Shown here one piece after another: positions 1 through 37,543 of a stretch of 37,543 bases of DNA. The notes below the pieces were generated by a model. The model saw only the letters and a program-made list of their open reading frames with translations, searched no databases and was not told the DNA's origin. The stretch spans positions 1 through 37,543 of the forward strand of contig JADGQB010000008.1 of the NCBI GenBank assembly GCA_017882145.1, given 5' to 3'. A program made the position numbers and the translations under genes. Origin of the DNA: Anaerolineales bacterium (lineage in GTDB: Bacteria > Chloroflexota > Anaerolineae > Anaerolineales > Villigracilaceae). The first letter of the stretch is position 1; each line of letters begins with the position of its first letter.

Positions 1-59
1 TGATCCTAATCGGTATTGCATTTGCAAGCTTCAAGCGGTCACGCTTAATCCTGAGCTAA
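1..59 (+). CDS. C-terminal tail of a gene cut by the window edge (uncertain)
   Basis: An open frame enters from the left edge and stops at TAA 57-59. The visible tail is about 18 residues, hydrophobic and then basic (it ends KRSRLILS), which would fit the end of a membrane protein. It is too short to identify, and the reading frame is a guess based only on its composition. Confidence 0.2.
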   Translation, partial: ILIGIAFASFKRSRLILS

Positions 60-117
60 GTATTAATAAGTGTGGGTGATTTCTCTTTCTCAGTAATAAC
101 ATGAAAGAAGCATAATT

Positions 118-159
118 AAATTTATTGAAGACATGCCATCCTGGCCCGGATGGCATGTC
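118..159 (-). terminator. Hairpin downstream of the metal-cassette operon
   Basis: A perfect 12-bp inverted repeat (130-141 with 148-159, 6-base loop) lies about 50 bases past the last minus-strand gene. On the minus strand it is followed by a weak T-containing stretch (TTCAATAAATTT). It is probably an intrinsic terminator for the operon at 210-1650 and may also serve the gene that ends at 59. Confidence 0.5.
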
Positions 160-209
160 TCATGAGGAGGAAGTGTTTTATAAATATGACTACTCGCACC
201 AATCGCTTA

Positions 210-401
210 TTAGACTTTTTCTTTCGATTCCTTCTCGCCTACCCCGGGTTTATTTTGATGGTGCAAGTTCTCTTCGCGCATAATCTCATACACACCCAGA
301 CAACCACGGCAGCAAAAATTCATCAGCTTGCCGTCGAATTCTTTTGTGATAACATGCCTGGCGTCTGCACCACAATGGTCACATTTGATGGTTTCTACCA
401 T
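210..401 (-). CDS. Small Cys-rich metal-binding protein (P-type ATPase metal-binding domain-like)
   Basis: A 63-residue protein with C7-x2-C10 near the N terminus and a C30-C31-x2-C34 cluster (FCCRGC). This resembles the Cys-rich metal-binding domain found at the N terminus of copper/heavy-metal P1B ATPases, here as a stand-alone protein with a charged tail. The start is ATG 399-401, which overlaps the end of the upstream TauE/SafE-like gene by 7 bases and suggests translational coupling; a longer frame exists but runs inside that gene. A role as a small copper carrier or a partner of an ATPase encoded elsewhere is inference. Confidence 0.6.
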   Translation of the reverse strand: MVETIKCDHCGADARHVITKEFDGKLMNFCCRGCLGVYEIMREENLHHQNKPGVGEKESKEKV

Positions 402-1150
402 AACATCACCGGTCCTATTATTAATGATGGAATCAGATTGGCAACTGCCAGTCCACGAAGAATGGTCTGGACTGCAAAAAGCATAATCAACAGCGCAGCA
501 AAAACCTGCAAGCGTCCACGCAGTTTGGGACTCAGCAGGTTGGCAGCCAGCCCAAAGCCCAATAAGGTGGGTATCGTTCCCAGACCAAAAGCAAGCATGG
601 TAAGACCGCCGCCCCAAATTGTCTGGGTGCGAGCCGCCAGCACAAGCATGGCGAACACCAACCCACAAGGCAAGAGGCCCCACAACATGCCCAGCGCCAA
701 GGTTGAAAGGAGACTATGCTTGCCAAAAAGCCCGCGCATGCGCCCCATGGGAGAACTGCCTTTTGTCAGGGAAGCGAGCGCCATTTCGATGGGCGGGAGA
801 ACTCCCAACAAGCTAAGCGAGACCAGGAGCATGGCGATACCAACCAGGATCGAAAAGGCGCCCTGCCAGCCCAACATCCCACTGGCCTGATCGAGCAACG
901 AGCCGGCCAGCCCGATCAATGCACCGATCAACATGTAAGTTGTAATGCGGCCCAGATGCAGAGGCATAAGACTGGCGATGCGAGCAAGCAGGCCGGGTTT
1001 AATGCCCAGCTCGGCAGTCCTAGCAGACTGGCGCGCCGAATAGATCGCCACGATCCCGCCACACATGCCCAGGCAGTGCCCGAAACTGCTGATCAAGCCA
1101 GTTACAAAGGCGAGGGCCAGATTGCCGAGGAGCAAGTCAGTTATAGCCAT
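395..1150 (-). CDS. Sulfite exporter TauE/SafE-like membrane protein (COG2836 type)
   Basis: A 251-residue polytopic membrane protein. Near the N terminus it has the motif GHCLGMCGG (Cys26, Cys30), and further in it has GLLPCGLVFA. Both are typical of the COG2836 branch of the TauE/SafE family, whose members often sit beside copper ATPases and cbb3-oxidase assembly genes (CcoS/FixH neighbourhoods). The start overlaps the end of the YtkA-like gene by 10 bases. The family name does not mean this protein exports sulfite. The paired Cys motifs and its neighbours point instead to metal transfer across the membrane or oxidase maturation, which is inference. Confidence 0.7.
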   Translation of the reverse strand: MAITDLLLGNLALAFVTGLISSFGHCLGMCGGIVAIYSARQSARTAELGIKPGLLARIASLMPLHLGRITTYMLIGALIGLAGSLLDQASGMLGWQGAFSILVGIAMLLVSLSLLGVLPPIEMALASLTKGSSPMGRMRGLFGKHSLLSTLALGMLWGLLPCGLVFAMLVLAARTQTIWGGGLTMLAFGLGTIPTLLGFGLAANLLSPKLRGRLQVFAALLIMLFAVQTILRGLAVANLIPSLIIGPVMLW

Positions 1151-1650
1151 ACGTCAAAAAATACCGAATGCGATTGGCCACCCACAGAGATGATGACCTC
1201 AATGCGCCATGGACCGCGCATGGTAAAGCGGCCAGTGGCGTGATATTTACCTTCCCCAGAGGATTGCATATTCAATTGATTGGGAGGCATGTACATGCCG
1301 GGCATAGTCAAATCCAGGCTGATGGTGGCATCTGAGACTGCCTTTCCAGACGTATCCGTCAGTATGACCTCAAAATTGCCGGGTTTTGTTACACTGGGTG
1401 GGTATGGATCCAACCCCAAGGAAACAAGCTGGCCGCCAGACTCTTGAATCGCAGGGTTTTCAGACAGTGGTCCCGCCGCAGCCAATGCAACCGGTACTGG
1501 CATTGGGGTTCCATTTGCTGATACCGCCACCAGGCCACCGGCGGTAACACGTGCGCCTGGCCCCATAATGTGTGAACGCCACAGCATGAGACCAACCACG
1601 GCAACCAAGAAAACAAAGATGCTTCCAAGCAAAACCGTTTTTTTCGACAT
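1141..1650 (-). CDS. YtkA/FixH-like membrane-anchored protein
   Basis: A 169-residue protein with one N-terminal transmembrane anchor (about residues 5-25), a low-complexity linker and a C-terminal beta-rich domain (about 80-169). The domain has the pattern MPGMYMPPNQ, then G-x-Y, then GPWRIEV, as in YtkA-like and FixH domains. Such proteins act outside the membrane and are linked to copper handling and cytochrome oxidase assembly. The Met-rich MPGMYM stretch could bind copper. It is first in a three-gene overlapping operon. The start is ATG 1648-1650, preceded on the minus strand by GAGAGG. Confidence 0.65.
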   Translation of the reverse strand: MSKKTVLLGSIFVFLVAVVGLMLWRSHIMGPGARVTAGGLVAVSANGTPMPVPVALAAAGPLSENPAIQESGGQLVSLGLDPYPPSVTKPGNFEVILTDTSGKAVSDATISLDLTMPGMYMPPNQLNMQSSGEGKYHATGRFTMRGPWRIEVIISVGGQSHSVFFDVWL

Positions 1651-1851
1651 CCTATCAAGCCTCTCGAATTTTAATTACTTTTCGTTTCAGAATTACTATC
1701 CAGACAACAATTCCTAATCATATATTAGCAAGGATATTCCATTCAAAGATTTGAAAACCTTTGAAATAATTGGCAAAATTTTCGGTCCAGTATGAAATTG
1801 TCACAGTGCTATTTTCCCCATCCTTACTTTACAGTCACCTTATTGCCCGGA

Positions 1852-1913
1852 GGCGACTCCTTAGGGATGTCGCCCAAAGAACGCCGTCAAAGCAAGGATT
1901 TGTAAGCCTTGCT
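1852..1913. other. Two adjacent hairpins in the 1651-1928 gap
   Basis: GGCGAC 1852-1857 pairs with GTCGCC 1869-1874, and the stem extends inward by TCC/GGA. A second repeat, AGCAAGG 1891-1897 with CCTTGCT 1907-1913, lies 16 bases before the methyltransferase stop codon's outer edge, so on the minus strand it could end that operon. Neither has a convincing T-tract. I see nothing else in this gap. Confidence 0.35.
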
Positions 1914-1928
1914 AAGATTTACAATCCA

Positions 1929-2471
1929 TTAAATTTCCAGCCGATAAAAGCTTGTATTGGTAAGCTCAACAACCTTCCATTTCCGAAACCCGGCCTTATT
2001 AAATAGGCCGATCAGGACTTCAGGATCCAATCGATGGGCGAGCGGCGGCCCGAAGGGCTGTTCCCGATATGGCCACTCAAGGATGCAAACCCGCTTTCCA
2101 GAAACCCGGCGGGCCTCAGTTAAAGTCTTAAGGGGCTCATCCGATTCATGTAGAAGCAGGCCAAGGAATACCAGATCGAAGCTGCGATCCGGATAAGGCA
2201 ACGCCTCGGCAATCCCTTCTTGAAAATTCCCATCAGGTACATAGGAACGAGAAGCGATCACCATCTCCGGATTAGTATCTATTCCCGAAACTGCCATAGC
2301 GCGCCTTGAGAATGCCCCGGCGAACAAGCCAGTGCCCATGCCAACATCGAGAACGGATACAGCCGGCTCACCTTCGAGGCACAGATCCACGACGCGATCG
2401 ACCTCCAGCCTTACTATCCTCTCGGGTGCTCGCAGCCGGTCGATATTCCCTTCAAACCGTTTTTCATGCAT
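1929..2471 (-). CDS. Class I SAM-dependent methyltransferase
   Basis: A 180-residue protein of the Methyltransf_11/25 type. The SAM-binding motif I is VLDVGMGTG, followed by an acidic residue at the end of strand 2 (GIDTNPEM), then EALPYPDRSFDLVF, which is motif II/III-like. The start is ATG 2469-2471 because AGGAG sits 7 bases upstream; a TTG seven codons earlier would place that ribosome site inside the gene. It lies 51 bases downstream of the rhodanese gene and is probably the third gene of that operon. The substrate is unknown; a thiol or sulfide acceptor is suggested only by the neighbours. Confidence 0.75.
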   Translation of the reverse strand: MHEKRFEGNIDRLRAPERIVRLEVDRVVDLCLEGEPAVSVLDVGMGTGLFAGAFSRRAMAVSGIDTNPEMVIASRSYVPDGNFQEGIAEALPYPDRSFDLVFLGLLLHESDEPLKTLTEARRVSGKRVCILEWPYREQPFGPPLAHRLDPEVLIGLFNKAGFRKWKVVELTNTSFYRLEI

Positions 2472-2522
2472 GAATGCGCTCCTGAATAGCAATTACCACC
2501 CGATCTCACCACTCTCAAGTGA

Positions 2523-2870
2523 TCACAGCCCTCTAAGGGTGGGCAACTTCGCCAGATGCCAGGAAATCATCCCGTTTTTCATACTGCTGGCAGTATACCC
2601 GGCAGCCATCAATTTGTGTACTGCCGGAATACTGCGATGACCGGTGGCGCAGATACACACGATCTCACGTTTGATGGGTACTTCCTTAATGCGCCGGCTC
2701 AGATCACCGAGCGGGATTAATTTCGCGCCAGGAATATGACCCAACCGGAATTCCTCCGGTTGGCGCACATCCAGCACAAACGGCTTATTTCCATTCTTAA
2801 GTTTCTCCTGCAACTCAAGTGCAGTAAGCGTCGGAACTGATTCACCAAAAATAAAGCTCAAAAAGCCCAT
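2523..2870 (-). CDS. Rhodanese-domain protein (sulfurtransferase)
   Basis: A single-domain rhodanese of 115 residues. The N-terminal half has the VLDVRQPEEFRLGHIPGA motif and the active-site loop is CATGHR, with Cys74 as the predicted persulfide-carrying residue and Arg79 closing the loop. The C-terminal NGMISW matches the family's GGxxxW. Short cytoplasmic rhodaneses of this kind move sulfane sulfur. The gene starts 27 bases after the OsmC-like gene, so co-transcription is likely. Confidence 0.85.
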   Translation of the reverse strand: MGFLSFIFGESVPTLTALELQEKLKNGNKPFVLDVRQPEEFRLGHIPGAKLIPLGDLSRRIKEVPIKREIVCICATGHRSIPAVHKLMAAGYTASSMKNGMISWHLAKLPTLRGL

Positions 2871-2897
2871 ACCGTTACCCTTAATGCTTTAAAAAGC

Positions 2898-3281
2898 CTA
2901 CACAACTTTGGTAGTTATATCAAACCTGGGTGGTTTTTCAAGGTGTTTCTTGACGGCGCACAATTCCGCCGAACGGATCAATGAATCGCGATATTTTTCA
3001 GGAAATCCTTCCGGAACCTGGATCTCCAGGCCAATCGTTTCAACCATGCCCGTCAAGCGGCTATGATCAATGCGCTCGACTATACGAATGCCTTCAGTTG
3101 GGAGATTACGCTGTTTACAAAAACCCAGAACATATATACCGGCACAAGTCCCGATGGATGAAAGGAACACTTCAAAAGGGCTGGGAGCAGAGGCGACCGG
3201 CGGCTGGTCCGTCGCAACTGTAAAAGAACCAAAATGGGCATCCACGCGCGAACTGCCAGGAAAATCAATGATCATTTCCAT
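2898..3281 (-). CDS. OsmC-like peroxide/thiol-stress protein
   Basis: A 127-residue OsmC/Ohr superfamily protein. It keeps the two redox Cys positions: Cys46 in SSIGTCAGIY and Cys108 in SAELCAVKKH. An additional Cys55 lies one helical turn on. The family reduces peroxides or related species by a Cys pair. The sequence resembles the YhfA/OsmC group more than Ohr. It is first in an OsmC-rhodanese-methyltransferase operon, which suggests sulfane-sulfur or persulfide handling (inference). The start is ATG 3279-3281 with GGAG about 8 bases upstream. Confidence 0.8.
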   Translation of the reverse strand: MEMIIDFPGSSRVDAHFGSFTVATDQPPVASAPSPFEVFLSSIGTCAGIYVLGFCKQRNLPTEGIRIVERIDHSRLTGMVETIGLEIQVPEGFPEKYRDSLIRSAELCAVKKHLEKPPRFDITTKVV

Positions 3282-3532
3282 GTTTTCATCTCCAATAATA
3301 AAAAGATTTTTTCGAACCTTATTTTTCTGTCCGAAAATTCAGGAGAAGTTCGCATTTTGAGTGGGTCCGGCTTCGACGCATCCATTCAAAATGCAGTTCT
3401 TGATTATTTTTCGGATAAGTTCATAATACAACTACTTGGATGAGCAAGTTGCCAAAAAGATACATACGGATTTGAAACCAACCCGGTTACAACCCCCAAG
3501 GTTGAACCATTCCCTTCTCGAACTATTGGAAT

Positions 3533-4297
3533 CTAGCTATAGCGCGCCTTTAAATCCGCCACCGGCAACGCGATCTGCCCCTCCAGGTTATCTCCAATCA
3601 AAACCACTTCCTGCGGACAATTGACCACGCAAAAGGCCAGATAGGCTGCCATCAAGGTGTCCAATTCTTCAGCAGCATAAATCAGTTCCACCGGGAGGAT
3701 GCCATGCAACAGTTTATGGCGGGTGATCTCCTCAAAAAACTCCATCGGATCTTTTATTCCTAATCCCTGTTCATACAGAGCAATCTGGCGTTGAAGGCGG
3801 CCTTCCAAGGTTGGCTTGGGGAGCGGCAATTGGCCAAGCAAGGCACAGAAGGCTGCATGGGGATGAGTTTCCAGCCATTGGAGTGAGGCTTGTTCAGAAG
3901 GATATTGCTTGAATCCGCCTTCTTCCAGGCGCCGGTATAAATCAAAACCCATCTGCATCCAAGCGGGACAGGCCTCTGTACGGGCCGGAGTTGGCAAAAC
4001 GTAAATGCCGCGTTCACGCAGTTCGCTTTCCGCAACACGCATATCGGATCCGCGTAATTGACCGGGAGCGACTTTCTGGTTTTCCAATTTTTGGCGAACC
4101 AGGCCATGGTTTGGGCGCGGTGGAGCATTGACCGCCACCATGGTTGCCTGGTTCCCGGTTAGAAAGGCGAATAATTCATCGACACCCCCGGCTGACAAGG
4201 CAACCAACTGACGATCCTGGTTCAAAGCTGCGAAGGTGAATGGATGCCTGCCCGCAGTCGGGTCAACACCAACGAAAGTGAAAGGAGATTTTTGCAT
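3533..4297 (-). CDS. DUF429-family protein (predicted RNase H-fold nuclease)
   Basis: A 254-residue protein. The N terminus FVGVDPTAGRHPFTFAAL and the later MVAVNAPPRPNHG resemble the DUF429 pattern of an acidic residue on strand 1 followed by a second conserved strand (normally VAIDAP). The second position is Asn here instead of the usual Asp, so activity is open to question. The predicted nuclease role comes from fold comparison in the literature, not from biochemistry. It stands alone, 144 bases downstream of folE. Confidence 0.6.
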   Translation of the reverse strand: MQKSPFTFVGVDPTAGRHPFTFAALNQDRQLVALSAGGVDELFAFLTGNQATMVAVNAPPRPNHGLVRQKLENQKVAPGQLRGSDMRVAESELRERGIYVLPTPARTEACPAWMQMGFDLYRRLEEGGFKQYPSEQASLQWLETHPHAAFCALLGQLPLPKPTLEGRLQRQIALYEQGLGIKDPMEFFEEITRHKLLHGILPVELIYAAEELDTLMAAYLAFCVVNCPQEVVLIGDNLEGQIALPVADLKARYS

Positions 4298-4441
4298 GGC
4301 TACCTGGCAAGGAAATCATTGTCTATACTGCTTTTGTCATTAACAATAGTGTAGAACAAAAATGGTTTCCGCGCAACTGTTTTAGAACAATATTTGCACT
4401 TCACTCTTCCTGTTTAATACGGGCAGGTCTTGACTGACAGT

Positions 4442-5077
4442 TTAGATCTGGAGCGGTGAAGCACCCCGTCCGATGTTTTCCAGGAACTCCTGGCGGGTTG
4501 CAAGGTTGGCTCGAAAAGCACCATGCATCGCCGAGGTGGTCATACGTGCATTGTGTTTTTGTACGCCGCGCATCATCATGCACAAGTGCAAGGCTTCAAC
4601 CACGACTCCGACCCCTTGTGGGTGAAGCAAATCACGGATGAGGTCTGCAATCTGACGTGTCATGCGTTCCTGGACCTGCAATCGACGGGCAAAAATATCC
4701 ACCATGCGAGGTATTTTAGAAAGGCCAATAACCTTTCCGTCCGGGATGTAAGCCACATGGACACGTCCCATGAAAGGTAAGAGATGGTGCTCACAGAGAC
4801 TGTAGAATTCAATATCGCGGACGATGACCATCTCATCGTATTTAACTTCGAAGATGGCATCATTTAGAACCACCATGGGGTCAGTGGTATAACCAGCCAA
4901 CAATTCTGCATACATGCGAGCGACTCGCTCAGGAGTACGTTTTAAACCGTCACGAGCGGGATCCTCGCCCACTGCATGAAGAATTTGCAAAACGGCTGCC
5001 TGTATCTCAGGTGAATTAACTCTGTCTTGCATCAATCTTTCATCCATCAAGTTATCGTCAAACTCAAGCTGTTCCAT
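4442..5077 (-). CDS. folE: GTP cyclohydrolase I
   Basis: A 211-residue type IA GTP cyclohydrolase that converts GTP to 7,8-dihydroneopterin triphosphate, the entry step of folate or, in many bacteria, queuosine synthesis. The zinc ligands are visible: Cys95 and His98 in [10 protein letters not shown], and Cys166 in [10 protein letters not shown]. The substrate-binding [10 protein letters not shown] stretch is intact and the length is normal. A queuosine-precursor transporter is encoded far away in this window (32675-33391), so which pathway it serves cannot be decided here. Confidence 0.95.
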
Positions 5078-5091
5078 AGGCCTCTTATTTT

Positions 5092-5121
5092 AAAACTGAC
5101 CCGGGGAATTCCCGGGTCAGT
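5092..5121 (-). terminator. Strong intrinsic terminator after hpf
   Basis: An 11-bp perfect GC-rich stem (5095-5105 with 5111-5121, 5-base loop) followed on the minus strand by TTTTAAAAT. It ends the long tad-comF-hpf transcription unit and separates it from folE. Confidence 0.85.
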
Positions 5122-5139
5122 GGGATGCAGAGAATGAGC

Positions 5140-5703
5140 TTAGCGGACTTTCGGCTCGATCAATCCATAGGTTTCGTCGCGACGGCGATAAAGTACGCTG
5201 ATCGTATCGGTCTCGGCATTGAAAAATATGAAGAAATTATCATGACCGAGCAATTTCATCTGTTCCAAGGCCTCGGCCTCGCTCATTGGGATCAGATCAA
5301 AAGTCTTACGCCGGGAGATGACGCTGAGGGGCTCCTCGTTTTCATCTTTTTCCGGCAACGCGATCACTTCGACGACTGAACGGCCGTCACCGCGCCCATG
5401 GTAATGTTTCCCCTTGTAACGCTCCAACTTGCGCTGCATTTTATCGATCGTTTGATCAAAGGCAGCAGTCAACTCATCGGAACGTTCTTCGACACGGAGC
5501 AACGCACGCTTGCCGCGTACGGTGATTTGGGAGATGTACCGATCCGTAGCACTACGCGCCGACTTGAGATATTCCAAATCGACCTTTACCTGTTCAACAT
5601 CGTTTAGATAACGATCCAATTTGGAAGCTTTCTTGGTGACATAATCTTTGATTCGGTCATCCAATTCCAAATTCCGGGCGAAGATATCTACTTTCATTGT
5701 CAT
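5140..5703 (-). CDS. hpf: Long-form ribosome hibernation promoting factor
   Basis: A 187-residue long HPF. It has an N-terminal RaiA-type ribosome-binding domain (about 1-110, starting VDIFARNLELDD) and a C-terminal dimerisation domain (about 125-187) with the typical MSEAEALEQM and DETYGLIEP stretches. Long HPF pairs two 70S ribosomes into inactive 100S dimers under stress or in stationary phase. The start is ATG 5701-5703, with AAGGAG 6 bases upstream; a longer frame runs back into comF. It follows comF by 29 bases, and this comF-hpf order is also common in Firmicutes. Confidence 0.92.
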   Translation of the reverse strand: MTMKVDIFARNLELDDRIKDYVTKKASKLDRYLNDVEQVKVDLEYLKSARSATDRYISQITVRGKRALLRVEERSDELTAAFDQTIDKMQRKLERYKGKHYHGRGDGRSVVEVIALPEKDENEEPLSVISRRKTFDLIPMSEAEALEQMKLLGHDNFFIFFNAETDTISVLYRRRDETYGLIEPKVR

Positions 5704-5732
5704 AGTTTTCTCCTTGTGAGATTTGGATTTTA

Positions 5733-6461
5733 TCAAACAATTTGGAATCCGTGGTGAGGCAATGCCTTTGCCAGAGAAAGTGCATATACCGTCTTTGCTC
5801 CAGCCTTTACAAGAGCATCGGAACAAGCCTCCAATGTAGAACCGGTAGTGGCAACATCATCCATCAATAAAATCGATTTACCAGCTACCCAGCCCGGATC
5901 GGCACGAAATGCGCCTGCAATATTCGCTTTTCTTTCAACTGGCGAAAGCCCCACCTGTGTACGTGTTTCCCGGGCGCGAACCAATACCTGGTTTGAGAAT
6001 TTCCAACCCATCCGGCCTGACAGGGGCTTCGCGAGGAGCCCGGCCTGGTTATAGCCGCGTTCTTTTAGCCTTTGCCGGCCTAACGGGACAGGTACGACCA
6101 AATCTGCCTGCCAGCCCAATTCTCTTACATATTCTGCAAGATATTGAGCAAAAGTATCCCCGAGAGCTAAATTTTGCTTATATTTCAGAGAGTGGATTGC
6201 AAGACGAATTGGCCCTTCAAAGACCACCCAAGAGCGCATCATCTCGTATGGAGGATGTGATTTGTTACATGTGGAGCATAAACCTGGACGAATAAGCAGG
6301 GCCCCGCAAACCCTGCAAATCGGCTCGGGAACCGGCCTAACCCGTTCCTGGCAATCCGGACACCAGCGGGATCCCGTCCGGTTACAACCCCCACAGACCG
6401 GCGGAAAAAGCCAGTCCAGACTACCCCATAACCAGTGATTGAGCTGATAGGTCCGGATCAC
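5733..6461 (-). CDS. comF: ComF-family phosphoribosyltransferase-like protein
   Basis: A 242-residue ComF protein. The N-terminal zinc-ribbon part has paired Cys motifs (CGGCNRTG, CPDC, CRVCG, CSTC), and the C-terminal part is a type I phosphoribosyltransferase fold with the PRPP-loop motif ILLMDDVATTGST. In competent bacteria ComF proteins take part in DNA uptake and processing, where they interact with the helicase and recombination machinery. It starts with GTG (6459-6461) after GAGAGG. It lies 15 bases past tadC, so it is probably transcribed with the pilus genes. Confidence 0.88.
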   Translation of the reverse strand: MIRTYQLNHWLWGSLDWLFPPVCGGCNRTGSRWCPDCQERVRPVPEPICRVCGALLIRPGLCSTCNKSHPPYEMMRSWVVFEGPIRLAIHSLKYKQNLALGDTFAQYLAEYVRELGWQADLVVPVPLGRQRLKERGYNQAGLLAKPLSGRMGWKFSNQVLVRARETRTQVGLSPVERKANIAGAFRADPGWVAGKSILLMDDVATTGSTLEACSDALVKAGAKTVYALSLAKALPHHGFQIV

Positions 6462-6476
6462 GGCCTCTCAGTAGCC

Positions 6477-7424
6477 TTACTGGAAATATTTTAAGGATCC
6501 TGCCATTCTTAAAGCAGCCGGCGTAAGGAGAACAATCATAAGAGCAGGAAAGATCAAAAGGCCCATCGGGAAGATCATTTTTATTGGCGCCTTATGAGCT
6601 TCTTCCTCAGCGTGTTGGCGGCGCCTGACACGCATCTGATCTGATTGAATACGCAAGACCTTTGCCATGCTGACGCCCAACATCTCGGATTGGATGACCG
6701 CGGCAACAAAACTGGTCATCTCAGCCAAACCAAGCCTTTCAGCCATATCACGCAAGGCATCCCGGCGAAGTTTTCCAAGTTGGATTTCCCTGATCACGCG
6801 GCCAAAGGCCATTGCAAGTTCGTTATCCCACTTCTCATGAACTTTTGACATGGCTGCGTCGAAACCCAGTCCGGCTTCCACACAAATAGTCAACAGGTCA
6901 AGGGCATCCGGCATGGCTTTCCGAACTTGTTTTTGTCTACGGTCGGTCTTGCTCTTGACCAGGAGGTCCGGAAGGAAATAACCCAGAACGGTAAAAACCA
7001 ATACGATCAATAACTTGATCGGTAATCCATAAGTATGTGAGAATAAAGTAAGCACAAACACCAGGCCCCCAAGAACAAATGCTGCCACAAAATGCAAGAA
7101 TAGAAAGGTGGAGGCATCCATCCTTCCGGGGTTTCCCGCTAATTCCAATTTCCTTCGAGTGGACTCAAGTACATGTTGAGGGGTAAAACGGATCGATAAG
7201 TCACCCAGACGACGAAAAATCGGTAAGATAACTCGTTCGGAAAATGGTTGTGCGAGCTCGATTTCTTCAAGAGACACTGACTCTCCACGCTGGCTATATT
7301 CGGCCAAGCGAGCTGCCAGGGGGTCATCTATGACGGATCTCGACTTCCGAATACCAGCGGCAACAAGCAAAACGGCAATGATGGCTACTACAAGGACTAC
7401 TACAATAATTATTATAGTAAGCAT
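6477..7424 (-). CDS. tadC: Tad pilus inner-membrane platform protein TadC
   Basis: A 315-residue protein of the type II secretion F (GspF/TadC) family. It has an N-terminal membrane segment, two membrane segments around residues 105-155, a cytoplasmic helical domain with CVEAGLGFDAAM and FGRVIREIQLGK, and a C-terminal membrane segment. With TadB it forms the membrane platform that the TadA ATPase acts on. It starts one base after the tadB stop codon. Confidence 0.88.
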   Translation of the reverse strand: MLTIIIIVVVLVVAIIAVLLVAAGIRKSRSVIDDPLAARLAEYSQRGESVSLEEIELAQPFSERVILPIFRRLGDLSIRFTPQHVLESTRRKLELAGNPGRMDASTFLFLHFVAAFVLGGLVFVLTLFSHTYGLPIKLLIVLVFTVLGYFLPDLLVKSKTDRRQKQVRKAMPDALDLLTICVEAGLGFDAAMSKVHEKWDNELAMAFGRVIREIQLGKLRRDALRDMAERLGLAEMTSFVAAVIQSEMLGVSMAKVLRIQSDQMRVRRRQHAEEEAHKAPIKMIFPMGLLIFPALMIVLLTPAALRMAGSLKYFQ

Positions 7425-7425
7425 G

Positions 7426-8382
7426 TTACACCTCTACGTTTCCTATGCGAACCATCACAAAATATCCAGAAATAATTAGTATACCTGCAAGACCCAAGGC
7501 GATTCCTCCGCACAATGCATTGGGTTTATTAAAGAATTCCATTACATAGGACCGGTTTAAGAACCAAAGGATACAAAGAAGGCCGACTGGCATTAGAGCA
7601 AGAGCGCGGCCCGAATAAACTGCCTGGGCTGTTAATGCACGAATCTCACCTTTGATCCGGATACGCTCGCGGATCGTATAGGTTATTACATCCATAATCT
7701 CAGCCAGATTACCACCCACTTCACGCTGAACATTGATGGCTGTTACTACAAAATCCAGGTCCTCGCTAGGGATCCGGCGCAGTAGATTATCCAGCGCCTT
7801 CTCCATGGGAATGCCCAACTGCATTTCCTGTACGACCCGCCTAAACTCGTCACTGATAGGGGATGGCAACTCTTTACTTACTGCCTCCATAGCTTGTAAG
7901 GTCGAATAGCCGGCCCGCAGGCCATTTACAACCAGGTTGAGCATATCGGGCAATTGATCATTAAAATGGACCAACCTCTTCGATTTTTGCCTTCGGACGT
8001 AAACCCCTGGAAGGATAGCGCCGATTCCGGCACCGATCACAGCAGAAAGAACAAGCCTACCCCCTGCCAGATAGGCGATCAAGGAGACCCCCAAAATTGC
8101 AATGACATACAGCGCCAAATATTCACCAGGCTTAATTTTTAGATCTGCGCGTGCCAGATCTCGGGCAATCCGATCGCCAAAGCTTGATTTTTCGACGCGT
8201 CTATTTACCCAATCGGTTAGCGCTCTTCTTGTTTCAGGATCAGCATCGCCCTTCTGCTCTTCTTCCAGATATTTGTTAAGGCGGTCATCCACCAATGTTC
8301 TCTCACCAAAAACCGACATAAGAATCCCCACAACAAAGAGAACAACAGCGACTCCACCTCCAATTATAAGTAAAGTAATCAT
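7426..8382 (-). CDS. tadB: Tad pilus inner-membrane platform protein TadB
   Basis: A 318-residue GspF/TadB-family protein. It has an N-terminal membrane segment, a paired membrane region around 95-130, a cytoplasmic domain with the typical QLPDMLNLVVNGLRAGYS and REVGGNLAEIMD motifs, and C-terminal membrane segments. It sits between tadA and tadC as in most tad loci. The start is ATG 8380-8382 after AAGGTG. Confidence 0.9.
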   Translation of the reverse strand: MITLLIIGGGVAVVLFVVGILMSVFGERTLVDDRLNKYLEEEQKGDADPETRRALTDWVNRRVEKSSFGDRIARDLARADLKIKPGEYLALYVIAILGVSLIAYLAGGRLVLSAVIGAGIGAILPGVYVRRQKSKRLVHFNDQLPDMLNLVVNGLRAGYSTLQAMEAVSKELPSPISDEFRRVVQEMQLGIPMEKALDNLLRRIPSEDLDFVVTAINVQREVGGNLAEIMDVITYTIRERIRIKGEIRALTAQAVYSGRALALMPVGLLCILWFLNRSYVMEFFNKPNALCGGIALGLAGILIISGYFVMVRIGNVEV

Positions 8383-8418
8383 CTATCACCTTTACAAACA
8401 AGCATAGCGTTAATTCTT

Positions 8419-9834
8419 CTAATATCTTTGCCTGCTACCAACACCAAAGATCGATGGAGGCAGGTGAATCCCACTGGCTTCAATTTTATCCATGAATTTA
8501 GGCCTAAGACCGGAGGGCCGCAATCGGCCGAGTACTTTGCCATTTTCGAAACCAGTCTGTTCAAATACAAAAAGATCCATCATGGTGATGACATCGCCTT
8601 CCATGCCAGCCACCTCGGTAATGTTCGTCACCCGGCGAGAGCCATCGCGCATGCGTTCCTGATGAACTACGAGGTTGATGGCCGAAGAAACTTGTTCTCG
8701 AATGGCACGAACGGGTAATTCCATGCCAGCCATCAAGGTCATAGTTTCCAAACGTGACAAGGTATCCCGCGGGGAGTTCGAGTGCAAGGTAGTCATAGAG
8801 CCATCATGACCGGTATTCATGGCCTGCAACATATCCAATGCGGCATCATCACGGATTTCACCAACGATGATCCGGTCAGGACGCATGCGGAGGGCGTTCA
8901 CGACCAGCATTCGGATGGTTATTTCCCCGCGACCTTCAATGTTAGCTGGGCGAGACTCGAGAGTGACAACATGTTCCTGGCGTAGCTGCAATTCGGCGGC
9001 ATTTTCAATCGTAAGGATACGCTCGTCACTTGGGATGAAAGTGGATAGGATATTCAACAAGGTGGTTTTTCCAGAACCTGTACCACCAGAGATAACGATA
9101 TTTAATCGGGATTCGACACATGCTTTTAGAAATTGTAAAGATTCCGGCGTAAGTGTTCCAAACTGGACCAACTGTTCGAGAGTGATCGGAACTTTGGCAA
9201 ATTTACGGATGGTAAGTGTCGGGCCTACCAGGGAAATCGGTGGAATGACAGCGTTTACACGAGAACCATCTGCAAGACGTGCATCGACATATGGGCTGGA
9301 CTCGTCAATTCGGCGGCCCAAAGGCGCTACGATACGATCAATGATGCGCATTACGTGATCGTCACTCTCGAAAGTTACAGGTACACGATGGATTCTTCCC
9401 TTGCGCTCAACATAGATATTCTTTGCACCGTTCACCATGATTTCGGTAATTGATTCGTCATCCAGCAAAGGTTGCAAAGGACCCAATCCCAAGATCTCGG
9501 CTGAAATTTGTTCGAACAGACGCGCCCGCTCTGGCCGAGAAAGTACAATACTTTCTTCACTCAGAATTTGTTCGAACAACGCCTGGATAGATTTACGAAC
9601 ATCTTCTGTTTTGGTTATATCCATCGAAGGGTCCAACTCAGCCAGAAGCTGGTTTTGGACGCGGGTCTTCAAATCGAAATAAGTCCCCGCCTGTGGCGCT
9701 GAACTTGGAGCGCTGACCCGTCGAGCTTGTAAAGAAGACAAACGTGACCCATCGCCACTGGGTGTTGAAGGCGTACCAGTTGATTGTTCGGCTGAATTTC
9801 CCTGTCCCTGCTCAATCCTTTTTAATAAAGACAT
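8419..9834 (-). CDS. tadA: Tad pilus assembly ATPase TadA/CpaF
   Basis: A 471-residue secretion ATPase of the CpaF/TadA type, which powers Flp pilus assembly at the inner membrane. Visible motifs are Walker A (SGGTGSGKTTLLN), the Asp box/Walker B region (RIIVGEIRDDAALDML) and the His box (MTTLHSNSPRDTLSR). The N-terminal 90 residues are polar and poorly conserved. I chose ATG 9832-9834 over the preceding GTG because AGGAG is then 6 bases away, compared with 3. Confidence 0.93.
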   Translation of the reverse strand: MSLLKRIEQGQGNSAEQSTGTPSTPSGDGSRLSSLQARRVSAPSSAPQAGTYFDLKTRVQNQLLAELDPSMDITKTEDVRKSIQALFEQILSEESIVLSRPERARLFEQISAEILGLGPLQPLLDDESITEIMVNGAKNIYVERKGRIHRVPVTFESDDHVMRIIDRIVAPLGRRIDESSPYVDARLADGSRVNAVIPPISLVGPTLTIRKFAKVPITLEQLVQFGTLTPESLQFLKACVESRLNIVISGGTGSGKTTLLNILSTFIPSDERILTIENAAELQLRQEHVVTLESRPANIEGRGEITIRMLVVNALRMRPDRIIVGEIRDDAALDMLQAMNTGHDGSMTTLHSNSPRDTLSRLETMTLMAGMELPVRAIREQVSSAINLVVHQERMRDGSRRVTNITEVAGMEGDVITMMDLFVFEQTGFENGKVLGRLRPSGLRPKFMDKIEASGIHLPPSIFGVGSRQRY

Positions 9835-9855
9835 CACGACCTCCTAACTCAGGAT

Positions 9856-11094
9856 CTACCGTTTAATTGTCTTCTCCGGCTCATCAATTTCCACTTTTAT
9901 AAATCTTGCCCGAAGTGCTTCAACCAGCGCGTATACACCCCTTGCAGCTGGCTGGGTCTTATTATCAATCATGAATGGTATGCCACGATTGACCGACGGA
10001 ATGACAGTCCGTTCATCAAGCGGGATAACAGCCACGATGGCTTGCTTTAAATTCTCACTAATCTTTTCAGGCAAAATAGCAATGCGCTTATCGAACTTGT
10101 TCATGACGAGCGCAATTTTATCGATCGGAATGGTCAATGATAATAAGAGGTCAATGAATAGGCGGTCATTTTTTATGGAGGGTATATCCTGGACGGTCAC
10201 CAACACAACCGTCTCAGCGACATCCAGTACTGACAAGGTAATATCATTTAAGTATGAACTTGTGTCCACCACAATGTAGGCGTATAACTGGCGCAAATAA
10301 CGCAGCATCTTTGTGAATTGTTCCGGGTTGACGTTCTCCCCATGTTCGGGGCGGGATGGAGATGCCAGGATGTGGACTCCAGACCCAGCGTGCTTGATAA
10401 CAACTTCATCAACGATATTCGGATCCAGTTCATCGACGCGAGGAGTGAGATCAAGGATCGTGTTTTTCCCCTGTTCGTTCAAGAAAAGAGCAACATCCCC
10501 GAATTGCAGATTTGCGTCCACCACAATGACACGTGTCTCGTCGTTGCAAAGCGCCACAGCGACATTTACCGCCAGGGTAGTACAACCGGTTCCGCCCTTC
10601 GGGCTATAGAACATGATGATCTTCCCGTTGGTATTCTGGCCAGTCGCGGTATTAAAGCCAGCACCGCTCGGTGCTGCAATGTATGTTTGAGCAGTCTTGG
10701 AACGTTCTTCCCGGGCCATTTTTCCAGCACGCCGGATAGCGGCAACCAATTCGTCCGGCATAGGGGGTTTTGTCAGGAAATCCCGCGCACCGACCAACAT
10801 GGCTTTACGCATGTAATTTTGGTCGCCCTGGACCGAAAGGATAACCACTTCAACGAATGGCACCTTTTGCCTGATAATTTCGGTTGCAGCGATACCGTCC
10901 ATATCAGGCATATTAATGTCCATCAAGACAACATCCGGATTTGTCTCTTGAGTAAGCTGGATGGCCTCTTTTCCAGTTCGGGCAACAGCGACGACTTCAA
11001 TATCTGCTTCGAACTGCAAAAGCTTTCGTATGTTTTCGCGCGTTTCTGCGATATCATCAACGATCAACACGCGAAACTTAATTGCATCAGCCAT
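9856..11094 (-). CDS. tadZ: TadZ/CpaE-like pilus localisation ATPase with receiver domain
   Basis: A 412-residue fusion of an N-terminal response-regulator receiver domain (about 6-125) and a C-terminal MinD/ParA-like ATPase (about 157-400). The receiver keeps its key residues (Asp13/Asp14, phospho-acceptor Asp59 in VVLMDINMP, Lys109 in LTKPP). The ATPase has a deviant Walker A, SPKGGTGCTT. TadZ proteins recruit the Tad machine to a cell site; many have a degenerate receiver, so an intact one is notable. No partner kinase is fused, and the nearest is at 12881-13927. Confidence 0.88.
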   Translation of the reverse strand: MADAIKFRVLIVDDIAETRENIRKLLQFEADIEVVAVARTGKEAIQLTQETNPDVVLMDINMPDMDGIAATEIIRQKVPFVEVVILSVQGDQNYMRKAMLVGARDFLTKPPMPDELVAAIRRAGKMAREERSKTAQTYIAAPSGAGFNTATGQNTNGKIIMFYSPKGGTGCTTLAVNVAVALCNDETRVIVVDANLQFGDVALFLNEQGKNTILDLTPRVDELDPNIVDEVVIKHAGSGVHILASPSRPEHGENVNPEQFTKMLRYLRQLYAYIVVDTSSYLNDITLSVLDVAETVVLVTVQDIPSIKNDRLFIDLLLSLTIPIDKIALVMNKFDKRIAILPEKISENLKQAIVAVIPLDERTVIPSVNRGIPFMIDNKTQPAARGVYALVEALRARFIKVEIDEPEKTIKR

Positions 11095-11153
11095 CCAGAT
11101 TCTCCACGAGCCGGTCCGTTAATTCAATCCCAACCATAGACCGATACAGTGCT

Positions 11154-12272
11154 TTAAGGAGTTGTTGTGTCATTCGGCAACTTGGGCTGCTGCAAAATAT
11201 CAGTTCGTGGCTGTAAAGAATATGGCAATTTTGCCGGGACAGGGATGTTATATTGTGTCAACAGATATTCCAAGGTTGCGGCATCTGGCTGAGAAATGGC
11301 CGTTTGATCATTCGGATTTCGTAAAGCCAAGTTGATATTTGCTCCGCTATATATCAAGTACGTCAATGTGACAGCATCCTGAGGACTTACCATTACAGTG
11401 ATGATATCCGGTCGGACAACAACAGGAGTAGCTTGCGGTTGGTTTGCAGGTTGCGGGGTAGGAGTTGATTTTCCGGGTGTGACTGATTGATCAGCTACAG
11501 CTTCGCCGGGCAGGGTGAAAGACCCCATGTGCAAAACCTGGATATTTTGCATGATCATCTGCGTAACCAGACGGGGGCGTTGCTGCTCAGACGGTATAAC
11601 GTACAGCATCATGTTAGAAACCGGATCGGTCGGAACCTGATCCACTTGAAAATGGCCTTGCGGAACGTCCCCGGCCGAAATTTTTATCAGCCCGGCGATT
11701 GTCGATTGTGCTCCATTTGTAGGAGCACTTTCCTCAAGTGTCGCCAACTTATTTGGTAATGAGGTCTGCAATGCAGGATCGACATCCACCAGAAGCATGG
11801 TAACAATCACATCGACATAATCCCCATCTCGGATGCTAAAGGCCGCAGAAGAAAGGCGGGATACGGGAATCGAAACGGCTGCTAGACCTTGAGGAATGAG
11901 TGGGGCCCATGGCGAACCGGGTAAATTGACATTCCCCGGTGATGTTGAGATCATTGAATCCGTGATTGGGACCCCTTGTAGGATTACGTACTTGGCATAT
12001 TTACTCACCAAGTCAGCTTTATTCGTAAAAAGTCCCTGTACAAGTTTATCTTCGGGGATTTGAATTGAGCTCAACATAGATTCGGAAATAACAGTGCCTG
12101 GATTAATATTTTGCCCGGCCGTTATGATCCCGACGTAACGAACCTGTGGAGTTGTTTGTGCTGTTACTGGCGGGTTTGAAGCAACCGTGCGGCGCCAAAG
12201 ATACAGTGCTGCTCCAGCAACCCCGATGATAATAATAAGAGCCAAGTAAATGAATATTCGTCCACGTCGCAT
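11154..12272 (-). CDS. cpaB: Flp pilus assembly protein CpaB/RcpC
   Basis: A 372-residue protein with a basic N terminus and one transmembrane segment (about residues 5-27), then an SAF domain (about 45-110, VGIITAGQNINPGTVIS) and a long extracytoplasmic part (to about 250) with the RcpC-type AVSIPVSRLSSAAFSIRDGD motif. A Pro/Thr/Gln-rich linker (about 268-288) precedes a last conserved segment. In Gram-negative tad systems CpaB works with the secretin; no secretin is seen here, so it probably acts in the cell wall space. It follows AGGAGG and is first in the tad run. Confidence 0.85.
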   Translation of the reverse strand: MRRGRIFIYLALIIIIGVAGAALYLWRRTVASNPPVTAQTTPQVRYVGIITAGQNINPGTVISESMLSSIQIPEDKLVQGLFTNKADLVSKYAKYVILQGVPITDSMISTSPGNVNLPGSPWAPLIPQGLAAVSIPVSRLSSAAFSIRDGDYVDVIVTMLLVDVDPALQTSLPNKLATLEESAPTNGAQSTIAGLIKISAGDVPQGHFQVDQVPTDPVSNMMLYVIPSEQQRPRLVTQMIMQNIQVLHMGSFTLPGEAVADQSVTPGKSTPTPQPANQPQATPVVVRPDIITVMVSPQDAVTLTYLIYSGANINLALRNPNDQTAISQPDAATLEYLLTQYNIPVPAKLPYSLQPRTDILQQPKLPNDTTTP

Positions 12273-12446
12273 AGGATCCTCCTAATAACTTGGATTTACA
12301 ATATTATACAGTATAAACGATTTAGCTTCATGACATTTTCATAAAAAATTGTGAATTTTTATCCAAAACCGATTAATTTGAGATCCACCAACAATCCATA
12401 CCCGATACGGCATACCCACTAAATATATTGGTGCGATTGGATTGGC

Positions 12447-12480
12447 AAAAAAAAGTGGGACTCTGCAACAACAGAGTCCC
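12447..12480 (-). terminator. Intrinsic terminator after the Flp pilin gene
   Basis: A 9-bp stem (12457-12465 with 12472-12480, extendable by one pair) with a 6-base loop, followed on the minus strand by AC and eight Ts (12447-12454). It lies 28 bases past the pilin stop codon, so most pilin transcripts should end here, with cpaB and later genes made by read-through or from another promoter. Confidence 0.92.
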
Positions 12481-12507
12481 ATCTGCCTTTTAGGCCAACA
12501 ACTAGTG

Positions 12508-12660
12508 CTACTTGACCAAGCTTGAGTTAATCTTGGTAAAGACATTGCCGATGATGGGGCCGAGGATCAACAAAACAGCGATTACAACGACAGCGACCAA
12601 AACAAGGATTAAAGCATACTCGACCAAGCCCTGACCTTTTTCTTTAGGGGCGAATAACAT
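12508..12660 (-). CDS. flp: Flp-type pilin prepilin
   Basis: A 50-residue prepilin. The short basic leader MLFAPKEKG is followed by QGLVEYALIL and a long hydrophobic helix. Cleavage by a prepilin peptidase after Gly9 would put Glu at +5 and Tyr at +6, the Flp hallmark. The ribosome site is very strong (AAGGAGGTGA, about 7 bases before ATG 12658-12660). It is the major pilus subunit of the tad genes downstream, expressed as a single-gene unit between its own promoter and terminator. Confidence 0.95.
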   Translation of the reverse strand: MLFAPKEKGQGLVEYALILVLVAVVVIAVLLILGPIIGNVFTKINSSLVK

Positions 12661-12690
12661 GGGGTTTCACCTCCTTTCTCTCTTTGGATT

Positions 12691-12711
12691 TCTCTGAAGG
12701 TCTTTCAGAGA
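12691..12711 (-). promoter_or_regulatory. 5' UTR hairpin of the pilin mRNA
   Basis: An 8-bp perfect stem (12691-12698 with 12704-12711, 5-base loop) begins about 13 bases after the expected transcription start and lies upstream of the ribosome site. Such 5' hairpins commonly protect abundant mRNAs from decay; that role here is inference. Confidence 0.5.
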
Positions 12712-12730
12712 TGTTCTTCATTACTTCCAC

Positions 12731-12759
12731 ATTATATATTGTTTTATGCATGAAAACAA
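12731..12759 (-). promoter_or_regulatory. Promoter of the Flp pilin gene
   Basis: On the minus strand, a perfect -10 TATAAT (12731-12736) lies 17 bases downstream of TTGTTT (12754-12759), a half-matching -35. The predicted start is near 12724, giving a 5' UTR of about 65 bases. Confidence 0.7.
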
Positions 12760-12808
12760 GAAAATATCATTGCAGATACTTTACAATTATGTAAACTAAG
12801 CCAATACA

Positions 12809-12850
12809 ACAAACCAGGGACTCTAGAAAAAAAAAGAATCCCTGGTTTGT
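12809..12850 (-). terminator. Long hairpin downstream of the two-component operon
   Basis: A 12-bp perfect stem (12809-12820 with 12839-12850). On the minus strand it can extend to 16 pairs with one G-U, leaving a loop rich in T (nine Ts in a row, 12827-12835). There is no long T-tract after the stem. It lies 30 bases past the kinase stop codon and probably ends that operon or protects its 3' end. Confidence 0.55.
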
Positions 12851-12880
12851 AATTTTCATTGCCTCTCTAGAATATTAATC

Positions 12881-13927
12881 TCAATTGAATATGGGGATAG
12901 TCAATGTAACCCGTGCGCCTTTTCCCGGAGCAGTATCGAGATCAAACTTGCCTCCTAACATTTCAACGCGATCTCTGACCAACTTCATACCCAGGTTCGA
13001 CTCCTTCGTTAGAGAGTCAGTATCAAACCCTTTACCGTTGTCGTCCAAAGATAGCCGAACAGCCGGATCCCCGATATCCAATTGGATCTTAACCAAAGTG
13101 GCCTGGTTCTGGTGGACGGCATTACTAAGTAGTTCCTGCATTGACCTAAAAGTCAATACTTCTATATATGGTTCCAGGCGGCGCTCTTTGCCGGAGATCG
13201 TCACGCTTACTTCCACGCCAGCCTGCTCTTTGAATGAGTCAGCATAACGACGGATAGTTGGCGCAAGTCCAAGGTCGTCCAGCATCATCGGGCGGAGTTC
13301 GAAAATAAAATTACGGACTTTCTGGAAAGTGCTCATCGCCGAGATTTTCAAATTGTTTAGTTCATTGCGAGCCTGGACAGGATCGATATCAAGCAGCCGC
13401 ATAGCGATTTCAGTCTGGAGAATAAAATTCGAGAGAGCCTGGGCCGGACCGTCGTGCATTTGACGAGATAACCTTTGGCGTTCCGACTCTTGTGCGTTTA
13501 CCAACATTTCCACGCCTGCCATTCCACTCCGATCGCTCTTGCCATTTCCCCCACCACCCCCGGCTTTGGCCGTACTTTTTAAGTGTTCCAACATATTCTT
13601 ATAATGCTCCAAATGATTCTGGTCACTCTGAAGCTTTTCAAGTTGACCACGCATTTGGAAAAGACGCTGCTGCGCATCCAAAGCAGAATCATACACAGTC
13701 CGTACCTCTTCAGAAGGTAAATTCCCAATCTGATCGTGGATCTGCTGAAGATGAGCATTGACTGCCGTGTTGCGTTGAGTTAATTTTCCAAGTTCCACAC
13801 GGCTTTGTTCCAGCATCAGGGTAATCTCTTTGAGGCCACGGGTTGTATCATCAAGCTCTGATTGGATTAATTGCTGAGGATCTACAATAGAAGGTGGCTG
13901 CGCTTGTTCTTCCTGGGGTTGTGCCAT
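12881..13927 (-). CDS. DegS/NarX-type cytoplasmic sensor histidine kinase
   Basis: A 348-residue kinase without transmembrane segments. It has a long N-terminal coiled coil (about 20-120), a Gly-rich hinge (122-130), a HisKA_3 dimerisation domain with the phospho-acceptor His158 (QMHDGPAQAL), and a HATPase_c domain (about 250-348, with DDNGKGFD and GMKLVRDRVEMLGG). The layout matches DegS, a soluble sensor of the DegS-DegU pair. It starts 3 bases after the response-regulator gene ends. The stimulus is unknown. Its place next to the pilus locus suggests pilus or surface regulation (inference). Confidence 0.88.
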   Translation of the reverse strand: MAQPQEEQAQPPSIVDPQQLIQSELDDTTRGLKEITLMLEQSRVELGKLTQRNTAVNAHLQQIHDQIGNLPSEEVRTVYDSALDAQQRLFQMRGQLEKLQSDQNHLEHYKNMLEHLKSTAKAGGGGGNGKSDRSGMAGVEMLVNAQESERQRLSRQMHDGPAQALSNFILQTEIAMRLLDIDPVQARNELNNLKISAMSTFQKVRNFIFELRPMMLDDLGLAPTIRRYADSFKEQAGVEVSVTISGKERRLEPYIEVLTFRSMQELLSNAVHQNQATLVKIQLDIGDPAVRLSLDDNGKGFDTDSLTKESNLGMKLVRDRVEMLGGKFDLDTAPGKGARVTLTIPIFN

Positions 13928-13930
13928 AAA

Positions 13931-14632
13931 TCACTCCTGCGATTGAGAATACTTATCAAGGATTTTCACCCAGCCGCGTTTAAGTGCATAAACTACTGCC
14001 TGTGTACGGTCTTCCACTCCGAACTTACGCAGAATGGAAGTTACATGATTCTTAACAGTTTGATGGCTGATCCCCAGGGAAGCGGCTATCTCTTTATTGC
14101 TCATCCCCTTGACAACGCAAGTAAGAACTTCCATTTCACGATCTGAGAGAGGATGAAAGGGGCTGCCGGGTTCGCTGTAAATATGCCTGGCCTTTTCCAT
14201 CTCATCATTCAGCCAGTATTCAAATTCACTCTGGGTAAAAACACGCCCTTCGATAACAATTTTGCCTTCGACGACTTCCCGGATGGCGTGAACTAATTGA
14301 CCCGGGTCAACATCTTTAGAACAATAAGCAGCAGCACCAGCCCAGGCAGCATGGATAACTTGCTCCTGGTCGTTATATGCAGTCAGAAGCACAATCCGCG
14401 TAGGCAATTTCTCCTGGACAACCCGATGGGTCACCTGCTGACCATTCATACCTGGCAAATTGATGTCCACAACTGCAATGCAAGGATGTAAACTGCGGAT
14501 CAATGCCAACGCGTTTGTACCATTCTCTGCCTGTCCGATGACTTTAAACCCAGGCTCAAGAGAGAGGGTATTGATAACCCCTTGCCGAAACAATGGGTGA
14601 TCGTCAACAACAACAATCGTGACTTCTTCCAT
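13931..14632 (-). CDS. NarL/DegU-family response regulator
   Basis: A 233-residue regulator with an N-terminal receiver domain (Asp10/Asp11, phospho-acceptor Asp56 in VVDINLPGMNG, Lys106) and a C-terminal LuxR-type helix-turn-helix (about 163-222, LSDREMEVL, GMSNKEIAASL, VKNHVTSIL). It is the first gene of the operon with the DegS-like kinase. An inserted acidic linker (about 125-155) separates the domains, as in DegU. Confidence 0.92.
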   Translation of the reverse strand: MEEVTIVVVDDHPLFRQGVINTLSLEPGFKVIGQAENGTNALALIRSLHPCIAVVDINLPGMNGQQVTHRVVQEKLPTRIVLLTAYNDQEQVIHAAWAGAAAYCSKDVDPGQLVHAIREVVEGKIVIEGRVFTQSEFEYWLNDEMEKARHIYSEPGSPFHPLSDREMEVLTCVVKGMSNKEIAASLGISHQTVKNHVTSILRKFGVEDRTQAVVYALKRGWVKILDKYSQSQE

Positions 14633-14667
14633 ATTTTTTCTGCCTACCAGAAATAGAGTTCAATATG

Positions 14668-14696
14668 AGTATAGCACAGGTCAACTCAGGAGACAA
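14668..14696 (-). promoter_or_regulatory. Promoter of the two-component operon
   Basis: On the minus strand, TTGTCT (14691-14696), a 17-base spacer and TATACT (14668-14673), with an extended -10 TGC directly before it. The predicted start is about 30 bases upstream of the response-regulator ATG. Confidence 0.65.
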
Positions 14697-14712
14697 TTTA
14701 ACCAGAGGCTTT

Positions 14713-16215
14713 TTATGGAGCAGGCCAACGGTAAACCGCCATGTTTGTCGCTCCCAGCGCAGGAGCAAAGGATGCGTTCGTAGAAAAAATCGGCGATAAG
14801 CCTGCAGTCAGGGATGGATACCAATCCGGGAAGGTTACCAGATAGTTTACGCCACGTTTCGTTAAATAGGCTGCAATCTGATCCTCATTTCGAAGGAATG
14901 GGATCACTTCAGGAGATATAAGGCCAGCCAAATCAACCAACTCATGCTTGCCAAAGTAGCCCAGCGCTCCGATATCATGGGCCGCCACCAGCGCACCGGG
15001 CGGCGCATGCACTGAGACCCAGCGCGCGGTGTCAACCATCTCACTTTCGATAACCGCAACATCCTGGGCGTAAGCAAAAGCGCCACGGCCCCAGAAAACC
15101 ACCAAAATAACACCAATCGTCAGTTTCCAGAATGTCGGAATGATCCATCCGAGGCGTGATAACCTTTTCATGATGAATTCCAAAAAGCCTGCCAAACCAA
15201 GCAGGAAATAAACCGGCATAACCGGGATGACATATCGACCATGCTGGTATGTTACAGGTAAAAGCCAGGCATAAAGCATCAGAAACCCGACAAGCCAGGC
15301 AGTTGCAGCCAATATTCCCCAGTTCCGGCGCCGGACGGCATTAAGGATGGTAATGACTACTCCCGGCAGCAGAACCACGCCCGCACCAATCAAGGGTTGC
15401 AGGGCTTCGCTTCCCAGTCGCTCCAGAAAAGGCAAATTCAAATAACTGGCGTATTCCGCCTGTTTTGCATAAAACGTGTTGGGCCAAGGATGACCGGAAA
15501 CGATCAAGTTAAAGAGTAGATAAAGAGCAAATGGACTTCCAAAGCCTAAGCCGATATTTAGCAGTGAGCGCAAGCGTTTAGACCACGAAGGCTGGCAAAG
15601 TAAGATAACGAGTACAGCCGGTCCAAGCAATGTAATTCCATCCGGGCGTACCCAAACGGTCAGACCAATAAAAAGGCCAATCCCAAAGTATTTTTGAGAG
15701 CCAGATATGATAAGAACCAACACAGCGGTTAACAGTAAGGCGTAGAGGAGAGTCTCCATCCCGGAGGCTGCCGCCCAGACTAAATGCCACTCAAGCGCCA
15801 ACAACGCTCCTGCCCAGGGGAAGCGCGGATGGTAGTCCGGCACCAGTTTTTGCAGCATATTTTCGCCCAGCAGTGAGATAGCCCAAAGTGCGAGGGCGCC
15901 CAATAAATAGGTCCAGGCATAAGGCGCCAACTTTACCAGAAACCCGATGGCCAGCAATGCCGACCAAAGCGGCGCAGTAGAACCGCCGGATGGTTTTCCA
16001 GGGTTAAAAGCCCATTCTCCACTCAATGCCAGGTTACGGGCATAAGTCTGATGGATCCAGGCGTCATCCAGAGGAAAACCGGCGCGATACATAATCCTGC
16101 TTGCCAGAACATAACTGCCCACACTAAAGAAAACGATTAGGGCAAGAATCAGCCAGACAGGCCACTTCCGCTTCTGATTAAGGTGAGGGATCGACGAGGA
16201 GGATGTGGTTGTCAT
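14713..16215 (-). CDS. GT-C fold membrane glycosyltransferase-like protein (GT39/ArnT-like)
   Basis: A 500-residue protein with many transmembrane helices and a C-terminal soluble part. After the first helix it has FPLDDAWIHQTYARNLA, the acidic-pair loop typical of GT-C enzymes that use polyprenyl-phosphate sugars. The C-terminal region (VHAPPGALVAAHDIGALGY) is common in actinobacterial and Chloroflexi homologues. Its start overlaps the end of the upstream gene by 38 bases; ATG 16213-16215 is preceded by GGGAG. The donor and acceptor are unknown. It is the last gene of a four-gene cluster. Confidence 0.7.
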   Translation of the reverse strand: MTTTSSSSIPHLNQKRKWPVWLILALIVFFSVGSYVLASRIMYRAGFPLDDAWIHQTYARNLALSGEWAFNPGKPSGGSTAPLWSALLAIGFLVKLAPYAWTYLLGALALWAISLLGENMLQKLVPDYHPRFPWAGALLALEWHLVWAAASGMETLLYALLLTAVLVLIISGSQKYFGIGLFIGLTVWVRPDGITLLGPAVLVILLCQPSWSKRLRSLLNIGLGFGSPFALYLLFNLIVSGHPWPNTFYAKQAEYASYLNLPFLERLGSEALQPLIGAGVVLLPGVVITILNAVRRRNWGILAATAWLVGFLMLYAWLLPVTYQHGRYVIPVMPVYFLLGLAGFLEFIMKRLSRLGWIIPTFWKLTIGVILVVFWGRGAFAYAQDVAVIESEMVDTARWVSVHAPPGALVAAHDIGALGYFGKHELVDLAGLISPEVIPFLRNEDQIAAYLTKRGVNYLVTFPDWYPSLTAGLSPIFSTNASFAPALGATNMAVYRWPAP

Positions 16216-17785
16216 CTACGGCTCCCAGGTTGGTAAATTCGGGATAGCTCTCGGGATGCTCATATAAATCATAAAGAGGGTTTTTTATTCCAATCTCCTC
16301 GAGTATTACATAGGAGGCGCCATATTTTCGAGAGGCAGCCAGAAGGGTTTGGACATCTCCGAAAGGAACAACAATCGCCTGGCGACCGGTCATTATAAAA
16401 TAGGCAGGCGGGTTACGCACCATGACAATTGCTTCTGAACGGGCACCCTGCTGGATAAGGATTTGGTCAGCTTTCAGATAAAGATATTCGCCCTCATTCC
16501 AGCCAGAATCCACCACACGTATCTTTACAAGCAAAGCGCTTAACGAGAGCATGATCACCAGAAGAATCCCAGGCAGGAGTTTGACCGTTTGGCTAAATCT
16601 CTTATTATTCTTTACTACACGGTTGGAGATAAGATCCAACCCAATTGGTGCAAGAGCAAACCAAAGCGGCTGGAAAGCAGTGCCGGCATGATAAAACCCG
16701 CCGTTCACACTGGCAAAGGGGAAAAGCAGACTTTCGGCCAGGAGCATGCATATCCAACCAATCAAGCCAAACTGAACCCGAAACAAATGACGGTTTTTCC
16801 ATATACCCACTATGATCAGTGGAGCCAAGAAAATCATTCCTTGTGCAAAGAAAGCGGTATTCAAGTTTTGCCAGAGGGCGGATGCCCGCACTTTCAAGGC
16901 TTCCAACAATCCGCTTGCCAGCCAGGTTTGAAATGTATACAGCCCAGGTGTGAGGGAAAAAATCTGGTTATAACTCGTCATCCAGAGCACATAACCACTT
17001 CCGGGTGGCAGTATTGCACCGAACACAATCAGATTCCGCACAAACCAGGCGCCCATTACCAGTAGATATCCAAATAAAGCAAGCAGCCCGCTGCTGGCCG
17101 ATTGAATAATTCGCTTTTTCAACGAACTCGCGGGGGCCTGACGGTATGCCAGGACGGTCACAGCCAGAATCGTCAGAGGCAGCCACAATAACCCATCCCC
17201 ACGTGCCAGGTTAATCAGGCCAGCCAGGAGCCCAAGCAGGATGATTTTTGGACTAGTCAATCGATCGAGAACGAGGAAATAGAGTGCCCCCAAGAGCATA
17301 TAAACACCATAATTGTCGGTTGTCACAATAAACGGCAGGTAGTAGCCAGAAAAGATTGCCAGGAAACCGGCCATCAGAGCCAGGTCGCGACGATGGCCAA
17401 TCTTATAAGCAAGTGCAGCGATTACAAGGGGAGCCACAGATGCCATCAAGACAAAACCGATGCGCGCAGATAAGAAATCCAGCCTGCCTGTAAGTGCCAT
17501 TCCCCCGGCAGCAATTATGGATGCCAATGGGTTCCAATAAGAATTCGAAGGGTGCGGTAACCCCTGAGGGTGGTCTAAATAATTCCAGAGAAAGGGATCG
17601 TTAAATCCATGTCCGCCTGCGATTTGTTTTCCTCCTGCATAATAATAATCTGCATCCATATAACCGGGCACGGGCTGGAGCATCACAATCACAAACGTGA
17701 TGATCAGTGCAACAACAAACAGCAACACATAATCACGTTTATATATGGGAGCTGAATTTGTGTAGGAAATTGACACCTGCGCCAT
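16178..17785 (-). CDS. GT-C fold membrane glycosyltransferase-like protein (paralogue of the next gene upstream)
   Basis: A 535-residue polytopic membrane protein. The first external loop has PGYMDADYYYAGG, whose acidic residues match the catalytic loop of GT39-type glycosyltransferases, followed by FLWNYLDHPQGLPHPSNSYW. It aligns over much of its length with the protein at 17876-19465 (the same loops, in the same order), so the two are paralogues. A soluble C-terminal part (about 430-535) ends with NHILLVDPSP. It is likely to modify a surface polymer, lipid or protein such as the pilin; that link is inference. Confidence 0.7.
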   Translation of the reverse strand: MAQVSISYTNSAPIYKRDYVLLFVVALIITFVIVMLQPVPGYMDADYYYAGGKQIAGGHGFNDPFLWNYLDHPQGLPHPSNSYWNPLASIIAAGGMALTGRLDFLSARIGFVLMASVAPLVIAALAYKIGHRRDLALMAGFLAIFSGYYLPFIVTTDNYGVYMLLGALYFLVLDRLTSPKIILLGLLAGLINLARGDGLLWLPLTILAVTVLAYRQAPASSLKKRIIQSASSGLLALFGYLLVMGAWFVRNLIVFGAILPPGSGYVLWMTSYNQIFSLTPGLYTFQTWLASGLLEALKVRASALWQNLNTAFFAQGMIFLAPLIIVGIWKNRHLFRVQFGLIGWICMLLAESLLFPFASVNGGFYHAGTAFQPLWFALAPIGLDLISNRVVKNNKRFSQTVKLLPGILLVIMLSLSALLVKIRVVDSGWNEGEYLYLKADQILIQQGARSEAIVMVRNPPAYFIMTGRQAIVVPFGDVQTLLAASRKYGASYVILEEIGIKNPLYDLYEHPESYPEFTNLGAVDDNHILLVDPSP

Positions 17786-17875
17786 CCATTTTATCCGGGG
17801 ATAGATCCGGTAAAACCAGAATAAGACAAGATCCCGGCCACTATCATCTGCACGTCACGACGTGCGAGGCGGCCC

Positions 17876-19465
17876 TCAGTGATGCGGAAGGCGAAAAATA
17901 CGCGCCCGCCCAATTTCGGTCAAGTAGGTTAAGCCTGTCTGCCCATTCGGATTATCATAAACCGTCAGTAAATCTGCCGGTACACTACCTGCCTCCAAAA
18001 CCAAATAAACTGCGTTATATTTCTTGGCAACCGCCAATAATGTACTGATATCCTCATCCGGGACGGCGACGGCCGGGTTTCCGGACGCCAGGTAAAATCC
18101 AGGCGGGTTTGCGACCATGACTACATCCGAACAGGTGGCTCCCTGGGATAACAGGAATTTATTTACTTGACTATACGCAATGTTCTCCTGATCCCATGCC
18201 TGACCATTGTTCCCGCCAATTATCCTGGTCCAGAATATGATTGCCGTCAAGAGCACCGCCAAGGCGACCAGCGCAGTCCGAAATACGCTTCCAGCCTGTG
18301 CAGCGTTCCAGCCGCGCTTACGCCTGCCCCACTCTATCAACCGCTCCAAACCCAGCGGGGACAGCGCCCACCAAACGGGCTGTAAAGCGGCACCGGAGTG
18401 GAAAAATCCGCCGCGCGCGCCAGCAAATGGAAACAGAACCGTCATTGCGCCGATGGTCAGCAACCAGGCCAGCCCAGCTAACTGAACGCGCCGGTCTTTG
18501 CGTAAATGCCAAAGGCCAAGCGCGATCAACGGGAGCAGGAAGATCTCCCCCTGGACCGCCAGAGTGGTGCCCAGGTTCAGACCCAATGACCAGACACGGG
18601 CTTTAATAATTGAAGCCAGCCCGGATTGCAACCAGGCGGTCGAAGTTAGTTGGCTGGCAGGATATGCAAACAACTGGTCATAAGAGGTAAGCCAGAGCAT
18701 TTTTGTGCCACCAGGAGAGAGCAGCGCGCCAAAGGCGGTACTGTTCCGGGCAAACCAGGGAACCATGATGAGCAAGTAGCCTGACAAGGCAACCAGCAAG
18801 GCGAAAACAGTGAAAAGGGGGCGGAGCTGGTCCGGCTTTTTCAGGACGAAGGCTACAGCGAGGATTGCAAGGAGCAACCAGAGCAGCCCATCTGCTCGCG
18901 AAAGGTGCATGAGGCCGGCAAGGATGCCAAGAAGAAATGAAGAAAGCAGGAAAGCAGCAGGTGTAACGTTCGAGACATGCCGTACGAGCAGGAGAAAGAA
19001 CAATCCTCCGAAAAGCATGTACAGGCCAAATGTGTCAGTTACCGGCAGGAAGGGCAGGTAAAAAGCGGAAAAAACTGCCAGCACGCCAGAGGTCAGGGCC
19101 AAGTTACGGCGTGAAGTAAAGGACCAAGCCAGGGCAGCCGTGAGAGGAGGAATGGATGCTGCCACAATCAGGAAACCCACCCGGGCTGCAGTCCATGAGC
19201 CAGGCCCGAATAACACCGCTCCGGCAGCGGCCAGCAGTGAGGCCAATGGCATCCAGTAGGCATTCGATGGGTGAGGTAATCCGACTGGATTATCCAGGTA
19301 GTTCCAAAGATACGGTTCAGTAAAGCCCAAACCGGTTGCCAGTTGGCGTCCCCCGGCATAGTAAGCATCAGCATCCATGTAGCCGGGTGCCGGTTCAAAA
19401 GCCGATACAAACACCATAACAACCAGGCCCAGCACAGCCAACAGGAGAAAGGGTCGCCAGGTCAT
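17876..19465 (-). CDS. GT-C fold membrane glycosyltransferase-like protein
   Basis: A 529-residue polytopic membrane protein with the loop PGYMDADAYYAGG followed by LWNYLDNPVGLPHPSNAYW, shared with its downstream paralogue. The start is ATG 19463-19465, giving a 4-base ATGA overlap with the upstream gene; a longer frame (to 19618) runs inside that gene and lacks membrane character. The region is more GC-rich than its paralogue. Coupling to the neighbour indicates joint function in one glycan pathway. Confidence 0.72.
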   Translation of the reverse strand: MTWRPFLLLAVLGLVVMVFVSAFEPAPGYMDADAYYAGGRQLATGLGFTEPYLWNYLDNPVGLPHPSNAYWMPLASLLAAAGAVLFGPGSWTAARVGFLIVAASIPPLTAALAWSFTSRRNLALTSGVLAVFSAFYLPFLPVTDTFGLYMLFGGLFFLLLVRHVSNVTPAAFLLSSFLLGILAGLMHLSRADGLLWLLLAILAVAFVLKKPDQLRPLFTVFALLVALSGYLLIMVPWFARNSTAFGALLSPGGTKMLWLTSYDQLFAYPASQLTSTAWLQSGLASIIKARVWSLGLNLGTTLAVQGEIFLLPLIALGLWHLRKDRRVQLAGLAWLLTIGAMTVLFPFAGARGGFFHSGAALQPVWWALSPLGLERLIEWGRRKRGWNAAQAGSVFRTALVALAVLLTAIIFWTRIIGGNNGQAWDQENIAYSQVNKFLLSQGATCSDVVMVANPPGFYLASGNPAVAVPDEDISTLLAVAKKYNAVYLVLEAGSVPADLLTVYDNPNGQTGLTYLTEIGRARIFRLPHH

Positions 19466-20703
19466 GAGGGGGTTACCAGTCCGGTCGGCACAGGATGGAC
19501 GAACCACCAGCGCATCCAGGTGAGACCTGTTACAAGCAGAATAGGCAGGAGCAAAATCAATGCATCGGTCATGGCAGTAAACGCGTTCGCTCGCACGAGG
19601 AGAACTGTCAACAGCCAAAATCCAACCAGGATAACCAACATCACGATTTCAGATACTCCCCAACGTTTGAACCATGGACGGCGTTCAGCAAGGATGGACA
19701 GGAATAATACGAGGGGGATGAAAAGGAAGGGATATTCGCCCGGAGCCATTGGGATACCCAACAGAGGTGTCACTGACACGGTCAAGCAAACCATCCAAAG
19801 GAATGCCCTAAAATCTTTGGTGAGGGTGGCTCCCCATTGGAAAAATAGAACCAACAGTAATATGCCCGCCAACACCCAGCCAAGACGTTGGCCCACCACC
19901 GGTGACCAGGATGCGAAAATTCCTGTTGAAGAAAAACCCGGGTCATAAGTGTAGTGCGACAGCAGGCCTCGCAGGAAAGGCAGGAACCAATCCGGCAAGA
20001 ACAAGAAGGAAAGCGCCAGAAGGACAGCCACTCCCATGAGGAAGCCCCAAAGCACTCGCCAACGCCGCTGATGAAAGATCCACCAGAAGATGAAGAAAGC
20101 CAGAACGCCAGTAAGCCGGGATGCGCTAACCAGCAGGATCAACAACCCTCCAGCCAACTCTTCGCGTTCACCTCGCAATGCGAGCAGGAAGCCTCCCAAT
20201 GCCAATGCAATAAACCCGGCGGCGCTAGCGCTTACCAATGAAAAAGTTCCATAGACCCAGAGAATTGGGAAAAGTAGTACTAGAGGTAGCAGGAAACGAC
20301 CCGGTTTCCAACCGGTTAACTGCAATGAGAGGAATACCAGGCCCACCAGGGCGATTTCGAGACAGGTCATCCAGATGGCACGCGCCAAGACATAATCAGG
20401 TACAAGACCGATTGGAAAATATAAGAGTTCGATCGGAAATGGTAACCAGAGCCTGAGCGGGTCCTGGCCCGCATTCGCCAGCCGTCCATAAGTAATTACT
20501 TGCGCTCGCTGAGTGGCAGGATCACTGTATGGGCTTTCTCCGTATTGGAGAAATGTCCGCGCACCCAACCACGGAACCAGGAAATCCTGATCGACAGGTT
20601 GGGTTCGTACGAAGACAGTGTTGGCCCAGGTCAAACCAGCCAGGAGAACGAGAGCCAGGCAAACAAGAAGTGTAGTGGCTAAGATAGAGAGGCTGCGGGA
20701 CAT
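19462..20703 (-). CDS. DUF2029/GT87-like polytopic membrane protein
   Basis: A 413-residue protein with about ten hydrophobic segments. The first loop has RTQPVDQDFLVPWLGARTFLQYGESPYSD (only its beginning is needed: the acidic D-x-D-like residues and then the YGESPYSD turn), a pattern of GT87/DUF2029 mannosyltransferase-like proteins. It is first in the four-gene cluster and is coupled to the next gene by ATGA. I see no clear ribosome-binding site before ATG 20701-20703. A 10-base palindrome, GACTCGAGTC (20738-20747), lies 35 bases upstream and could be an operator. Confidence 0.65.
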   Translation of the reverse strand: MSRSLSILATTLLVCLALVLLAGLTWANTVFVRTQPVDQDFLVPWLGARTFLQYGESPYSDPATQRAQVITYGRLANAGQDPLRLWLPFPIELLYFPIGLVPDYVLARAIWMTCLEIALVGLVFLSLQLTGWKPGRFLLPLVLLFPILWVYGTFSLVSASAAGFIALALGGFLLALRGEREELAGGLLILLVSASRLTGVLAFFIFWWIFHQRRWRVLWGFLMGVAVLLALSFLFLPDWFLPFLRGLLSHYTYDPGFSSTGIFASWSPVVGQRLGWVLAGILLLVLFFQWGATLTKDFRAFLWMVCLTVSVTPLLGIPMAPGEYPFLFIPLVLFLSILAERRPWFKRWGVSEIVMLVILVGFWLLTVLLVRANAFTAMTDALILLLPILLVTGLTWMRWWFVHPVPTGLVTPS

Positions 20704-20920
20704 TTAAGAGAAATACTATGATATCGAAAGAAACATTGACTCGAGTCGAGTGTATTCTACACCACAATTGAGGATTGCTTCGTGGGTTAGTCTTCTGGAG
20801 TAAAATAATGTTAAATGCAAGTTTAGCCTGGTACAAAGAAGGTATTCCCATTTCCTGCCCTAATTGATAAGGAACTGACATCCAGCAAACACACCAAAGC
20901 TAAAATGAAGGCGAACCTTA
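20704..20920. other. Non-coding part of the divergent region before thrC
   Basis: Between the membrane-protein cluster and the remnant at 20921 I see no gene. It contains the perfect palindrome GACTCGAGTC at 20738-20747, inside a region that should hold the promoter of the minus-strand cluster. Confidence 0.4.
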
Positions 20921-21112
20921 CTTGAAAGTAGAGGCACTTTTTTCGCGGATTAAAGGTTTTTTGCCCATGCGGTATTCCCCGAGGATGAGGAAAGACACAA
21001 CTATCAAGAATACCAACAAACTGTTGCCGAACGAGCATTGGAATCAGGTTGTGACGTGTATATGTCCAAACCTATCAACATTCGAGAGCTCCAGGCCAGG
21101 GTGGAAACTTAA
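20921..21112 (+). pseudogene. Decayed response-regulator receiver fragment
   Basis: Read in the frame that ends at TAA 21110-21112, the last 32 codons give an obvious receiver-domain end: AERALESGCDVYMSKPINIR followed by ELQARVET. Compare the family pattern of A-x2-G-x-D-x-Y-x-(S/T)KP-I. Just upstream, the same frame reads AHAVFPEDEER, close to the usual ALTAHAM-x-EDEER stretch, and a neighbouring frame holds ALFSRIK. A stop (20951-20953), frame changes and an apparent insertion break the gene, and no start, phospho-acceptor Asp or ribosome site remains. Confidence 0.6.
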
Positions 21113-21165
21113 GTGGCCATCGTGTAACAGTAATTTCAGCATAATATCAGTGTAACAGGAATTGA

Positions 21166-22380
21166 ATGCCTACCTATCCACTACCGAAAAATGCTTTCAA
21201 ATCACAAGAAACCTCTTTGCTGACCGAACTGGAATGTTCCGGTTGTGGCAAAATATATTCCGATAAGGAAATCCATACATTTTGTCCGGATTGCCAGTCT
21301 CCTCTGCTGGCGCAGTATGACCTGCCAGGAGCCCGCAGCCGGGTGGATCGCGATGCCATTCGCCGCCGCCCGGATGGAATGTGGCGCTGGCACGAATTGC
21401 TGCCAGTCAGAGATCCGGAAAACTTTGTCTTTCTGGGGGAAGGAGACACCACCCTGCTGCCCGTTCCCAGCTTAGGGACCCAGCTAGGCCTTCCCAATTT
21501 GTACGTCAAAGACGAGAGTTCCAATCCAACTGGCACTTTTAAAGCGCGCGGCCTGGCTGCTGCAGTCTCTAAAGCCAAGGAATTGGGTGTCAATAAAGTC
21601 ATCATCCCAACCGCCGGGAATGCCGGCGGCGCCATGGCTGCCTATGCCGCCCGGGCTGGTATCCAGGCACTGATATACATGCCAAAGGATACACCGCGTG
21701 CCAACATCGAGGAAAGTAAAATGGCGGGCGCGGAAGTGGTGCTGGTGGATGGCATTATCAGCGACGCGGCTGGCATGGCTGGCGTAAAAGCCCGGGAGGA
21801 AGGTTGGTTTGACCTGTCAACCTTCAAAGAGCCTTATCGTGTGGAAGGCAAGAAGATCATGGGGTATGAACTGGCGGAAGCCTTCAACTGGAGCCTGCCG
21901 GATGTGATCATCTATCCCACAGGCGGGGGTACCGGGCTGGTGGGCATGTGGAAAGCCTTCAATGAACTTGAAGCGATGGGCTGGCTGGCAGATACGAAAA
22001 GGCCGCGCATGGTGTCGGTTCAGGCCGAAGGCTGTGCACCGGTGGTAAAGGCGTTTGAGTCAGGCGCATTATTCTGTGATTTTTGGACCAATGCGCACAC
22101 CCTGGCCTCCGGGTTACGCGTACCAAAGAGTTTTGCCGATGAACTGATCCTGAAGGATTTGCGGGCAAGCAATGGGATAGCCATTGCGGTTAGCGACGCA
22201 GCCATCCAGGCATGCCAGCATAAGCTATGCCGAATGGAGGGCATTTTCCCAGCCCCCGAGGGCGCCGCGACGCTGGCTGCCCTTGAGAAATTGGTAGAAC
22301 AAAAATGGATCGATCCCGAAGAGCGGATTATCCTTTTCAATACGGGTTCCGGTTTGAAGTATCTGGACCAATTGGATTAA
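21166..22380 (+). CDS. thrC: Threonine synthase
   Basis: A 404-residue PLP enzyme of fold type II that converts O-phosphohomoserine to threonine. It has an N-terminal zinc ribbon (Cys24, Cys27, Cys40, Cys43) as in many archaeal and Chloroflexi forms, the PLP lysine Lys126 in NPTGTFKARG, and the phosphate-binding TAGNAGGA and PTGGGTGLVG loops. Diaminopropionate ammonia-lyase-like relatives exist, but the zinc ribbon and length favour threonine synthase. The start is ATG 21166 with AGGAA about 6 bases upstream. Confidence 0.88.
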   Translation: MPTYPLPKNAFKSQETSLLTELECSGCGKIYSDKEIHTFCPDCQSPLLAQYDLPGARSRVDRDAIRRRPDGMWRWHELLPVRDPENFVFLGEGDTTLLPVPSLGTQLGLPNLYVKDESSNPTGTFKARGLAAAVSKAKELGVNKVIIPTAGNAGGAMAAYAARAGIQALIYMPKDTPRANIEESKMAGAEVVLVDGIISDAAGMAGVKAREEGWFDLSTFKEPYRVEGKKIMGYELAEAFNWSLPDVIIYPTGGGTGLVGMWKAFNELEAMGWLADTKRPRMVSVQAEGCAPVVKAFESGALFCDFWTNAHTLASGLRVPKSFADELILKDLRASNGIAIAVSDAAIQACQHKLCRMEGIFPAPEGAATLAALEKLVEQKWIDPEERIILFNTGSGLKYLDQLD

Positions 22381-22449
22381 TTCTGAACTCTCCCGCGGGC
22401 TTTTAAGATTAGACTGTTAAGAAAAACGAACCTTTGGAAAACTACATAA

Positions 22450-23184
22450 ATGCCTGAGACAGAAACTGTACAACTTTTTATTACTTGTTTGGTCGACTCG
22501 TTCTTCCCAAGCATAGGCGAAGCACTGGTGCATGTTCTCAACCGAGCCGGCGTGCGGGTTGAATTTCCCGTAGAGCAGACTTGCTGCGGGCAGCCTGCTT
22601 TTAACGCCGGACTGCGCAGCCAGGCTCGTCCGCTGGCAGAGCACACAATCCAGGTTTTTGAAAAGACGACTGGCGAGATCATCATTCCATCCGGCTCATG
22701 TGCAGCCATGCTCAAGTATGGTTACCCGGAACTATTCGAAGGTGATCCGGACTGGCTCGCGAAAGCCCGGTTGCTGGCGGGGCGTGTACACGAATTCACA
22801 GAGTACCTGGTAGATGTACGCGGTATCTCGGACCTGGGGAGTCGCTGGCCCGGGAAGCTGACTTATCACCCATCCTGCCATCTGCTGCGCATGTTGGGGG
22901 TGGACCGGCAGCCACGCCTTTTGTTGGCCGGCGTAAAGGATGCCGAAATCGTCGAATTACCCGAACGAACGGACTGCTGTGGCTTTGGCGGCGTTTTCTC
23001 GGTGGAACACCCCGAACTCTCGGCGGAATTCCTGAAACGCAAGATCTCAAACCTGGAGAAGACCGGCTCGCCCACCCTGGTTGTCTGCGATACGGGCTGC
23101 CTGATGCATATCCAGGGTGGGCTGCATCGCCTCGACAAGGGACAGCGCGTCGTTCACATCGCACAGGTTTTGGATACACGATGA
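22450..23184 (+). CDS. lutA: LutA-type lactate utilisation Fe-S oxidoreductase subunit
   Basis: A 244-residue protein with two CCG domains (QTCCGQPAF near residue 45 and TDCCGFGGVF near 180), plus partner Cys residues in SGSCAAM and DTGCLMH. These match LutA/YkgE, the Cys-rich electron-transfer subunit of the LutABC L-lactate oxidation system. It overlaps the next gene by 4 bases (ATGA), the expected arrangement with lutB. The upstream gap to thrC is 69 bases. Confidence 0.9.
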   Translation: MPETETVQLFITCLVDSFFPSIGEALVHVLNRAGVRVEFPVEQTCCGQPAFNAGLRSQARPLAEHTIQVFEKTTGEIIIPSGSCAAMLKYGYPELFEGDPDWLAKARLLAGRVHEFTEYLVDVRGISDLGSRWPGKLTYHPSCHLLRMLGVDRQPRLLLAGVKDAEIVELPERTDCCGFGGVFSVEHPELSAEFLKRKISNLEKTGSPTLVVCDTGCLMHIQGGLHRLDKGQRVVHIAQVLDTR

Positions 23185-25175
23185 GCGTCAAAACTTTCCG
23201 TGAACGGATCCGAGAATCCATTGCAGACGAAAACCTGCAAATTGCACTGGATGGGAATGCGCGACACCGCACGCTTGGTCGTTTGGAGGCTTTCTCTGCC
23301 TTCCCGGACTACCAGGAACGACGCGAACGCCTGCACGCCATCAAAGCGGATGTGATCTCCCACCTGGATAAATATCTCGAACAATTCATTGCCAGGGTAA
23401 CCGCAAACGGCATTCAGGTGCATCGCGCTGCGGACGCGCAAGCGGCCATCCGCATCTTCCTCGAAATCGCCCGGGAGCACAATGCCAACCTGGTAGCCAA
23501 GTCGAAATCCATGCTCTCCGAGGAGATCAATTTCAACCATGCACTGGAGGCGGCCGGCCTGAAAGTCGTTGAAACAGACCTGGGCGAGTACATTGTCCAG
23601 CTGCGCGGCGAGCGCCCCAGCCACATCCTTACCCCGGCGGTTCATCTGCGGCGCGGTCAGGTGGGACAGCTCTTTCATGAAAAACTCGGCGTTCCATATA
23701 CCGAAGATATTCCCGAGATGGTCGCGACTGCCCGGCACGTCTTGCGTGAGGTATTCCTGAATGCTGAACTTGGCGTTTCGGGTGTCAACTTCGGCGTAGC
23801 CGAGACCGGTACCTTGTGCCTGGTCACGAATGAAGGCAACGGACGCATGGTCACCAACCTGCCCCCCGTGCACGTAGCGCTGATGGGCATAGAGCGCCTT
23901 GTTCCCACCCTGGATGACCTGGCCCAATTCCTCATGCTACTGCCACGCTCGGCCACCGGGCAGAAATTAAGCGCGTATACCAGCCTGATCAATTCACCGA
24001 AAGGCCGGTTGGATGTGGACGGTGCACGCGAACGCCACTTGATCCTGGTGGACAATGGTCGCTTAGCCCTGCAAGCTTCACCGCTGGCTGAATCGCTCTA
24101 CTGTATTCGCTGTGGCGCCTGCCTGAACGCCTGTCCGGTCTTCCGCGAGATCAGTGGATTGGCCTACCTGGGCAAGGATGGTTCCATCGCCCCTTACCCC
24201 GGTCCGATCGGCTCGGTGCTATCCCCAGGATTGTTGAACTGCGAAAACTATGGCCAGCTTGCCCAGGCATCCACTCTTTGTGGTGCATGCAAGGAAGCCT
24301 GCCCTGTGAATATCGATTTACCCGAGCTCCTGTTGCGGGTGCGCGCCGGAGAGGCTGGGGAAAAATCAAAAAACCAAAGACACGATGAGGGGATTGGAAT
24401 ACCGCCCATCGTCAAACTTGGCCTTATGGTCTATCGTCTGGCAGGAGGAATACCGCCACTGTTCTCGCTTGGCCAATGGCTGGGCGGTCTTATCAGCCGG
24501 GTTTATTCACCGCGCCATAAATATATGCGGCTCCCGGCCTGGACAGGCTGGGGATACAGCAAGGAATTCCCGCGACTGGAAACGCAGGCTTTCCGGACAC
24601 GCTGGAAAGGAATAAAACAAGAAGTCAACTCCGGCGACCAGAGCATCCGGAAAGCTGACATAACACCTGTTCCTGAGCCCAAGCCTGCCCGGTCCCTGGC
24701 AGATCAATTCACGGAAGAATTGTCACTCCTGGGTGTCAAGGTATATCGCCTTCCGGAAATGGATTGTAAAGCCAGCCTGGCGGAATTCCTAAACGAGCGC
24801 ACAATAGAGCAAGTATGCGTGGATTCAGTAGGGGAAAATTATGTTAATGGCGTTGCCATCGTCCGCACACAGGATCCAACCGTCCGGGCGGGAGTGACCG
24901 GCGTGTTTGTGGGGATTGCAGATACCGGTTCGCTGGTGCTGGTCGGAGGGGAAGACAGCCCGCTGACCGCTTCCCTACTCCCGGATATACATATTGCCAT
25001 CCTGAAAGAATCAGACCTTGTGCCGACGCTGGCAGATGCACTAGCCAAGCCCGAGATCCAGTCTGCGACGGCTGCGGTGGTGATCACGGGTCCCAGCCGT
25101 ACCGCGGATATAGAAATGACCCTCACAATTGGGGTGCACGGGCCAAAAGAACTGCACGTCTTTTTGATTTCTTAA
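23181..25175 (+). CDS. LutB-LutC fusion protein (lactate utilisation)
   Basis: A 664-residue protein that joins two normally separate subunits. Residues about 60-300 form a LutB-type LUD domain (GVNFGVAETGTL, LPPVHVALMGIERLVPT). A ferredoxin-like Fe-S region follows, with Cys308, Cys311, Cys314 and Cys318, and then Cys367, Cys370 and Cys374. After a linker (about 385-505), residues about 508-664 form a second LUD domain of LutC type (GIADTGSLVL, HIAILKESDLVPTL, GPSRTADIEMTL). With LutA this would be a complete L-lactate to pyruvate oxidation complex encoded in two genes. The substrate is taken from the family. Confidence 0.9.
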   Translation: MSVKTFRERIRESIADENLQIALDGNARHRTLGRLEAFSAFPDYQERRERLHAIKADVISHLDKYLEQFIARVTANGIQVHRAADAQAAIRIFLEIAREHNANLVAKSKSMLSEEINFNHALEAAGLKVVETDLGEYIVQLRGERPSHILTPAVHLRRGQVGQLFHEKLGVPYTEDIPEMVATARHVLREVFLNAELGVSGVNFGVAETGTLCLVTNEGNGRMVTNLPPVHVALMGIERLVPTLDDLAQFLMLLPRSATGQKLSAYTSLINSPKGRLDVDGARERHLILVDNGRLALQASPLAESLYCIRCGACLNACPVFREISGLAYLGKDGSIAPYPGPIGSVLSPGLLNCENYGQLAQASTLCGACKEACPVNIDLPELLLRVRAGEAGEKSKNQRHDEGIGIPPIVKLGLMVYRLAGGIPPLFSLGQWLGGLISRVYSPRHKYMRLPAWTGWGYSKEFPRLETQAFRTRWKGIKQEVNSGDQSIRKADITPVPEPKPARSLADQFTEELSLLGVKVYRLPEMDCKASLAEFLNERTIEQVCVDSVGENYVNGVAIVRTQDPTVRAGVTGVFVGIADTGSLVLVGGEDSPLTASLLPDIHIAILKESDLVPTLADALAKPEIQSATAAVVITGPSRTADIEMTLTIGVHGPKELHVFLIS

Positions 25176-25624
25176 GTCGCTGCCGATCGCGCCTGCAGCC
25201 ATTTTCCTGTAACTACATATGTGAATTCACGACCCTGGTAGAGCTGGTAAGCCCCATATAGTGAATAGGCGGTGCCGGCTCCAACCATGGCAAAACCCCC
25301 AAAAAAGGCCAGAATCATGACCGGTACGGCAACAAATGTACCGATCCCGATGGTGGCGAAGCTGATGATAAAACCCAACACCCATACAACACCCACGACA
25401 ACGACCGTAATAACCAAAACAGCCGCTTGAAAAACCAGCGATTGGAGGGCATGGAATCCCACCCAAGCGGATTTTTCGCGTTGAGTCAACCAGATCACAA
25501 GGGCTGCAATGAGCCCGCCTACTCCGGCAAAAAGATTCAACAGAGCACTAGCATGGGCCAGTTCCGCCATGGTTCGTTCATCTGACGAGTGTGATGAAAC
25601 AGCATTCTGGGTTTGAGCGGTCAT
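25172..25624 (-). CDS. DUF4870-family small membrane protein
   Basis: A 150-residue protein with a polar N terminus, then three to four hydrophobic helices; AHASALLNLFAGVGGLIAALVIW and the later WVGFHALQSL match the DUF4870 pattern (only the core residues are cited from the first stretch). No function is known for the family. It is transcribed towards the lut genes, and the two stop codons share the palindrome TTAA (25172-25175). Confidence 0.75.
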   Translation of the reverse strand: MTAQTQNAVSSHSSDERTMAELAHASALLNLFAGVGGLIAALVIWLTQREKSAWVGFHALQSLVFQAAVLVITVVVVGVVWVLGFIISFATIGIGTFVAVPVMILAFFGGFAMVGAGTAYSLYGAYQLYQGREFTYVVTGKWLQARSAAT

Positions 25625-25683
25625 TAGTGCGTATCTCCCTTCACCTGGGTTGTACGAATCCTCATAAATTATACAACATCACA

Positions 25684-25712
25684 TTCATATCTATTTGGGT
25701 TTATGCTATAAT
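25684..25712 (+). promoter_or_regulatory. Promoter of the aspS-gatCAB operon
   Basis: TTCATA (25684-25689), a 17-base spacer and a perfect TATAAT (25707-25712), with an extended -10 TGC directly before it. The predicted start is near 25719, about 14 bases before the leader-peptide ATG. Confidence 0.85.
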
Positions 25713-25732
25713 AGCGCAAATCTGAGGCAAGA

Positions 25733-25813
25733 ATGAACACCATTACCTTCGCCAATAATAATGACGCTAATGATAATCGGCCTCCGGCCGTTGGGCGAAG
25801 CCTGCAAGGTTAA
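25733..25813 (+). CDS. Asn/Asp-rich leader peptide of the aspS operon
   Basis: A 26-codon ORF from ATG 25733-25735 to TAA 25811-25813, with GAGG (25724-25727) five bases before the start. It holds six Asn and two Asp codons; codons 8-15 (25754-25777) read NNNDANDN, so seven of eight are Asn or Asp. Asn is about 23 percent of this peptide, far above ordinary protein content. Its job would be to stall the ribosome when charged tRNA-Asn or tRNA-Asp is scarce. The C-terminal half (codons 16-26) is ordinary and encodes RNA segment 2 of the attenuator. It is too short for usual gene finders. Confidence 0.82.
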   Translation: MNTITFANNNDANDNRPPAVGRSLQG

Positions 25814-25873
25814 CAGATACTCCAAGCTAACCAATCGCCCAACGCATCTGCGGAGGGCGATTTATTTTATTAG
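25747..25873 (+). promoter_or_regulatory. Ribosome-mediated attenuator (segments 1-4) ahead of aspS
   Basis: Four segments can pair in exclusive ways. Segment 1 (25747-25753) pairs with 25794-25800 over 7 bp (1:2, protector). Segment 2 (25789-25798) pairs with segment 3 (25835-25844) over 10 perfect bp (2:3, antiterminator), with a helper stem 25808-25812/25828-25832. Segment 3 pairs with segment 4 in the terminator. The Asn/Asp codons start right after segment 1, so a ribosome stalled there would cover segment 1 and free segment 2 to block the terminator. A ribosome that reaches the stop codon would sit on segment 2 and allow termination. Confidence 0.82.
25833..25873 (+). terminator. Attenuator terminator hairpin (3:4)
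   Basis: AATCGCCC (25833-25840) pairs with GGGCGATT (25855-25862); an inner CGC/GCG stem (25843-25845 with 25850-25852) caps it. A U-rich tract follows (TTTATTTTATTA at 25861-25872). It stands between the leader peptide and aspS, where a terminator makes sense only if it is conditional. Confidence 0.82.
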
Positions 25874-25904
25874 AAGGGTTTGACATTATTCCTGGAGGTT
25901 GCAT

Positions 25905-27668
25905 ATGTACAAAACACATACTTGTGGTGAATTACGTGGAACGCATGCCGGACAGACGGTTACGCTGGCGGGTTGGGTACACCGGCGCCGTGACCATGGC
26001 GGTGTGGTCTTCATCGATCTGCGTGACCGTTTCGGCCTGACACAAGTGGTCATCAACCCAAACCTCCCCAAAGAAACTCTGGACCTGGTATCGAATGTCC
26101 GCTCGGAGTGGGTACTACAAATCACCGGTAAAGTTCAAAAACGTCCGGAAGGCATGCAGAATCCAAAGATGCCCACCGGCGAGGTTGAATTGATCGCCTC
26201 CGATGTAGTTACACTCAATACGGCCAAGGCACTGCCATTCATGATCAGCAGTGACGAAGAAGTCGATGAAAATATGCGCCTAAAATATCGCTACCTTGAT
26301 CTGCGGCGTGAGCGCATGCGCCGCAACCTGGAATTACGACACGCGGTGGTGCTGTTTATGCGCACATACCTTTCCGAACGAGGTTTTCTGGAAGTTGAAA
26401 CGCCTTCCCTGTTCAAGACTACACCAGAAGGCGCACGTGACTACCTGGTGCCTTCGCGTGTTTATCCAGGCCAATTTTATGCACTACCCCAGTCGCCACA
26501 GCAATTGAAGCAATTGCTGATGGTGGGCGGGATCGAGCGCTACTTCCAGATTGCACGTTGCTTCCGCGACGAAGACCAGCGCGGCGACCGCCAGCCTGAA
26601 TTCACCCAGCTCGACCTGGAGATGTCCTTCGTCCATCGCGATGACGTGCTCGAGATGGTGGAAAATCTATTCACTGCCATGCTCCCAACCGTTACGCCCC
26701 ATAAGAAATTATTATCTTCGCCCTGGCCGCGTTTTACCTATGACGAGGTGATAACCCGTTTCGGTTCCGATAAACCCGACTTGCGCTTCGGCATGGAACT
26801 AAACGATGTGAGCGGCATTTTTGCAAAAAGCGAATTCGTTGTTTTTAGATCAGCCCTGGAACGCGGCGGGATGGTCAAATGCATCGTCGCTCCTGGTTGC
26901 GCCGGCTACACTCGCAAGCAGTTGGATGAGCTGACCGTGACTGCTAAAGAACTGGGAGCAAAGGGACTGGTTACGTTGGCGCTGACTCCGGAAGGGCTGA
27001 AAGGTTCTGCCGCCAAATTTGTCGGGGAAGCCGAATTAGCCGAACTGGTCAAAATGACCGGGGCCAAAACCGGCGACCTGTACCTGTTTGTAGCTGACAG
27101 CGCCAAGCTGGTTCATAAAGTTCTGGGGGCGCTGCGGGTAGGGTTCCGTGACACACTCAAACTGGCTGACCCGAATGTGATGGCCTTCGCCTGGGTGCTG
27201 GATTTCCCGATGTTCGAATGGAACGAGGAAAACCAGAAATGGGATGCCGCTCATCACATGTTTACCATGCCGCGACTTGAGCATCTCGACCGGTTCGAGA
27301 CCGATCCATCCAGCATTCTCTCGGATGCCTACGATATGGTATGCAACGGATATGAGATGGCTTCCGGATCGATCCGTATCCACCGCCGCGACATTCAAAG
27401 CAAGGTTTTCACGCTGCTCGGGATCGGAGAGGAAGAGGCACAACGCAAGTTCGGGCATATGCTGGAAGCCTTTGAGTTCGGCGCACCTCCGCATGGCGGG
27501 ATGGCTCCTGGCATCGACCGGCTGGTTATGCTGCTGGCGGACGAACCCAATATCCGCGAAGTGATCGCCTTCCCAAAGAACCAGGCTGCCCGGGACGTGA
27601 TGGCAGATGCTCCCTCCCCGGCAGAGCCAAAGCAGCTCAAGGAATTACATATCAAGGTCAGCGATTAG
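25905..27668 (+). CDS. aspS: Aspartyl-tRNA synthetase, probably non-discriminating
   Basis: A 587-residue bacterial-type AspRS: OB-fold anticodon-binding domain (about 1-110), class II catalytic core with motif 2 (FRDEDQRGDRQPEFTQLD), a GAD insertion (about 285-420), and motif 3 (GMAPGIDRLVMLLA). His31 in RRRDHGG and Gly83 in RPEGMQNP match the residues reported in the non-discriminating Pseudomonas aeruginosa enzyme; E. coli has Leu at the first position. It would then charge both tRNA-Asp and tRNA-Asn with Asp. The start is ATG 25905 (GGAGG 6 bases upstream), and the N terminus aligns with family starts; an upstream TTG is less likely. Confidence 0.95.
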   Translation: MYKTHTCGELRGTHAGQTVTLAGWVHRRRDHGGVVFIDLRDRFGLTQVVINPNLPKETLDLVSNVRSEWVLQITGKVQKRPEGMQNPKMPTGEVELIASDVVTLNTAKALPFMISSDEEVDENMRLKYRYLDLRRERMRRNLELRHAVVLFMRTYLSERGFLEVETPSLFKTTPEGARDYLVPSRVYPGQFYALPQSPQQLKQLLMVGGIERYFQIARCFRDEDQRGDRQPEFTQLDLEMSFVHRDDVLEMVENLFTAMLPTVTPHKKLLSSPWPRFTYDEVITRFGSDKPDLRFGMELNDVSGIFAKSEFVVFRSALERGGMVKCIVAPGCAGYTRKQLDELTVTAKELGAKGLVTLALTPEGLKGSAAKFVGEAELAELVKMTGAKTGDLYLFVADSAKLVHKVLGALRVGFRDTLKLADPNVMAFAWVLDFPMFEWNEENQKWDAAHHMFTMPRLEHLDRFETDPSSILSDAYDMVCNGYEMASGSIRIHRRDIQSKVFTLLGIGEEEAQRKFGHMLEAFEFGAPPHGGMAPGIDRLVMLLADEPNIREVIAFPKNQAARDVMADAPSPAEPKQLKELHIKVSD

Positions 27669-27733
27669 CTATCAGCTTTGGCTGTAATTGCCAGTCTTCA
27701 GAGATACGGAAATCTATTTTGGATAGGGTAGAT

Positions 27734-28057
27734 ATGACACCTTCAGAATCCAATAAACCTGCTTTCAGCATTGATGCAGATATGGTCAAGCATGTGGCCT
27801 TTCTGGTGCGATTGGGCATCCAGGATGAGGAAGCCCAGGCATTCAGCCACCAATTTTCGGCCATCATCGACTATTTCCACCTGCTCAATGAGGTGGATAC
27901 CGGGGATGTGCCCCCAGCCTGTGAAACCTCCAACACCCGCAGCGTGATGCGTCCGGATGTGATCAAACCTTCCATGCCACGCGAAGATTTCCTGAAGAAT
28001 GTGCCGCACCGGGAGGGTGATTACGTCCAGGTGCCGTTGGTTTTTGGGGAAGAATAA
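27734..28057 (+). CDS. gatC: Asp/Glu-tRNA amidotransferase subunit C
   Basis: A 107-residue GatC that wraps around and stabilises GatA in the GatCAB amidotransferase. Recognisable parts are the N-terminal helix VKHVAFLVRLGIQDEEAQAF and the C-terminal MRPDVIKPSMPREDFLKN segment, the typical P-x-R-x-D pattern. The start is ATG 27734-27736, preceded by AGGG; an in-frame TTG five codons earlier is less likely. It lies 65 bases after aspS. Confidence 0.93.
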   Translation: MTPSESNKPAFSIDADMVKHVAFLVRLGIQDEEAQAFSHQFSAIIDYFHLLNEVDTGDVPPACETSNTRSVMRPDVIKPSMPREDFLKNVPHREGDYVQVPLVFGEE

Positions 28058-28061
28058 AGCC

Positions 28062-29528
28062 ATGCAACCGCATACTCTTTCCATCCGGGAGGCCCACGAA
28101 CTGCTAACTACGAAACAAATCAGCAGCGTAGAATTGACCACTGCCGTCCTGGATCACATCCACAAAACTGACCCTCTTATTAATGCTTTCGTCACCATCG
28201 CGGATGAGCTGGCACTCGAACAAGCCCGCCTGGCCGATCAACGGTTGCGTCAGAGCGAAGATATTACACCTCTGACAGGGATACCTTTCGCGGTCAAGGA
28301 TTGCATCTCCACCAGGGGTCTGCGTACCACCTGTTCGTCCAAAATCCTGGAAAACTACATTCCGCCATACAATGCGACGGTCATCGACCGGCTTTCCACA
28401 GCCGGCGCAGTCCTGATCGGCAAACAAAACATGGACGAGTTCGGCATGGGTTCTTCCTGTGAGAACTCGGCCTTTTTTGACACTCACAATCCATGGGACC
28501 TGGAACGCGTCCCGGGCGGCTCGAGTGGAGGTTCTGCAGCGGCTGTGGCAGCCAACATGGGCTTGTTCGCGTTGGGAGAAGATACCGGCGGCTCGATCCG
28601 CATGCCGGCCGGATTCTGCAATGTGACCGGATTGAAGACCACCTATGGGCGTGTCTCCCGGTACGGTTTGATCGCCCTGGTTTCCTCATTTGACTCGATC
28701 GGGCCGATGGCACGCAGCGCTTACGATTGCGCGGCCGTTTTACAAAGCATCGCCGGACAGGATCTAAAAGATGCCACTTCGCTCCCTGACCCTATACCGG
28801 ATTACCTGAAGATGCTGGATAAACCCGTAAAAGGCTTGCGTCTTGGCATCCCCAAGGAATATTTCCAGGCCGGCATGGAAGCAGGTGTGGAAAGTTCCAT
28901 CCGGGAAGCCATTCAGAAGTTCGAAGAACTCGGTATGGAGATTCGTGAAGTCTCCCTGCCACATACAACTTATGGGCTGCCCGTCTACTACCTGGTATTA
29001 TTTGCCGAGGCCAGCGCCAACCTGGCCCGTTTTGATGGAACACGTTTCGGGTTATCGGTTGCCGAAGGTGCAGAGAACGTCATCGATCAATATCTGCAGA
29101 CCCGCCGGGAAGGCTTCGGCCCGGAGGTCAAGCGCCGCATCATGCTTGGTGCCTACGTGCTCTCAGCCGGATATTACGACGCCTACTATTTGAAAGCTCA
29201 AAAAGTCCGTACACTTCTTCGGCAGGATTTTGAAGCCGCCTTCGAGCAGTGTGACGCACTTGTTGCCCCGACCTGTCCCACCACTGCCTTTAAGTTGGGT
29301 GAAAAGACCGACGACCCGCTGACAATGTACCTGTCGGATATTTACGTGGTTGCCACTAACCCCGCCGGGGTCCCGTCCCTGTGTGTTCCATGCGGATTTT
29401 CCAATAATATGCCGGTGGGTATGCAGCTGATCGGCAAGCATTTGAGTGAAGATGTGCTGCTACAAATTGGGCATGCATACCAGTCCGCAACCGATTGGCA
29501 TCTCAAACGTCCGGCGGTATCAAAATGA
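28062..29528 (+). CDS. gatA: Asp/Glu-tRNA amidotransferase subunit A
   Basis: A 488-residue amidase-signature enzyme that releases ammonia from glutamine or asparagine for transfer to misacylated tRNA. The catalytic triad is intact: Lys79 (PFAVKDCIS), Ser154 (GGSSGGS) and nucleophile Ser178 (DTGGSIR). This is the same numbering as in well-studied GatA proteins and supports the start at ATG 28062, four bases past gatC. A longer frame runs back into gatC. Confidence 0.96.
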
Positions 29529-30976
29529 CAACCTACGAGCCAGTTATTGGATTGGAAATCCACGCTGAACTCCAAACGAAATCCAAGATGTTCTGTGGCT
29601 GTTCGGCCGCTTACTCAGAGGCGCCGGCAGCCAACACGCTGATCTGCCCGGTCTGCACTGCACTTCCGGGTGCCATGCCAGTGGTTAACCAGAAGGCCGT
29701 GGAACAAGCCATCCTGGTGGGGCTGGCGCTGAACTGCACTATCAACCCGATGAACCAGTTCGCCCGCAAAAACTATTTCTACCCGGACCTTCCCAAAGGC
29801 TACCAGATTTCCCAGTACGATCTGCCGGTGGCATCGAATGGCTGGCTGAATATCCTGGCCGGAACCGATCCCCAGCGGATACGTGTCCGCCGAGCCCACC
29901 TGGAGGAGGATACAGCCAAACTTTTTCACCATGATCGTCATACCCTTGTCGATTACAACCGGGCAGGTGTGCCCCTGCTTGAGATCGTTTCTGAGCCGGA
30001 CATGCATACTGTTGAGGCTGCACTGGACTATGCCACCCGGATCCGGGCCATCCTGCGGTATTTGGGAGTGAACTCCGGAGATATGGAAAAAGGCGTCCTG
30101 CGCTTCGAAGCCAATGTGTCCGTTCGTCCGACCGGCAGCTCGGAGCTGCTCACACGTACTGAAATCAAGAACCTGAACAGCTTCCGGGCGCTCACGCGCG
30201 CGACCGCTTTCGAGATCCAACGCCAGACCCAAATCTACCAATCGGGAGCGGAAGTCGTCCAGGAGACTCTTGGCTGGAACGACCTCAAAGAAATGACGAT
30301 TTCCCAGCGCAGCAAGGAGGAAGCCCACGATTACCGCTACTTCCCCGAGCCGGATTTGCCTCCGCTTGAGATCAATCGTGCCTGGGTTGAACAGATCAAG
30401 TCCGAACTACCAGAACTACCGGAAATGAGAGAACAGCGCTTAATTATGCAATTCGGTTTGACGGTCAATGAAGCCAGGCTGCTGACTTCTGATAAAGCCC
30501 TGGCAGATTATTATGAAAAGACCGTTTCCCTGTCCAAAAGCCCGGTAAAAACCATCAGCAACTGGATTACAGGGGAATTCCTACGCTATGTGAACGACAT
30601 GGGACTAGACCTCGAGCATTTGCCATTCCCACCGGAGCACCTGGCTCAACTTGTGGACCTGGTTACGGCAAAGGCCATCAACGACAATACCGCCAAGGAA
30701 GTTCTGGCCGGGATGTTCAAAACCGGACAGTCTCCCGAAACGATCGTCAAAGCCAACAATCTGGGCCAAATCTCCGACCAGGATGCCCTGGAATTGGTGG
30801 TCGCCCAGGTATTGAACGATAACCCGAAAGAGGTGGCTTCCTATCTGGCGGGAAAGCAAACTGTCTTCCAGTGGATGATGGGGCAGGTGGCGCGTCTCAC
30901 CCGCGGCAAGGCCGACCCGCAAGTGGCGCGCAAATTACTGCTGCAAGCGCTTGAAAAAGCAAGAATCAGCAAGTGA
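29525..30976 (+). CDS. gatB: Asp/Glu-tRNA amidotransferase subunit B
   Basis: A 483-residue GatB, the subunit that phosphorylates the tRNA-bound Asp or Glu and completes amidation. It has [15 protein letters not shown], the zinc-binding CGC...CPVC region, and [17 protein letters not shown] in the kinase-like core, plus a C-terminal YqeY-like helical tail (about 335-483) that contacts tRNA. The start overlaps the gatA stop codon by 4 bases (ATGA). Confidence 0.96.
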
Positions 30977-30989
30977 CTCTTGCTTGCGC

Positions 30990-30995
30990 TATAAT
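30990..30995 (+). promoter_or_regulatory. Possible internal -10 before asnS
   Basis: A perfect TATAAT sits 21 bases upstream of asnS, in a sequence context (GCTATAATAGCG) nearly identical to the aspS promoter. No good -35 is found at 16-18 bases, so it may be a weak or activator-dependent promoter, or chance. Confidence 0.4.
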
Positions 30996-31016
30996 AGCGA
31001 AATAAAAGGAGAAATC

Positions 31017-32360
31017 ATGCCCCCCATTATCCGTGTAGAAGAAATTGATAAATACACAGGCCAGGATGTCACAGTCCAGGGCTGGGTTTACAACCGCACC
31101 GATAAAGGCAAGCTGGTCTTCCTGCTCGTGAGGGATGGGTCCGGATTCGTTCAATGTGTGGCCTTCAAAGGCGACCTGCCCGAAGCCGTTTTCGACCAAC
31201 TCACACGCCTGCCGCAGGAATCCTCGGTGATCATTAGCGGACCGGTAAGGGAAGACAAACGGGCGCCCGGCATCCCGGGTGGATATGAGGTGGGCGTCAG
31301 AGAGATCAAGATCGTCCAATTTGCCGGGGATAATTACCCGATGGCGCTTAAAGAACAAGGTGTGGATTTCGCCCTGGATAACCGCCATTTGTGGATCCGC
31401 ATGCCAAGTCAGTGGGCCATCCTGCGCATCCGCGCGACGGTAATCGCGGCCATCCGCGAATGGTTCGAGCAAAATGGTTTCATAAACATGGACACACCCA
31501 TCCTGACCCCGGCGGCTGTCGAAGGGACAACCACCCTTTTCGAGACCGAATATTTCGATGAAGGCAAGGCTTACCTCTCCCAATCCGGTCAACTCTATAA
31601 CGAAGCGGATATCATGGCCTTTGGCAAAGTCTACTGCTTTGGGCCAACTTTCCGGGCCGAGAAATCAAAGACGCGCCGTCACCTGACCGAGTTCTGGATG
31701 GTCGAGCCTGAAATAGCCTTCTGTGACCTGGACCAATTGATGGAAATCGAGGAACAGTTCGTCACCCATATCGTCAAGCGTGTTCTGCGAGAGCGCATGC
31801 CTGAACTCAAATCCATCGGCCGCGACCTGTCGAAATTGGAAAAGATCCAGGCGCCTTTCCCACGCATTTCCTACGATGAAGCTGCGAAAATCATCCTGGA
31901 GATCTACGATAAAGAAACCGATCCCGAAAAGAAAGAACTGCTTAAATTCGAGTGGGGGATGGACTTTGGCGCACCGCACGAGACGGAACTGACCAATTTA
32001 TATGAGAAGCCGGTTTTTGTCTACGGTTACCCGACCAAGGTCAAGGCTTTCTACATGGAACCCTGGCCGGACCGGCCTGAAGTCTGCAAGTCCGTAGACC
32101 TGCTCGCACCGGAAGGTTATGGTGAGATCATCGGCGGCTCTGAACGCATGTCAAGTTATGATCTGCTGCTCCAGCGTATCCATGAACATAAATTGCCTGA
32201 AGAGGCCTACCGCTGGTACCTGGATTTACGCAAGTACGGCAGCGTCCCACACAGCGGCTTCGGCATGGGCGTGGAACGCACGGTATCGTGGATCTGCGGA
32301 AACGAACATATCCGCGAGGCGATTGCCTTCCCGCGCACGATCAAACGCGTCTACCCATAG
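31017..32360 (+). CDS. asnS: Asparaginyl-tRNA synthetase
   Basis: A 447-residue class IIb synthetase that charges tRNA-Asn directly with Asn. It has an OB-fold N-terminal domain ([19 protein letters not shown]), motif 2 ([20 protein letters not shown]) and motif 3 ([12 protein letters not shown]), and ends with [12 protein letters not shown]. The end resembles the Bacillus-type AsnRS rather than the E. coli type. It lacks the GAD insertion of AspRS. The start is ATG 31017 after AAGGAG; the longer frame begins inside gatB. It is separated from gatB by 40 bases, so it may share the attenuated transcript. Confidence 0.93.
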
Positions 32361-32421
32361 ATCATTCATTGCAATTCAATATCAACCCATTAATTTTTAC
32401 CTACTCATGCACTCTACTTTG

Positions 32422-32430
32422 TGGTATAAG
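32422..32430 (+). promoter_or_regulatory. Extended -10 promoter of the 6S-like RNA
   Basis: TGGTATAAG is an extended -10 (TG, one base, TATAAG). The matching -35 at 17 bases is poor. The predicted start is near 32437, just where the closing stem of the RNA begins. Confidence 0.5.
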
Positions 32431-32436
32431 GACATT

Positions 32437-32614
32437 GCCCTGCTGCGTTCGCGATACTGCACTTCCGCTCTGAGCCAACACCCATAAAATGGGATCCGAT
32501 CTCGCGACAACGAAGCGATAGGCTTAGGCCAAGGCTGAATTGCCGGGTAGGAGCCCGACCTGCTTTTGCAGGTTCAGAACTTTGCAGTACACGGCACATG
32601 CGGGGTACTTTTTT
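32437..32614 (+). ncRNA. ssrS: Candidate 6S RNA
   Basis: An untranslated stretch of about 170-178 bases that folds end to end. The closing stem is CCCTGC 32438-32443 with GCGGGG 32600-32605; TACTGCA 32455-32461 pairs with 32583-32589 over 7 perfect bp; TCTGAGCC 32469-32476 pairs with 32571-32578 over 8 bp with one G-U. The interior has small hairpins (32481-32493, 32558-32573). TTCGC and CTGAGCC occur at places similar to those in the E. coli 6S RNA 5' arm, and a hairpin lies on the 3' side of the central region in both. The closing stem runs into TTTTTT (32609-32614). 6S RNA binds and sequesters RNA polymerase. Another structured RNA remains possible. Confidence 0.55.
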
Positions 32615-32623
32615 ATAACGAAA

Positions 32624-32668
32624 GAGGCACAGACGGTGATTTTTTCAGCTGACTGTGTCTCTTTTATT
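32624..32668. terminator. Terminator between the 6S-like RNA and the transporter gene
   Basis: GAGGCACAG (32624-32632) pairs with CTGTGTCTC (32653-32661), with one G-U, followed by TTTTATT on the plus strand; the minus strand follows with TTTCGTTATAAAAAA. It lies 7 bases beyond the stop codon of the minus-strand transporter gene and can serve both directions. Confidence 0.6.
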
Positions 32669-32674
32669 CCATTA

Positions 32675-33391
32675 TCATTTTATTCTAAACGGGTTGAAAT
32701 TCGTATCGCGGTCGTAATAATCTTCCTGTTCCGATTTTTTCAACGTCGCCACAGCAGCATATGTAATTGGAGTCATCAACGCCTCAACGCTGCATTTGAA
32801 TAAATAATTGGTCAAGGATAGTGTCAGGAACAGGCTCCATGGAAAGACTCCAAATAGTGAAGCGATAGATACGAACACAACCGTATCCACCAACTCACCG
32901 ACAATCGTACTGCCGATGGTTCGGGTCCATAACCAACGACCTCGGGTTAAGATTTTCATCTTGGCCAGAACGAACGAATTGGTGAACTCGCCAGACCAGT
33001 AGCCAGCCAGACTGGCTAACACGATCCCCCCGCTTGACATGCCTCCCAGGATGGCCAGGTAGGCTGCATCCCCGGCATATTTCTCCCATTGGGCTTCACC
33101 CGGCAGAAACCTTACAACCCCGAAAATCACCGCACTGAGCGCAAGGCAGGCGAAGCCAGCCCAGATGACGCGCCGGGAATTCTTATATCCATATACTTCA
33201 GTGAGAATATCCCCAAAAATGTAACTGACCGGAAAGAGAATGGTACCCGCATCGAAGGCCATGCGGACGCCAAAAATGCTAAAGCCCCAATCCACAATTT
33301 TCGCCGAAGAAGCAATATTGCTGACCACCAGGACCGTAACAAAAACGGCCATGATGAGGTCAAAATATCGATATTGCCTGGCTGAATTCAC
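32675..33391 (-). CDS. yhhQ: Queuosine precursor transporter (YhhQ/VUT family)
   Basis: A 238-residue polytopic membrane protein with the family marks FPVSYIFGDILTEVYGY and GSTIVGELVDTVVF, which in YhhQ accompany transport of preQ0/preQ1 for tRNA queuosine. It probably starts with GTG 33389-33391, which has AGGAG 8 bases upstream. It is third in the dagK-plsC-yhhQ run, 18 bases after the acyltransferase gene. The polar tail KKSEQEDYYDRD is cytoplasmic in appearance. Confidence 0.88.
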   Translation of the reverse strand: MNSARQYRYFDLIMAVFVTVLVVSNIASSAKIVDWGFSIFGVRMAFDAGTILFPVSYIFGDILTEVYGYKNSRRVIWAGFACLALSAVIFGVVRFLPGEAQWEKYAGDAAYLAILGGMSSGGIVLASLAGYWSGEFTNSFVLAKMKILTRGRWLWTRTIGSTIVGELVDTVVFVSIASLFGVFPWSLFLTLSLTNYLFKCSVEALMTPITYAAVATLKKSEQEDYYDRDTNFNPFRIK

Positions 33392-33409
33392 TTCTAATAC
33401 TCCTTACTC

Positions 33410-34081
33410 CTAAGCAAACCGTAAATATTTCTGGGGTGGTGGTGTGCAGCCAGCATATTGACCGCGGTACTCCTCCGGCATCAAGTTCGCAATCTGGCTC
33501 ATGATTTCATCGACCATCTCCTGGCGGACTTTGGCGTTCACCTTTTCCCCGTGCGCGTCCAGCATGAAGGGTTTGCCTACGCGGATGTGAAAATCCGATC
33601 GCTTCAGATGCCGGATATTCTCCGGAAAATCCTCTCCACCCCAATGCACAACTGGCAGGATGGGTGCGCCGGAATGCAAGGCGATCAAAACGATCCCTGG
33701 TTGTCCGCTTAATAATTTGCCATCATATGAACGGGTCCCTTCCGGAGCGACTGCCAGGATGTCTTCGTCTGCCAGGCAAACCAGGCAACGACGCAGTGCA
33801 TCCACATCGGCTACCCCGCGATGGATTGGAATGGCCTCCCAGAGGTTAAATAGCCAACCCATGAACTTGTTATCCCAAGTTTCGATCTTTGCAAGACCGA
33901 TCATCCGGCGCGGCTGGAGATGTGCCAGCAACAACGGCACCTCGAGCGAGTTTATGTGATTTACTGCCAGGATTAAAGGCCCGTGCATCGGTACCTGGGA
34001 AAGTTCAGGTTTGTCTATACGACAGAGAATGCTCGTCCCCACCCGGATCGCCCAGGCGACAAAAGAATGTAGAGGCTTCAT
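33410..34081 (-). CDS. 1-acylglycerol-3-phosphate acyltransferase-like protein (PlsC family)
   Basis: A 223-residue LPLAT-family acyltransferase. The catalytic block I reads NHINSLE, that is H-x4-E instead of the usual H-x4-D; block III is intact (APEGTRSYDG). An N-terminal hydrophobic helix would anchor it to the membrane. Its partner upstream is a diacylglycerol kinase-like lipid kinase with which it overlaps by 4 bases (ATGA), so both probably act in phosphatidic acid metabolism. Confidence 0.82.
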   Translation of the reverse strand: MKPLHSFVAWAIRVGTSILCRIDKPELSQVPMHGPLILAVNHINSLEVPLLLAHLQPRRMIGLAKIETWDNKFMGWLFNLWEAIPIHRGVADVDALRRCLVCLADEDILAVAPEGTRSYDGKLLSGQPGIVLIALHSGAPILPVVHWGGEDFPENIRHLKRSDFHIRVGKPFMLDAHGEKVNAKVRQEMVDEIMSQIANLMPEEYRGQYAGCTPPPQKYLRFA

Positions 34082-35010
34082 GCCACCGGATTCTGTGTTA
34101 CGAATTCGATCTGTGCCGGCAGCAACTCAATGGTTAATTCCTTGCCCTCAAAGCAGACTGTTTCGCCATCACAGTGCACCGGTAAACTGCCGGAGACCGC
34201 AGTCGCCACCACCTTGCGACCCTTATCCATTTGTACTTCTTTCTGGGTGGCCTGAGTGCCCTTCATGAAATAGGGAATGAGACCGAAAATGCGCAGCTGG
34301 CTGGCTGAACGGGCAATGCATAGATTGAACCAGCCATCCCCGGGATCGCCGTTAGGTGCAAAGAAAAAACCTCCGCCCATTCGCCGACCGTTCATGATGG
34401 AGATCATTAATGCCGGCTGGGTTAATTCCTTGCCTTCATACTGCAATCGCACGGTCGGTGCTTTGTAATATATAAAGACGGTTTCAATCGCAGCGATCAA
34501 ATAAAGCAGCAGACCGCGCATCCAGCGGATTTTCGCCGCTACAAAGCCGGTCTCGGCATCGAAGCCAATCCCAACGCCATTACCGAAGTAACGCCCATCC
34601 GGATAATCTCCACCTTTGACAATGCCGACATCCATGCGGCGGCGATAATTTTCAGCCAGGATTTTGCAGCCGATCTCGATCCCGCCGGGAATATTCATGC
34701 CGTAGGCGAAATCATTTCCCGTACCCACTGCAATCTGCCCCATGGCAGTCTTGTCGAAACCAGCCATTTTGGCACGCATCAACCCATTCAAGGCCTCGTT
34801 AGCAGTCCCATCGCCACTGGCAACGATTACCACTTCATAGCCTTCCCTGGCGCCTTGCTCTGCCAGGTCAGCTGCATGCCATGGACGTTCGGTCAGAACG
34901 AGCTTGTAATCCAAGGAATATCTTTGCAGCTCTTTTTCAATTAAAGAAAGCGATCGTCCGGCAAACCCCCGGCCGGAAGTCGGATTAACGATCAACAAAT
35001 AACGAGGCAT
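34078..35010 (-). CDS. Diacylglycerol/lipid kinase (DagK/YegS/LCB5 family)
   Basis: A 310-residue lipid kinase with the nucleotide-binding GDGTANEALNG, GTGNDFAYG and N-terminal VNPTSGRG motifs. Family members phosphorylate diacylglycerol or related lipids. The length is normal. It is first in a three-gene operon with the acyltransferase and the queuosine transporter. In Gram-positives DgkB of this family recycles diacylglycerol to phosphatidic acid, which fits the neighbouring acyltransferase. Confidence 0.88.
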   Translation of the reverse strand: MPRYLLIVNPTSGRGFAGRSLSLIEKELQRYSLDYKLVLTERPWHAADLAEQGAREGYEVVIVASGDGTANEALNGLMRAKMAGFDKTAMGQIAVGTGNDFAYGMNIPGGIEIGCKILAENYRRRMDVGIVKGGDYPDGRYFGNGVGIGFDAETGFVAAKIRWMRGLLLYLIAAIETVFIYYKAPTVRLQYEGKELTQPALMISIMNGRRMGGGFFFAPNGDPGDGWFNLCIARSASQLRIFGLIPYFMKGTQATQKEVQMDKGRKVVATAVSGSLPVHCDGETVCFEGKELTIELLPAQIEFVTQNPVA

Positions 35011-35052
35011 CAGAATATCTCCTTGGGTCGATTTATGGGTGGCGTGTCATAA

Positions 35053-35108
35053 AAAGAAGGGAGAAATCGGGGGTGTGCAGGTATTTGCACATCCACATTC
35101 CCTTCTTT
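35053..35108 (-). promoter_or_regulatory. Large hairpin in the dagK 5' region
   Basis: An outer 10-bp perfect stem (35053-35062 with 35099-35108) encloses an inner 9-bp stem (35071-35079 with 35086-35094, one G-U; 6-base loop). On the minus strand it ends in TTTTT, like a terminator, 42 bases before the dagK start. A TATAAT lies directly upstream on that strand (35115-35120), so it may be a conditional attenuator in the dagK leader. Confidence 0.5.
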
Positions 35109-35188
35109 ATTGATATTATACAATTACGCTGTATTTTACTTTACAACACCGAGAAAGGGACATTGTTTCTGATACAATATCTTGAGAT

Positions 35189-36745
35189 ATGCTTATCCTC
35201 CTGCCTGTTTTCGGGTTGTGCCTGACCGCACTGGTATTAGTCATCCTGCGTTTATCCCGGCCCAAATTCAAATATACCTGGATGCTTGCCTCCGCAGGCG
35301 CAACTCTGGCTCTGGCAAGCGTATTTCTCTGGCAACTCCATTTCCCGATAAGTTTTTCCCTGCCGCCCTGGCAGCTGGTGACAGCCTTCTTCTATGCGCC
35401 CACCTGGCTGGCAGACGGAACTTCCTGGCCGTATGCCCTAGCCCTGGCTGCACTGGCCGCGGCGGTTATCTGGACCTCGGTTGTGCGAGCCGAAAATGAA
35501 CCCATGTCCTGGGCCGGGACTCTTACTTTGGTTGCCTTAGGGATTCTAGCCGTTGCCGCAGAAAACCCACTTACTTTGCTATTGGCGTGGTCGGCCATTG
35601 ACCTGTTTGAGTTAATCACAATGCTGCGGTCTACGGAAGGCGAGAGTCAGACCCAGGGAGTCATCATCGCCTTTGCAGCGCGTCTCGCCGGAACCGGACT
35701 CGTGCTGTGGGCGAATCTGGTCAGCGTTGCCTCCGGGACTCCTCTGGATTTTCGTTCCATTCCCCCCACCACTGGGATTTATTTGCTGATCGCAGTCGGC
35801 CTTCGCCTGGGAGTTCTACCGCTGCATCTCCCTTATCAGCAGGATAATGTTATCCGGCGCGGCCTTGGTACTACGCTCCGGCTTGTCTCGGCTGCGGCCA
35901 GTCTGGCCTTGCTGGCCCGCATACCAGCCCCAGCGTTAAAATCGGCGATCACACCCTATCTACTCATATTAGCGGCTATTGCCGCCCTGTATGCAGCCTG
36001 GATGTGGCTACGCGCATCTGATGAAATCCTTGGACGCCCATTCTGGATCTTAGGTTTTGCTTCCCTGGCTGTGGCAGAAAGCTTGCGCGGTAATCCAACC
36101 GGCACGACAGGTTGGGGAGTCGCCATGATCCTATGCGGTGGGGTGCTTTTCCTTTTTTCAGCCCGGCAGCGAAGTATTTTATGGTTGCCATTCTTCGGGC
36201 TCTGGGTGCTATCAACCCTGCCATTTTCCCTGACCGCGGCTGCCTGGCAGACTGGAAATTCCATCTCAAGTCTTTTTATTATCCCCTTCCTGCCCGCACA
36301 AGGCCTTCTGATGGCAGGTTTTTTTCGGCATACCCTTCATCCAGGCGAGACAAGCCTTGAATCGCAGGAAAAATGGGTTAAGGTAATCTACCCAACCGGC
36401 CTCCTGTTTCTGATGGCAGCCGCCATTCTGCTCGGTTTTTGGGGTTGGACTGGAGCGCGAACTATTGGTCTGTGGTGGTTGGCTATTGCAGTCCTACTAC
36501 TGGCCTCGGGCTTTACATTCCTGGGGATGAAGATCCTGGTCCGCACACCACCCAGTATTTTATCCACCCAATGGACACGGATTTTTCGACTCGATTGGCT
36601 GTATTCCTTATTGGCTGGTATCTATAACTTTCTTCACAGGGTCGCAGATATCCTCACCGGTTCTTTGGAGGGCGAAGGCGGCTTGCTCTGGTCGTTTTTG
36701 TTGCTGGTTTTGATCCTCTCAATCCTTTCGACGCGCGGCCGGTAG
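35189..36745 (+). CDS. Complex I-like proton-channel membrane subunit (NuoN/NuoL-like, divergent)
   Basis: A 518-residue protein with about 14 hydrophobic segments. The stretch GLRLGVLPLHLPYQQDNVIRR corresponds to the central conserved G-x-(L/F)K-x-G-x-x-P-x-H block of the antiporter-like NuoL/M/N subunits, here with Arg in place of the conserved Lys. An acidic residue in the fifth-helix region (AWSAIDLFELITML) matches the family's conserved Glu. It is the first of three coupled genes. No peripheral-arm subunit is visible in the window. Confidence 0.6.
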   Translation: MLILLPVFGLCLTALVLVILRLSRPKFKYTWMLASAGATLALASVFLWQLHFPISFSLPPWQLVTAFFYAPTWLADGTSWPYALALAALAAAVIWTSVVRAENEPMSWAGTLTLVALGILAVAAENPLTLLLAWSAIDLFELITMLRSTEGESQTQGVIIAFAARLAGTGLVLWANLVSVASGTPLDFRSIPPTTGIYLLIAVGLRLGVLPLHLPYQQDNVIRRGLGTTLRLVSAAASLALLARIPAPALKSAITPYLLILAAIAALYAAWMWLRASDEILGRPFWILGFASLAVAESLRGNPTGTTGWGVAMILCGGVLFLFSARQRSILWLPFFGLWVLSTLPFSLTAAAWQTGNSISSLFIIPFLPAQGLLMAGFFRHTLHPGETSLESQEKWVKVIYPTGLLFLMAAAILLGFWGWTGARTIGLWWLAIAVLLLASGFTFLGMKILVRTPPSILSTQWTRIFRLDWLYSLLAGIYNFLHRVADILTGSLEGEGGLLWSFLLLVLILSILSTRGR

Positions 36746-36747
36746 TC

Positions 36748-37332
36748 ATGACCGTTATTTTAAACTGGATCGCGCTTCTGATCGTTATCATCACCGCAAC
36801 CGGGCTGCTTTTTAGCCGGGATTGGCGTTGGAGCCTGGGCTTACTGGCAGGCCAATACCTGAGTGTTTTTTGGATGGTTCAGGCCCATTGGCCTATATCG
36901 ATGGCTGCGACAAAGCTTGTCACTGGCTGGATGGCATGCGCAGTGCTTGGTATCGCTCAACTCAATGCCAGGAGAGACCGGGAAACAGAAAGTACCTGGC
37001 TGCAAGGACGACTGTTTCAGATCTTCGCAGCCGGCATGGTCCTGGTAGCTACATTTGCAATATCTTTACGCGTAGCTACCTGGCTGGGATTAAGCTTGCC
37101 AGTTGCACTGGGCGGCCTTCTGCTGATCGGACTGGGACTTCTCCATCTCGGAATTACTTCCGATTCCTTCCAGGTTATCCTGGGTCTCTTGACGGTGCTG
37201 GGCGGATTTGAGATCCTTTACGCAGCGGTGGAAAGTTCTGCGTTGGTAACCGCACTTTTAGTTGTTGTAAACCTGGGACTGGCTGTGGCGGGTGCATACT
37301 TTGCGAATATAGCCCAGGAGAAGACTTCATGA
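36748..37332 (+). CDS. Small polytopic membrane protein, possibly NuoK/HyfE-like
   Basis: A 194-residue protein with about six hydrophobic helices. Position and size resemble HyfE-type proteins (which carry a NuoK-like part) between two antiporter-like subunits. No single decisive motif is visible, so the assignment rests mainly on context. It starts 2 bases after the upstream gene and overlaps the next by ATGA. Confidence 0.45.
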   Translation: MTVILNWIALLIVIITATGLLFSRDWRWSLGLLAGQYLSVFWMVQAHWPISMAATKLVTGWMACAVLGIAQLNARRDRETESTWLQGRLFQIFAAGMVLVATFAISLRVATWLGLSLPVALGGLLLIGLGLLHLGITSDSFQVILGLLTVLGGFEILYAAVESSALVTALLVVVNLGLAVAGAYFANIAQEKTS

Positions 37333-37543
37333 GCGCCCCGCTTCTATGGATCTTCCTCCCGCTGGCTCTGGCGGTTTTGCTCTTATTGCTGAACAACCAG
37401 AAGGTCATTCTCCTGGCAGCCTGTCTAGTAACCCTTTTTCTGACGATGGCGGCCTGGTTGCTTCCGATCGAATCTGCCCTCACCGTTGGCCAATGGACTT
37501 TCAAGCTTGCATCTTCCTTCCAAATCCTGGGCCGAAGCCTGAC
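37329..37543 (+). CDS. N-terminal part of a third complex I-like membrane subunit (cut by window edge)
   Basis: An open frame of 71 codons to the window edge that begins ATG 37329-37331 inside the previous gene's end. It starts SAPLLWIFLPLALAVLLLLL and continues as alternating hydrophobic helices, as in NuoM/NuoL/MrpD-type subunits. Identification is by context and general pattern only. Confidence 0.5.
   Translation, partial: MSAPLLWIFLPLALAVLLLLLNNQKVILLAACLVTLFLTMAAWLLPIESALTVGQWTFKLASSFQILGRSL

Follow-up and report, generated by a model that had tools for sequence, protein, structure and literature searches.

The stretch of DNA analyzed here, referred to below as the window (37,543 nucleotides), is contig C130 of an Anaerolineales genome of 4.15 Mb (448 contigs, 86.75% complete). 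Pfam and NCBIfam searches identified the gene order aspS, gatC, gatA, gatB and asnS on its forward strand. The first gene, aspS (25905-27668; NF001750 and TIGR00459, above cut-off), encodes an aspartate--tRNA ligase with the anticodon-domain residues DHGG and EGMQNP, and is preceded by the Shine-Dalgarno sequence GGAGG (25894-25898). The best matches of this AspS in named records were from Chloroflexi/Anaerolineales MAGs. It is followed by gatC (27719-28057; TIGR00135), whose start codon is uncertain, and by gatA (28062-29528; TIGR00132), gatB (29525-30976; NF004012, TIGR00133) and asnS, the asparagine--tRNA ligase gene (31017-32360; NF003037, TIGR00457), whose starts were inferred. Directly behind asnS is a 6S RNA (Rfam RF00013, 55.6 bits; 32434-32610, forward strand), and a second 6S match was found near aspS in L229, which belongs to a different family.

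The region ahead of aspS contains a promoter, a short open reading frame and an intrinsic terminator, all on the forward strand. The promoter (25684-25712) consists of TTCATA (25684-25689), a 17-nt spacer and TATAAT (25707-25712) with a TG-extended -10, giving 10/12 consensus matches. On its other side a DUF4870 gene (25172-25624) is oriented away from the aspS operon. As this gene is divergent, the terminator is not part of any upstream operon and its being the terminator of the upstream gene was ruled out; the promoter, leader and terminator therefore serve the aspS operon only. The leader ORF (25733-25813), taken from the ORF list and kept in relatives, has 26 codons, MNTITFANNNDANDNRPPAVGRSLQG, and follows a Shine-Dalgarno sequence GAGG (25724-25727). 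Asn is encoded at codons 2, 8, 9, 10, 13 and 15 and Asp at codons 11 and 14, such that seven of the eight codons in the control run (codons 8-15, 25754-25777; Asn Asn Asn Asp Ala Asn Asp Asn) specify one or the other. The preliminary description of this locus had reported the same promoter, ORF and codon counts, which were borne out base by base. When the 200-nt region was shuffled, an ORF with seven Asn/Asp in nine codons arose in 0 of 1000 shuffles, the best having six.

Four RNA segments were delineated by helix search and sequence inspection. Segment 1, CTTCGCC (25747-25753), is the 5' arm of helix 1:2, a pairing of 7 bp with 25794-25800. Segment 2, CGTTGGGCGAAG (25789-25800), provides that 3' arm and also, at 25789-25798, the 5' arm of helix 2:3, which pairs over 10 bp with 25835-25844. 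Segment 3 (25833-25845) contains the latter arm as well as the 5' arm of helix 3:4, in which 25833-25840 pairs over 8 bp with 25855-25862 and an inner CGC/GCG stem is formed by 25843-25845 and 25850-25852. Segment 4 (25850-25862) is the 3' arm of the terminator and is followed by the U-rich tract TATTTTATTA (25863-25872), a tail that is conserved. Segments 2 and 3 are thus each part of two helices, and the exclusive pairings of 7, 10 and 8 bp reported earlier were all found exactly where they had been placed. Folding of the terminator hairpin yields -18.3 kcal/mol (z = -4.8); z is -3.9 for the 2:3 region and, short of significance, -1.9 for the 1:2 region by itself. The full-length minimum-energy fold, a static prediction, contains the antiterminator, which makes the outcome a matter of co-transcriptional kinetics.

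To follow the leader across relatives, aspS upstream regions were taken from named records and 101 relatives, and leaders were picked up as short ORFs with at least five Asn/Asp in nine codons. This identified 59 distinct upstream regions with such an ORF, nearly all of which had a GC-rich hairpin and then a U-tract after it; in one region (L026) the automatic choice was a wrong ORF ahead of the real leader. In the family, the leader peptide has the consensus FANNNNNDNDD..VVGRSLAG. The covariance model R1, which was based on 40 leaders and describes the terminating structure only, had matches in 102 of the 301 genomes of the order, comprising 63/69 in the window's family and 39/232 in other families (a split counted by hand from the match table). 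Outside the order, a clear further device was found in a genome drawn from the class (G615), with the leader MQSYANNNNDNNDA ahead of aspS. The preliminary description had proposed a comparison upstream of aspS and had stated that its reading would fall if relatives kept neither the Asn/Asp codons nor the pairings. Relatives conserved the Asn/Asp-rich short ORF and kept the helices, with compensatory changes, and the proposed device survived this check.

Several other observations were made in these regions. In G615 (L232, 107-321) 8 nt separate the end of a tRNA-Lys gene from the ATG of the Asn leader, so this leader may be cut from the tRNA transcript and lack its own promoter. Variant leaders with fewer Asn/Asp codons were seen in L109, L111, L118, L121 and L122 (genera g11, g16 and g19); their terminator is GTCGCCC...GGGCGAT ATTTTTT and their 2:3 helix is weak or elsewhere. 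The interval between terminator and aspS Shine-Dalgarno sequence carries palindromic repeat-like inserts of two types in many genomes, with the 140-nt leader intact. Type 1 (tgtcattgcgag...cgcaatgaca) was present in L052, L088, L095, L096, L099, L102, L106, L107 and L123, and type 2 (accacaaaggacacaaag...cttcgtg...) in L004, L007, L087, L094, L100, L104, L120 and L127. Opposite-strand R1 matches (G017, G233 and others) represented the terminator hairpin in reverse and were rejected, as were matches such as G023:C3, G016:C17 and G224:C94, which had no Asn leader and were taken as chance.

Of the 340 control-run codons in 39 family leaders, 324 encoded Asn or Asp (AAT, AAC, GAT, GAC). Pairwise differences in the run numbered 703 at third, 525 at first and only 68 at second codon positions; synonymous codons were freely interchanged and the second position was nearly invariant. 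Such a bias would be predicted where the identity of Asn and Asp is important but the choice among their synonymous codons is not. Downstream of the run, L103 and L106 retain the segment 2 RNA despite a shifted reading frame, and their peptides end in YRWAKPC or YRWAKLC in place of VGRSLAG. Judged from these two sequences, segment 2 is selected as RNA. The same pair bears on the idea that the leader peptide works in trans, on RNAs other than its own, and that cis control is secondary; such trans activity has been reported for the Sinorhizobium peptide peTrpL (PMC7298713). In line with that idea, VGRSLAG at the C-terminus shows good conservation at the protein level, but the stretch coincides with segment 2 and it is the RNA, not the peptide, that L103 and L106 keep; we consider a trans role the least credible of the explanations weighed here.

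Covariation was assessed separately for the three helices. In the family alignment, 96.7% of cells of helices 1:2 and 3:4 were paired, and two-sided changes occurred at four pairs, amounting to 9 double-change cells where shuffles gave 0.8. When the register of these helices was slid, just 35-44% of cells were paired; slides of +2 and +3 gave double-change counts similar to the true register, though only 35-39% of their cells were paired. In L102, segment 1 and its partner show a compensatory change from TTCGCC/GGCGAA to TTTGCCC/GGGCAAA. Helix 2:3 showed no covariation inside the family alignment, where it is too conserved. Among divergent leaders its variants included GTTGGG/CCCAAC, GTCGGG/CCCGAC, ATCGGG/CCCGAT and CTCGGG/CCCGAG. 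An unfitted search for 2:3 in 54 divergent regions, in which p was calculated against shuffled segments and which is free of bias from pairing-based choice, found 26 regions with p < 0.05, of which 18 had p < 0.01, and a clear helix was missing (p >= 0.05) from 28 of these 54 regions of other families. When 66 sequences were counted with anchoring, 31 double changes were seen and no shuffle exceeded 18; this anchored count is partly biased toward the helix because the divergent sequences were chosen by pairing. Counts from divergent leaders fitted to the family model were discarded, as segment 2 was misplaced in distant members. Taken together, the alignments indicate compensatory changes in all three helices, for 1:2 and 3:4 in the family and for 2:3 in divergent leaders.

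The spacing of these elements was also near-fixed. In 40 leaders the median distance from segment 1 to the first Asn/Asp codon was 0 nt, the last Asn/Asp codon lay 8-14 nt before segment 2, the stop codon followed segment 2 by 12 nt (in 38 of the 40), and segment 3 began 20-28 nt after the stop codon. The order and spacing had been described as right for stall-dependent antitermination, and the comparison upheld this. Based on the general ribosome footprint, we infer that the spacing fits a ribosome at the first control codons masking segment 1 and not segment 2.

The ribosome site of the leader proved to be a less general feature. The preliminary description had credited the ORF with a good site, and GAGG is indeed present in the window and common to its clade, in which 16-20 nt separate TATAAT from the ATG; the leaders of most relatives have no Shine-Dalgarno sequence. 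A TG-extended -10 precedes 53 of the 59 leaders, and in 37/59 regions the ATG is no more than 12 nt from the end of TATAAT, without a Shine-Dalgarno sequence, the distance past the -10 box being 6-12 nt in most relatives. With a start site about 7 nt past the -10, the transcripts of most leaders would therefore start at, or close to, the leader ORF. The leader ORF is thus probably leaderless in most relatives, an inference made without mapped start sites. Leaderless short ORFs (poly-Cys) that sense an amino acid have been described in mycobacteria (Canestrari et al. 2020, via PMC9094748). The present ORFs would be like these in being leaderless and amino acid-sensing, and differ in the amino acid and the genes.

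R1 matches away from aspS were found in G306, G045 and G298, where the next gene encodes a protein of 345 residues with a match to the Pfam family AsnA (ammonia-dependent asparagine synthetase). AsnA was present in 7 of 150 family genomes, and all seven asnA genes had their own leader and terminator (e.g., MTIIHIANNNNNNNNNRLNAVGRSLPG and MFDYSFANFNNNNNNNNAVLRGVGRSASNLQT). The search found no AsnA match in the window's own genome, which has one asnB-type gene. Five of the seven asnA control runs were without Asp (L217 has one Asp at codon 3, outside the run), and the leaders L220 and L222 also hold several Asp. At least two Asp were present in 2/7 asnA leaders versus 40/42 aspS leaders (Fisher p = 2e-4), and the Asp fraction differed likewise (Mann-Whitney p = 4e-4); both p-values are optimistic because the sequences are related. 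Codon content therefore appears, by sequence comparison, to follow the product, with Asn before asnA and Asn plus Asp before aspS-asnS, and the inference that Asn is sensed is strengthened by the five Asp-free runs.

These leaders also allowed us to weigh whether the nascent Asn/Asp-rich peptide itself, as an arrest peptide or acidic Mg2+ sensor, stalls or destabilizes the ribosome, rather than tRNA charging. MgtL-like leaders use an acidic stretch as a Mg2+ sensor, and in aspS leaders the runs, 7-10 codons long and containing Asp, would suit such a role. Acidity is not conserved, however, as the asnA leaders are mostly Asp-free; every downstream gene has a role in Asn/Asp-tRNA or in making Asn; and the peptide past the control run varies with reading frame. 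We regard this explanation as very unlikely. An equally improbable alternative is that the terminator is conditional but is decided by an RNA-bound protein, tRNA or small molecule, in the manner of a riboswitch or T-box, with the ORF incidental. The terminator and exclusive helices exist, and T-boxes are common in these genomes: they were found in 41/41 relatives tested (4-8 in most genomes) and elsewhere in the window's genome. Yet none of the T-boxes listed for the 41 relatives was in front of aspS; those near aspS in G069 and G062 were set aside, as they are located beyond it, beside an ileS-like gene. At the device itself no Rfam family matched at the curated or relaxed threshold, the only hit being a chance snoRNA-type match (E = 3.8), and a T-box (RF00230) or an Rfam Trp, His, Thr, Leu or Phe leader was ruled out as these covariance models had no match in the window. 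Nor did the family leader alignment contain any conserved block beyond the ORF and helix arms, and an incidental ORF fits neither Asn/Asp codons conserved through synonymous changes nor asnA copies that are mostly Asp-free.

Based on these data, we propose that the device is a transcription attenuator of the ribosome-mediated, leader-peptide type and responds to charged tRNA-Asn, with tRNA-Asp sensed as well at aspS, a reading to which we assign a probability of roughly 90%. The sequence features by which such attenuators are recognized are present: an Asn/Asp-rich short ORF sits between promoter and structural gene, its control codons correspond to what the regulated genes make, and the terminator and antiterminator helices are mutually exclusive. 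The ORF, codons, pairings, conservation, covariation, spacing, gene context and asnA copies were all observed. That the leader is translated, that ribosomes stall on it, that transcription terminates and which way the operon responds to Asn-tRNA are inferences from comparison, as there were no transcript, ribosome-profiling or starvation data for these uncultured organisms. In the proposed mechanism, RNA polymerase would transcribe the leader while a ribosome translates the leader ORF. With plentiful Asn-tRNA (and Asp-tRNA), the ribosome would pass the Asn/Asp codons and leave at the stop codon 12 nt beyond segment 2, upon which 1 would pair with 2 and 3 with 4, forming the intrinsic terminator and keeping aspS and the genes behind it off. 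When Asn-tRNA is scarce, the ribosome would stall at the first Asn codons, directly after segment 1, hiding this segment and leaving segment 2 free; 2:3 would then form, the terminator would be blocked and aspS(-gatCAB)-asnS would be transcribed. The same device with a run made up mainly of Asn would control asnA in some relatives. The original suggestion that the operon is controlled by translation of the Asn/Asp codons is thus supported by comparison (codons, spacing, covariation and asnA leaders), with the response itself inferred.

Leader-peptide attenuation is known mainly from Proteobacteria and Actinobacteria, with few cases in Firmicutes. In proteobacteria it controls trp, his, thr, leu, ilv and pheST, the last a tRNA synthetase operon. 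The Anaerolineales device is like these in its short ORF with runs of regulatory codons, its exclusive 1:2, 2:3 and 3:4 helices and its terminator before the first structural gene, and unlike them in its use of Asn (and Asp at aspS), its targets and phylum and its probable leaderless start. Leader-peptide control of trp, cys and leu in Actinobacteria (PMC1262725, in which an asparagine element is unmentioned) is likewise outside the Proteobacteria and concerns other amino acids and genes. The His leader peptides of Bacillus hisS/hisZ (PMC2965389, a survey whose text does not include asnS, aspS or Chloroflexi) similarly replace a T-box before a tRNA synthetase gene, but sense His and occur in Firmicutes. 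The T-box (RF00230) is a regulator of asnS in a small number of Firmicutes (PMC2494555). It too senses tRNA charging and controls tRNA synthetase and amino acid genes; unlike the device, it binds uncharged tRNA directly and does not need translation. A full-text literature search, with most subscription papers outside its scope, found no Asn/Asp leader-peptide attenuator and none of any kind in Chloroflexota, surveys of Actinobacteria and of terminators included, in agreement with the earlier statement that none was known. An earlier prediction by Lopatovskaya et al. 2010, who surveyed attenuation in amino acid and aminoacyl-tRNA operons, is not excluded. Within this limited scope, the type of mechanism is standard, and its novelty lies in which amino acid and genes are involved, in the phylum and in the probable leaderless start.

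The aspS-gatCAB-asnS operon proposed initially is correct for the window but is not the usual arrangement. In leader-bearing relatives with enough flank, aspS is usually directly beside asnS, and gatCAB was found between them only in the window, L007 and L009. In G023 (L009, L234) and G042 (L230), neighboring units aspS1-gatC-gatA-gatB and aspS2-asnS each have their own attenuator, and the two AspRS are unlike in anticodon-domain residues. In the family genomes this domain (residues ~26-34 and 80-90) is of two kinds, DHGG...EGMxNP and TFGG...DQFNP, the latter mostly from genomes without GatB (G005 being an exception), some of them with asnA. We take His31 and Gly82 to mark the non-discriminating AspRS in Pseudomonas. 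GlnRS was above cut-off in 23 of 31 relatives and present as two contig-end fragments in the window's genome; since most relatives have it, GatCAB is probably kept for Asn-tRNA in these genomes, as it is in Bdellovibrio, where GatCAB serves Asn-tRNA although AsnRS and GlnRS are present (PMC4206432). All five asnA genomes included in both searches were without GatB, compared with 15/61 family genomes (p = 5e-4).

We think it likely, with less assurance than for the device itself, that Chloroflexota have an Asn/Asp regulon of leader-peptide attenuators, mostly leaderless and without Shine-Dalgarno sequences, that move with the Asn-supplying gene and whose codons are tuned per target (Asn and Asp for aspS-asnS and aspS-gatCAB, Asn-dominated for asnA). 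If the proposed reading is true, asparagine (and aspartate) would join the amino acids sensed by attenuation, Chloroflexota would join the phyla that use it, and leader-peptide and T-box sensors would coexist within one genome. The leaderless and Shine-Dalgarno-led versions would constitute a natural series of a single attenuator. For many bacteria in which AsnRS and GatCAB are both encoded, the route to Asn-tRNA is ambiguous (PMC4206432), and the same device at asnA, aspS-gatCAB and aspS-asnS would mark the genes used for Asn-tRNA supply.
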